Part shown: one piece after another, positions 1 to 64,000 of the stretch
Numbering within the stretch: the stretch's first letter is position 1
Layout: each line of letters opens with the position of its first letter
DNA from: Halichondria panicea
Lineage: Eukaryota; Porifera; Demospongiae; Suberitida; Halichondriidae
Reading direction: 5' to 3'
Assembly (NCBI RefSeq): GCF_963675165.1
Contig: NC_087390.1
Location: 5,383,250 to 5,447,249, forward strand
DNA: 64,000 nucleotides
The notes under the pieces: generated by a model
Database searches by the model: none
What the model was told of the DNA's origin: nothing
Seen by the model: the letters and a program-made list of their open reading frames with translations, nothing else
Position numbers and translations under genes: made by a program

Positions 1-1192
1 ACTGAATAGTGGGGTGGATTGCTGAGGAGAACACAACAAATGTCATAATTATGCATATATACATTGCCTATAATATTATAATTATAACTACCGCATATGT
101 GTGGAAGACGATTTTTGGCAAATTTACATGTTGGTAAGTAAATATTACTCGCCGATATTCTATGAACTGTGACGATGCCTTAATCTATCTCATGCAATCA
201 ACAGAATGGAAGTCGCTAGTGCATGCATTTCAGAGTGGAATATTTACATGGAACTAAATGGCCCCTATCCGTCTTCCGTATGCTTCAAAGTCAAAATCAG
301 TTCCACAGGCCGTGCATTTGAACCTGGGCTCATACTGGTTTAAAACTGTCGTCTGTATATTATTACCAAATTTGGGAGGACAATATCAGCAAAATAGCCA
401 CTTTACTGGGCAAACATTATCTATGACTAACAAAGTTACACTGTATATAGGCTGGGTAGGGTCCGGTCTATATTATATAGTAGTGTCGACTGAGTGAAAT
501 TAATGGCATCCAAATAAATCTCAAGCTCCAACTGAAACACTTGCCAGTGGGGAGTTGATTTGATGCGCAGTATACAGGATCTGTTAGAAAGCCTTCACTC
601 TCTGCAACAATCTGAGTTTAGGATTCAATGAACCTGTTCAACTGTGCATGCATGTGTATGACTGATATAAGGGACAAATTCGACCATTGAACAATATTGA
701 GAATACATTTCAATCGCAGATATACAAAAGTCCTAAAGGCTTACCGAGCAAATCAAGTGCATGGAGCCTATATAATACACAGAGTGCATATGCAGTTTAC
801 TTAGTGTAGTGGAGCCATATCTAGTCACACTGATTGGCAGGTGTGTGTTAATTGAGCAGAACGTCATCTAGACTTCTATATACAATAATAACAGCTTGTA
901 GGTTCGGAGTTGGTACAGCATTGGGAACAACTGCAGAAGGAAAATATACCAACAAATAATTTAGTGCATATAGCTAGTATTGTAATGTTATGAATAGAGA
1001 AGCATTAAGTATACAACAATCCATATAGATCTAGCTATTATTCTATAGTGCCGCCGCTGCGGCATGCACAAATTCAATCCTATATTCTGGAGATCATCAG
1101 ATTCATCGACTCCGAATAATTTTTCTATAGTACATCTACAATCTACTAACCGTCTTTCTATTCACGATGCTCACAAATATTAATTAGACACT
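1..1192. repeat. Duplicated CARD-type NLR 5' flank, gene lost
   Basis: No gene seen. The block is colinear with the 5' flanks of the CARD-type NLR genes (2240-3484, 19733-20972, 39770-40763), sharing for example the stretch with 'GTGTGGAAGACGATTTTTGG' and the 'GAGATCATCAGATTCATCG' segment near the gene. The CARD exon expected next is missing: similarity stops near 1190, a transposable element follows, and then comes only the 3' end of an NLR. It therefore reads as the promoter-side remains of a deleted array member. Confidence 0.6.
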
Positions 1193-1510
1193 AGTTGATA
1201 AGATCTACATGGGAAGTACATGGGAAGTACATGGGAAAAGTGCCTCAGAGCAGGTATACTATGGGACTTAGTATACCTGTAAATTTACTTAGTATACCTA
1301 GTATTCCGTTGTCAAGTAATCGTATTGTAGTCGAGCAGTTTGCGCATGCGCACTAGTATCTAAATGAGTTAGACACTGTTTTTGTCGGTGTCCATGTGAT
1401 TTAGAAGCCCTCAGCCACTTTAGTACCCTCGCTACGCTCGGGATACTAAATCAGTGCCTTTGGGCTTCTAAATCCCATAGACACCTCCAAAACAGTGTCT
1501 AACTATTATT
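1193..1510 (+). mobile_element. Foldback element, copy 1 (about 310 bp)
   Basis: Contains a long hairpin: 'GTTAGACACTGTTTT' at 1370 pairs with 'AAAACAGTGTCTAAC' ending at 1505, with 'ATTTAGAAGCCC' / 'GGGCTTCTAAAT' as inner arms. Its left half has the direct repeat 'TACATGGGAAG' and a smaller foldback around 'GTATACTATGGGACTTAGTA'. A second copy lies inverted at 47737-48050. No coding capacity, so non-autonomous. Exact ends are uncertain by a few bases. Superfamily not assigned. Confidence 0.6.
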
Positions 1511-1722
1511 TAGTGCACTACAAGATAACAACAAGACTCTTGCAACACTTAGCCTCCCTGCAGAATGTGAGCCAATTGAATATGGATGGATCGATATTGA
1601 TGAATAAAATACGAAAGAGTGGTCGCATATATAGAATTGATAAATAAAGAAGGTTTAGTTTTAAACACAATAGCACACGAGTTCACATCATTTGACATAT
1701 GGCCTTATAATTATATTAGTCT
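1510..1722 (+). pseudogene. NLR 3'-end fragment
   Basis: Matches only the last LRR and C-terminal tail of the NLR genes (the stretch encoding DDNKTLATLSLPAECEPIEYG, then the tail before the stop). It is broken: 'AATATGGATGGATCGATATTGATGAATAA' carries a small duplication and a frame change, and the terminal DIWPY region is out of frame with the start of the fragment. The 3' flank (1723-1960) matches that of Death-type gene B after 19327, so this is the tail of a former array member placed directly before CARD gene A, as in the other Death-CARD pairs. Confidence 0.7.
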
Positions 1723-2884
1723 TCAGTAAACTAATGTAGTGCCTGCACACTTTCTCATCGTATACGTAGTTATGATCTTTGTAATTATAATATTGTTGTT
1801 ACAATGTACAGTATTATAGACAATTACCGTCTCATAATAACTTGTAAACTACGTCACGTACTATCACAATGATGTGAGTTTCACTTTCGACTTTGCTTTG
1901 CTGTAGTTATCACGCTCTGTTGGCGTGTGTATATATTATGGAGTGATTACTAGATATATATAGTGAAGTCGTTAGGTTTTGTAATACTTGATGGTTGTCT
2001 TCAAGTCAAAGCCAGCTCCACAGAACTGAGGTGCATTATTTTGGGCTCTATACTGGTTTAAAAACTGCCGACTGTATAGAAACAACGTACCAAGTGGTGA
2101 TATGCATGATAACAAAACATGGGATGCATGACAGCATGCACTGAATAAATACATGCAGAGACTGAATGGTGCATGCATGGGGTGGATTGCTGAGGAGAAC
2201 ACAACATAATTATGCATACATTGCCTATAATTATAACTATTCCGGAAGACGATTTTTGGCAAATTTACATATTGGTTGGTATGTAACCAATATGTAATGA
2301 TGTTCTATGAACTGCGACGATGCCTTAATCTACCTCATGCAGAATGGAATCTATGCACTAACAAAGTTACACTGTATAATTATAGGCTGAGTGGTAGTGT
2401 CCGTCTATATTGGTAGTGTCGACTGAGTGAAATTAATGGCATCCAAATAAATCTCAAGCTCCAGCTGAAACATGCACTTGCCAGTGGGGAGTTGATCATT
2501 CTGATGCACAGTACGGGATCTGTTAGAAAGCCTTCACTCTCTGCAACAATCTGCATGAGTTTAGCATGTATATAGTTCGATGAATGCATGATGTGCATGA
2601 CTGATATAAGAGACAAGTTCGACCATCGAACCACACCAACCACACCATCGAACCACCGAGGAAATCAAGTGCATGGAGTCTATATAATACACAAAGAGCA
2701 CAGTTACTTAGTGTAGTGGAGCCATATCTAGTCACACTGATCGGCAGGTGTGTCTTTTATTGAGGTCATCGTACAGCAGATCACCATCTATAATAATAGC
2801 TATAGGTTCGGAGTTGGTCCAGCATTGGGAATGGCTACAAAAGGAAAATATATGAACAAATAATTGAGTGCATATAGCTAGTAA
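1723..2884. repeat. Death-type 3' flank joined to CARD-type 5' flank
   Basis: No gene seen. The first part repeats the 3' flank of Death-type NLRs (compare 19327-19700 and 39282-39720). From about 2240 it repeats the CARD-type 5' flank. The same order occurs before CARD C and CARD E, which defines the Death-then-CARD pair as the duplicated unit. Confidence 0.6.
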
Positions 2885-3161
2885 GGCCACACTAAATTGA
2901 TCTTATGTTTCACGGACTTTTAATCTCCAAACACAGACCAGGGTGGCAGGCGAAAAAAATTAATGAGTATCATTATAAAACCACAAACACAGAGTCACAA
3001 CACACCACAAAAAGTCACTTTAGCAAAACATTAGAACATTTTGCTAGATCACGTGGCTATTCTGACCTCTGACCTGACCACTAATTGGTTTATTTTTTGG
3101 GGCATTCTGCAAAAATATGACCCGGAAAATCCGTGAAACATAAGATTAATTTGGTGTGGCC
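2885..3161. mobile_element. PIF/Harbinger-like MITE, TAA target duplication
   Basis: A 277-bp element with long terminal inverted repeats starting 'GGCCACACTAAATTGATCTT'; the right end reads out as the complement, ending 'GGTGTGGCC'. It is flanked on both sides by TAA (2882-2884, 3162-3164). The paralogous flank at 20625 has no element between 'GCTAGTAA' and 'GAGAAGC'. A 3-bp TAA duplication with GG-starting TIRs is typical of PIF/Harbinger. No coding capacity. Confidence 0.65.
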
Positions 3162-3484
3162 TAAGAGAAGCATTAATAAAGCAATCCTATTATACTAGCG
3201 CCGCCGCTGCGGCATGCACAAATTCAATCCTATATTCCGGAGATCATCAGATTCATCGGCTCTGAATAATGTTTCTATAGAATGAACATCTGTTACATCT
3301 TCAATCTACTAACCGGCTTCAGATAAACTTAATTAGTCCATGTGTGGGTGTGTCAGAGGAAATTGCAATGCTAAGGTCTGGTCAAAAGAACACAACTTCT
3401 ACTTGTTGTTTAGATCTACAAGGCTTGAATCATTTGTCTCATTTCAGTGCACAATTTAGTCAGCTAACCAGATAGCTACATCAA

Positions 3485-3797
3485 ATGGCTGCGCAACATT
3501 TCAAAACCTCAGCAGCCAAGGCTTTTCGTGAGCACTATGACAAACTGGTGAAATCCATCCAAGAAGCAGACCTGCCTGTGTTGGGAGCTCAGTTCTTTTG
3601 TCGGCAGATAATTTCCACAGAAACAATGGAAATGGTTGGAAATGTGTCCACCTCGAGAGCTCTCAGGGTGTCCAAGTTGATGCTAGCTGTGATGACTCAC
3701 CTGGACGTACATCCGGACAAGTTTGAGAGTGCCTTGGACGTCTTTAAAGAGGAGCTGGTGTATGCTGAAGTTGCTAGTATGATTTTATTGTCTTTTG
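3485..3797 (+). CDS. NLR gene A, exon 1: CARD-like domain
   Basis: First exon of a CARD-NACHT-LRR receptor of about 959 aa (joined 3485-3797 and 5954-8520; 2880 nt, in frame). It encodes a six-helix death-fold module of 104 aa starting MAAQHFKTSAAKAFREHYDK; the spacing of hydrophobic positions (LVKSIQ, VLGAQFF, ALRVSKLMLAVM, FESALDVF) fits a CARD better than a Death domain. The role expected from the family is homotypic recruitment of signalling partners. The reading frame runs into the donor TTTTG|GTAAGT and stops just beyond it, which is the reason to model splicing. Start chosen because the ATG is shared by all copies. CARD assignment is from pattern only. Confidence 0.75.
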
Positions 3798-4074
3798 GTA
3801 AGTGACATTTGTGCACTAGATCAGTTCGATGACTGTGCAGTGTTTTTGTAGATGTATTACATCTTAGCTTATACAATCGTGCGGGGGGTTATTTGCTGAA
3901 CTGCTATTCATAGTGTTGTTGTTCAGACACAACTTGGTGGGGCGTTTCCTGACCTTCGTGTGGCATGTGTGGTCAATATGAATTTAGATAGCTGGCATTA
4001 TTCATGCATGCATGTGATTGCTGAGTGAACGAGTGGAGCAAACTACAGTGTTTGCTTCACCGGCTCAAAAACAT

Positions 4075-4271
4075 ATAGGTGCCAACTTCCCCAGACAACT
4101 TTCAGGGACAAACCACGGGGGTGTCAGGCTGCCAAAAGAGGCGAATTTTTGGACAATTTATGCACATGACTCTGATTTTCAGTGCAAGACAACAAACTTA
4201 TATGGATAGCAGTTTCCTTTGACAAGGGACAAGGCTGCTAAATCGGGACAGTCCTGGGACTGTTGGCACCA
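4075..4271. mobile_element. TIR element remnant (TAGGTGCCAAC ends)
   Basis: Ends 'TAGGTGCCAACTTCCCCAGA' and '...GGGACTGTTGGCACC' are inverted repeats of each other. Related ends bound the complete 380-bp element at 62072-62451, and the left half recurs near 62690. About 197 bp, no coding capacity. Confidence 0.5.
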
Positions 4272-5485
4272 GTATGCAAAAAGTATTAGGTGTTATAATT
4301 ATATATAGAAGACATAATTAGTTTTGCTTCGTAGCTATTATTATGCCTTGAGGCGTAGCCGCACGAGGAATACGGTAAAGCTGACTGTGTGTGTATTCCA
4401 GCTGTAACTGCTCAACGGTTGCAATACGACGAAAACTAACAACTTCTATAGGCTTCTAGCCACATTCTCTTGGATTTTGATCCGTGACTAAAGCTTCTTC
4501 GAGTTATGGCTAGTTTGACTCACATTTTAAGGCTGTTGCAGTCTCTTCAGAATCTTTCGTAGCATCATTTGTTCGCACAAAGTTTCTATTCAACTTATGA
4601 GTTAGCCTTACACTAAAGCGCTAGTTATTAGCTACAGGAATCAAAAAAGAGCTGCTATAGCAGCCGTGAACTTGACCTCTTGCAGACACACCCCTTATTC
4701 CTGTGAATCTAATGCGCATGCGCGATCATCCCAAGACCATCCGGGCAGAATCAATTTTCATATTTCCTGAGGTTCTGGTAAGCCACAAAACCCTACAATG
4801 ACACCATAAACAATAGATGCATGTACACAAGTCAGTTATAGATAGATCACTTTCTTTGTAAATTCCCTGTCAATGAATAAGGCCACTCCAAGTGATAATC
4901 TGATTTCTGGTCCACCACCTGCATCAGATCTTTATTTCTACTACGCATGTATGTGCACAATCGTTTAAGTGTCACAAAATAGGGTGATAAAGTGAAGAGG
5001 CCTTCACTGTGAGTCAAACTAGGCATAACACGTCTCTGAGAAAGAAACTTTTGTTCAAAATTCACAAATCAAAATCCAACCTATAATTATAGAAGCTGTT
5101 AGTTTTCGTAGCATCGCAGCCGTTGAGCAGTTACAGCTGGAATAGACAGACACACAGTCAGCTTTATCGTATCCCTAGTGCAGCTATAATTATGCTTCGA
5201 GGAATAAGATTTGCATGCAATGAGCGTTGTATACCAAAAACTATATTTGTTGCATTTGGGAAATAATTAGTGTGGAAAAATTCCTAATTGCTGTCTGACA
5301 AACCATGGCATTATTTATTTGGCAAGAGTGTTACAGAAGTCAGTTTTTCAATAAGAATGTGTGAGTGCATGCATGTGTGGTGCTGCCCATTGTGTGCATG
5401 TGTACGAAAGCTATTGAGTTACACGTGCATGTGTGAATACAATTGTGTGCTCATACTCTTCCTATACTTAAATCACCTAATCAAA

Positions 5486-5878
5486 TACCGTATATGCTCA
5501 AGCAGAAGCCGCTCTTGTATAAAGGCCGCTCTCAAATAGTAGCCTCCTTTGCTAGCAAAATGAAACATTTAGTAGCCGCTATCAAATAATAGCCTCAGTG
5601 AACTTTGACTCTGCACGTGGCAGCCAAAAAATTATTAATACTATATCAGCTCAGCTAGCTACATGTATGTAGCTAAGTACATGCAGGTAGCAGCTTGTTA
5701 GTGCTTCACAAAGATATAACAGAGTTTAAGTTTATGTAAGTGAAAAAAACGTTGGATGACAAATTAAACGTTGTTGAATTAGCCACTCTTGAACAGTGGC
5801 CTCTCTCGAATTGTAGCCTCCTCTTCCAGCAAAATGAAACAATTAGTAGCCGCGGCTCCTGATCAAGCATATACGGTA
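5486..5878. mobile_element. MITE with TACCGTATATGCT ends, TA target
   Basis: A 393-bp segment in the intron of gene A. The left end 'TACCGTATATGCTCAAGCAG' and the right end, read on the other strand 'TACCGTATATGCTTGATCAG', are inverted repeats; internal 'GTAGCCTCC' motifs recur. The TA ends suggest a Tc1/mariner-type (pogo-like) non-autonomous element. Confidence 0.6.
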
Positions 5879-5953
5879 ATTATAGTGCATGTACATAGCT
5901 AAAACAATTATGTTCATCACACATTAATTTTTATTCTATGATTCTAACAACAG

Positions 5954-8520
5954 GTACCATTCCTACTGACTCTCAACACTCTCTAACTGTGCTGGCGGCC
6001 TCACCAAAAACAGCTATTGGAAAATATGCGGACTACCTGAAAAATGTGTACCTTCGATCAAAGCTCCCTCACAAAGGAAAATGGCCTCCTGCTCCCTGTA
6101 AGAAGATCATCAAGCTAGCTACTATTGAAATTGAAGAAGATCGCTCACATTTAGCATTGTGTAAGCTAAATAGATCCGAGTCGATTGATGAGTACATGAA
6201 AAATAATAGCATGGATCACATTTCAATGGAAGACCTTTTAGCTGAAAAAGACGGCTCACTACCAAAATTCGTAATCATTCAAGGGGTTCCAGGAATAGGC
6301 AAATCGACTTTTGCATGGAAGTTTTGTAGAAAGTGGGCCAAAGGGAAGATCTATCAGCAGTATGATCTGGTTGTTTTGTTGCGCATGCGTGATACAAGAG
6401 TGAGAGAAGCAACCAAACTTAGCAATCTCTTCTTCTCAGAAGATGCTGACTTTTCAAACAAAGTAGCAATGCAAGCAGTTTCTAGTGGTGGAAAAGGCAT
6501 TCTCCTTCTAATGGAAGGAATAGACGAGCTTCCAGCTTCTTGTTTAGCTGATGGCATGCCTCTTTCTAACTTGCTTCAAGGTGAATCCCTTCCCTTAGTT
6601 ACCATCATAGTAACCAGTAGACCCTGGGCTGTGCAGACACTAGAAGAAAAATTCGAGGATCAGATTTCTCGACAAGTGGAAATCTTGGGCTTCACAAGAG
6701 AAGACATCTTGAGGTACATTTCACATGCTTTCACTGAGGAAGAAAAGACAGAGTTCTTAGAGTACCTCTGCTCCCATCCTCAGCTGGAGTCCATCATGCA
6801 CATCCCACTAAATGCTGCCTTTGTTGTTCAGATCTACAAGCAATTTCGTCGTTCTCAGCAAGCTATCCCTAGCACCTTGACCCAGCTCTACACAGCTCTT
6901 ATTGAGGGTCTTTTGTTCCGCTATATTAAGTCCGTTCCTGGGTTTGATACTCTCAAGATTATCAGTGTTTCAAGCTTGCCGGAACCAGTACAAACACATT
7001 TCCATCAGCTTTGCCTACTAGCTTTCATGAGCTTCACCAAGCTAACAGTTCAAGTCACATTCACCGATTCAGAAGCAGCTTTGTACGAGTGTTTTGATTT
7101 CCTTGGTCTCATGCAGTCTTCAACTGAACTCTCCATAAGTAGTGGTACCATTGTATCCCACAGCTTCCTCCATTTCACAATCCAGGAGTTCCTAGCAGCT
7201 TACCATCTCTCTAAACAGCCGTCCCAAGTGCAAGAGCTGTTTTTGGAAGTTCATAGCAAAGATCCTCAATTTTCAATGCTAATCACATTTCTGGTTGGAT
7301 TGAACAGCAGCGTTCTGCATTGTATTAAACTGCCAGAGTCAAAAATTCAAGATCTGTCCACATTTCACTTGCATTTGTTGTATGAAACACAATCCCCCAA
7401 GGATGTATGCAAGTTCTTAGGAAATACGATCGTGAAACATTATCCTGCCCTAACAAGTACATCACTTGACCTACATGCATTATCGTATTGTCTTTGCTCT
7501 AGCAACTGTCGTTGGTCTTTAGGAATCAATCTGGGAAACTTCTCATCACTCTTTCGCATCTCCGACGAGTCTTACAAGGGGCACATAATAGAACTGGAAA
7601 TTATTGATTGTTCTGAGCGTAACCTTGAATTGTTCTTTTCTCTTCCCAAGCGTCTCTTTTCAGACTTGTACAGACTTGTAATTAGATCTTGTGAACCTGT
7701 TGAATCTGTAGTTGGAGACATCTTAAGTGACGGCCGGTTAATGAACTTGAAAGAATTTTCTTTTCATAATAAGTCTTTTCAAGTATCTTGTGATTTGAGC
7801 TTGATAATGGAAAGTCTGTTAGCTTCTCACCCTAATCTTGTTCACATAGGAATAATAAAGACTGTTATATCATCCTCTGGTATGGCTGGATTATGCAAAT
7901 ACATGAGTTCTCGCTCTGGTTCACCTGAGCTTACATTGTATCTTCCACTAAACAGTATTGAAACTGAATCCCTTAATTTGCTGATTAGTATTGTTGCATT
8001 TTCAAAGATTCTTACTCATTTGGATATTTCTGTCAACCATCTCTCAGTAGAAGTATTAGAAATGCTTTCTGTTGCTCTTTCTACTAATTCAGCTTTGAAA
8101 ACATTAGGAATGGTCAATTGCTCAATCGATGGTGAAGGAGCTGAATTACTATCCACTGGACTGGAGGAGAATCGAACTCTCCTTGGATTGGATCTTCGCA
8201 ATAATCGCATCAATATGAATGGAGCTGCTGCTCTGGCTTCAATGCTTACTGTGAACACTTCATTAAAAATACTTTACCTTTCACACAACAAACAAATTGG
8301 TCATGTGGGAGCTCTAAGACTAATCGATTCAATACAAGATGACAACAAGACTCTTGCAACACTTCGCCTCCCTGCAGAATGTGAGCCAATTGAATATGGA
8401 TCGATCTTGATGAAAAAAGTACGAAAGAGTGGTCGTATAGAATTCATCAATAATACAAGTTTACTTCGGAACACAATTGCACACGAGTTTACATCATCAG
8501 ACATATGGCCTTATAGATAA
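5954..8520 (+). CDS. NLR gene A, exon 2: NACHT-LRR
   Basis: Large second exon, spliced in phase 1 from 3797. Order: linker with KWPPAPCKKIIKLATIEIE; NACHT with P-loop GVPGIGKST (about residue 215 of the full protein); Walker B-like LLLMEGIDELP; sensor VTSRPWA; GFTREDILRYI; winged-helix/helical region ending FLHFTIQEFLAAYHLS; a variable region; then ribonuclease-inhibitor-type LRRs (LxxLxLxxN..GAxxLA) and the tail SSDIWPYR. Expected role: nucleotide-switched cytosolic sensor. An ATG at 5938 lies before the acceptor and is absent at the same place in genes B, D and F, so it is not taken as the start. The Walker B aspartate is glutamate, as in all copies. Confidence 0.9.
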
Positions 8521-8698
8521 AGTGTTCATAATGTAGCAGAAACTCATAATTTTATTATCACTAAACACTATTTATATTGATTTCTGGTAGTTACCATTTT
8601 TGTATGAATTATTTATGGGATACACTATTTTGTTTTAGTAACAGATGGTGTTAATCATTTATTTGTATATATATATACTGCATGTGCGTGCGCAGTGT

Positions 8699-9639
8699 GC
8701 AGCAAGGATATAGAGTGATTGGTGTGTGTGTTTGTGCAGCAGGGATATAGAGTGATTGGTGTGTGTGTTTGTGCAGCAGGGATATAGAGTGATTGGTGTG
8801 TGTATGTGTGCAGCAGGGATATAGAGTGATTGGTGTGTGTGTGTGTGCAGCAGGGATATAGAGTGATTGGTGTGTGTATGTGTGCAGCAGGGATATAGAG
8901 TGATTGGTGTGTGTGTGTGTGCAGCAGGGATATAGAGTGATTGGTGTGTGTATGTGTGCAGCAGGGATATAGAGTGATTGGTGTGTGTGTGTGTGTGTGT
9001 GCAGCAGGGATATAGAGTGCATGATTGGTGTGTGTGTGTGCGCAGCAGGGATATAGAGTGCATGATTGGTGTGTGTGTGTGCGCAGCAGGGATATAGAGT
9101 GCATGATTGGTGTGTGTGTGTGCGCAGCAGGGATATAGAGTGCATGATTGGTGTGTGTGTGTGCGCAGCAGGGATATAGAGTGCATGATTGGTGTGTGTG
9201 TGTGCGCAGCAGGGATATAGAGTGCATGATTGGTGTGTGTGTGTGCGCAGCAGGGATATAGAGTGCATGATTGGTGTGTGTGTGTGCGCAGCAGGGATAT
9301 AGAGTGCATGATTGGTGTGTGTGTGTGCGCAGCAGGGATATAGAGTGCATGGTTGGTGTGTGTGTGTGCGCAGCAGGGATATAGAGTGCATGGTTGGTGT
9401 GTGTGTGTGCGCAGCAGGGATATAGAGTGCATGGTTGGTGTGTGTGTGTGCGCAGCAGGGATATAGAGTGCATGATTGGTGTGTGTGTGTGTGCAGCAGG
9501 GATATATAGAGTGCATGATTGGTGTGTGTGTGTGTGCAGCAGGGATATAGAGTGCATGATTGGTGTGTGTGTTCAGCAGGGATATAGAGTGCATGATTGG
9601 TGTGTGTGTTCAGCAGGGATATAGAGTGCATGATTGGTG
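8699..9639. repeat. Minisatellite, about 24 units of 37-41 bp
   Basis: Tandem array with core 'CAGCAGGGATATAGAGTG' followed by (CA)TGATTGG and a GT-rich spacer. Units at the left are 37 bp ('GAGTGATTGG'); those from about 9004 are 39 bp ('GAGTGCATGATTGG', GCGCAG junction) and very homogeneous; the last ones carry 'GTTCAGCAGG'. All three minus-strand frames stay open through the array for about 300 codons because the unit has no antisense stop; these are repeat artefacts rather than genes. Confidence 0.95.
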
Positions 9640-9801
9640 ATTTTTGTATGAATTATTTATGGGATACACTTTTCTGTTTTAGTAACAATAGTTGTTAATG
9701 GTCTTAATCATTTATTTGTAGATATATATCTTTACCCTGCATGTGCGTGCGCAGTGCGCAGCAGGGATATAGAGTGCATGATTGGTGTGTGTATGTGTGC
9801 A
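9640..9801. repeat. Duplicated flank and single minisatellite unit
   Basis: Repeats the sequence before the array ('TTTTTGTATGAATTATTTAT' at both about 8600 and 9640, then 'GCATGTGCGTGCGCAG') followed by one unit. The array therefore sits in a roughly 1-kb tandem duplication. A more decayed copy of the same segment lies at about 25684-25790 after another CARD-type gene. Confidence 0.75.
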
Positions 9802-11291
9802 GGTCACAAAAATAAGCTGTTTGAGCGAACTAGACACTTTTATGGATTGCTTTAACTGCTAACGACACGAGACAGTGGTTGAAAATAATAGATACTTAAC
9901 AGTCAATAATCAGTCTTTTTTTTATCAATATCCCCCATTTTTCCTCGAAGGAAGAAAGGTTTGATAAACTGCAGAACCACTCCCTCAACATTCATACTGC
10001 TACGTCGTACATGTTAGAACACTTTAAAGCATGGAATTCATCAATAATACAAGTTTCGAATAATAATACATGCATGCCTGGTCCAATGAATAATACATAC
10101 ATGCCTGGTCCAATGAATGACTGCTTAATGGCTGCTTGGCCACGTCATCTGTCTGGCCATCAGTACCACACCTATGTATACCCTAATCTGGGATAGTGAA
10201 TGTTTTAAGCTCTCAAGTTGCGTGGCAACCTGCCTGCACCTATATACAGCTTGGAGTTGTCGTTAGCATATTTTGTCAAATAACAAAGTTTTGGTAGATG
10301 TACAGCTTGAGCAGCTACGCAACTTGTAGACGATCTTTGCAGATGACAATCTTTTCTAATCGGTTTAATCATTGCTTTATAAATTCACGATCATTCCCCA
10401 TAAGAGGTTTAGGGATCTAAATTTTTATGATTCCTAAATCGTACTGGTAAGTTGATGTAACAAATAAGCCTTATAAGGGTATATAGAGTGGGTGGTTGTG
10501 GAGTTAGAAAAGAGATGCATCGATCTGTGAAGTACACTTGACTGCTAATAATATTATAGTATACATGCATGTATGGGGACACTCTAGACGCAGTGCCCAT
10601 TAGTCAAATATTCAATACTTTATGGGTGAAGGGGCACAAAAATCGGGAGACAAAACTCCTGGGCAAGGCAATACTTGCACCACCCATGCAGGGGGTGGGT
10701 CTAGGAGGAATCCCGTTCTCCCTTCTGCCCTGCCAGAAAATTTTAATTTATACATTGATGTTCTCAGAGGAATCTTAAACATGTACTGAGTTGTACATAC
10801 ATGCATATAAAGATGCATGTATGTATTGTATATGCTGAGCCCCCCTGGTTCTTACAGGCATGAAGTTTAGTAGCTCAGTTTTAAGATTGTGCTATACCTA
10901 CATGTACCGTTGTTATCATGTGATGTCACAGTTTGGTGGGTGTGGAAGGTGATGGTGAACTCTGTCTCCTCACACAGCGACACCACACCAGCGTACAGTG
11001 ACTGAGGGAGTGGGGAGACAAACAAGTATACTCATCACATGACCTTATATCAGAGTACGTACATTTAAAGGTTTGTATAATTATGATAGTTCATAATTAT
11101 ATAAACCAAGACAAAGATATAGACACTGCATGTATGTATACAATTCTGATCATGGCACAATTCCTAAAAGCTATCTGGCAGCCATCATCTACATGCAGCA
11201 GCAATACATACCAGCTGTTTTTTTCCTAAGAAAGCATTGTGGTACATGTATTGACTATATAGCATACCACAGGTGTGCATGTCTCATGCAG
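9802..11291. other. Intergenic, no confident gene
   Basis: Partly colinear with 26000-26800 ('AGCCACTCCCTCA'-type segments, 'TTCATAATT' and 'AGCTATCTG' blocks) and with 46380-46600 ('GATTCC(T/C)AAATCGTACTGG'). Apart from one exon-like segment on the minus strand near 10.96 kb I see no coding signal. Confidence 0.4.
10913..10997 (-). other. Exon-like segment, unidentified
   Basis: On the minus strand, after an acceptor-like 'CACTCCCTCAG', there is an open stretch reading SLYAGVVSLCEETEFTITFH and on to about SHDNN before 'GTACAT'. It looks more protein-like than its surroundings, but there is no linked exon and the paralogous block near 26.5 kb has lost it. Function unknown; it may be chance. 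Confidence 0.2.
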
Positions 11292-11422
11292 TTATTGGTT
11301 GAGTCCCACCTTCAATTCATTACTTCCTTGGTATAAAGGTGGCAATGCTGTTTTTGGTTGAGTCCCACCTTCAATTCATTACTTCCTTGGTATAAAGGTG
11401 GCAATGCTGAGAGTATATAAAG
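11292..11422 (+). promoter_or_regulatory. Candidate promoter with 59-bp tandem duplication
   Basis: A 59-bp unit containing 'GGTTGAGTCCCACCTTC' and the TATA-like 'GGTATAAAGGTGG' is repeated exactly in tandem (11292-11350, 11351-11409). 'TATATAAAGGCGTGAGTTTA' follows at 11414. The last motif is conserved at about 26813 in the paralogous block. Position just upstream of the 11435 open frame suggests the promoter of the secreted VWA-type gene. Confidence 0.4.
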
Positions 11423-11434
11423 GCGTGAGTTTAG

Positions 11435-12149
11435 ATGCATAATTATACATACATGCATCATCTGCAATCTTATAACAGCTCAGGAATGAATCTTAGTGGA
11501 AGCAGTTTTGTCGTTGGAGTGTTATTTGCAACTGCACTAGCCAGCACAGTAGCACTGCGATTATGCGACTCGAGGCTTGTATTCTACTGCCGTATTTATT
11601 CAAGCACTGTGACTGTAGATACTGGGATTGGAGTGAATGGGAGTAACTGCCGAACACCATTGGAACAGATGCATGTATCAGACACCTGTGAAAGTGGGCA
11701 AGCTTTTATTAAGACAAGGAGGAAACTGGCAATCGGTGAAGGTTGCGAGGAGCAAGATGAAAGCCAGACAATGAGTATGCTAGGGTACATCTACACATTC
11801 AATTTGATCATTGCAAGCAAAACTTAGTTGTGTTACGTTTTTTTGGGTCATAATCCTAAATTGACTTGACATGGGTTAGGGTTATAAGATACTTCTCGCC
11901 TCGAATCAAACAACATATACAGCATTATGCCCCTGTACCATTTAGCCACTTAGCGTGAGTGGGCATGGTCATCGATTCAGAAGACAGGCTTATAACAAGT
12001 GTGACAAACCAAAACATGTGGTCTTTGTATTAGACATATCTGGGAGCATTCTGATGCAGATCCCGCCAACACAGAGAATACATGCTGCATACTTTCTGAT
12101 GTACTTTACATTCAGACTAATTGCTCGAGTGGACTTAATTATTGAGTAG
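11435..12149 (+). pseudogene. Von Willebrand factor A-type secreted protein, relic 1
   Basis: The first open frame (11435-11827) has a hydrophobic leader after the in-frame ATG at 11486 (MNLSGSSFVVGVLFATALAS) and a cysteine-bearing region. A second piece (about 11999 on, after an AG) reads CDKPKHVVFVLDISGSI, the classic start of a VWA domain with its metal-binding DxSxS motif. Directly after it the domain breaks off into sequence that in the other relics follows the end of the VWA domain, so most of the domain is deleted. Relatives: 47.1-47.75 kb and 60.1-60.7 kb. VWA domains usually bind protein or matrix ligands outside the cell. Exon borders unsure. Confidence 0.5.
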
Positions 12150-12523
12150 GATTACCATAACAAGTACTGTATTGTCTGGTAAGAACAATTATCAATTGAA
12201 AATGGAATTATGCAAAACAATGTAAATTATAATACATGCTATCCTATATAACATCGTTACAATGTAAACTAGTTTCAGCTTCAATATCGCCTTTGTCTTG
12301 CCGCTTTTGTACTCTGTTAGCTGTAAAAATGGGTAAGGAATACATGTAATTGCAAGGGAAAAAAGGGATGATCACGTAATTGCAAGAGCGAGTAGCTGCA
12401 TGATAATTAATGTACTTAAACGCCTAAAATCTATAGCTGGCAGCATGGATTCAATTCTGCTAGAGGGCGTTGTACAGGACCCAGATTTATTGCCTCCGAC
12501 TACATTCCAATAACACACGTCAC
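12150..12523. repeat. Duplicated intergenic block
   Basis: No gene. Colinear with 48060-48400 ('ATAACATCGTTAC', 'TTGCCGCT', 'GAGGGCGTTGT' blocks), which likewise lies between a VWA relic and an NLR tail fragment. Confidence 0.5.
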
Positions 12524-12702
12524 TACAGTGGAACCTCTGTTAACAACCACCTCCAAATAAAGGCCAGCTGCTATATAACGGCCAGACATCCAGGCCCTAA
12601 ATAAACAGATTGTGTACAAAACAACCTCTCAACAAAGGCTACCTCTGTATAAGCCAAAACATTGTTCCCCAAATGTGTCCGTTATAGAGGGGTTCCACTA
12701 TA
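12524..12702. mobile_element. Pogo/Tigger-like MITE (CAGTGGAACCTC ends)
   Basis: A 179-bp element with ends TACAGTGGAACCTC and GGGGTTCCACTATA, inverted repeats including TA target dinucleotides. CAGTGGAACCTC-type termini are familiar from pogo-like Tc1/mariner elements. It abuts the NLR tail fragment exactly where 48.4 kb has plain flanking sequence. Confidence 0.6.
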
Positions 12703-12815
12703 TTACCTTTCACAAATTGGTCATGTTGGAGCTCTAAGACTGATCAGTGCACTACAAGATGACAACAAGACTCTTGCAACACTTAGCCTCCCTGCAGAAT
12801 ATGAGCCAATTGAAA

Positions 12816-13570
12816 TACAGTAGACTCTCGCTATTCCGGCTCCCTGAAGTACGGCCACCTCGATATACCGGCCATTTGGCTTGGCACGGAATGCTAGCTA
12901 TATATTTACTGCACAAAACTCACCCTGAAGTACAGCCACTCGCTATTCCGTTTACTGGCCAGTGCTTGCTGTCCCAAACTAGACTGGCGGCGACAGCCGC
13001 CCGAGCACGTAGCGCGAGCGACTGGCAAACTGCCTATCAGTCACTTGTCTCAGCGGAAGTGTAATAGATCGTATGACACTACTAAACATGAATATCGTTA
13101 TAGATAATGTGGTTAAATTTTGCTATGAGATTCAGCTACTATGGATCCCCTGAAGTGTAAGTGCGGTCACAATTACAGGGCTAATATGACGTTGAGCAAT
13201 CTGATAGGCTGCAATGCTCGTTGCAGCTGAGACGAGTGACTAATAGACAGTTTGCCAGTCCCTCGCGCTACGCACGCGAGAGGCTGTCGCCGCCAGTCTA
13301 GTCCCAAACAGGGTTTTCACTGTAATTTTATACGTGTATTACGGCCGGATATGACGTTTTGGGTGTGGTTTAGCAAATAAAATTGAATTACACTTAAATG
13401 GAGAACACATTATCCTACATTATCCTCGAGACAAGAACCGCAAAAGTAGTCATTAGATTCGAGGTAAGGTCATTTTTAAGCCGCGGCTATTTCCTGAGCT
13501 GCAGCCACCTCGCTATTCTGGCCAAGCTGCATGGTCCCAAGGGTGACCGGATTAACGAGAGTCTACTGTA
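12816..13570 (+). mobile_element. Pogo-like MITE family P, copy 1 (with nested element)
   Basis: Ends TACAGTAGACTCTCGCTA and TTAACGAGAGTCTACTGTA are inverted repeats with TA at the borders. The internal sequence ('TACGGCCGGATATGACGTTT', 'GCCGCGGCTATTTCCTGA') is shared with copies at 29766-30740, 33798-33902 (partial, inverted) and 55897-56369. Non-coding. It carries a nested element at 12980-13300. Confidence 0.8.
12980..13300. mobile_element. Nested TIR element with 9-bp target duplication
   Basis: 321 bp, ends 'TAGACTGGCGGCGACAGCC' and '...GTCGCCGCCAGTCTA'; the inverted repeats extend about 53 bp with scattered mismatches. Flanked by exact 9-bp direct repeats GTCCCAAAC (12971-12979, 13301-13309). 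The sister MITE at 29766-30740 has a single GTCCCAAAC at the same place, i.e. the empty site. Long TIRs plus a 9-bp duplication suggest a Mutator-like element. Confidence 0.85.
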
Positions 13571-13597
13571 GATATACGAAAGAGTAATCGCATACAC

Positions 13598-13613
13598 TAA
13601 CCCTAACCCTAAA
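13598..13613. repeat. Short telomere-like repeat
   Basis: Two full CTAACC units and a partial third (CTAACCCTAACCCTAA). Too short to imply a telomere; probably chance or a small fusion scar. Confidence 0.5.
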
Positions 13614-13906
13614 ACTTGAAGTTCAGTACACGTATCACACACAATATAGCATCGGGAGTTACATCAGTATTATGGCCGTATGCAGTAGTTTTCAGTTAAC
13701 AAAATAATTACCCGTAAAGAAACAACCAAATGGTCATGATCACAAATGTACAATAACTTGAGATTGTGAACAGCACTGCCTGAATAAACACAGTGACTGA
13801 ATGGTGAGGTACATAACTATAATACTATGATGTAATTTTGCGGCTCTTCATTGCTCAGATACATCAGTAATAAAACGGAGTTAGTTGCAGGAGTTGGAAT
13901 AAAGAG

Positions 13907-14898
13907 AGTCACGACGTATTGTACAAAATAAAGGCAGATGATCTACAGAGACGCCTACCAGAACCCCAACAACGCGGTATGGCCCTAGCACGTGAGAAAG
14001 GGGGCTCAAGCACACTTAATACAATACCTGTTGCAGAGCACGGATTTTTCTTTGATGCCAAAGCAGATTTTCATGACCACATCAACCTTCGCTATTGTTG
14101 GCCACTAGAAAATCTACCAACAACTTGCCCATGTGGTGAAAGTTATACGATAGACCATTCCCAGATCTGCAAATTATCCAGCTTCATACACATGCGCCAT
14201 GACGACACAACAAACTTCCTAGCATCCTGCATGAAGGAAATACATAACGATGTTGAGACTGAGCCCAAGTTACAATCTTTGACAGGCGAGTCCCTCCGCT
14301 ATCGAACAGCCAACACAGACCCTGATGCCAGAGCAGACATCAGAGTGAGAGGCTTTTGGACCCAAGGCAGAAATGCATTTTTTGACACAAGGGTATTCTA
14401 CCCCCACGCGAGAAGCTATAGGTCCAAACCCCTCAAGTCGCTTTTTCAGAAAATGGAGAGAGAGAAAAAAAGAATACAGAGAAAGGATAAATGAAATTGA
14501 GCATGGCTTGTTCACACCTCTAGTTTTCTCGGCATGTGGAGGCATGGGCAAGGAGGCCTCAGTTGTTGTAGTGAAGAGACTGGCTGGAGACCTAGCCACG
14601 AAAAGAAACGAAAGCTACAGTCAGGTGGTAGGCTGGATGAGATGCAGTCTGGCCTTTTCATTGGCAAGATCAGCCATACGTTGTGTTCGTGGTTCTCGTT
14701 CCACCCGCAGAAGAGACATTCGCCAGTCTCCAATGGACCTGATCCAAGCGGAGACACGGTTCGAGTGCGAATAGACTATACATGTTTATATACCCAAAGT
14801 CTCACAAATCTTTAGAACTCTAAATACGTACATGTTTATTTTTTCTAACTGTCTTTCCACATTATAATTTTGATCTCTATGAAAAAAAAATGAAAAAA
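13907..14898 (+). mobile_element. 5'-truncated retroelement with A-rich tail
   Basis: An insertion into the Death-type 5' flank: the flank resumes after an A-rich tail (about 14881-14900), and near-identical short direct repeats AATAAAGAG (13898) and AATAAAAGAG (14899) flank it. The paralogous 5' flank near 49030 lacks it ('GTTGGAAAAGAACTAC'). This is the pattern of target-primed (LINE-type) retrotransposition. The contents are the frameshifted ORF listed separately. Confidence 0.65.
13910..14774 (+). pseudogene. Retroelement polyprotein C-terminal region, frameshifted
   Basis: Open frame to about 14494, then continuing in another frame to 14774, so a frameshift lies near 14440-14480. The first part has a zinc-binding-like CPCGESYTIDHSQIC (CxC...H...C) and DARADIRVRGFW / AFFDTRVFYPHA motifs; the second has EIEHGLFTPLVFSACGGMG and VGWMRCSLAFSLARSAIRC. 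This combination is widespread at the C-terminus of retroelement-associated proteins in cnidarians and other invertebrates, from my recollection of the family. No reverse transcriptase core is present, so it is 5' truncated and not functional. Confidence 0.65.
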
Positions 14899-14979
14899 AA
14901 TAAAAGAGCTACCATTATAGATTGCAGTTGCCATAATGAGCGCAGCAACAAAGCGGTTTATCACCTTTGAACTCTATAA

Positions 14980-14991
14980 TGCGCATGTGCA
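14980..14991. promoter_or_regulatory. NRF1-like palindrome upstream of gene B
   Basis: TGCGCATGTGCA about 120 bp before the start of Death gene B. The same place in gene F has a perfect TGCGCATGCGCA (49134-49145); gene D has lost it. It resembles the NRF1 (alpha-PAL) palindrome found in many animal promoters. Functional use is a guess. Confidence 0.3.
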
Positions 14992-15103
14992 ATTAGCTAC
15001 GCGTAGGTAGACAGGGCCAGTATCTTAGAACTTATATCACAAATCAAACTTCTGTGGTCTTATAATACAAGTAGTTTACCTCAGCAATAGCAAAAATCTG
15101 GCA

Positions 15104-15197
15104 ATGGCTACTCAGGACAAGTTAGAGAGTGTCTCGGAAGTATTCAGAGAAGAGCTGGTACACACTAAATGTGCAACCATCAACACAACACCTGTTG
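15104..15197 (+). CDS. NLR gene B, exon 1 (short, CARD remnant)
   Basis: 94-nt exon encoding MATQDKLESVSEVFREELVH and on to PVG, donor GTTG|GTAAGT, phase 1. It aligns with both ends of the CARD exon (MATQD... and ...DKFESALDVFREELVY) but lacks the 219 nt (73 codons) between, so it is a CARD exon with its core deleted in frame. Joined to 15531-15851 and 16766-19326 it gives a 991-aa Death-NACHT-LRR protein (2976 nt, in frame). Genes D and F share this exon. Confidence 0.75.
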
Positions 15198-15530
15198 GTA
15201 AGTATAGCAACAAAGTATGCATCAAAGTTGTAGCTCTGTATTTTGTGGTGGTTTTACACTGTTAAAATATCCAAATCGCTGTAGATCAATAAAAATTAAT
15301 CATGGCATTGTTAGAGTTCATTCTATATTTGGCAAAGAGGATTATAAGTCACATGCTTGATTCAATTGTGTGTCGCTTTGTGTGCACATCAATAAGTGTG
15401 TGTGTGAGTTCAATCCTTACGCTCGAATACTTGTAAAATACCCTGGTCACACACCATAATAATAGTTCATTCATTCTTTCCTTGGCACGCAAGAGTGTGT
15501 CGGTAGTATTATATTGTTCTTGGTTTACAG

Positions 15531-15851
15531 CGACTGCAGCTCAGTTGAACCAAGAGTGCTCGAATGAAGCTCTTCGCCTCTTGTCTACCAAAATTGTTGG
15601 ATACCACAAATACAAGCACAAGCTGGGTCTGAGTAGTGCTGACATAGACGAAATTGATAATGATCCAAGAAGCTTTTACAGTACCCATAGCAAATTTCAC
15701 GCTGCTCTACTGAAGTGGAAGAGTAAAAGTATTGATTTAGATAATCCATCATATTCAACAGCTACTTACGGTCGATTAGTAGAAATTGCTAAAGAGGACA
15801 AGGACGGAGAGGCAATTAGGGAAATTCACAAGGCTTGTGTCAAGCATACAA
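15531..15851 (+). CDS. NLR gene B, exon 2: Death domain
   Basis: 321-nt exon with acceptor TTTACAG and donor ACAA|GTAAGT, phase 1 on both sides. It encodes a Death-domain-like module: ALRLLSTKIVGYHKYKHKLG, SSADIDEIDND, a conserved tryptophan in LLKWKSKS, then ATYGRLVEIAKEDKDGEAI. The LGLSxxDIDEI...LLxWK...RLVEI pattern is typical of Death domains; the module would recruit adaptors by Death-Death contacts. Because it is symmetric (1-1), it can be added or removed without changing the downstream frame. Confidence 0.85.
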
Positions 15852-16765
15852 GTAAGTTACAATAGTTCACAGCAGATATCTTTCCGTCCTAATCTTAGTA
15901 ATGTAGCATGTACATGCATGTACTAACTACATGCCGCACTCATAACTCAATTCCTGGCAAAAAGGTGGAAATACATACCCAAATTGCTCAACTACAAACC
16001 ATGACATTGTTAATTATGCATGATTTCTTTATTTGGCAAGAGTGTTTGAGGATTTAGTTTCAAAAGGAATGTGTGAGGGAGTGCATGTGCAGCAGCATTA
16101 CATGTATGTAACTATAGCTACATTCATAATTCAATTCTTGTATGCACGTATTGTAATCAGATACAATTTATACATGTAACCTTATATAGCTTATACAATG
16201 TACTTAGGGATTCTTTTACTAAATGAACCAAAACTCTTATATTCATAATGCTGTTGTTCACTGTAAGAATGTGTCGGGCGTTTCCTGACCTGAGGTACAC
16301 ACAGTGACATAATTATAGTATAGGTTCTAGGTAATTGTTCAACTGAGGCTATAAGCTATGTCAATTCAACTGAGACTACGTCAGTTCTAGGGTAGTACGG
16401 CAGTTTGCAGTTTGCTTTTGCAGTTCGAGACAATTCTTCGTTTTTGTAAAAGCTAAATTACTAGAAACAACTTTTCGCCATTGTGTTCGAATCTTGAATA
16501 ATACACACTATATACATTGGCCTCAATTCTTGATAATCAGGTCCCCATGCTCGTGGGCATGTAACTGTGTGATTAACAAACAATGGCAGTAATTAAGTAT
16601 TGCCAATAAATTGACTATTGAATGATAAAGGTCAACTATTTTATTAAAAATTGTCGCCAGTATCGCCGGTATATATGGATGCAACCAATTTGTGGGTGTA
16701 TGCATGCATGGAAAGTACATACGTTTAATTACCTAGTGTTTTACATTGAAACTTTGATCTAACAG
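15852..16765 (+). other. Intron 2 of NLR gene B
   Basis: 914-nt phase-1 intron. It shares the 'AGGTTCTAGGTAATTGTTCAA' block with introns of D and F; its 3' part (from about 16540) differs from theirs, which were replaced by CARD-type intron sequence. Confidence 0.6.
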
Positions 16766-19326
16766 ATAAGATTTCTGCTTACTCTTCAACCGTGATGGCA
16801 GCTGTACCCACATCAGCTATCGGAAAATACGCAGACTACCTGAAAAATGTGTACCTTCGATCAAAGCTCCCTCACAAAGGAAAATGGCCTCCTGCTCCCT
16901 GTAAGAAGATCATCAAGCTAGCTACCATTGAAATTGAAGATGATCGCTCACATTTAGCATTGTGTAAGCTAAATAGGTCCGAGTCGATTGATGAGTACAT
17001 GAAAAATAATAGGATGAATTCCATTTCAATGGAAGACCTTTTAACTGAAAAAGATGGCTCACTGCCGAAAGTCGTAATCATTCAAGGAGTCCCAGGAATA
17101 GGCAAGTCGACTTTTTCATGGAAGTTTTGTAGAAAGTGGGCCAAAGGGAAGATCTATCAGCAATATGATCTGGTTGTTTTGTTGCGCATGCGTGATACAA
17201 GAGTGAGAGAAGCAACCAAACTTAGCAATCTCTTCTTCTCAGAAGATGCCGACTTTTCGAATGAAGTAGCGAAAGCAGCCGTTTCTAATAGTGGAAAAGG
17301 CATTCTCCTTCTATTAGAAGGAATAGACGAGCTTCCTGCTTCTTGTTTAGCTGATGGCATGCCTCTTTCTAACTTGCTTCAAGGTGAATCCCTTCCCCTA
17401 GTTACCATCATAGTAACCAGTAGACCCTGGGCTGTGCAGACACTAGAAGAAAAATTCGAGGATCAGATATCTCGACAGGTAGAAATCTTGGGCTTCACAA
17501 GAGAAGACATCTTGAGGTACATTTCACATGCTTTCACTGAGGAGGAAAAGACAGAGTTCTTAGAGTACCTCCGCTCCCACCCTCAGCTGGAGTCCATCAT
17601 GCACATCCCACTGAATGCTGCCTTTGTTGTTCAGATCTACAAGCAATTTCGTCGTTCTCAACAAGCTATCCCTAGCACCTTGACCCAGCTCTACACAGCT
17701 CTTGTTGAGGGTCTCTTGCTCCGCTATATCAAGTCAGTTCCTGAGTTTGATAATCTAAAGATTATCAGTGTTTCAAGCTTACCAGAACCAGTACAAACAC
17801 ATTTCGATCAGCTTTGTCTACTAGCTTTCATGAGCTTCACCAAGTATACTGTTCAAGTCACATTCATCGATTCAGAAGCTGCTTTGTACGAGTGTTTTGA
17901 TTTCCTTGGTCTCATGCAGTCCTCAACTGAACTCACCATAAACACTGGTACCACTGTATCCCACAGTTTCCTCCATTTCACAATCCAGGAGTTCCTAGCA
18001 GCTTACCATCTCTCTAAACAGCCGTCGCAAGTGCAGGAGCTGTTTTTGGAAGTTCACAGCAAAGATCCTCAATTTTCAATGCTTATCACATTTCTGGTTG
18101 GACTGAACAGCAGCGTTCTGCATTGTATTAAACTGCCAGAGTCAAAACTTCAAGATCTGTCCACATTTCACTTACACTTGTTGTATGAAACACAATCCCC
18201 CAAGGATGTATGCAAGTTCTCAGAAAATATGACTTTTGTGAAATATTCTCCTGCCCTAACAAGTACATCACTTGACCTACATGCACTATCGTATTGTCTT
18301 TGCTCCAGTAAATGCCGTTGGTATTTAAGAATCAGTCTGCGAAACTTCACATCATTCTGTCGCATCCCCGATGAGTTTTACAAGGGGCAAATAAGAAAAC
18401 TAGAAATTTTTGATGTTTCTCGAAATAACCTTGAATTGTTTTTTTCTCTTCCCAAGCGTATATTTTCAGACATGTACAGCCTTGTAATTAGCTCTTGTGA
18501 ACCTATTGAATCTGTAGTTGGAGACATCTTAAGTGACGGCCAGTTAATGAACTTAAAACAGTTTTCTTTTCGGAATAAGAATTTTCAAGTATCTTGTGAT
18601 TTGAGCTTGATAATGGAAAGCCTGTTTGCATCTCACCCTAATCTTATTCACATAGGAATACGAAGTACTGTCATATCATTCTCTGGTATGGCTGGATTAT
18701 GCAAATACATGAGTTCTCACTCTGCTTCACCTGAGCTTACATTGTGTCTTCCACAAAACAGCATTGAAACTGAATCCCTTAATTTGCTGATTAGTACTGT
18801 TGCATTTTCAAAGATTCTTACTCATTTGGATATTTCTTTCAACCATCTATCAGTAGAAGAATTAGAAATGCTATCTGTTGCTCTTTCTGCAAATTTATCT
18901 TTGAAAACGTTAGGAATGGTCAAATGTTCAATCGGTGGTGAAGGAGCTGAATTATTATCCACTGGACTGGAGGAGAATCGAACTCTCCTCGGATTAGATC
19001 TTCGCCATAATCCCATCAATGTGAATGGAGCTGCTGCTCTGGCTTCAATGCTTACTGTGAACACTTCATTAGAAATACTTTATCTTTCAAACAACGAACA
19101 AATTGGTCATGTTGGAGCTCTAAGACTGATCAGTGCACTACAAGATGACAACAAGACTCTTGCAACACTTAGCCTCCCTGCTGAGTGTGAGCCTATTGAA
19201 TATGGATCGATCTTGATGGATAAAATACGAAAGAGTGGTCGCATAGAATTCATCAATAATACAAGTTCAGTTTTAAACACAATAGCACACGAGTTTACAT
19301 CATTTGACATATGGCCTTATAATTAG
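16766..19326 (+). CDS. NLR gene B, exon 3: NACHT-LRR
   Basis: Spliced in phase 1 after TCTAACAG; begins NKISAYSSTVMAAVPTSAIG, a start not shared with the other genes, which have SPKTAIG. Then NACHT with GVPGIGKST, LLLLEGIDELP (the Walker B copy with L before E), VTSRPWA, GFTREDILRYI, FLHFTIQEFLAAYHLS, the variable region, RI-type LRRs and tail FDIWPYN. Its 5' end and intron 3' end make it the most distinct Death-type copy, perhaps the ancestral arrangement. Followed 1.65 kb downstream by CARD gene C. Confidence 0.9.
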
Positions 19327-20972
19327 TCTTCAGTAAACTAATGTAGTGCCTGAACACTTTCTCATCGTATGTAGTTATGATCTTTGTAATTATAATAGTG
19401 TTGTTACAATGTACAGTATTATAGACAACTACCGTCTCATAATAACTTGTAAACTACGTCACGTACTATCACAATGATGTGAGTTTCACTTTCGACTTTG
19501 CTTTGCTGTAGTTATCACGCTCTGTTGGCGTGTGTATATATTATGGAGTGATTACTATATATAGTGAAGTCAGTTAGGTTTTGTAGATACTTGATGGTTG
19601 TTTTCCAGCTCCACAAGCAGAACTGAGGTGCATTATTTTGCGCTCTATACTGGTTTAAAAACTGCCGACTGCTGAGGAGAACACAATATAATTATGCATA
19701 CATTGCCTAAATATATATAACTATTCCATTGTGTGGAAGACGATTTTTGGCAAATTTACATGTTGGTAAGTAAGTATTATTTGCCGATGTTATATGAACT
19801 GCAACGATGCCTTAATCTATCTCAAAATGATATTTCAGAATGGAAGTCGCTAGTGCATTTCAGAGTGGAATATTTACGTGGAACTAAATCAATGGTCCCT
19901 ATCGGCTGTCTTCCGTATAGGCATATTCAAAGTCAAAACCAGCTCCACAGGCCGTGCATTTGAACCCGGGCACTATACTGGCTTAAAATTGTTGTCTGTA
20001 GAGATAATTATTACCAAGTTTGGGAGGAATATTACAATAATTATCAGCAAAATAGCCACTTTACTTGGCAAACATTATCTATGACTAACAATTAAAATTA
20101 CACTGTAGCTATAATTATAGGCTGAGTGGTAGTGTCCGGTCTATATTAGTTAGTAGTGTCGACTGAGTGAAACTGATTAATGGCATCCAAATGAATCTCA
20201 AGCTCCAACTGAAACACTTGCCAGTGGGGAGTTGATCATTCTGATGCACAGTACGGGATCTGTTAGAAAGCCTTCACTCTCTGCAACAATCTGAGTTTAG
20301 CATATAGTTCGATGAACCTGTTCAACTATATGTATGCATGTGCATAACTGATATAAGTGACAAGTTCGATCATCGAACCACACCAACCACACCATCGAAC
20401 CACCGAGGAAATCAAGTGCATGGAGTTTATATAATACACAGAGAGCACAGTTAGTGTAGTGGAGCCATATCTAGTCACACTGATCGGCAGGTGTGTGTTT
20501 TATTGCGGTCACCGTACAGCAGATCACCATCTATAATAATAGCTATATAGGTTCGGAGTTGGTCTAGCATTGGGAACAACTGCAGAGGGAAAATATCCGA
20601 ACAAATAATTGAGTGCATATAGCTAGTAATGTCATGAATAGAGAAGCATTAAGTATACAGCAATCCATATATAGCTATTATTCTAGCGGCATGCACAAAT
20701 TCCTATATTCCGGAGATCATCAGATTCATCGGCTCCGAATAATGTTTCTAACATCTGTTACATCTACAATCTACGAACGGTCTTCAGTTTGACAAACACT
20801 CTTCATGAATTAGCAAAATTTAATTAGTCATTGCGTGGGTGTGTTACAGGAAATTGCAATGCTGCATGTAGTCAAAAATAACACAACTTCTACTTGTTGT
20901 TTAGATCTACAATTGTCTCATTTCAGTGCACAACTTAGTCAGCTAACCAATTTGACTAGATAGCTACATCAA
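19327..20972. repeat. Conserved Death-CARD spacer
   Basis: No gene. 3' flank of Death-type genes (to about 19700), then CARD-type 5' flank. Near-paralogues at 1723-3484 and 39282-40763. Short open frames (19733, 19878) are not conserved in the sister blocks. Confidence 0.6.
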
Positions 20973-21285
20973 ATGGCTTCTAAAGACTTCAATACCTCAG
21001 CTGCTAAGGCTTTCCGTGAGCACTATGACAAACTAGTGAAATCCATCCAAGAAGCAGACCTGCCTGTGTTGGGAGCTCAGTTCTTTAGTCGACAGATAAT
21101 CTCCACGGAAACAATGGAAATGGTTGGAAATGTGTCCACCTCGAGAGCTGTCAGGGTGTCCAAGTTGATGCTAGCTGTGATGACTCACCTGGACGTACAT
21201 CCAGACAAGTTTGAGAGTGCCTTGGATGTCTTCAGAGAGGAGCTAGTTTATGCTGAATTCGCCAGTCTCATTGCATCGTCTGTTG
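20973..21285 (+). CDS. NLR gene C, exon 1: CARD-like domain
   Basis: Starts MASKDFNTSAAKAFREHYDK, ends SSVG at donor GTTG|GTAAGT, phase 1, 313 nt. Joined to 22516-25085 it gives a 960-aa protein (2883 nt). It differs from gene A's module mainly at the ends (SRQI for CRQI, AEFASLIASSVG for AEVASMILLSFG) and is nearly identical to gene E's. Confidence 0.75.
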
Positions 21286-22381
21286 GTAAGTGAATAGACA
21301 TTTTAATAGTGAAAGATTTTGTGCACAAGAGATTAGTTGATTTTTTAGGATGCATTAAATCTTAGCTTAAAGTTGCGCGAGATGTTTTTATTTGTTAGCG
21401 AGGTGTTTAATCCCAACTTTTGTGTGGCATCGCCGCATGATATGTAGGAAATGTGAATCCTGTACATGCATGTTCTGTGATTGCTGAGTAAATAGTTGAA
21501 TAGTAAATTTTGCATTGAGTACAGTTAAGGTGTGCAACAATGTTTTGGTCACAAGAAAGGTGGAAATACCCTAATTGCTGTAGGTCAACCACAAACCATA
21601 ACATTGTTATGATTCATTCTATATTTGGTAATAGTGTGAGGAGTTGGTTTCAAAGTGTAAGTGCATTTGTGCATGGCAGTGGCTAGCAAGGGGTAGCACC
21701 AGCCCATTGAGTGTTCCTGAAAGCCTCGATATGCTATTGAGTTACATGTGCATGTGTGAATACAACTGTGTGCTCATACTATAGCCTCACCTCATACTTT
21801 AGTCAATATAATAACTATAGAGCACTAAAGTGCAAACCCTCGGCCGGCTGGTGACATGATTAAGAAACCAGAATAGTGATAATTATAAATATAATGCAGT
21901 GCATGTAGTGATGTATGACTGAGCTGTCTAGCATACACAGCAACTCGATCAGGAGCAATAAAACAGAAGCTGAGTTTTAGTGGTATATAATCATAGATGT
22001 ATGCACTGTGGGTCGAGTCTCAGAGAAGTATGGCTCCTGGAGTATATAGGACCTATAGCAGTCTGCTACAGAGCTAGAGACAGCAAGCCAGACACAATTC
22101 TAGCTTTCTATTTTAGCAACTCTTTTCCATTGTTCCTGGTACGGGATCACTTCAGCTGTAAATACCTAGGGTGCCTCGAATAAAGGCCGTGTGTAGTTAG
22201 CTAGCTGCCAACGTGTATTATACTGAAAGTTCAAGATTTTTATCTTTTGCTCGCTTTTATTCGGCAACGAAGCTTTAACATCAAAATCTGCCAAATTTAA
22301 AACTATACTACCTTGTTGTGTTGAGGCTATCCATGGCATAAACACAGTGCTATCGCATCCAGGTGAGTAGACTCAGAATAC

Positions 22382-22415
<34 letters not shown>

Positions 22416-22515
22416 TGACTGACTACTATAACCCGTGGTGCCGCGTTAATTATAGTGTGCATAGCTTATAAAAAATAATGTTCAGCACACTTTCATACTA
22501 TGATTCTAACAACAG
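21286..22515 (+). other. Intron of NLR gene C
   Basis: 1230-nt phase-1 intron, nearly identical to that of gene E (41077-42163). Gene C has about 125 bp near 22211-22340 that E lacks, and a CAGA microsatellite (22382-22424). Confidence 0.7.
22382..22424. repeat. CAGA microsatellite
   Basis: About nine CAGA units followed by CTGA units; a shorter, interrupted version lies at 42030-42062 in the intron of gene E. Confidence 0.85.
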
Positions 22516-25085
22516 GTAACATTCTTACTGATTCTCAACACTCCCCAACTGTGCTGACGGCCTCACCAAAAACAGCTATTGGTAAATACGCTGACTACCT
22601 GAAAAGAGTGTACCTTCGATCAAAGCTCCCCGTCAAAGGAAAATGGCCTCCTGCTCCCTGTAAGAAGATCATAAAGCTAGCTACTATTGAAATTGAAAAT
22701 AATCGCTCACATTTAGCATTGTGTAAGCTAAATAGGTCTGAGTCGATTGATGAGTACATGCAAAACAATAGCATGGGTCCTATTTCAATGGAAGAGCTTT
22801 TAACCGAAAAAGACGGCTCGCAGTCAAAAACTGTAATCGTTCAAGGGGTCCCAGGAATAGGCAAGTCGACTTTTGCATGGAAGTTTTGTAGAAAGTGGGC
22901 TAAAGGGAAGATCTATCAGCAGTATGACCTGGTTGTTTTGTTGCGCATGCGTGATACAAGAGTGAGAGAAGCAACCAAACTCAGCAATCTCTTCTTCTCA
23001 GAAAATGCCGACTTTTCGAATGAAGTAGCAATGCTAGCAGTTTCTAATGGTGGAAAACGCATTCTCCTTTTGATGGAAGGAATAGACGAACTTCCTGCTT
23101 CTTGTTTAGCTGATGGCATGCCTCTTTCTAACTTGCTTCAAGGTGATTCCCTTCCCCTAGTTACCATCATAGTAACCAGTAGACCCTGGGCTGTGCAGAC
23201 ACTAGAAGAAAAATGTGGAGATCAGATTTCTCGACAGGTGGAAATCTTGGGCTTCACAAGAGAAGACATCTTGAGGTACATTTCATATGCTTTCACTGAG
23301 GAGGGAAAAACAGAGTTCTTAGAGTACCTCCGCTCCCACCCTCAGCTGGAGTCCATCATGCACATCCCACTGAATGCTGCCTTTGTTGTTCAGATCTACA
23401 AGCAATTTCATCGTTCTCAGCAAGCTATCCCTAGCACCTTGACCCAGCTCTACACAGCTCTTGTTGAGGGTCTCTTGCTCCGCTATATCAAGTCCGTTCC
23501 TGAGTTTGATAATCTCAAGGTTATCAGTGTTTCAAGCTTACCAGAACCAGTACAAACACATTTCCATCAACTTTGCCTACTAGCTTTCATGAGCTTCACA
23601 AAGTTGACTGTTCAAGTCACATTCACCGATTCAGAAGCAGCTTTGTACGAGTGTTTTGATTTCCTTGGTCTCATGCAGTCCTCAACTGAACTTACCATAA
23701 ACACTAGTACCACTGTATCACACAGCTTCCTCCATTTCACAATCCAGGAGTTCCTAGCAGCTTACCATCTCTCAAAACAGCCGTCCCAAGTGCAGGAGTT
23801 GTTTTTGGAAGTTCACAGCAAAGATCCTCAATTTTCAATGCTCATCACATTTCTAGTTGGATTGAACAGCAGCGTTCTGCATTGTATTAAACTGCCTGAG
23901 TCAGAAACTCAAGATCTGTCCACATTTCACTTGCACTTGTTGTATGAAACACAATCCCCCAAGGATGTATGCAAGTTTTTAGGAAATAAGACCTTTGTGA
24001 ATTATTATCCTAGCTTAACAAGTACATCACTTGACCTACATGCATTATCGTATTGTCTTTCCTCCAGCAACTGTCATTGGTCTTTAAGAATCAGTCTGCG
24101 AAACTTTTCATCACTCTTTTGCAATCCAATTGAATCTTACAAGGGACATATAAGAAGACTGGCACTTCTCGATGCCTCTGAGCGTAACCTTGAATTGTTC
24201 TTTTTTCTTCCAAAACGTCTTTTCACAGACTTGTATAGACTTGAAATTAGAGGTTGTGAACCTGTTGAATCTGTAGTTGGAGACATCTTAAGTGACGGCC
24301 GGTTAATGAACTTGAAACAATTTTCTTTTCAGAATAAGACTCTTCAATTATCTTGTGATTTGAGCTTGATAATGGAAAGTCTGTTTGCGTCTCATCCTAA
24401 TCTTGTTCACATAGGAATAGGACATACTGTTATATCATCCTCTGGTATGGCTGGATTATGCAAATACATGAATTCTCGCTCTGGTTCATCTAAGCTTACA
24501 TTGTATCTTCTACAAAACAGCATTGAAACTGAATTCCTTAATTTGCTGATTAGTACTGTTGCATTTTCAAAGATTCTTACTCATTTGGATATTTCTTTTA
24601 ACCGTCTCTCAGTAGAAGAATTAGAAATGCTATCTGTTGCTCTTTCTGCCAATTCATCTTTGATAACGTTAGGTATGGATAATTGTTCAATCAATAGTGA
24701 AGGAGCTGAATTACTATCCACTGGACTGGAGGAGAATCAAACTCTCCTCGGATTGGATCTTCGCCGAAATCCCATCAATGTGAATGGAGCTGCTGCCCTG
24801 GCTTCAATGCTTACTGTGAACACTTCATTACAAATACTTTACCTTTCACACAACGAGCAAATTGGTCATATGGGAGCTCTAAGACTGATCAGTGCACTAC
24901 AAGATGACAACAAGACTCTTGCAACACTTCGCCTCCCTGCAGAATGTGAACCAATTGAATACGGATCGATCTTGATGGACGATATACGAAAAAGTGGTCG
25001 CATAGAATTCGTCGAGAAAACCAGCTCAGCATCGAACACAATAGCACACAAGTTTACACCATTAGAGATATGGCCTTATAAGTAG
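22516..25085 (+). CDS. NLR gene C, exon 2: NACHT-LRR
   Basis: Spliced after AACAACAG; begins GNILTDSQHSPTVLTASPKT. NACHT motifs GVPGIGKST, LLLMEGIDELP, VTSRPWA and FLHFTIQEFLAAYHLS are all present. The first 480 or so residues are almost identical to gene E; the region from about KFLGNKTFVNYY to the LRRs diverges; the end (SASNTIAHKFTPLEIWPYK) is again identical. LRR surface segments differ from the other copies (LLQNSIETEF, HIGIGHTVIS). Cytosolic receptor role is inferred from the family. Confidence 0.9.
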
Positions 25086-25610
25086 TTTCATGCTGTATGT
25101 AATAGTGAACACTCGCACACACCATTCACATTGATTTTGTATTACAGTTTAATGATATTTACCACTTAGTCATTTATGGTGGCACGTATCATAACATTAA
25201 CAGCATGCAAGGTTCGAAGTTGGTCCGGCCTTGGGAATAACATGATCAAGTAGTTAAGTGCGTAGCTGGTAATGTCATGCAGAACAGAAACAAAGATTAA
25301 ATACACATACAATCCATAGCTTATTCTAGTTAAAGGCATGCATTCAAACGTATGCTGGAGCTAGTGTATATAATATTGCACAGGACCCAGATTCATCGCC
25401 TCAGTTAGTATTTTTTCAGCTGATCTAAGGTATAGTCAGTGTGTGGGTGTGTTGAGCTTGACAGGCTTTCTTTTGTTAGCAATAGCTGAGGTCTGTGGTT
25501 AGAAAAAACATGACAACTTTTTGTTCACAAGGCGTGTGTCATTAATTTGTGCTAATCAAACTCATTATCAGCTCATTAATTTTTTATTGCATAGCCAGCT
25601 GACTATATAG
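25086..25610. repeat. Second-type CARD 5' flank after gene C
   Basis: No gene. After a short 3' flank the sequence matches the 5' flank of the CARD G locus (54950-55500) and the block after gene E (44740-45330), sharing 'GGACCCAGATTCATCGCCTC' and 'TGTGGGTGTGT'. Leads into the CARD remnant. Confidence 0.5.
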
Positions 25611-25683
25611 ATTCTAGCTTCAAGAACTTCAAAACCTCAGCAGCCAAGGCTTTTCGTGAGCACTATAACAAACTAGTAAAATG
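25611..25683 (+). pseudogene. CARD exon fragment
   Basis: The stretch encoding FKTSAAKAFREHYNKLVK aligns with residues 6-23 of the CARD exons. The start codon region is altered and the match stops abruptly at 'AAAATG', where the sequence related to the minisatellite flank begins. Remains of another CARD-type gene downstream of gene C. Confidence 0.7.
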
Positions 25684-26880
25684 TTTTTGTAACAATAATT
25701 ATAGTATGCATGGTCTTAATTATTTACATTATACCCCATGCGTGCACAGCAGTGGTGGTCTCTAAGAGTGATTGGTGTGTGTGGATACAGTTTGAGCGCA
25801 CTAGACACTTTGAATTCATGGATTAGTCGAATACCCGCCTATAATTATTACTATGCAAAAAGCTTGCGTAGAGGTGAGTATTTGAGACTATTCATGAATT
25901 ATTACTTTAACTGCTAATGAGTGGTTGAAAAATAATGGTATGAAGGGCGTATGATGAGAAGAGGGCATGCAACTACAATCTATCCTATTACAAATGGGCG
26001 GGGGTTTATGTCTAAAAATAGTAAAGAATGTATTAATTGCACGTGACATTATACTCTTTATTCCCTAGTGGGCGGTGGCTAAATCATGGCTAAATATAGC
26101 ATATCCTGCTGACTCATCAATAATACGACGCATACGCAGTATACATTGTGAGTTGCATGCCCTCTTCTCTTCATACGCGCTTGATAGTATACTTAACATG
26201 TCAATGCATGATCAGTCTATTTTAGCAATATTCCACAATTTCCTCGAGAGAGAGAGAGAGAAAAGGGGTTTGATAAATGCGGAGCCACTCCCTCACTACA
26301 TGTGCCAACATTCATACCGCTGCATGTTAGAACAGCTCTTTAAGTCTGTATGCCAATGACTATAGTGCTTAATGGCTGCTCGGCAACGTAATCTGTTTGG
26401 TCACGTTATCTGCTTTGGCCCCGTCAAACTTGGCTGCTTGGCTACACCACATCAACTAATTACTTATCTACACTCGAGCTCTGTATAGTGACTAACAAAC
26501 ATGATGTCTATACTTATCACCTGACATTATCGGAGTACGTATAATTATTTATAGGAATGCTGAAGGTTTGCTTACAATAGTTCATAACTTCAAGACGAGA
26601 ATATTGACACTGTACAATTCTGATCCCTAAGAGCTATCTGACAACCATCATCAACAGCAGCATCCATGCTAATTTATGATTGCCTGTTGATACAAATATA
26701 GACCATAGTCCATAGCATACCACTGTACCACGTACAAGGGTGTCTCAGTAATATTAGTTGACTCCCACTTCAAGGCTTCAATTCAAAATGGCAAGCTGAG
26801 AATATAATTATATATAATTAAAGGCGTGAGTTTAATCACTATCTATGGTTTAATGCATAATTATACACATGACACATAGC
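25684..26880. other. Intergenic, duplicated block, no gene
   Basis: Begins with a decayed copy of the minisatellite flank, contains an AG-rich microsatellite (26247-26264) and blocks colinear with 9900-11430, including the TATA-like 'TTAAAGGCGTGAGTTTA' near 26818. The VWA gene expected next is missing; plexin-like sequence lies there instead, on the other strand. Confidence 0.45.
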
Positions 26881-26903
26881 GGTTAATCAACCACAAGCTT
26901 AAG

Positions 26904-26932
26904 AGTGGGCGTACAGCTATTGTACGCCCACT
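26904..26932. repeat. Perfect 12-bp hairpin
   Basis: AGTGGGCGTACA and TGTACGCCCACT separated by five bases (GCTAT). GC-rich stem in AT-rich surroundings; function unknown. Confidence 0.7.
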
Positions 26933-27231
26933 TCTGTAGTTAATAATGCGGCATTGGTTTGTGGTTAGCAGCTGCGATGTCATCAAAACAGTTACTATAA
27001 TAATTATTACCATAGTCATGTGATACATACTCCATATGAACCTCATTGCCGTCCTGGTACACACTACTAATTAATGATAATCCTATAGGTAGGGAATCAA
27101 GTATTGTACACTACACAATATTAATGTACTGTTCGAATTACGAGATACAAGTTTCTATAGTAAAGTCGTTAAAATAATTAAAGGAACCATCAATTAATAT
27201 AACATTACTTTGTAGAGATCACTTACTTGCA

Positions 27232-27281
27232 CCCGTGCTTCAGTTGCAGCAACAAGCTCGTTGTCAATCAAACACTATACA
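27232..27281 (-). CDS. Possible further exon of the plexin-like gene
   Basis: Minus strand: acceptor-like 'GAGCTGTATAG', then CLIDNELVAATEARVQ, then an excellent donor GTAAGT. In-frame (phase 0) with the PSI exon and reminiscent of the C...(V)AAT start of an IPT repeat, but short and without a convincing neighbour. Low confidence. Confidence 0.2.
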
Positions 27282-27896
27282 GCTCAAGTAAACACTACCT
27301 TGTAAGATGGAACTTGATACCCACCACGGACACCATGCAGCACCACTAACTCTAATCAAGAATACCCTCTATCACTATACTTCTGGGAGCACTTCAACTT
27401 AACTCTGACAACCCATGCAGACATGCATGTATACTTATACTAATGTGCCTATAATATTATATGCTATACAGATGTTCAGTCATGCCATTGCAGATCTATA
27501 CGCAGCTGTGTTACACAATATGCGGCACAGTCTATCAGTCCTGCAACCTTTGTCACAAACAGTACTTTGTTTTACATCACAATTACGTTACACAAGCTGG
27601 AAAGTCACAAAAATCGACAAATTTAACTTCCCAAATTAAAGTCGGTGAACACAAGCCATAATTATAATAATTATACCCACCAAATTTTCGTATAACGATT
27701 TGACTCAAAACACTCTTTTGGCAGTCAACGCAACATGCAGGCATACAGGTATTGAACATTAGCTACAAAAACTGATCAATATATAGCTAGCTACTAGCTG
27801 TACTAGTAGTTGCACTACAGCCACATAGCTAGACTGAAAGGGTGTTTTCATGGCACCCTGAGATCCGCCACTGTTAACGGGACACTCTCAACTGAC

Positions 27897-28067
27897 CTGT
27901 ACCCACACTGTCTGTTGCACTCCATTATTATATGGTACAGAGGGGCAGAGAGATTGTCGTGTACAGCGACCTTGTAGTACACACCACCCACACACTGGGT
28001 CAGGGGAGGAGGTACAGTTATCACAGCTGCTGTATGAGCCGCACATGTCCACAGTGTGTCGATGAAC
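27897..28067 (-). CDS. Plexin-like gene, exon 4: PSI domain
   Basis: 171 nt, phase 0 on both sides: acceptor CACACACACAG, donor TACAG|GTCAGT. Encodes VHRHTVDMCGSYSSCDNCTS and on through DPVCGWCVLQGRCTRQSLC. The C..Y..C..C....DP.CGWC....C....C spacing is the PSI (plexin-semaphorin-integrin) module that follows a Sema domain. Extracellular. Past this exon the gene could not be followed: no transmembrane or RasGAP-type exons were recognised before the neighbouring NLR at 25085. Confidence 0.8.
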
Positions 28068-28924
28068 CTGTGTGTGTGTGGGGGGGGAGTGGAACACTGT
28101 GACAACAGTGTATATATGTTCCTAGTATGTGCATAAATGTGGCAAAGTATAGTTGCATCACTGAATATCAAAGAGAAAAAAAACGTGTCCAAACAGTCGG
28201 AAAAGCCTCACTCACTTCAAAGATGCTAAAATTTAATTACAATAGTTCACTGTTTTATACAATAGGTGCCCGGCAAATAAGATCCCTCATGCAAGGTCAA
28301 ATGCGACAACCTGGTTCAACGGCTGTCGCTGCATGAGTGGGGGAACTTGTGTATATTTGAAGGATTTGGACATTGTACTCTGACCTTTGGACAGGTCTCG
28401 TGGCGTCGTCTCTTTGCACAATAATCATAGCCTCCTCGCCTATCCGATATAAAAACGAAAACTCAACCTGGGAACGATGCAATATGGACACTTGCACTGA
28501 CATCTTGGGCAGTTTTTGGTGGTTTTGTAACTTGCAATGTGGTTTTCATTTTAGCCCTCACTGAATGTACATTATTACCGTATTGCAATGATTGAGACTA
28601 ATAGTGCAGTGCACACATACTTTTTATTCTATATATCCTGCGTTATATTCGCGTTTTTCGAGGGCAGAGAAGTTAACGTGAAAATTAAAACTGAGAGAAA
28701 CTCCCTACACTTGCACATGCAAAGCTTGGCGAACATTCGAAAATTTGCACTCGTAAAAATTTCCTGCTATACACGTACAGTGCTCATATGTAATTACTTG
28801 TAACTGCATGTGCTATCCATAATTATACCAACTGATATAAGACTCTCAGCTGTTGGCAATGGATAGCTTCATAACCAGACACAGATAATGAGTACACTGT
28901 ATATATAATCATGCATTGACTCAC

Positions 28925-29047
28925 TGTGTTCATGCTCATGGTGTAGATGTATTCCCCGTTATCAGAGGAGAGCATCTTGACCACACCCACTCTATCCACT
29001 GGGATAGTTCGTACTAGCGCTGACCCACCCTCATCAGTCACATGATA
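28925..29047 (-). CDS. Plexin-like gene, exon 3: end of Sema domain
   Basis: 123 nt, phase 0, acceptor CCCCTCTGCAG, donor ACACA|GTGAGT. Encodes YHVTDEGGSALVRTIPVDRV then VKMLSSDNGEYIYTMSMNT, the last Sema blade (compare 'LYVMT...V' before the PSI cysteine in plexins). Linked in frame to the exons on either side. Confidence 0.75.
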
Positions 29048-29147
29048 CTGCAGAGGGGGAACAAACGGTGATACAACCACATAACGGTTAAACCTCTAAC
29101 CTTCCCAATCTGATATTTTATATGTTTATTAAGGTGTGGTTTTTGGC

Positions 29148-29275
29148 ATATAAAAATGACTCGAGACAGAATCGCAAAATTAGTCATTAATTTTGATTCG
29201 AGGCAGGACCATTGTCAAATGACTCGAGACAGAATCGCAAAACTTTTTAGTCATTTGATTTGAGATTATATTGTC
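29148..29275. repeat. Tandem duplication of about 70 bp
   Basis: 'ATGACTCGAGACAGAATCGC' at about 29156 and 29219, each followed by a TAGTCATT stretch. It resembles the 'CCTCGAGACAAGAACCGCAA' part of the P-family MITE and may be a remnant of one. Confidence 0.5.
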
Positions 29276-29765
29276 AGTAAATTATGCATGCTGATTTTCT
29301 CAATACAACATACACACACTGGCTTAACTGTACACCTCTTTGTCTGTACGTCAAGCAACAAAATAACTTTCAACATGCAAGCAACAATTAGATGTTGAGA
29401 TTGAATGTTAAAAGTAGCACAACAGGCCATTGCATGGCATTACCATAAAACACGAACACTTCTTGTAGGGAGAGGGAAGCCCAGGATCGGAAATAGCTAG
29501 CTGTCTTATTTATGTACACTACCTCCCACACATGCACGCACAAACTTAACACACAACTTGACGACCTAATGCTACACTCAAGTATAGAGCTAGGGACCAT
29601 GCAAATGGAATTTGAAATCGTTTTTTCTGCATGAGGCAGTATTTTTTATGCACATGCACCCCAAAATGTTTTTAAAATGGCAAGGTTATTGCAATTAATT
29701 AGTAGTAATTAAGGCCATCCAGTTATTCCTGAAACGTGTGCTTTGTGGCAAGATTGACTAACGTC

Positions 29766-30740
29766 TACAGTAGACTCTCGCTATTCCGGCTCTCTGAAAT
29801 GCGGCCACCTCGATATACCGGCCATTTTGTTTGGCACGGAATGCTAGCTATACGTTTTCTGCACAAAACTCGACCTGAAGTACGGCCACCTCGCTATTCC
29901 GTTTACCGGCCAGTGCTGTCTGTCCCAAACAAGGTTTTCAATGTAATTTTATACGTATATTACGGCCGGATATGACGTTTTGGGTGTGGTTTAACAAATA
30001 TTATACCACACTTACGTCACCACAAATTGATCTCATTGGTCAACAGCTGTAGGATATATAGAATATTAGCATACAGCCCCAGGCATGCACAGTTTTTCAA
30101 GTTGCTTTTCATTTGTTCAAGAAAGTAAGCAAAGAGAAAAGAGCCATGCTTGACGGTACTAAGACTCAAAGCGACGGCAGAAACACGGAAGGTGCTCTCC
30201 AATAAGATGGCTAAGCTTCCATGGGTCCATGGGCGCGGTTTAGATACATTTTATCCAAGAAGAGCTTGCAACTCCAGTAAGGGACGTCGAATGGTCAACG
30301 CTTGGACCAAGGAAACTCTTGAGCATCTGTAGGAGTCAACATGTTGCTCAACTAGCTCTTTGACGGCTGCAAAATCCGGCATAGTCTTGTTCTTTTTTGC
30401 AGTCTGCATCGCGATTGAATTGTTGCTAGGGGGAGGTCCTTTTATAGTGCTGCGGTCACGTGGTATAAGTCAGATATGCCACACCTACTCGGAGGATATG
30501 CACCCTATATATCCTCCTCTTAGGTGTGGTATATCCTATACAAATTGAATCACACTTAAATAGAGAACAGAATGATTCATTAATCCTACATTATCCTCGA
30601 GACAAGAACCGCAAAAGTAGTCATTAGATTTGAGGTAAAGTCGTTTTAAGCCGCGGCTATTTCCTGAGATGCAGCCACCTCGCTATTCCGGCCAAGCTGC
30701 ATGGTCCCAAGGGTGACCGGATTAACGAGAGTCTACTGTA
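29766..30740 (+). mobile_element. Pogo-like MITE family P, copy 2 (with nested insertion)
   Basis: Ends TACAGTAGACTCTCGCTA and AACGAGAGTCTACTGTA. Sits in intron 2 of the plexin-like gene. It retains the single GTCCCAAAC empty site of the element nested in copy 1, but has its own nested insertion (about 30002-30533). Confidence 0.8.
30002..30533. mobile_element. Nested insertion with TATACCACAC ends
   Basis: Sequence absent from MITE copies 1 and 3, bounded by TATACCACAC and GTGTGGTATA. About 530 bp with a 60-codon open frame (30150-30332) of no recognised family. Target duplication not clear. Confidence 0.55.
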
Positions 30741-31555
30741 TTTCTGATCTTCATATAGTGTTGTCATAACGTTATCATACCTTCACTGAAATTCATATTA
30801 TAATAATTATCATTGGAAACCAGCTAAAAGTTAATGTAGAAGTCCCTGGCGTATACGTGTCAACCACATGAAGTATAAACGAAGCCATGCATAATTGATC
30901 ACAGAACTTCGAGCCAACCTTAAAAGCAAATAATTATAGACTTTAGCTAACAGATTTATCGAGCCATAAAATTCTAATATGCAATGCATGGTAGTTTTAA
31001 AACACAATATGGCTCTGTAATATTGTAGTGAACTACATCATAACAGTCACAAAACACTTCAAGCCAATTCAAGCTATAGTACATTATCAAGGGCACTTAC
31101 TGCATGGTGTCTTGGGATAGTCAACTACCAATTAAAGAGAAATCTGGCTTTACTACTATAACACTAATAAATTGTTGACGTGTGAATGCTATATCCATGC
31201 TGCAAACGCAGAGCCATGGCATCCAGGTGAGCAGACTTACACACACTGACCAAGTGACTATACTATAACCCGTTGTCGCGATCCGGCCTTGAGTTAATAA
31301 GGCTGTATTATGATGACACCCGCCAATGATCATCAGACTAGTATACCGATTTGCACAATGTAATGACTTGATTGCCGATGTAGAATATACAAACACGACA
31401 ACTATATACCACAAGCATTACAGTCACTATGAAGGGATTAAATGCGCCGTCACGGTATTGGCCATAAGAATCCATTAAAATCAGAGTCGTCCTTAAAACA
31501 TCCAACTAGGTTAGCTAGAAATTCCCCACTCATACACACACACACACACACTCAC

Positions 31556-31732
31556 CTGAAGCACGTCTCCACTGCTAGTGCCGGCAAACAGGAAGAGTTG
31601 GTTGTCCAGGGGAGTTGCCAGTAGAGAAGTGAATTCCTTTATTTGATTGGTCTTTGTGATGAGCGGAGTTCGCGTGAATACATCGTCCACTTCTATACCT
31701 CGCAGTAGATAGGAAAACAGCACACACTGGTC
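31556..31732 (-). CDS. Plexin-like gene, exon 2: Sema domain
   Basis: 177 nt, phase 0, acceptor CACTATAG, donor CTTCAG|GTGAGT (followed by a GT microsatellite). Encodes DQCVLFSYLLRGIEVDDVFT and on to LLATPLDNQLFLFAGTSSGD; the ...LFLFAGTSSGDVLQ blade resembles the 'AFLGTSDGRL' blade of plexin Sema domains. Separated from exon 1 by an 88-nt intron. Confidence 0.75.
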
Positions 31733-31820
31733 CTATAGTGTGTGTGTAAATTAAGGCATGCAAGTATTTATATGTTATAACTGCATGCTCTAAAACATTG
31801 CATTGCAGACATGAGCTTAC

Positions 31821-32781
31821 ATTAATGATCTGTTGTCTCTGAGGGGAAGTGAAATGCGTGGGGCAAAGGTTCCTGTTGTTTTGCGAACCTATGCCAGTTA
31901 GTCCTATGCCATTTACACAGTCGGTAATCTTCTCTGTCATTTTTTGGTTGATTTTATCGACGCTGAAGGAACACACTTCTTGTCTCACAAGACCCATGCT
32001 CACCATTGTATTGACAGTCAAAAATATCATTGGCCCCTGAGAGGTTTGTCTAAAAGTGGAACTAGATGAACTAATATCTTGATTTTCTGTTCTGCATCTC
32101 AATTTTATTTCAAACTGGGATGAAAAGCCACTTCCAAGTATAGATCCACGGCCTTGTTGACAGAATCGTACAACTCTCACTTCATAATTATTGGGTTGAA
32201 TGGTGAAGAACGTATAGTTCAAGTAAGTGAATACATCCTTAAGATAATCAGTTGTGTCATCAGAATTGCCGTTAGACACTGTGGCGTACCGAAAGAAGTC
32301 ATCAGGATTAGCAGACATGACATTTCAAAGCAGCCTTCGCAAATCGCCGATTAACGATACTAGCCGGTTCTCCGTATGTAATATCACTCGTTCTATTTGG
32401 TCCAATACCAAAACTGCCAAGAGCAACTCCCGTACCCGGTAACAGTACAGTATTTCCTGCAACCTGCCACTTGGTATTGTCTAAATTGTTTGTCTCCAGT
32501 AGATAACAGTATTGTGCATCGCAGGTCATTACAGTTCCGTTCATAGTTCCAGTCGGACTGTCTGCCACCAGTAGTCTAATTGGAGACATTAATTCTCTCC
32601 TCTGTTCCTGGTTAAGTACAAGGTCCACTCTATACACAGCAGCACTGGTCCCCAGCAATAGCGCTAGCTTTGAGTCAGATAATACCATATTCACAAAAGT
32701 TTCTCCAGTGTTTGGAGTAAATTGAGATCTTGATACGTGCATTAGCATAGACAATAGTAGTAAAGATAGTACAGTCTTCAT
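31821..32781 (-). CDS. Plexin-like receptor, exon 1: signal peptide and Sema
   Basis: Starts MKTVLSLLLLSMLMHVSRSQ, a clear signal peptide, then a Sema-type beta-propeller: FVNMVLSDSKLALLLGTSAA, TCDAQYCYLLETNN, SFGIGPNRTSDITYGEPASI, and later FFTIQPNNYEVRVVRFCQQG and CVNGIGLTG. A stop (32308-32310) interrupts the frame, while the rest of the domain continues in the +1 frame from about 32318. The exon is 961 nt; removing one base makes it 960 and puts the phase-0 junction to exon 2 in register, so a single-base insertion (real or an assembly error) is the simplest reading. Plexins are guidance receptors; plexin rather than semaphorin is a moderate-confidence call. Confidence 0.75.
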
Positions 32782-33423
32782 ACTTGCACTCGGTAGAAGA
32801 TGCTGCAGTTAAAAAAGGCTACAAATGTCATGGGTAGGGAAAATGAGAAATAGTGTAAACTGAGGTGCAAAACACGTGTATCTGATATCCATTTACCCCT
32901 ACCAGCTGGTGGTTAGCATAACTCCAAGCGACTTCTCTCACAGTAAAAACACATTCGTTACAGTAACACAAAACATGTTTAATGAAACGTATCTTTTAAA
33001 GTAGAAATGACATACATTTCTAACAAAAGAGTTTGCTGTGCTGTACTGACACAACTGAATCAGTTGCATGGCAATGCCATTCATCAGTATAGGTACTATT
33101 AGCATTCATGCATGCTTCATGCATATATATAGTTAATCAATATAGCAAGCTAGTCAGCAGTCTCCCAGTCCTTATGACTTACACCACTCTGCTGCTACTC
33201 TGATAATGTACCAGCTAACTGTTTGCTCTGAAGTGCACAGAACTAAAATACAATGTTATAGCTACAACAGTCTAAATATTTACAATGTATGGTAGAGTAA
33301 CTTACCATCTGTATAACTTGATACACAGCTAGCTATATAGGCTTAATTGAGTTGATTCTAGTCCTGCACAAAATATATAATCTATGTTACTCTGTCTCAA
33401 GCTTTACTAAAAATTAATGGCTT
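32782..33423. other. Region upstream of the plexin-like gene
   Basis: No gene seen. AT-rich; presumably holds the promoter of the minus-strand plexin-like gene, but no core motif stands out. Confidence 0.4.
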
Positions 33424-33732
33424 TTAGATGGCAGGAAGATCATACAACCACTTCCTGACATGTGCACTAGAGCATACCATACTTAATAAAAAAAGATGGA
33501 GCATCTTTGCCTCATTCACTGGCATCACCATCTTGTTATATAGTTCGGGAGAAATCACTGTAACGTCATCTGCACGTATAATAAATATTTTGTCCATTAA
33601 ACTAGTGGGCATACATCTTTGTAGGCGCAACTCTTGGGTATTAGAACCATAACTCGTCGCTGGCTGTCTGCCCGGGTAGTAATAAAGGCACTGCCGGAAC
33701 ACAGGAATGACATTCAGGGACTGTTGGCTCAT
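33424..33732 (-). CDS. Hypothetical ORF, unidentified
   Basis: 102 codons beginning MSQQSLNVIPVFRQCLYYYP and ending RKWLYDLPAI. Composition is protein-like (mixed polar and hydrophobic, few repeats), and the segment has no counterpart at the matching place in the other array units. No domain recognised. It could be an exon of an unrelated gene or a transposon fragment, since it abuts a MITE remnant and a G11 run. Confidence 0.25.
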   Translation of the reverse strand: MSQQSLNVIPVFRQCLYYYPGRQPATSYGSNTQELRLQRCMPTSLMDKIFIIRADDVTVISPELYNKMVMPVNEAKMLHLFLLSMVCSSAHVRKWLYDLPAI

Positions 33733-33797
33733 AGCCCTGCTGAATCAGCACCTGTATTGGGGGGGGGGGTTATAAGTATTGTGAGAATGTTTGCAAT

Positions 33798-33902
33798 TAC
33801 AGTAGACTCTTATTAATCCAGTCACCCTTGGGACAGTGCAGCTTGGCCAGAATAGTGAGGTGGCTGTATTTCAGGAAATAGCCACGGCTTAAAACGACCT
33901 TA
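33798..33902 (-). mobile_element. Pogo-like MITE family P, partial copy
   Basis: TACAGTAGACTCTTATTAAT and about 100 bp of the family's right end, inverted relative to copies 1 and 2 ('GCCACGGCTTAAAACGACCT'). It ends abruptly where the Death-type 5' flank starts ('GAGATTGTGAACAGCACTG'). Confidence 0.7.
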
Positions 33903-34023
33903 CATGAGATTGTGAACAGCACTGAATAAATACAGTGACTGCATGAATGGTGGGGTACATATGATTATTCTATGATGTAATTTTGTGTCTCTTCATTGAC
34001 TCAGGCACATTAATTAATAGTGC

Positions 34024-34094
34024 AAAGTGGCTTATGATAAGCCACTTTATAGAGTTCAAAAAGGTGATAAGCCTTATCACCTTTGAACTCTATA
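34024..34094. repeat. Two adjacent hairpins upstream of gene D
   Basis: AAAGTGGCTTAT / ATAAGCCACTTT around a single G, directly followed by TATAGAGTTCAAA...GGTGATAA pairing with TTATCACCTTTGAACTCTATA. Genes B and F have only the second arm ('CACCTTTGAACTCTATAATG' in B), so the first arm is a local inverted duplication. Confidence 0.75.
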
Positions 34095-34257
34095 ATGAAT
34101 GTTGTTATCTGTGTGTGCATGTGCAATTAGCTAGATCTATGCGGTAGCAACGGCCAGTATCTCAAAGAACTTATATCAGTTATCTTAATCAAACTTATGT
34201 GGTCTTATAATACAAGTAGACCTAGTTTACCTCAGCAATTGCAAAAAAAAACTGGCA

Positions 34258-34351
34258 ATGGCTACTCAGGACAAGTTAGAGAGTGTCTCAGAAGTATTCA
34301 AAGAAGAGCTGGTACACACTAAATGTGCAACCATCAACACAACACCTGTTG
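34258..34351 (+). CDS. NLR gene D, exon 1 (short, CARD remnant)
   Basis: 94 nt, MATQDKLESVSEVFKEELVH to PVG, donor GTTG|GTAAGT. Same deleted-CARD exon as in B and F. With 34742-35062 and 36715-39281 it makes a 993-aa protein (2982 nt, in frame). Confidence 0.75.
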
Positions 34352-34741
34352 GTAAGTCAATAGCAACAAAGTATGCATCAAAGTTGTAGCTCTGTATTTT
34401 GTGGTGGGTTTTACACTGTTAAAATATCCAAATCGCTGTAGATCAATCATGGCATTGTTAGAGTTCATTCTATATTTGGCAACTGAAGGAGGATAGATCT
34501 ATTATAAGTCATATGCTTGATTCAATTGTGTGTCACACAACTCATCACGAATGTAATAGGAAGTAATGACTAAAGAGCGCTTTGTGTGCACATCAATAAG
34601 TGTGCGTGTGAGTTCAATCCTTACGCTCGAATACTTGTAAAATACCCTAGAGGTCACACACCATAATAATAGTTCATTATTTATTCTTTCCTTGGCACGC
34701 AAGAGTGTGTGGGTAGTATTATATTGTTTCTTGGTTTACAG

Positions 34742-35062
34742 CGACTGCAGCTCAGTTGAACCAAGAGTGCTCGAATGAAGCTCTTCGCCTGTTGTCTACC
34801 AAAATTGTTGGATACAACAAATACAAGCACAAGCTGGGCCTAAGTAGTGCTGACATAGACGAAATTGATAATGATCCGAGAAGCTTTTACAGTACCCATA
34901 GCAAATTTCACGCTGCTCTACTGAAGTGGAAGAGTAAAAGTATTGATTTAGATAATCCATCAAATTCAACGGCTACTTACGGTCGATTAGTAGACATTGC
35001 TAAAGAGGACAAGGACGGAGAGGCAATTAGAGAAATTCACAAGGCTTGTGATAAGCATACAA
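34742..35062 (+). CDS. NLR gene D, exon 2: Death domain
   Basis: 321 nt, phase 1-1. Differs from gene B's module by few residues (GYNKYKHK, NPSNSTATYGRLVDIAKED, KACDKHTS). Keeps the LGLSSADIDEIDND and LLKWKSKS motifs. The substitutions VD (for VE) and CD (for CV) are near the C-terminal helices. Confidence 0.85.
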
Positions 35063-36714
35063 GTAAGTTACAATAGTTCACAGCAGACATCATTAACCGT
35101 CCCAATCTTAGTAATCTAGCATGTACATGCATGTACTAACTACATGCCGCACTCATAACTCAATTCCTGTATGCTCTTATTGTAATCAGATACATGTAAC
35201 CTTATATAGTGTACTAGGGATTCTTTTACTAAACTAATGCTGTATTCACTCTAAGAATGTGTCGGGCGTTTCCTGACCTCTGTGTGTGCATATGTACCGT
35301 ACCCTCGCGAAAATAAGCCCATCTTGAATAAACGCCCATCCCCTCTTTTGCTTCGAAGTTCTTGCACGAGGGTATTTTCACTCGATTATAAGCCCACCCA
35401 GAATGAAGAGTTTTGAGCATGCGCAGTAGCTAAATGCCACATGTTGACTATTAATTTTAGTGAAGAAAGGAAGTTTTAGGTAGTAGCTAGTACGACTATA
35501 CTCCTTGCTGGACCAAGATCAGACATATAACTTTCTCTGTATGGCCCTTGAATATGTATATGCAGGGAACAAGTAGTCCTATATATGCAGAGGAAAGAAA
35601 ACACAAAGTCCAAGAAAGTTATCACACAGGCCAATTTTGCAGGTTACCTTGCCTTGGTTTCTGAAACAAAGTACCTGATAGCTGCTCTGTAGGAGTATGA
35701 CCTACCATCCTTTGGGAAGTTTCTGCAAGCAACAAATGGAGTCAAGAGTCCACTTCTTATGTTCATTCTCTTGTCATGTTTTAATCATACTCATGCATTA
35801 CATTGTTGTTGTCAATGAAATGTTCATACTATGTATTAAAAATTAATGATCATAATTATATAGAGCAAAGTGTAAACCTCGATTTGAGGCCGCGGGTGGG
35901 CGTATATTCGAATGAAAACTCGCCGTTCGCGATTAACGCCCAGTCCCCTAATAAGCCTAGACTTCTTGCAGAAAAGGGTGGGCGTATTTTCGCGAGGGTA
36001 CGGTATATGAATTCATTATGCACTAGCTGTGGCTGCTGAGTGAATATGGAATGTGTATTGGAATTATGTGATGGCCCTGAGGTACACACAGTGACATAAT
36101 TATAGTATAGGTTCTAGGTAATTGTTCAACTGAGGCTATAAGCTATGTCAATTCAACTGAGACTACATCAGTTCTAGGGTGGTACGGCAGTTTGCTTTTG
36201 CAGTTCGAGACAATTCTCTCCTTTTGTAAAGGCTAAATTACTATAAACAATTTTTCGCCATTGTGTTCGAATCTTGAATAGTACACACCCACTGGATGGA
36301 ACGGCAAAGCTCTATACACTAAACATCGGCCTCAATTCTTGACAATCAGTTCCCCATGCTCGTTGGCATGTAACTGTGTGATTGACAAACAATGGCAGTA
36401 ATTATTGTTAACTTACGCACTGATGGAACTCCATATATGGTACTGATCGCTATTTCACTTGTCAGTATTCTCAGTATTACAATTTTCTGTTTTCGTATAA
36501 TTACAATTGCAATTGATAAAAATGAGTAATTTTAAGAGATTTCAATAAGAATGTGTGTGCATGGGGTAGTTCCTTCTCGTTGTGTATGCTACAATGTATA
36601 GTCTCTGGTACATGGTATTGAGTTACATGTGAATTCACATAACTCTATTTATAGTGCCCTTTTCATGATCTGTTAAAATAGTATAGTACGTATAATACTG
36701 TGATTATACAACAG
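35063..36714 (+). other. Intron 2 of NLR gene D
   Basis: 1652 nt, phase 1. Contains the MITE at 35295-36005. From about 36530 its 3' end resembles CARD-type introns ('TTTCAATAAGAATGTGTG' as before genes A and G) rather than gene B's. Confidence 0.65.
35295..36005. mobile_element. MITE with TACCGTACCCTCGCGAAAAT ends
   Basis: 711 bp; left end TACCGTACCCTCGCGAAAAT, right end ATTTTCGCGAGGGTACGGTA, a perfect 20-bp inverted repeat, TA borders. Gene F's intron has the near-empty site ('GCATATGTATAATTATG' at about 50900). Pogo/mariner-like by its TA target; no transposase frame seen. Confidence 0.75.
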
Positions 36715-39281
36715 GTAACATTCCTACTGGCTCTCAACACTCCCTAACTGTGCTGACGGCCTCACCAAAAACAGCTATCGGAAAATACGCGGATTACCTG
36801 AAAAATGTGTACCTTCGATCAAAGCTCCCTCACAAAGGAAAATGGCCTCCTGCTCCCTGCAAGAAGATCATCAAGCTAGCTACCATTGAAATTGAAGATG
36901 ATCGCTCACATTTAGCATTGTGTAAGCTAAATAGATCCGAGTCGATTGATGAGTACATGCAAAACAATAGCATGAATCACATTTCAATGGAGGAGCTTTT
37001 AATTGAAAAAGACGACTCACTGCCGAAAGTCGTAATTGTTCAAGGAGTCCCAGGAATAGGCAAGTCAACTTTTGCATGGAAGTTTTGTAGAAAGTGGGCC
37101 AAAGGGAAGATCTATCAGCAGTATGATCTGGTTGTTTTGTTGCGCATGCGTGATACAAGAGTGAGAGAAGCAACCAAACTCAGCAATCTCTTCTTCTCAG
37201 AAGATGCCGACTTTTCGAATGAAGTAGCGAAAGCAGCCATTTCTAATAGTGGAAAAAGTACTCTCATTTTAATGGAAGGAATAGACGAGCTTCCTGCTTC
37301 TTGTTTAGCTGATGGTTGGCCTCTTTCTAACCTGCTTCAAGGTGAATTCCTTCCCCTAGTTACCATCATAGTAACCAGTAGACCCTGGGCTGTGCAGACA
37401 CTTGAGGAAAAATGTGGGGTTCAGATTTCTCGACAGGTGGAAATCTTGGGCTTCACAAGAGAAGACATCTTGAGGTACATTTCACATGCTTTCACTGAGG
37501 AGGAAAAGACAGAGTTCTTAGAGTACCTCCGCTCCCACCCTCAGCTGGAATCCATCATGCACATCCCACTGAATGCCGCTTTTGTTGTTCAGATCTACAA
37601 GCAATTTCATCGTTCTGAGCAAGCTATCCCTAGCACGTTGACCCAGCTCTACACAGCTCTTGTTGAGGGTCTCTTGCTTCGCTATATCAAGTTAAATCCC
37701 AATATCACGCATTCCCACATTGTCTATCTTAGTAACTTGCCAGAACCAATTAAATCTTATTTCCATCAACTTTGCCTACTATCTTTCATGAGCTTCACTA
37801 AGCTGACTGTTCAAGTCACATTCACCGATTCAGAAGCAGCTTTGTACGAGTGTTTTGATTTCCTGGGTCTCATGCAGTCCTCAACTGAACTCTCCATAAA
37901 TAGTGGCACCACTGTATCCCACAGCTTCCTCCATTTCACAATCCAGGAGTTCCTAGCAGCTTACCATCTCTCAAAACAGCCGTCCCAAATGCAGGAGCTG
38001 TTTTTGGAAGTTCACAGCAAAGATCCACAATTTTCAATGCTCATTACATTTCTGGTTGGATTGAACAGCAGCGTTCTGCATTGTATTAAACTGCCTGAGT
38101 CAGAATATCAAGATCTGTCCACATTTCACTTGCACTTGTTGTATGAAACACAATCCCCTAAGGACGTATGCAAGTTCTTAGGAAATATGACCGTTGTGGA
38201 ATATTATCCTGCCCTAACAAGTACATCACTTGACCTACATGCATTATCGTATTGCCTTTGCTCCAGTGAGTGTTATTGGTTTCTAAAAGTAAATCTGCGA
38301 AACTTTACATCACTCTTTCAAAACCCGGATGAGTCGTACACGGGGCAGATAAAAAGACTAGAAATTATTGATGCTTCTCGGAGTAACCTTCAATTGTTCT
38401 TTTCTCTTCCCAAGCGTCTCTTTTCAGACTTGTACAGACTTGTACTTAGATGTTGTGAACCTGTTGAATCTGTAGTTGGAGACATCTTAAGTGACGGACG
38501 GTTAATGAACTTGAAACAATTTTCTTTTCAGAATAAGACTCTTCAAGTGTCTTTTGATTTGAGCTTGATAATTGAAAGTCTGTGTACGTCTCATCCTAAT
38601 CTTGTTCACATAGGAATAGGAAGGACTGTCATCTCATCCTCTGATATGGCTGGATTATGCAAATACACCAGTTTACGCTCTCCGTCTGGCTCACCTGAGC
38701 TTACATTGTATCTTAGACGAAACATTGAAATTGAGTCCCTTAATTTGCTGATTAGTACTGTTGCATTTTCAAAGATTCTTACTCATTTGGATATTTCTCT
38801 CAACCATCTCTCAGTAGAAGAATTAGAAATGCTTTCTGTTGCTCTTTCTGCAAATTCATGTTTGAAAACTTTAGGTATGGATAATTGTTTAATCGGTGGT
38901 GAAGGAGCTGAATTGCTATCCACTGGACTGGAGAAGAATCGAACTCTCCTTGGATTGGATCTTCGCCGAAATGTCATCAATGTGAATGGAGCTGCTGCCC
39001 TGGCTTCAATGCTTACTGTGAACACTTCATTGAAAATGCTTTACCTTTCACACAACGAACACATTGGTCATGTTGGAGCTCTAAGACTGATTAGTGCACT
39101 ACAAGATGACAACAAGACTCTTGCAACACTTAGCCTCCCTGCAAAATGTGAGCCAATTGAATACGGATCGATCTCGATGAATAAAATACGAAAGAGTGGT
39201 CGCATAGAATTCATAAAGGGTTTAGTTTTAAACACAATAGCACACGAGTTCACATCATTAGACATATGGCCTTATAATTAG
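36715..39281 (+). CDS. NLR gene D, exon 3: NACHT-LRR
   Basis: Spliced after TATACAACAG; begins SNIPTGSQHSLTVLTASPKT (the S codon is split). NACHT motifs GVPGIGKST, LILMEGIDELP, VTSRPWA, FLHFTIQEFLAAYHLS. Distinctive segment after the NACHT: LNPNITHSHIVYLSNLPEPI replaces the SVPEFDNLKIISVSSLPEPV of the other genes. LRR loops also differ (LRRNIEIE, one residue shorter). Tail LDIWPYN. Followed 1.5 kb downstream by CARD gene E. Confidence 0.9.
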
Positions 39282-40763
39282 TCTTCAGCTATAGTAAACT
39301 AATGTGCTGCCTGAAAACTTTCTCATCGTATACGTAGTTATATGATCTTTGTATTATAATATTGTTGTTACAATGTACAGTATTATAGACAACTACCATC
39401 TCATGATAACTTGTAAACTACGTCACGTACTATCACAATGATGTGAGTTTCACTTTCGACATGTAGCTATATGGGGTGATTACTAGTCAGTTAGGTTTTG
39501 TAGATACTTGATGGTTGTCTTCAAGTCAAAGCCAGCTCCACAGAACTGAGGTGCATTATTTTGGGCTCTATACTGGTTTAAAAATTAAACTGCCGACTGT
39601 ATAGAAACAACGTACCAAGTGGTGATATGCATGATAACAAAACTTGGGATGCATGACAGCATGCACTGAATAAATGCATGCATGCAGAGACTGAATATGG
39701 TGCATGGGGTGGATTGCTGAGGAGAACACTACATAAATATTCGTACATTGCCTATATAACTATTCCATTGTGTGGAAGATGATTTTTGGTAACCTACTGG
39801 TTTAAAACTGTTGTCTGTAGAGATATTACCAAATTTGGGAGGAATATTACAATATCAGCAAAATAGCCACTTTACTGGGCAAACATTATCCAAGTTACAC
39901 TGTATATAGGCTGAGTGGTAGTGTCTGGTCTATATTGGTAGTGTTGTCGACTGAGTGAAATTAATGGCATCCACAAGCTCCAACTGAAACACTTGCCAGT
40001 GGGGAGTTGATCATTCTGATGCACAGTACAGGATCTGTTAGAAAGCCTTCACTCTCTGCAACAATCTGAGTTTAGCATAATATATAGTTTGATGAACCTG
40101 TACAACTATGCATGCATGTGCATGACTGAAATAAGGGACAAGTTCGACCATCGAACCACATCATCGAATACATTTCAATCACAGATACAGAAACCCTTAC
40201 CGAGGAAATCAAGTGCATGGAGTCTATATAATACACAGAGAGCACAGTTAGTGTAGTGGAGCCATATCTAGTCACACTGATTGGGCAGGTGTGTGTTTTA
40301 TTGCAGTCACCGTATAGCAGATCACCATCTATAATAATAGCTATATAGGTTCGGAGTTGGTCCAGCATTGGGAACAACTGCAGAGGGAAAATATCCGAAC
40401 AAATAATTGAGTGCATATAGCTAGTAATGTCATGAATAGAGAAGCATTAAGTATACAGCAATCCATATATAGCTATTATTCTAGCACCATGCACAAATTC
40501 CTATATTCCGGAGATCATCAGATTCATCGGCTCTGAATAATATTTCTAACATCTGTTACATCTACAATCTACGAACGGTCTTCAGTTTGACAAACACTCT
40601 TCACGAATTAGCAAAATTTAATTAGTCATTGTGTGGGTGTGTTACAATGCTGAGGTCTGTAGTCAAAAATAACACAACTTCTACTTGTTGTTTAGATCTA
40701 CAATTGTCTCATTTCAGTGCACAACTTAGTCAGCTAACCAATTTGACTAGATAGCTACATCAA
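39282..40763. repeat. Conserved Death-CARD spacer
   Basis: No gene. Same order of blocks as 19327-20972; from about 40250 it is nearly identical to the 5' flank of gene C. Confidence 0.6.
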
Positions 40764-41076
40764 ATGGCTACTCAGGACTTCAATACCTCAGCAGCCAAGG
40801 CTTTCCGTGAGCACTATGACAAACTGGTGAAATCCATCCAAGAAGCAGACCTGCCTGTGCTGGGAGCTCAGTTCTTTAGTCGACAGATAATTTCCACGGA
40901 AACAATGGAAATGGTTGGAAATGTGTCCACCTCGAGAGCTGTCAGGGTGTCCAAGTTGATGCTAGCTGTGATGACTCACCTGGACGTACATCCAGACAAG
41001 TTTGAGAGTGCCTTGGATGTCCTCAGAGAGGAGCTAGTTTATGCTGAATTTGCCAGTCTCATTGCATCGTCTATTG
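40764..41076 (+). CDS. NLR gene E, exon 1: CARD-like domain
   Basis: 313 nt, MATQDFNTSAAKAFREHYDK to SSIG, donor ATTG|GTAAGT, phase 1. With 42164-44739 it makes a 962-aa protein (2889 nt). Nearly identical to gene C's exon; its MATQD start equals that of the Death-type exon 1. Confidence 0.75.
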
Positions 41077-42163
41077 GTAAGTGAATAGACCTTTTAATAG
41101 TGAAAGATTTTGTGCACAAGAGATTAGTTGATTTTTTAGGATGCATTAAATCTTAGCTTAAAGTTGCGCGAGATGTTTTTATTTGTTAGCGAGGTGTTTA
41201 ATCCCAACTTTTGTGTGGCATCGCCGCATGATATGTAGGAAATGTGAATCCTGTACATGCATGTTCTGTGATTGCTGAGTAAATAGTTGAATAGTAAATT
41301 TTGCATTGAGTACAGTTAAGGTGTGCAACAATGCTTTGGTCACAAGAAAGGTGGAAATACCCTAATTGCTAGGTCAACCACAAACCATAACATTGTTATG
41401 ATTCATTCTATATTTGGTAATAGTGTGAGGAGTTGGTTTCAAAGTGTAAGTGCATTTGTGCATGGCAGTGGCTAGCCAAGGGGTAGCACCAGCCCATTGT
41501 TCCTGAAAGCCTCGATATGCTATTGAGTTACATGACATTGTGCATGTGTGCTCATGCTATAGCCTCACCTCATACTTTAGTCAATATAATAACTATAGAG
41601 CACTAAAGTGCAAACCCTCGGCCGGCTGGTGACATGATTAAGAAACCAGAAGAGTGATAATTATAAATATAATGCAGTGCATGTAGTGATGTATGACTGA
41701 GCTGTCTAGCATACACAGCAACTCGATCAGGAGCAATAAAACAGAAGCTGAGTTTTAGTGGTACATAATCATAGATGTATGCACTGTGGGTCGAGTCTCA
41801 GAGAAGTATGGCTCCTGGAGTATATAGGACCTATAGCAGTCTGCTACAGAGCTAGAGACAGCAAGCCAGACACAATTCTAGCTTTCTATTTAGCAACCCT
41901 TTTCCATTGTTCCTGGTACGGGATCACTTCAGCTGTAAATACCTAGGGTGCCTCGAATAAAGGCCGTGTGTAGTTAGCTAGCTGCCAACACAGTGCTATC
42001 GCATCCAGGTGAGTAGACTCAGAATACACAGACAGACAGACAGACAAACAGACTGACTGACTACTATAACCAGTGGTGCCGCGGCGCGCCTCGGGTTAAT
42101 TATAGTGTGCATAGCTTATAAAATAATGTTCAGCACACTTTCATACTATGATTCTAACAACAG
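41077..42163 (+). other. Intron of NLR gene E
   Basis: 1087 nt, phase 1, nearly identical to the intron of gene C except for small indels and the block of about 125 bp missing after 'TAGCTAGCTGCCAAC'. Contains 'GTGCCGCGGCGCGCCTCGGG', a short GC-rich insertion not in C. Confidence 0.7.
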
Positions 42164-44739
42164 GTAACATTCTTACTGATTCTCAACACTCCCCAACTGT
42201 GCTGATGGCCTCACCAAAAACAGCTATTGGTAAATACGCTGACTACCTGAAAACAGTGTACCTTCGATCAAAGCTCCCCGTCAAAGGAAAATGGCCTCCT
42301 GCTCCCTGTAAGAAGATCATAAAGCTAGCTACTATTGAAATTGAAAATAATCGCTCACATTTAGCATTGTGTAAGCTAAATAGGTCTGAGTCGATTGATG
42401 AGTACATGCAAAACAATAGCATGGATCCTATTTCAATGGAAGAGCTTTTAACCGAAAAAGACGGCTCACAGTCAAAAACTGTAATCGTTCAAGGGGTCCC
42501 AGGAATAGGCAAGTCGACTTTTGCATGGAAGTTTTGTAGAAAGTGGGCTAAAGGGAAGATCTATCAGCAGTATGATCTGGTTGTTTTGTTGCGCATGCGT
42601 GATACAAGAGTGAGAGAAGCAACCAAACTCAGCAATCTCTTCTTCTCAGAAAATGCCGACTTTTCGAATGAAGTAGCAATGCTAGCAGTTTCTAATGGTG
42701 GAAAACGCATTCTCCTTTTGATGGAAGGAATAGACGAACTTCCTGCTTCTTGTTTAGCTGATGGCATGCCTCTTTCTAACTTGCTTCAAGGTGATTCCCT
42801 TCCCCTAGTTACCATCATAGTAACCAGTAGACCCTGGGCTGTGCAGACACTAGAAGAAAAATGTGGAGATCAGATTTCTCGACAGGTGGAAATCTTGGGC
42901 TTCACAAGAGAAGACATCCTGAGGTACATTTCATATGCTTTCACTGAGGAGGGAAAAACAGAGTTCTTAGAGTACCTCCGCTCCCACCCTCAGCTGGAGT
43001 CCATCATGCACATCCCACTGAATGCTGCCTTTGTTGTTCAGATCTACAAGCAATTTCATCGTTCTCAGCAAGCTATCCCTAGCACCTTGACCCAGCTCTA
43101 CACAGCTCTTGTTGAGGGTCTCTTGCTCCGCTATATCAAGTCCGTTCCTGAGTTTGATAATCTCAAGGTTATCAGTGTTTCAAGCTTACCAGAACCAGTA
43201 CAAACACATTTCCATCAGCTTTGCCTACTAGCTTTCATGAGCTTCACAAAGTTGACTGTTCAAGTCACATTCACCGATTCAGAAGCAGCTTTGTACGAGT
43301 GTTTTGATTTCCTTGGTCTCATGCAGTCCTCAACTGAACTTACCATAAACACTAGTACCACTGTATCACACAGCTTCCTCCATTTCACAATCCAGGAGTT
43401 CCTAGCAGCTTACCATCTCTCTAAACAGCCATCCCAAGTGCAGGAGTTGTTTTTGGAAGTTCACAGCAAAGATCCACAATTTTCAATGCTAATCACATTT
43501 CTGGTTGGATTGAACAGCAGCGTTCTGCATTGTAATAAACTGCCAGAGTCAGAAATTCAAGATCTGTCCACATTTCACTTGCACTTGTTGTATGAAACAC
43601 AATCCCCCAAGGATGTATGCAAGTTCTTAGGAAATATGATCGTGAAACATTATCCTGCCCTAACAAGTACATCACTTGACCTACATGTATTATCGTATTG
43701 TCTTTGCTCTAGCAACTGTCGTTGGTCCTTAAGAATAAGCCTGAGAAACTTCTCATCACTCTTTCGCATCTCCGACGAGTTTTACAAGGGGAAAATAAAA
43801 AGACTAGAAATTATTGATGCTTCTCGGAGTAACCTTCAATTGTTATTTTCTCTTCCCAAGTGTCTCTTTTCAGACATGTACAGACTTGTAATTAGATTTT
43901 GTGAACCTGTTGAATCTGTAGTTGGAGACATCTTAAGTGACGGCCGGTTAATGAACTTGAAACAATTTTCTTTTCAGAATAAGACTCTTCAATTATCTTG
44001 TGATTTAAGCTTGATAATGGAAAGTCTGTGTGCCTCTCATCCTAATCTTGTTCACATAGGAGTAGTACGCACTGTCATATCATCCTCTGGTATGGCTGGA
44101 TTATGTAAATATATGAGTTCACGCTCTCAGCCTGGCTCACCTGAGCTTACACTGGCTCTTATACACAACAGCATTGAAACTGAATCCCTTAATTTGCTGA
44201 TTAGTACTGTTGCATTTTCAAAGATTCTTACTCATTTGGATATTTCTTTGAACCATCTCTCAGTAGAAGAATTAGAAATGCTTTCTGTTGCTCTTTCTGC
44301 AAATTTATCTTTGAAAACGTTAGGGATGGATAGTTGTTCAATCGATGGTGAAGGAGCTGAATTATTATCCACTGGACTGGAGGAGAATCAAACTCTCCTC
44401 GGATTAGATCTTCGCAATAATCCCATCAATGTGAATGGAGCTGCTGCCCTGGCTTCGATGCTTACTGTGAACACTTCATTACAAATACTTTACCTTTCAC
44501 ACAACGAGCAAATTGGTCATATGGGAGCTCTAAGACTGATCAGTGCACTACAAGAAGATGACAACAAGACTCTTGCAACACTTTGCCTCCCTGCAGAATG
44601 TGAACCAATTGAATATGGATCGATCTTGATGGACGATATACGAAAAAGTGGTCGCATAGAATTCGTCGAGAAAACCAGCTCAGCATCGAACACAATAGCA
44701 CACAAGTTTACACCATTAGAGATATGGCCTTTTAAGTAG
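42164..44739 (+). CDS. NLR gene E, exon 2: NACHT-LRR
   Basis: Begins GNILTDSQHSPTVLMASPKT. NACHT as in gene C, with few differences. The variable region is a patchwork: MIVKHYPALTSTS...FRISDE matches gene A, IKRLEIIDASRSNLQL matches gene D, and LQLSCDLSLIMESL and the tail LEIWPFK match gene C. It has one extra codon in the last LRR (ALQEDDNKT). Intact frame, expected cytosolic receptor. Confidence 0.9.
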
Positions 44740-45484
44740 TTTCATGCTGTATGTAATAGTGAACACTCGCACACACCATTCACATTGATTTTGTATTACA
44801 GTTTAATGATATTTACCACTTAGTCATTTATGGTGGCACGTATCATAACATTAATAGGATGCAAGGTTCGAAGTTGGTCCGGCATTGCATGGGAATAACG
44901 CAATCAAGTAGTTAAAGTGCGTAGCTGGTAATGTTATGCAGAACAGAAACGAAGATGAAATAAACATACAATCCATATAAAGCTATACTATTCTAGTTAA
45001 GGGCATGCATTCAAACGTATGCTGGAGTGTATACATGTATTGCACAGGACCCAGATTCATCGCCTCAGTTAGTCTAGAATCTAGAATCGTTATAGTCAAT
45101 CTATAGATAATTTTTTTCAACTGAATCTAAGCTAGTCAGTTCGTGGGTGTGCATGTAGCAGGAAATGAGCTTTAATTTCCCTTGTTAGCAATAGCTGCAT
45201 GAGATCTGTGGTTATGACAACTTTTTGTACAGTTGATGTTAGTCTACAAGGCTTGTGTCATGTATTTGTGCTAATCAAACTCTCTTGTCTAATTATTAGC
45301 TCACATAAGCATTGTATGAAATAGTTGTGTATCTACATTGTAGTATTGCAGTGTTTGGTGGCTTACCAGGACCTCATGAAAAGAGTGAAAAGAAGTATTC
45401 AGTTTGAATCTCGTGGAATTGAATGCGCATGCTGTTGTCTTTACGAGAACTCTAACCTATTTGGAGATTTCCCAAACCCAACTT
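44740..45484. repeat. Duplicated 5' flank after gene E
   Basis: No gene. Matches 25086-25600 and 54950-55500; the CARD exon expected at the end is missing and about 130 bp of unrelated sequence leads into an NLR tail fragment. Confidence 0.5.
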
Positions 45485-45917
45485 GAATGTTGCTCTTTCT
45501 GCTAATTCATCTTCAGAATGACCAACTATTCAATCGATGGTGAAGGAGCTGAATTACTATCCACTGGACTGGAGGAGAATCGAACTCTCCTCAGATTGGA
45601 TCTTCGCCATAATCTCATCAATATAGCTGCCCTGGCTTCAATGCTTACTGTGAACACTTTTAAAAATGCTTTACCTTTCACACAACGAAAAAATCGATTA
45701 TGTTGGAGCTCTAAGACTGATCAGTGCACTACAAGATGATAACAAGACTCTTGCAACACTTAGCCTCCCTGCAGAATGTGAGCCAATTGAATATGGATCA
45801 ATCTTGATGGATAGTATACGAAAGAGTGTTCGCATAGATTTCATCAACAAAATTAATTCAGTGAGCACAATAGCACATAACTTTACATCATTAGACATAA
45901 TATGGCTGAATATGTAG
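45485..45917 (+). pseudogene. NLR LRR-tail fragment
   Basis: Matches the last three LRRs and tail of the NLR exons (from VALSANSS). Broken by frame changes: the stretch with SIDGEGAELLSTGLEENRTL and the stretch with VGALRLISALQDDNKTLATL are in different frames, and the end reads LDIIWLNM in place of DIWPY. No NACHT part. Confidence 0.8.
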
Positions 45918-46748
45918 TTTCATGCTGTATGTGTATGTAATGAATGCACAAACTAACGTACACAGCATTAATATTGATTCGAACTTATGATCTTTTAATC
46001 AATTCTGCCTATGTATAACAAGTTAATAATCATGCAATCAATAAATTTGCCTGTGTTGTCTGTCACAGTTTGATCATGTATAATAATTACATACTGTTGT
46101 TATCCACCAACAACACTCTCACTTTCCCTATCTGACCTATGCTTTGCTGTAGTTGTTTCTCACACCCTGTTATAGCTTTGGGTGTGTGTGGATTAGTGGT
46201 GGCCAATGGCTTTCTAGGGAAAAATAGCGAAAGTGCATTTAAACTTGCGCTCTACTGCTGTGAAGTTTCCTGTATTATAGAGAACAATCAAGCGATTATG
46301 ATGACAAGTGTACGCAATTAGTTTCCACTACATCGAAATTTATGGCAGTAAATCTCCGAGGACGAGGGCGAACCTGCCTGCACCTATGTACAGCTTGGAG
46401 TTGTCGTTCTCATAATTATTTTGTCAAATAACAAAGTTTTGGTAGATGTACAGCTTGGGCGGCTACGCAACTTGGTTTAAGGAAATTTTTATGATTCCCA
46501 AATCGTACTGGTAAGTTGAGGTAACAAATAAGCCTTATAAGGGTATATGGAGTGGGTAGTTGTGGAGTTAGAAAAGAGATCATGCAGCTCAGGCCCGGAT
46601 CTAGGGGGTGGGTTTCAGGCCCAAACACTCACAAAAACTAACTCAAACTAGAGCAATAAAGTGCAAACCCTCGGCTGGTGACATGATTATAAAGAAACCA
46701 GTAGAGTGATATAAACAAAACCACACCTTGAAAAGTATCATCATGCAC
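45918..46748. other. Intergenic, no gene
   Basis: Starts with a 3' flank matching that of gene F (54405-54830), including 'GCAATCAATAAA' (polyadenylation-type AATAAA at 46040). 46390-46600 repeats 10240-10520. Confidence 0.45.
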
Positions 46749-47044
46749 CAGAGGAGGTACGACATCCGCGAGTCACATTCAATTATCTGGGTCAAAGTTC
46801 AATAGCACATCAAACGAATTGATACTCATAGCAACTCCAGGCATTCCTCCTGTGAGATTCTGAAGCTGAAACAATGCATGGTTGATTAAGCTAATGCTAT
46901 AAGTTGACCTAGATCAAACAGTGTACGAATCAAACGCTTGGCAGCTACAATAACCAAGTGCTTGTGTTTGGCAGGTATAACACGCACCTAAGGAATGTGA
47001 GTCTAAAACACTTCCTTTGACTCACGGATGTCGTACCTCCTCTG
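46749..47044. mobile_element. TIR element with CAGAGGAGGTACGACATCCG ends
   Basis: About 296 bp. The right end is the complement of the left over 27 bp with one mismatch. ATCATGCAC stands directly before the left end and again five bases after the right end, so a 9-bp target duplication is possible but imperfect. Non-coding. Confidence 0.65.
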
Positions 47045-47139
47045 ATCAGATCATGCACCTTCTGATAAATACCCTCACTTTGATAAATACCCAATAACAT
47101 TTATAAATCCCATGGACATTCAGTGGACATATATAATAC

Positions 47140-47741
47140 CAAGAGTTGATAATGCCTATGGACATTTATAAATCCCATGGACATATTATAAATACCAATC
47201 ACTTTTACAGTTTTGAGACAAACTGTCACCTCATAATTATTACAGCAACTAGTGGAGCTGCTGCTAAGTGTGTTTGTGGTCAACTGCTGTATTCAAGTGT
47301 TGCGGTGTTGAGCTTGCTGACAACACTTGTGTAGACGCTGTTTTTATCACTGATGGCCAGTCAAATAATAATAACTTTGAGATAATTATGTGACGAAATG
47401 AAATGAAATGCTTACACGATCATTTCTTGAATCTGAATACGTACTCTCTAGGGATTGGCAACTTCCACACTCCTTCTGCTAGAAGTGAACTCAAATGTAT
47501 TCAAGATAGCTCCAACGATCAAAGCTTGTATACTAGTTTTTCAAGCAATTGCATAAAAGAAGTGAAAGCTAGAGGAGCTTGCAGATCCCACCACATGCAG
47601 AGCATACATGCACTGATGCAGATGGCACTTTATATTCAGACTGATCGCTCGAGCAGACTTATAGTGAGCAGTGAGTTAGTTACAATAACACGTATACTGT
47701 ATTGTCTGGTAAGAACAATTAACTATAATTATAATAGTTAG
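47140..47741 (+). pseudogene. VWA-domain relic 2
   Basis: Pieces of a VWA domain in shifting frames: ...GAAAKCVCGQLL (47253 on), DAVFITDGQSNNNNFEI (about 47333), and the later strand SLGIGNFHTPSARSELK (within 47403-47741). FITDGxS and xxIGIG...ELK are standard VWA core strands. The N-terminal DxSxS piece is missing and stops separate the fragments. Paralogue of the relics at 11.4-12.15 and 60.1-60.7 kb. Confidence 0.55.
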
Positions 47742-48050
47742 ACACTGTTTTGGAGGTGTCTATGGGATTTAGAAGCCCAAAGGCACTGATTTATTATCCC
47801 GAGCGTAGCGAGGGTACTACAAGTGGCTGAGGGCTTCTAAATCACATGGACACCGACAAAACAGTGTCTAACTCATTTAGATACTAATGCGCATGCCCAA
47901 ACCTTGCCCTCGATGCTTGACTACAATACAATTACTTGGCAACAGAATACTAGGTATACTAAGTAAGTTGCAGGTATACTAAGTCCCATAGTATACCTGC
48001 TCTGAGGCACTTTTCCCATGTACTTCCCATGTAGATCTTATCTATACTAG
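47737..48050 (-). mobile_element. Foldback element, copy 2 (inverted)
   Basis: Reverse-complement copy of the element at 1193-1510: GTTAGACACTGTTTTGGAGG ... AAAACAGTGTCTAAC followed by the GTATACC-rich half and 'CCCATGTACTTCCCATGTAG'. Confidence 0.65.
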
Positions 48051-48419
48051 TGCTAAATTTAATTATTAACTGTATTGTACATAATTATTCTTCTCAATCT
48101 TGAATATAATGATGACAAAACAACGTAAACTATATAATGCATGCTATCCTATAACATCGTTACTAGTTTCAGTTTCAATATCGTCTACGTACGCGTCTTG
48201 CCGCTCTTGCACTCCGTTAGCTGTATAAATGACTCGGTAAGGAATATATGTAACTGCATAAGACCAGGTTTAACTGAGAGAGTAGCTGTCAGTAATACTT
48301 TTTAACTAATATAGCTGCGGCATGAATTTAGATGCTGGAGGGCGTTGTCCACATTCATTGCATCCGACTATTATTATTTTTTTCTCTAATAAAACACTAT
48401 CTAATAACCACTTCGTTAA
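48051..48419. repeat. Duplicated intergenic block
   Basis: No gene; colinear with 12150-12523. Confidence 0.5.
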
Positions 48420-48640
48420 AAATTACCTTTCACACAACAAACAAATTGGTCTTGTGGGAGCTCTATAAGACCGATCAGTGCATTACAAGATGACAACAAG
48501 ACTCTTGCAACATTTCGCCTCCGTGCAGAATGTGAGCCAATTGAATATGGATCGCTCTAGTCTTGGTGGATAACATACGAAAGAGTGGACACATAGAATT
48601 CACATAGAATTTGTCAATAAATTAAGTTCAGTATCAAACA
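48420..48640 (+). pseudogene. NLR 3'-end fragment
   Basis: From the last LRR (YLSHNKQIGLVGAL-like) to the tail. Frame broken within 'GCTCTATAAGACCGATCAG' and 'TCGCTCTAGTCTTGG'; 'CACATAGAATTC' is duplicated. Paralogue of the fragment at 12703-13690, without its transposon. Confidence 0.75.
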
Positions 48641-49133
48641 CCTCCATGCACCATCCATTTTCTCACTGACACCACTCTTCCTGCTCCTTGTCTGCTGCAC
48701 TACCAGCATGTCAGCAAGGTCAGATAGTGTACAAATCTATAGTAACCTCTCAGTGACCTTTGTACTCTATCTATACTATCAAGTAGCTAAGGTGAACTAC
48801 TTTAGTAGTGCTCAGGGCCACTGTATATGTACCATAAAGCACCGGAGTTTACATCATACACAATGCTATAAATAATTATTATGACCGTATGCATGCAGTA
48901 GTCATGATGACAAGTGTGAGATTGTGAACAGCACTGAATAAATGACAGTGACTAATTGGTGGGGAACATAATTATGATGTAATGTTGCGTCTCTTCATTG
49001 ACTCAGACACATTAATTAAACCTATAGTTAGTTGCAAGAGTTGGAAAAGAACTACTAAGGTTGCACCTGTGACCATATAGATTGCTAATAGTTGCCTGCC
49101 ATCCGTGAGCACAGCCACCTTTGAACCCTATAA

Positions 49134-49145
49134 TGCGCATGCGCA
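49134..49145. promoter_or_regulatory. NRF1-like palindrome upstream of gene F
   Basis: TGCGCATGCGCA, perfect palindrome, about 165 bp before the start codon; matches the conserved position in gene B. Confidence 0.3.
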
Positions 49146-49165
49146 ATTAGCTACGCGTAGATAGC

Positions 49166-49217
49166 CAGTAATCTCTAACTTTTTTTTTTTTTTTTTTTTT
49201 TCTCAGTAATCTCTAAC
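49166..49217. mobile_element. Poly(T) insertion with 14-bp target duplication
   Basis: T22 plus CT (49180-49203) between two exact copies of CAGTAATCTCTAAC (49166-49179, 49204-49217). Genes B and D have a single related 'CCAGTATCT' stretch here. It looks like an insertion of little more than an antisense poly(A) tail. Confidence 0.7.
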
Positions 49218-49298
49218 AGAGAACTTATTAATCACTTGTCTTCTCACAATCAAACTTCTTTGGTCTAGTAGTTTACCTTACCAATTGCAAAACTGGCA

Positions 49299-49392
49299 AT
49301 GGCTACTCAGGACAAGTTAGAGAGTGCCTCGGAAGTATTCAGAGAAGAGCTGGTACACACTAAATGTGCAACCATCAACACAACACCTGTTG
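49299..49392 (+). CDS. NLR gene F, exon 1 (short, CARD remnant)
   Basis: 94 nt, MATQDKLESASEVFREELVH to PVG; retains SA (as in the CARD exon's ESALDVF) where B and D have SV. Donor GTTG|GTAAGT. With 49753-50073 and 51832-54404 it makes a 995-aa protein (2988 nt). Confidence 0.75.
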
Positions 49393-49752
49393 GTAAGTCA
49401 ATAGCAACAATAAAGTGTGCATCAAAGTTGTATCTCTGTATTTTGTGGTGGTTTTACACAAAATTACCCAAATCTCTGTAGATCAATCAAGATATTTCTA
49501 TATTTGGCAAAGAGGATAGTTAAAATATAAGTCAATTGATTCAATTATGTGTCCACAACTCATCACGAATGTAATAGGAAGTAATGACTAAAGAGCGCTT
49601 TGTGTGCACATCAATAAGTGTGTGTGAGTTCAATCCTTATGCTCGAATACTTGTAAAATACCCTAGAGGTCACACACCATAATAATAGTTCATTCATTCT
49701 TTCTGGCACGCACGAGTGTGTGGGAAGCATTATATTGTTTCTTGGTTTACAG

Positions 49753-50073
49753 GGACTGCAGCTCAATTGAACCAAGAGTGCTCGAATGAAGCTCTTCGCC
49801 TGTTGTCTACCAAAATTGTGGGATACAACAAATACAAGCACAAGCTGGGCCTGAGTAGTGCTGACATAGACGAAATTGATAATGATCCAAGAAGCTTTTA
49901 CAGTACACATAGCAAATTTCACGCTGCTCTACTGAAGTGGAAGAGTAAAAGTATTGATTTAGACAATCCATCAAATTCAACGGCTACTTACGGTCGATTA
50001 GTAGAAATTGCTAAAGAGGACAAGGACGGAGAGGCAATTAGGGAAATTCACAAGGCTTGTGTCAAGCATACAA
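49753..50073 (+). CDS. NLR gene F, exon 2: Death domain
   Basis: 321 nt, phase 1-1. Starts GTAAQLNQECSNEALRLLST (G rather than A at the split codon). Otherwise nearly the same as genes B and D with LGLSSADIDEIDND, LLKWKSKS and ATYGRLVEIAKED. Confidence 0.85.
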
Positions 50074-51831
50074 GTAAGTTACAATAGTTCATAGCAGACA
50101 TCATTAACCGTCCCAATCTTAGTAATGTAGCATGTATACATGCATGTACTAACTACATGCCGCACTCATAACTCAATTCTTGTATGCACGTATTGTAATC
50201 AGATACAATTTATACATGTAACCTTATATAGCTTATACAATGTGCTTAGGGATTCTTTTACTAAAGGAACCAGAACTCTTATAGTGCTGTTGTTCACTGT
50301 AAGAATGTGTTGGGAGTTTCCTGACCTCTGTGTGTGTGCATGTGTGAATTCAATTATACATATTATGCATGGTCTGTGGCTGCTGAGTGAATATGGGTAC
50401 AAAGTGTATTGAAATTGTACAGTGCCCTGCATGAGATACACACAATGAGGTTCTACCTGATGCAGCCAGACTTGAACTTTTGGCATCGATCGTTTTTATG
50501 GTCAATCATCTTGTAGGCAATTTAACTGAGGCTACGCTATATGTCAATTCAACTGAGATTACGTCAGTTCGAGGGTACGGCAGTTATATAGCTTTTGCAG
50601 TTCAAGACAATTCGTTTTTGTTGCTAAAGACAATCTCAAAATTCTAGCTCAAATTACAGGAAATTATTATTTTTCGCCATTGTTCAATTCTTGAATAGTA
50701 TGTAAAAATGCACGCTCACAATAATTATGAAACGGCGACATCAAAGGTTAGCTTTACATTGATCAATCTTGACAATTATTGACCTTATATAGCTTATACA
50801 ATGTACTTAGGGATTCTTTTACTAAAGGAACCAGAACTCTTATTCATAATGCTGTTGTTCACTGTAAGAATGTGTCGGGCGTTTCCTGACCTCTGTGTGT
50901 GCATATGTATAATTATGAATTCATTATGCATGGTCTGTGACTGCTGAGTGAATATGGAATGTGCATTCAAATTATACGGTGGCCCTGAGGTACACACAGT
51001 GACATATAGTATAGGTTCTAGGTAATTGTTCAACTGAGGCTATAAGCTATGTCAATTCAACTGAGTTCTAGGGTGGGTACGGCAGTTTGCTTTTGCAGTT
51101 CGACACAATTCTTCGTTTTTGTAAAGGCTAAATTACTAGAAACAACTTTTCACCATTGTGTTCGAATCTTGAATAATACACATCTTGAATAATACACATC
51201 AGCCTCAATTCTTGACAATCAGTTCATCGTCTGTTGGTAAGTGACTGGACATTTTAATAGTGAAAGATTTTGTGCACAAGAGATTAGTTGATTTTGAGGA
51301 TGCATTAAAATCTTAGAGCTTATAATTAAAGTTGCGCGAGATCTTTTTATTTGTTAGTGAGGTGTTTAATCCTAACTTTTGTGTGGTATCGCCGCATGAC
51401 ATATGGGAAATGTGAATTCTGTTCATGTTCTGCGATTGCTGAGTAAATAGTTAGTTTGCATTTGATGTGTGCAACGAGGCTTTGGTCACAATAAAAGTGG
51501 AAATACCCTAATTGCTGTAGGTCAGCCACAAACCGTGACATTGTTATGATTCATTCCATACTTGGTAATAGTGTGAGGAGTTGGTTTCAAAAAGAATGTG
51601 TAAGTGCATTTGTGCATGGCAGTGGCTTAGCCAAGGGGTGACACCAGCTTCCCATATTGAGTGTTCATGAAAGCCTTGATAATATGCTATTGAGTTACAT
51701 ATGCATGTGTGAATACAACTGTGTGCTCATACTATAATAGCCTCACCTCATACCTTAGTCAATATAATAATTATAGTGTGCATAGCTAAAACAATGTTCA
51801 TCACACTTTCATACTATCATTTTAACAACAG
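50074..51831 (+). other. Chimeric intron 2 of NLR gene F
   Basis: 1758 nt. Death-type sequence to about 51222, then CARD-type intron. The junction keeps the last bases of a CARD exon and its donor ('TTCATCGTCTGTTGGTAAGT'). An internal tandem duplication places two copies of the segment 'ACCTTATATAGCTTATACAA' (50220 and 50781). Confidence 0.8.
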
Positions 51832-54404
51832 GTAACATTCCTACTGACTCTCAACACTCCTCAACTGTGCTGACGGCCTCACCAAAAACAGCTATTGGTA
51901 AATACGCTGACTACCTGAAAAAAGTCTACCTTCGATCGAAGCTCCCCGTCAAAGGAAAATGGCCTCCTGCTCCCTGTAAGAAGATCATCAAACTAGCTAC
52001 TATTGAAATTGAAGAGGATCGCTCACATTTAGTATTGTGTAAGCTAAATAGGTCCGAGTCGATTGATGAGTACATGCAAAACAATAGCATGAATCACATT
52101 TCAATGGAGGAGCTTTTAACTGAAAAAGACGGCTCATTGTCAAAAACTGTAATTGTTCAAGGGGTCCCAGGAATAGGCAAGTCGACTTTTGCATGGAAAT
52201 GTTGTAGAAAGTGGGCCAAAGGGAAAATCTATCAGCAGTATGATCTGGTTGTTTTGTTGCGCATGCGTGATACAAGAGTGAGAGAAGCAACCAAACTTAG
52301 CAATCTCTTCTTTTCAGAAAATGCCGACTTTTCAAATGAAGTAGCAATGCAAGCAGTTTCTAGTGATGGAAAACGCATTCTCCTTCTAATGGAAGGCATA
52401 GACGAGCTTCCAGCTTCTTGTTTAGCTGATGGCATGCCACTTTCTAACTTGCTTCAAGGGGAATCACTTCCCCTAGTTACCATCATAGTAACCAGTAGAC
52501 CATGGGCTGTGCAGACACTCGAAGAAAAATGTGGGGATCAGATTTCTCGACAGGTGGAAATCTTGGGCTTCATGAGAGAAGACATCTTGAGATACGTTTC
52601 ACACGCTTTCAGTGAGGAGAAAAAGACAGAGTTCTTAGAGTACCTCCGCTCCCACCCTCAGCTGGAGTCCATCATGCACATCCCACTCAATGCCGCCTTT
52701 GTTGTCCAGATCTACAAGCAATTTCATCGTTCTCAGCAAGCTATCCCTAGTACCTTGACCCAGCTCTATATAGCTCTTGTTGAGGGTCTCTTGCTCCGCT
52801 ATATCAAGTTACTTCCTGAATTTAGTAATCTCAAGGTTATCAGTGTTTCAAGCTTGCCGGAACCAGTACTAGCCCATTTCCATCAACTTTGCCTATTAGC
52901 TTTCATGAGCTTCACCAAGCTTACTGTTCAAGTCACGTTCACCGATTCAGAAGCTGCTTTGTACGAGTGTTTTGATTTCCTTGGTCTCATGCAGTCCTCA
53001 ACTGAACTCACCATAAACACTAGTACCACTGTATCCCACAGCTTCCTCCATTTCACAATACAGGAGTTCCTAGCAGCTTACCATCTTTCAAAACAGCCGT
53101 CCCAAGTGCAGGAGCTGTTTTTGGAAGTTCACAGCAAAGATCCTCAATTTTCAATGCTCATTACATTTCTGGTTGGATTGAACAGCAGCGTTCTGCATTG
53201 TATTAAACTGCCAGAGTCAGAAATTCAAGATCTGTCCACATTTCACTTGCACTTGCTGTATGAAACACAATCCCCCAAGGATGTATGCAAGTTCTTAGGA
53301 AATAAGACCGTGAAGTATTCTCCTGCCCTAACAAGTACATCACTTGACCTACATGCATTATGGTATTGTCTTTGCTCCAGCAATTGTCGTTGGTATTTAA
53401 GAATCAGTTTGCGAAATTTCTCATCATTCTTTTGCAACCCCAATGAGTCTTACAAGGGACACATAAGAAGACTGGTAATTTATGATGCCTCCGTGAATAA
53501 CCTTCAATTATTCTTTTCTCTTCCCAAACACCTCTTTTCAGACTTGTATAGAATTGCAATTATAGAATGTGAACCTTTTGGTTCTGTAATTGAAGACATC
53601 TTAAGTAATGGCCGATTAACAAACTTGAAACAATTTTCTTTTCAAAGTAAGAGTTTACAAGTATCTTGTAATATAAGCTTGATAATGGAAAGTCTGTTTG
53701 CTTCTCACCCTAAACTTGTTCACATAGGAATAGGAAGTACTGTCATCTCATCCACTGATATGTTAGCATTATGCAAATACATGAGTTCACGCTCTCAGTC
53801 TGGCTCACCTGAGCTTACACTGGATCTTATACAAAACAGTATTGACAGCGAGTCCCTTCGTTTGTTTATTAGTACAGTGGCCTTTTCGAATATTCTTACT
53901 CATTTGGATATTTCTCTCAACCATCTTTCAATTGAAGAATTAGAATTGCTTTCTGTTGCTCTTTCTGCAAATTCATCTTTGAAAACGTTAGGTATGGATA
54001 ATTGTTTAATCGATGGTGAAGGAGCTGAATTACTATCTACTGGACTGGAGGAGAATCGAACTCTCCTCGGATTGGATCTTCGCCGAAATCCCATCAATAT
54101 GAATGGAGCTGCTGCTCTGGCTTCAATGCTTACTGTGAACACTTCATTACAAATACTTTATCTTTCACACAACAAACAAATTGGTCATGTTGGAGCTCTA
54201 AGACTGATCAGTGCACTACAAGATGACAACAAGACTCTTGCAACACTTCGCCTCCCTGCAGAATGTGAGCCATTTGAATATGGATCGATCTTGATGGATA
54301 ATATACGAAAGAGTGGTCGCATAGAATTCGTTGATAAAACAAGTTCAGTTCGAAATACAATAGCACATAAGTTTACATCATCAGACATATGGCCTTATAA
54401 TTAG
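51832..54404 (+). CDS. NLR gene F, exon 3: NACHT-LRR
   Basis: Begins SNIPTDSQHSSTVLTASPKT. NACHT motifs GVPGIGKST, LLLMEGIDELP, VTSRPWA, FLHFTIQEFLAAYHLS. Residue changes specific to this copy: FAWKCCRKW (C for F), GFMREDILRYVSHAFSEEKK. The LRR region is the most diverged of the intact copies (GSVIEDILSNGRLTNLKQFS, STDMLALCKYMS, LIQNSIDSESLRLFIS, LSIEELELLS). Tail SSDIWPYN. Upstream ATG absent (ATCATTTTAACAACAG), which supports the spliced start in all copies. AATAAA at 54537. Confidence 0.9.
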
Positions 54405-55508
54405 TATATATAAGTAGTTTCATGCTGTATATAATTATAATGAACGCACAAACTAACACAGCATTCATATTATAATTTGTAACTTGTGATCTTTTAATCA
54501 ATCCTGCCTATGTAACAAGTTAATAATCATGCAATCAATAAATGTGCCTGCGTTATATCTGTCACAGTGTGATCACATGTATAATTAAAGCATATATACT
54601 GTTGTTATCCAATAACATTTTCATTTTCCCTATTGGACCTATGCTTTGTTGTAGTTGTATCTCACACCCTGTATAGCTTTGGGTGGCCAATGGCTTTCTA
54701 GGACAAAATAGCGAAAGTGCTTAGGCTCTACTGCTGTGAAGTTTAGAGAACAATCAAACGGTTATATGATGACAAGTGTACGCAATTAGTTTCCACTACA
54801 TCGGAATTTATAACAGTAAACCTCCAAAAACGAGGGCGAAGTCCCGAGCCCAAGAATAGTAATACATGCATGGACATTAGATTTATAGTAAATGGATTTA
54901 GTGGAGATAGTGTCATATATACTACGTAATATGTGTGTGTTGCATTGCGGTCACCATATAAGAGTAAGTCCATCCTGCATATTGCAAATGTCTGCAGAGG
55001 GAGGATCAAGTAATCCAGAGTAATGTCAAGAATACACTCACAGAACAGTTAAAAAAACATTGCCTGCAATCCATATAGCTATTACTCTATAGCTAACGGC
55101 ATGCATTCAATCAAATGCTGGAGTGTGTTGCACAGGACTCAGATTCATTGCCTCAGACTCATGTTTCAACTTTCTTAGTAGATCTATAGCCTATTAATAT
55201 TATAGTTTTAGAACTGATGTAACCAACACTTTCCATGATAACAAGCTAGTTCTTCAGTTCACATTAATTAAGGTAGATCTAGATTTATACTATAGATATA
55301 CTTCTAAGCAGATATGACTTGATATAATTATATAAGGTCAGAGTGTGGGTGTGTTTTCGAAATGAGCTTGAGAAGCTTTCCCATGATAGCTAGTTGAGGT
55401 CTGTGATTAGACTTTTTGTTCAGTTGTTAGTCTCAAGGCTTGTGTGTCATTTGTGCTAATCAAACTCTCTTGTCTAATTATCACAGATATCTAGTATAGC
55501 TATATCAA
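54405..55508. other. Spacer between genes F and G
   Basis: No gene. First part shared with 45918-46320; from about 54950 the second-type CARD 5' flank (compare 25086-25600). Possible polyadenylation signal AATAAA at 54537-54542, 133 bp after the stop of gene F. Confidence 0.5.
54537..54542 (+). terminator. Polyadenylation signal candidate for gene F
   Basis: AATAAA in 'GCAATCAATAAATGTGCC', conserved after the tail fragment at 46040. Position 133 bp past the stop is reasonable. Confidence 0.4.
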
Positions 55509-55827
55509 ATGGCTACTCAGGAGTTTAAAACCTCAGCAGCCAGGGCTTTCCGTGAGCACTATGACAAACTGCATGGTGAAATCCATCCAAGAAGCAGATC
55601 TGCCTGTGTTGGGAGCTCAGTTCTTTAGTCAACAGTTAATCTCCATGGAAACAATGGAAATGGTTGGAAATGTGTCCACCTCAAGAGCTCTCGGAGTGTC
55701 CAAGTTTTGATGCTAGCTGTGATGACTCACCTGAACGTGCATCCGGACAAGTTTGAGAGTGCCTTGGACGTCTTCAGAGAAGAGCTGGTGTATGCTGAAG
55801 TTGTTAGCATGATTTCGTTGTCTTTTG
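55509..55827 (+). pseudogene. NLR gene G, exon 1: broken CARD
   Basis: Starts MATQEFKTSAARAFREHYDK, then a 4-bp insertion (GCAT in AAACTGCATGGTGAAA) shifts the frame into a stop near 55618. A second insertion of 2 bp (CCAAGTTTTGATG) restores the original frame, so exon length is 319 (313+6). Splice donor TTTTG|GTAAGT intact. Without correction the protein ends at about 37 residues. Confidence 0.8.
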
Positions 55828-55896
55828 GTAAGTGACTGACATTCAAACGAAAAATGTTTTGCACGATTCGATGACTGTGCATTGTTTTTGTAGATG

Positions 55897-56369
55897 TACA
55901 ATAGACTCTCGCTATTCTGGCTCTCTGGAGTACGGCTACCTCGATATACCAGCCATTTGGTTTGGCACGGATTGCTAGCTACATTGTACGGCCACTCGCT
56001 ATTCCGTATACTAGCCAGTGCAGGCAATTATCATTTTTTTTATCTATGCTCTAAGCTATAATTATAGCTCAGGCTCTAATTAAAAAGCAACACCACATCA
56101 TGCTAGGCATGCAATGCATGCATGAGAGCTACATAATTTTATATGTTTATTACGGCCGGATATGACGTTTTGGGTGTGGTTTGGCAGATCAACACTTAAA
56201 CAGAAAACAGAAAACAGAATGATTCATTATCCTTCATTATCCTCGAGACAAGAACCGCAAAATTAGATTAAATTCGTCGCTTTTAAGCCGCGGCTATTTC
56301 CTGAAATACAGCCACCTCGCTATTCCGGCACTGTCCCAAGGGTGACCAGATTAACGGGAGTCTACCGTA
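55897..56369 (+). mobile_element. Pogo-like MITE family P, copy 3
   Basis: 473 bp in the intron of pseudogene G: TACAATAGACTCTCGCTATT ... AACGGGAGTCTACCGTA. Introns of genes A and H have 'GTAGATGTATTACATCTTAG' at this place; here the element splits it at the TA, so the TA target duplication is proven by the empty sites. Confidence 0.9.
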
Positions 56370-56943
56370 TTACATCTTAGATTACAATTGTGCAGGGATT
56401 ATTTTCTTTTTTGCTTGAACTTCATATATAGAGTATATAGTCATACTGTTGTTGCCGCTTTCCAGTTCAGACACAAAATGGTGGGGCATTTCTTGACCTT
56501 TGTGTGCATGGTCAATTAATTCAGATAGCCATTTATTTATTCATGCATGCGTGTTATGTGATTGCTGAGTGAAATAATGCATTTGGTTATGAGCATTGTA
56601 GAGAGTTGCAACTGAATTTCAAACACTTTATCAACAAAATAAACAGTTATAATCAAGAAAGGTTAAAATATCCCAATTGCTGTCTGACAAACCATGACAT
56701 TGATGTAATTATGATTCACTGTTTATTTGGCAAAACTGTTTGAGAAGTCAGTTTCAATAAGAATGTGTGAGTGTATGTGTGGTGTTTCCTATCATTGTGT
56801 GTGTATACAAGCCTCGATATACTATTCAGATAGTGTCATATGTGTACTCATACTATAGCCTCACCTCATACTTTAGTCAATATAATAGTGTGCATAAAAT
56901 AATGTTCATCACACACTTTCATACAGTATGATTCTAATAACAG

Positions 56944-59508
56944 GTAACATTCCTACTGACTCTCAACACTCCTCAACTGTGCTGACGGCTTCACCAAAAA
57001 CAGCTATTGGAAAATACTCGAACTACCTGAAAAATGTATACCTTCGATCGAAGCTTCCTGTCAAAGGAAAATGGCCTCCTGCTCTCTGTAAGAAGATCAT
57101 TAAGCTAGCTACTATTGAAATTGAAGATGATCGCTCACATTTAGCATTGTGTAAGCTAAATAGATCTGAGTCGATTGATGAGTACATGCAAAACAATAGA
57201 ATGGATCCCATTTCAATGGAAGAACTTTTAACTGAAAAAAACGGCTCACTGCCGAAAACCGTAATCGTTCAAGGAGTCCCAGGAATAGGAAAGTCGACTT
57301 TTGCATGGAAGTTTTGTAGAAAGTGGGCCAAAGGGAAGATCTATCAGCAGTATGATCTGGTTGTTTTGTTGCGCATGCGTGATACAAGAGTGAGAGAAGC
57401 AACCAAACTGAGCAATCTCTTTTTTTCAGAAAATGCCGACTTTTCAAATGAAGTAGCAAAGCAAGCGGTTTGTGATGGTGGAAAAGGCATTATCCTTCTA
57501 TTAGAAGGAATAGATGAGCTTCCAGCTCCTTGTTTAGCTGATGGTATGCCTCTTTCTAACTTGCTTCAAGGTGAATCCCTTCCCCTAGTTACCATCATAG
57601 TAACCAGTAGACCATGGGCTGTGCAGACACTAGAAGAAAAATGTGGGGATCAGATATCTCGACAGGTGGAAATCTTGGGCTTCACAAGAGAAGACATCTT
57701 GAGGTACATTTTGCATGCTTTCACTGAGGAGGAAAAGACAGAGTTCTTAGACTACCTCCGTTCCCACCCTCAGCTGGAGTCCATCATGCACATCCCACTG
57801 AATGCCGGCTTTGTTGTTCAAATCTACAAGCAATTTCATCGTTCTCAGCAAGCTATCCCTAGCACCTTGACCCAGCTCTACACAGCTCTTGTTGAGGGTC
57901 TCTTACTCCGCTATATCAAGTCAGTTTCTGAGTTTGATACTCTAAAGATTATCAGTGTTTCAAGCTTGCCAGAACCAGTACAAACACATTTCCATCAGCT
58001 TTGCCTACTAGCTTTCATGAGTTTCACCAAGCTGACTGTTCAAGTCACGTTCACCGATTCAGAAGCAGCTTTGTACGAGTGTTTTGATTTTCTGGATCTC
58101 ATGCAGTCCTCAACTGAACTTACCATAAACACGAGTACCACTGTATCCCACAGCTTCCTCCATTTCACAATCCAGGAGTTCCTAGCAGCTTACCATCTCT
58201 CTAAACAGCCGTCCCAAGTTCAAGAGTTGTTTTTGGAAGTTCACAGCAAAGATCCACAATTTTCCATGCTCATTAAATTTCTGGTTAGATTGAGCAGCAG
58301 GGTTTTGCATTGTCTTACATTGCCACAGTTAAAAATTCAATACATATCAACGTTTCATTTGCACTTGTTGTATGAAGCACAATCCCCCAAGGATGTATGC
58401 AAGTTCTTAGGAAATAAGACTATAGAATATTCTCCTTCGGGGACAAGTACATCACTTGACCTACACGCATTAACGTATTGTCTTCGCTTCAGTGATTGTT
58501 ATTGGTGTCTGAATATTAATCTTCAAAACTTCACGTCACTCTTTTGCAATTCCGATGAGTTTTACAAAGGGCAAATACAGACCCTAGAAATTTACAATGT
58601 GTCTGTGATTAACCTTCAATTGTTATTTTCTCTTCCCAAGCGTCTATTTTCAAACTTGTATAGACTGATAATCAGTTTGGCAAATGAGCCTGTTTGTTCC
58701 GTTGTTCGAGATATCTTAATTGACGGCCAGCTAAATGAATTGAAACAATTTTCTTTCGTCAGTAAGTTTTTACCTTGTGATTTAGGCTTAATAATTGAAA
58801 GTATGTTTGCTTCTCACCCTAATCTTGTTCACATAGGAATAGGAAGGACTTTATATCATTCTGTGACATGGTTGGATTATGCAAATACATGAATTCTCGC
58901 TCTGGGTCACCTGAGCTTACACTGGATCTTAGCCACAACAGTATTGACAGCGAGTCTCTTCGTTTGCTTATTAGTACTGTTGCATTTTCGAAGGTTCTTA
59001 CCCATTTGGAGATTTCTTTTACTAAACTCTCAATGGAAGCAATAGAAATGGTTTCTGTCACTCTTTCTGCTAATTCATACTTGAAAACGTTAGGTATGAT
59101 CAATTGCTCAATCGGTGGTGAAGGAGCTGAATTACTATCCACTGGACTGGAGGAGAATCGAACTCTCCTCGGATTGGATCTTCGCAATAATTCCATCAAT
59201 GTGAATGGAGCTGCTGCCCTGGCTTCAATGCTTACTGTGAACACTTCATTAAAAATGCTTTACCTGTCACACAACGAACAAATCAGTCATGTTGGAGCTC
59301 TAAGACTGATCAGTGCACTACAAGATGATAACAAGACTCTTGCAACACTTAGCCTCCCTACAGAATGTGAGCCAATTGAATATGGATCGATCTTGATGGA
59401 TGATATACGAATGAGTGGTCGCATAGAATTCATCAGTATAACTAGCACAAAATGGAACACAATAGCTCATAAGTTGTCATCATTTAAAATATGACCTTAT
59501 GAATAGAT
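56944..59508 (+). pseudogene. NLR gene G, exon 2: frameshifted NACHT-LRR
   Basis: Intact NACHT (GVPGIGKST, ILLLEGIDELP, VTSRPWA) after the acceptor TAATAACAG. The frame runs to 58892, but a 1-nt deletion near 58850 ('GGACTTTATATCATTC' against the intact 'ACTGTCATATCATTC') shifts it; the LRRs continue in the new frame to 59494. The WPY tail codon TGG has become TGA (AAAATATGACC). The variable region differs strongly from the other copies (SSRVLHCLTLPQLKIQYIST), so this copy diverged before or while decaying. Confidence 0.85.
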
Positions 59509-59514
59509 CGGGTT

Positions 59515-60095
59515 TTCAGTGAACTACGCATGCAGTTACCAACACCCTATACCATATAATTGTCAATTTGTGTAGTTAAATCTTTACCACTTAATAATTA
59601 TCTTGAACTTGTGTGCAATATCTATAATTATGGCCATGCATGGTTGCCCATTCCAATATCATAATTATTATATAGTGATGTCACAATGTAGACACAATAA
59701 TTATAATAATGTCGCTGCCGTCAGTATCCCACAACACTATGGAAACAACTCTGTTATGTGGGCATATTGGATGAATACTCGTCAGTGTTTTTGCCGTATT
59801 AGTGCGGTAGTTGTTATGCAATACATACATGCATAAATTATGTTTTCTTCAGTCCTCACGCAGCAATCAGATATAAATCCACCCCACACTCATGCTTTTA
59901 TTCAGTGCATGCTATTTTTCTATCCTAATTTTTGTTGTATCTATAATTTTATAGCCAGATGATCATGCACATAATTATAATTACACGACAATAATAGTGT
60001 GTTCTTAAATCACTGTGTTTATTCAGTACATGCTTTCACTTATCAAATTATTTGTTTCTCTAATCTCACAACTCTTTTTTGCAAGTTAATAGAAG
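59515..60095. other. Intergenic, no gene
   Basis: 3' flank of pseudogene G and AT-rich sequence leading to the VWA relic. Open frame 59603-59836 has no supporting features. Confidence 0.45.
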
Positions 60096-60690
60096 TTGCT
60101 GTGCTTATTTTTAGTCATTAATTTGTTCTTGAATTTTGCTTCAATTGTTTTTGAGACTGATATTCTTACGAATCGAGCAGTGGAAGCTATTCACAATATC
60201 CCATACGGAGGACAAGGAGGATATACAGCAACTGGTGGAGCTGCTAAGTGTGTCTGTGATCAACTGCTAGATTCAAGTTGCAGTGTTGAGTTTGCTGACA
60301 ACACTTGTGTAGACGTTGTTTTATCACTGATGGCCACTCAAATGATAATAACTTATGTGACGAAATGAAATGCGATCATTTCTTTGAATCTGAATATACG
60401 TACTCTATATATAGGGATTGGCAACTACGACACTCCTTCTGCTAGAAGTGAACTCAAATCAATGTATTCAAGATTCCAACAATCAAAGCTTGTACTATAG
60501 TTTCAAGCAATTGAAAGAAGTGGAGCAGAAGCCCGCCAACACAGAGCATACATGCACTGCATGATGCAGATGGCACTTTACATTCAGACTGATCGAGCGG
60601 ACTTATATAATATATAATTATAGTGAGCAGTGAGCTAGGATTACCATGACACGTATACTGTAATTGTCTGGTAAGAACATTGTTGATTTA
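60096..60690 (+). pseudogene. VWA-domain relic 3
   Basis: The longest continuous VWA piece in the window: LFLNFASIVFETDILTNRAV, then AIHNIPYGGQGGYTATGGAA (the usual AI..I.Y.GG.T.TG.A strand) and CSVEFADNTCVDVV. A 1-nt loss against relic 2 then breaks the ITDGxS strand (ITDGHSNDNN readable in another frame), and GNYDTPSARSELK follows in a third frame. Not functional as it stands unless exon borders hide the shifts. Confidence 0.6.
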
Positions 60691-61688
60691 TGAATTTGGG
60701 CTCTATAATTATATTTGGGCTCTATAATTATATTGGTTTAAAAACTGTCGTTTGTAGAGAAATTACCATAAATTTGTGAGGAATCACATAATTTCAATAT
60801 CAGCAATATCGCCAAATTGATGCGCTGTAGTAATACAATGGGCCACTTTATATATATACTGGGCATGCAATCAATGTACGGGTATTATACTTCACTATCC
60901 AGTCTATCTTGGTATAGTGTCGACTGAGTGAAAGACATCCTCAAGCTCCGACTGAAACACCTGCCAGTGAGGAGTTGATCATTTCAATTTGAGTTTAGGA
61001 TTACAGTTCGATGAACCTGTTTAACTATGCATGTGACTAAGGGACAAGTTTGACACATTAAACCACATCCAATCGCACATATAGATCTTTACAGGAAATC
61101 AAGTGCATGGAGTCTATATAATACAGAGAGCACAATTAGTGTTGTTTATTTAGTGGAGCTTAAAATATCTACATAGTCACACTGTTGACTAAAAATAGGT
61201 GTGTGTTTCATTGTGGTCACCGTACGAGCAGTTCACCATCTATAACATTAACAGATAATTAGTTGGTCCAGCATTGTGGGAACGACTGCTGAGGGAAAAT
61301 ATACTAGAATGAGTAGCTGGTCAAATGTCATGAATACAGTAGCGTTAAAAATTTAAATACAAGTACAAGCAATCCATGTAGGTATTAATCTAGCGGCATG
61401 GTCTATTCTGGAGCCTCCGAATAATGTTTCTATTGTTTTAGAAAGAATATACTATCTACTAACTCAGAGCTCTGCTACTAACTATCTTCAGTGCTGCATG
61501 TGATAAACACACCTCAAAAAGTCAATGCGTGGGTGTGTTACATGAAATGTTAATTTGCATGGCTGAGGTATGAGGTCAAAAAAGAACCACAACACACAAC
61601 TGTTGTTTAGAACTACAACTAGAATAGAACTACAAGGCTTGAATCTTTTGTGTTAATCAAACTCTATAATACAAGTACGCAGCTTCAA
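60691..61688. repeat. CARD-type 5' flank of gene H
   Basis: No gene. Diverged copy of the flank before genes A, C and E ('GTGTCGACTGAGTGAAA', 'CAAGTGCATGGAGTCTATAT', 'GCGTGGGTGTGTTACA'). Confidence 0.55.
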
Positions 61689-62001
61689 ATGGCTACTCAA
61701 GACTTCAAGACCACAGCAGCCAAGGCTTTCCTTGAGCACTATGACAAACTGGTGGACTCCATCCAAGAAGCAGACCTGCCTGTGTTGGGAGCTCGATTTT
61801 TTTGTCGACAGATAATTTCCAGAGAAACAATGGAAATGGTTGGAAATGTGTCCACCTTGAGAGCTCTCAGGGTGTCCAAGTTGATGTTAACTGTCATGGC
61901 TCACCTGGACGTACATCCGGACAAGTTTGAGAGTGCCTTGGACGTCTTCAGAGAGGAGCTGGTGTATACTGAAGTTGCTAGCATGATTTCATTGTCTTTT
62001 G
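61689..62001 (+). CDS. NLR gene H, exon 1: CARD-like domain
   Basis: 313 nt, MATQDFKTTAAKAFLEHYDK to SFG, donor TTTTG|GTAAGT, phase 1. Start taken at 61689 by comparison with the other exons, although the frame is open from 61650. Resembles gene A's module (CRQI, EVASMISLSFG). Its NACHT exon is not in the window; in gene A the distance is 2156 nt, so it would lie just past 64000. Confidence 0.75.
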
Positions 62002-62071
62002 GTAAGTGACATTAATTTGTGCACTAGATTCGATGACTGTGCAGTGCTTTTGTAGATGTATTACATCTTAG

Positions 62072-62451
62072 CATAGGTGCCAACTGTCCCAGATTTGGAG
62101 GCTCTGTCCAGAAATTGCTATTTACCTGAAAATGTCCCGGATTTTCAAGGTTGCTGCTCCTGAGCTGGGATAATACAGTCCAAAAAAGCTCAAAAATACT
62201 GAAGCTATGGCTTGAAAGCTTAAATCATGAACAGAATTCAGTTTCTTGCACTATGCTGTCTGTCTATGCTACATTGATTAGAAAAGAGGGGTGGTGCTGC
62301 TGCACTGTTTTGCAGTTTGTGGGTGGGGCTCTCCAGGGTGATCATACTGAGCATGCGCACGCAGAAAGCAACTGCTAATAATAAATCTCCTCGAGGTGTC
62401 TTTTACTTTTTGTTTGCCCCGGAAATTTTTCTTTGGAGGTTGGCACCTATG
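62072..62451. mobile_element. TIR element with 6-bp TCTTAG duplication
   Basis: 380 bp; ends CATAGGTGCCAAC and GTTGGCACCTATG. Flanked by TCTTAG (62066-62071, 62452-62457). Gene A's intron has the empty site 'TTACATCTTAGCTTA'. Non-coding; superfamily not assigned (6-bp duplications are uncommon). Confidence 0.85.
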
Positions 62452-62977
62452 TCTTAGCTTACAATCGTGCGGGGGAGGGGGTTATTTGCTGAACTGCTAT
62501 ATATTCATATAGTGCTGTTGTTCAGACACAACTTGGTGGGGTGTTTCCTGACCTTTGTGGCATGTGTGGTCAATATGAATTTAGATAGCCGGCATTATTC
62601 ATGCATGTGTGTGATTGCTGAGTGAACGAGTGGAGCAAACTACAGTGTAACACTGTGTTACTTCGCCGGCTCAAAAATATATATAGGTGCCAACTTCCCC
62701 AGACAACTTTCAGGAACAAACCACAAGGGCGTCAGCCCCAAGCGGCAGGCCGCCAAAAGAGGCAAATTTTTGAACAATTTATGCACATGACTATACTCTG
62801 ATTTTCAGTGCAAGACAGCAATTCATATCTTCTTCCCTATTATACAGTCATGGAGTCCAGTAGCATCACTGATCAGCTCTCAATGTGGATTCACTAGCAC
62901 TGCTCATGCTGGTATCATTATTCATTCACAGCAAGTGTAATGAATACCCATTTATCAGACTGATCGAGCTAGCTCAC

Positions 62978-63833
62978 AGCATAGATAAACGAAAGAAAGG
63001 GATAGGCAATGCCCAGCATTTCCGTTGGATGAGGCAAGTTGCTAAAAATGGGCGTGTAATGAGTAAAAAGGGGTGTGTGCACTCAAAATGTCAGTAAAGA
63101 TTTTATAGTTCGTAGTATTATAGCAAGCTGTGCTCTTGAGGAGACACCAGATACACTTAGACATAGGCTATTAATCTTTTAGAGCTGCTTATGCAAAGTG
63201 ATGAGGAAGTGAGCTCCAAAGGGGGTGTCAGTACTCTTTACAAACCATAACAGGTCTGTTCCCAAGTCCTTCAAATGCCATCTCTTCGATCACACAATAC
63301 AGATAAAGATACTTGTGTTCCACTTTCTAACACCTAAACTGTGTCTTAGAGCACTTCAAACTAGATGACCATGTACAGTAAGAGCAGGAGAGATACACAA
63401 ACTTTCTGGACTTCGAACAAACGTTTCATAGTACTGCCACTACTTCACTGCATTGAGAGCTGGAAAATATGCTTTGTTCCATGCAGTTATAAACACACTT
63501 TAATTCTGTGAAACGTACATGTTATATATTGGAGATAGAGGTACACAAACTGACAATTTGGTGCTTTTTTACACAAATCAAGCTGAATAAAAGAAAGCTC
63601 GGCACTAAAATAGCAGCTGTAGCTATCAGTAGTGCTGGGTGTATGTGTGCATGATGCTTGATTGCTTTGAATTTCTCTTTTAGGCCCTCTACGATAAAAA
63701 TAAACAGATATAGGGATCATCGTGTACTTTCTTGAGCGCAACTCGCCTCCAACCAGAGGGTGTGACGTCACACACTGCATTTACCTAGCATCACGGGGGC
63801 GTTGCCTATCCCTTTCTTTCGTTTATCTATGCT
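62978..63833. mobile_element. TIR element with AGCATAGATAAACGAAAGAA ends
   Basis: 856 bp; the right end is the complement of the left over about 36 bp (one mismatch). Lies within gene H's intron. Internal short frames on both strands (62885-63097 overlapping the left end; 63487-63780 minus) show no transposase. No clear target duplication. Confidence 0.7.
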
Positions 63834-64000
63834 CAGAGGAGGAATGCCAGGGTCAAAAGGTCATTAGTTAAAACACCACGTGGCCTTATGTTTTACATGT
63901 AAAACCCTTGCGCCCCTGAGTTTACACCACCAATAGCTTGATCCTTTATAATCAATAAAAATTGGTTGAGCTATTGCCCCAGAGGAACCAGCTTGAGAGA

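Follow-up and report, generated by a model that had tools for sequence, protein, structure and literature searches.

The window analysed here is a stretch of 64,000 nucleotides from Halichondria panicea (G000:C14:5383250-5447249 of a 131-Mb assembly in 39 contigs). It lies on a tandem array of twelve NACHT-LRR genes, A to L, with a span of 100.7 kb; gene H starts inside the window and genes I to L lie beyond it. The NACHT domain (Pfam PF05729, E = 2.1e-24 in B and 1.8e-24 in A) and the C-terminal leucine-rich repeats (PF13516, E = 4.5e-10 in B and 3e-6 in A) identify the products as NLR-type. Eight of the genes (A, C, E, G, H, I, J, and L) are CARD-type genes and four (B, D, F, and K) are Death genes.

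All exons given here are on the plus strand. Full CARD-type first exons are found at 3485-3797 (gene A, 313 nt), 20973-21285 (gene C), 40764-41076 (gene E), and 61689-62001 (gene H), and a damaged one with small insertions at 55509-55826 (gene G). Gene B is composed of a 94-nt first exon (15104-15197, MATQDKLESVSEVFREELVHTKCATINTTPV) ending in a phase-1 donor, which we regard as a gutted CARD-type exon, a Death exon (15531-15851), and a NACHT-LRR exon (16766-19326). The corresponding three exons are located at 34258-34351, 34742-35062, and 36715-39281 in gene D and at 49299-49392, 49753-50073, and 51832-54404 in gene F, and the 94-nt first exon of gene K lies beyond the window at G000:C14:5468656. 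A preliminary description of this DNA had placed the short exons of B, D, and F correctly, starting at 15104, 34258, and 49299.

Splicing in silico of the three exons of the Death genes gives open reading frames in all four (991 aa in B, 993 in D, 995 in F, and 992 in K), and the CARD-type genes A, C, E, H, J, and L give products of 956 to 962 aa. Gene G is broken; gene I has no acceptor under the rule of our script and its NACHT frame is interrupted after 576 codons. Frames and splice sites in B, D, F, and K fit together, such that the N-terminal signaling domain is predicted to be on the same transcript as NACHT-LRR.

Several other features were seen between the genes. An orphan fragment of a CARD-type exon lies downstream of gene C (25622-25682), with 20 residues at 85% identity and 55 bp at 94.5% identity to the exon of gene A. 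Fragments of the 3′ part of NACHT-LRR exons, such as unequal exchange might leave, occur at 1392-1711, 12704-12814, 45392-45905, and 48462-48616. Just 3′ of gene A, a long repetitive stretch on the minus strand (8651-9652, THTPIMHSISLLR-like) is open in all three minus-strand frames, and the reading frames 12744-13064 and 29733-29975 have YSRLSLFRL.E.RPPRYTGH..WHGMLAI in common, probably as part of a dispersed repeat.

First exons of the CARD-type and Death genes

The domain encoded by the full-length first exon, called a CARD in the preliminary description, is best named "CARD-type", and the CARD label itself is to be taken as weak. A profile built from the 11 undamaged exons of the family (gene G and the pseudogene L001, described below, were left out) matches a profile of Pfam-positive CARDs of the same genome over its full length with a score of 18.8 (E = 0.0013), compared with 5.9 or less for 20 shuffles and 1.6 against Death domains; for these comparisons 15 sequences were taken from the 56 CARD matches found in the genome and 15 from the 48 Death matches. 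The probability of the match is 7.4% and the Pfam CARD family is touched by one of the 11 members, at E = 0.11. An unrelated Pfam family is touched by three of the 11, at E = 0.066 or worse, and a PDB profile search with the CARD-type exons returned nothing up to E = 5. The AlphaFold2 model made from four sequences is all-helical and too poor for use (pLDDT = 52.5), and its Foldseek matches, all with E > 1, were not used. The last helix of this low-confidence model (residues 77-103) covers the part retained in the short exon.

A close comparison of the four short exons with the CARD-type exons of A, C, E, H, I, J, and L supports the proposal, already made for B, D, and F in the preliminary description, that the 94-nt exon which opens these genes and K is a CARD-type exon minus 219 nt, in frame. 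For the 3′ 79 nt, 219 is the best ungapped offset in all 28 pairs, with 51 to 58 identities as compared with 28 to 33 at the second-best offset. Gene G, with its small insertions, was included in an array scan only, in which the 3′ 79 nt of the F copy were slid along one strand of the 100.7-kb array. All eight CARD-type exons are recovered there with 52 to 58 identities, seven of them at offset 219 and the damaged G at 225, and the best place on that strand outside the CARD-type exons reaches 38 of 79. At the other end, the 5′ 15 nt of the short exons agree with H, I, J, and L at 14 positions, with C at 12, and with A at 10. Gene E (40764-40778) is the sole one of the seven undamaged CARD-type exons tested in which all 15 are the same.

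These numbers bear on the possibility that the short exon is an unrelated first exon resembling the CARD-type exons by chance, which we regard as very improbable. Such an origin would agree with intron 1 of the Death genes, which shows no convincing likeness to CARD-gene introns beyond ~12 nt under plain-shuffle controls; the best comparison is that of K with C, equaled by one of 200 shuffles. It is rejected on the gap between 52 to 58 identities and the next-best 38 along the strand scanned, on the single offset found in seven undamaged exons, and on the near-identical 5′ end in five CARD-type exons. The leader upstream of the ATG was compared as well, and six of the 32 Death-CARD pairs score high, namely those of B, D, and K with H and J, whose scores were reached in 0 to 4 of 1000 shuffles. 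The likeness between K and H is carried by the blocks TTAATCAAACT and TATAATACAAGTA. The leader of F matches that of no CARD gene in the same comparison.

Searching the assembly with short-exon DNA, which could miss diverged copies, gave six matches: four are the full-length exons of B, D, F, and K, and the other two are partial and lie inside CARD-type exons. The short exons are 98% to 100% identical to the B copy. As for the join, said in the preliminary description to fall at a short shared sequence, similar stretches are indeed present at both ends of the missing segment. At the 5′ side, E reads TCAGGAC, the exons of H, I, J, and L read TCAAGAC, and G reads TCAGGAG, with A and C differing; the 3′ stretch is TCCGGAC in A, G, H, J, and L, TCCAGAC in C and E, and TCCGGAA in I. 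The join sequences fit a deletion between short similar stretches, although the combination of TCAGGAC at the 5′ side and TCCGGAC at the 3′ side is found in none of the present-day CARD-type exons of the array.

Because the four short exons have one join and are so nearly identical to the B copy, the gutting is most simply explained as one event, which disagrees with the suggestion that gutting is a recurring route of switching; independent repeated gutting was set aside on account of the join common to all four copies. The end of the short exon is strongly diverged, so the gutting was probably not recent, or else the remnant changed fast. It looks like one old event common to the four genes.

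The Death exon and its relatives

In each of the four Death genes the short exon is followed by a Death exon of 321 nt in phase 1-1, as the preliminary description stated for B, D, and F, flanked by AG and GTAAGT and devoid of in-frame Met; the three-exon reading frames are open throughout. With a single sequence, Pfam PF00531 is found at E = 9.1e-4 and 19.7 bits, compared with a cut-off of 22.6. The profile of the Death exon family identifies the domain with the Death domain: its match to a set of 15 Pfam-positive Death domains from this genome has a probability of 95.6% (E = 4.3e-9), and its score against CARDs is 5.5. The AlphaFold2 model from three sequences was too poor for use (pLDDT = 50.1), and the Foldseek matches, all with E > 1, were not used.

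The Death genes could also be plain NACHT-LRR receptors with transcripts that start further 3′ or skip exons, leaving the Death exon untranslated. We hold this to be improbable, considering that frame, phases, and splice signals are kept in all four Death genes and that dN is lower than dS in the six comparisons of the B exon that gave values (with D, F, K, and the loci L005, L007, and L008), barely so for K by one method (0.034 and 0.040). Eight comparisons had been tried, and those with L001 and L006 gave no value.

A protein search of the assembly with the Death exon gave 131 matches up to E = 1. Five of these are just upstream of members of the NACHT family on the same strand, namely B, D, F, K, and L001. 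A sixth place near NACHT (C14:4415572), which is weak at 40% identity and lies on the other strand past the 3′ end of the gene at L003, was not counted in the family. Proximity was taken as within 8 kb, with 32 of the 131 Death places compared by script with 50 of the 89 NACHT places and the others by eye, the 89 being those scored among 267 candidates.

Nine other Death loci (L005 to L013) were read. Their DNA likeness to the Death exon of B ends no more than 5 to 17 bases from the exon on either side, and AG and GT are present at the matching positions in five of the nine (L005, L008, L009, L011, and L012), with L006, L007, L010, and L013 differing at one end. Phase 1-1 in all four Death genes, together with relatives in other gene families, is the pattern of symmetric class 1-1 exon shuffling as read from sequence. 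In several of the nine loci an AG ~21 nt upstream keeps the phase, and the exon may start further upstream there than in the NLR genes.

The context of these nine loci, the set for which it was read as distinct from the 18 further Death exons of the tree below, is Roc-COR-like in most cases. COR-A was found under the Pfam cut-off in L007 and L013, and relatives of the GTPase/COR region of L013 occur in L005, L006, L007, L008, and L012, which makes six of the nine loci with L013 itself. The motif DxGGQP, which we take to be the Roc GTPase motif, is present in six loci (L005 to L009 and L013). A phmmer search with the COR-region protein returned nothing up to E = 1.

The Death exon tree was built from 33 of the 131 matches, of which 15 came from the window and the loci read and 18 were added, and it was rooted on six distant exons. 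In it, B, D, F, K, and L001 group as a single clade nested among the other exons (DNA 97/89, protein 85/73), with L001 branching outside B, D, F, and K (DNA 98/90). By this placement, the Death exon of the five groups among exons from Roc-COR-like GTPase loci, and the simplest reading would be one capture of the Death exon into this NLR lineage. Contig G000:C1 contains a large Death-exon family, with exon pairs a few hundred bases apart (e.g., C1:49416 and C1:50187). In B, D, and K, the ~105 nt that follow the Death exon resemble the initial 300 nt of the C and E introns more closely than any of 200 plain shuffles, and in K they also beat all 200 shuffles against A. This weak likeness to the C and E introns might mark the insertion site.

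The pseudogene L001 (C14:3243000-3252500) has the order CARD-type exon, Death exon, NACHT exon. Its CARD-type exon is of full length with frame breaks, its NACHT exon also contains frame breaks, and its Death exon is open and 13 residues short. As judged from this arrangement, a full-length CARD-type exon and a Death exon have stood in one gene. Capture of the Death exon probably came before gutting, since both exons occur in L001, whose Death exon is the sister of the B, D, F, and K group. The pseudogene is no proof of the ancestor of these four genes, because 5′ ends recombine in the family, and the CARD-type exon of L001 could have been acquired by later recombination. In an opposite order, gutting would have come first and left a short leader exon, the Death exon would have been captured later, and recombination would have supplied L001 with its CARD-type exon. 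Recombination between the 5′ ends of CARD-type and Death-type genes does take place, as the introns of L and I are partly like that of B, and this would allow for such an order; we nevertheless consider it unlikely in view of the two exons in L001, the branching of its Death exon outside the other four, and the fewer steps needed if capture came first.

Intron 2 and the NACHT-LRR halves

A close examination of intron 2 reveals where the Death genes cease to resemble each other. From the 5′ end to ~100 nt past the Death exon, all four are alike, and D, F, and K have further intron 2 pieces in common with each other and with L. In gene B the part at 15956-16765 is closest to the CARD gene L, which gives the best match in 10 of the 11 windows from 15944 onward (D does so in one), and before ~15956 the best matches listed are other Death genes. 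In gene D the switch from Death-gene/L-like to J-like sequence occurs at 36404-36537. Intron 2 of gene F contains the end of a CARD-type exon at 51222-51236, with the last 12 nt identical to C and the donor GTAAGT following at 51237, and from there to 51776 the intron is C/E-like (57 of the first 60 nt identical to C and 56 to E). By its sequence this scar is what remains of a CARD gene within a Death gene. Gene K is L-like at the 3′ end of intron 2. In turn, the CARD genes L and I have intron stretches in common with B (97.6% over 336 bp and 96% over 153 bp, respectively).

The NACHT-LRR exons themselves are mosaic along their length. That of B is closest to J in seven of 13 windows of 200 columns and, in the remaining ones, to K, A, F, or L; that of D is 98% like J in the first 200 columns and mixed later; that of F is closest to C/E in the first 400 columns and again mixed later. 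In the NACHT tree, B pairs with the CARD gene J (100/98), and K pairs with L in FastTree (0.994), a pairing drawn open in the IQ-TREE tree. The Death genes require three changes on this tree, at least two of them forced by starred branches. A single Death clade is rejected (0 of 200 bootstrap trees, and p-AU = 6.87e-6 for the best constrained tree). Eight of the 13 inner branches are open and two are starred, and clustering of the Death label does not exceed that of shuffled labels (a value as low in 142 of 500 shuffles).

The pattern is better explained if switching spread by recombination in intron 2, which would have put the Death module in front of L-like, J-like, and C/E-like receptor halves. 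Given the unclustered Death label, the majority of open inner branches, and the mosaic exons, the direction may be read in two ways: the Death module may have moved, or the NACHT half may have been converted, and the same mix would result either way. The second reading leads to a rival history with one switch only, in which B, D, F, and K were duplicated from one Death NLR and had their 3′ intron and NACHT overwritten by conversion from CARD neighbors. It overlaps with the exchange step of the history that we prefer, with the same outcome and the opposite direction. The mosaic NACHT exons are in its favor, as are the many pairs of CARD exons of the array that align little past the exon, which is what conversion tracts would leave. 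On the other side, the switch points in intron 2 differ among B, D, and F, and that of F falls inside a former CARD exon; we rate this history as a possible though clearly less probable one.

Proposed history and related systems

Our preferred explanation, which we consider likely, is that B, D, F, and K are Death-NACHT-LRR receptors of NLR type in which the remnant of a CARD-type exon starts the Death domain, and that they originated in three steps. First, a symmetric Death exon in phase 1-1, similar to those of the Roc-COR-like GTPase genes of this genome, would have entered intron 1 of a CARD-type NLR, giving a CARD, Death, and NACHT arrangement as in the pseudogene L001. One in-frame deletion of 219 nt, with its ends in short similar stretches, would then have removed the CARD core and left the ATG, the phase-1 donor, the last helix predicted by the low-confidence model, and probably the leader. 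Retention of the remnant is possibly due to the captured Death exon having no start codon in its own frame, a simple reason that is plausible, not demonstrated. Finally, crossover or conversion in intron 2 would have linked the start exon and Death exon, as one module, to various NACHT-LRR halves. The preliminary description saw here a CARD receptor turned into a Death receptor with NACHT-LRR left untouched; the remnant exon, the in-frame loss, and the in-frame Death exon agree with it, but as a whole it is too simple, given the single gutting, the order suggested by L001, and the different NACHT halves probably joined through intron 2. Judging from domain type only, the receptors would have changed their partners from CARD-binding to Death-binding adaptors.

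Sponge genes of both architectures, NLRC (CARD-NACHT-LRR) and NLRD (DEATH-NACHT-LRR), are described in a survey of Dysidea avara (PMC12909245), which cites Yuen et al. for 15 NLRC of Amphimedon queenslandica within a clade holding NLRX and NLRD. As here, two receptor architectures are present in one genome, and in A. queenslandica both are in one clade; the words exon, shuffling, and tandem are absent from the main text of that survey. In the zebrafish NLR-B30.2 family (PMC4852459), NACHT is on one large exon and other domains are on single exons, N-terminal repeats have been swapped between groups by exon shuffling, and paralogues have undergone gene conversion. The units swapped there are N-terminal peptide repeats, whereas the present array has CARD-type exons alternating with Death exons, along with a gutted start exon and the scar of a CARD exon. 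Death, DED, and other N-terminal domains have been grafted between sibling genes of lophotrochozoan RIG-I-like receptors by exon gain or loss, exonization, and intraexonic insertion or deletion (PMC8998645). These are RLR and not NLR, and no gutted first exon reused as a start exon was found in the text of that article at hand. Fungal NLRs, which occur in clusters, combine varied N-terminal effector domains with shared nucleotide-binding domains (PMC12258605); the domains differ from those in this array, and we found no exon-phase mechanism in the portion of that source available. Exon shuffling in the ROCO genes of brown algae is named in the title of another article (PMC11378527).

The kind of process is therefore already known, from N-terminal exon shuffling and gene conversion in zebrafish, N-terminal grafting in lophotrochozoans, and varied N-terminal domains in fungi. 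Among titles and abstract openings, we found no gutted signaling exon that is reused as a start exon and accompanied by a relative with both domains and by a recombinant bearing a scar, although this does not prove that none has been published.

Partner changes of innate receptors are mostly inferred from finished domain tables. Here, several steps appear within one genome: the exon family that is the likely source, a pseudogene with both domains, a gutting in frame that probably happened once, and recombinants, of which one is scarred. A broader view, for and against which we find ourselves evenly divided, is that the signaling and sensing ends of these NLRs are inherited as separate modules: a Death exon derived from Roc-COR genes and started by a gutted CARD exon would move as a module via the phase-1 intron, and the same sensor lineage would occur with either domain, possibly as a standing polymorphism within the species. 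Partner switching of this kind becomes testable through haplotype comparison and cDNA, and the gutted start piece in front of several sensor halves suggests how receptors may change their signaling partner.
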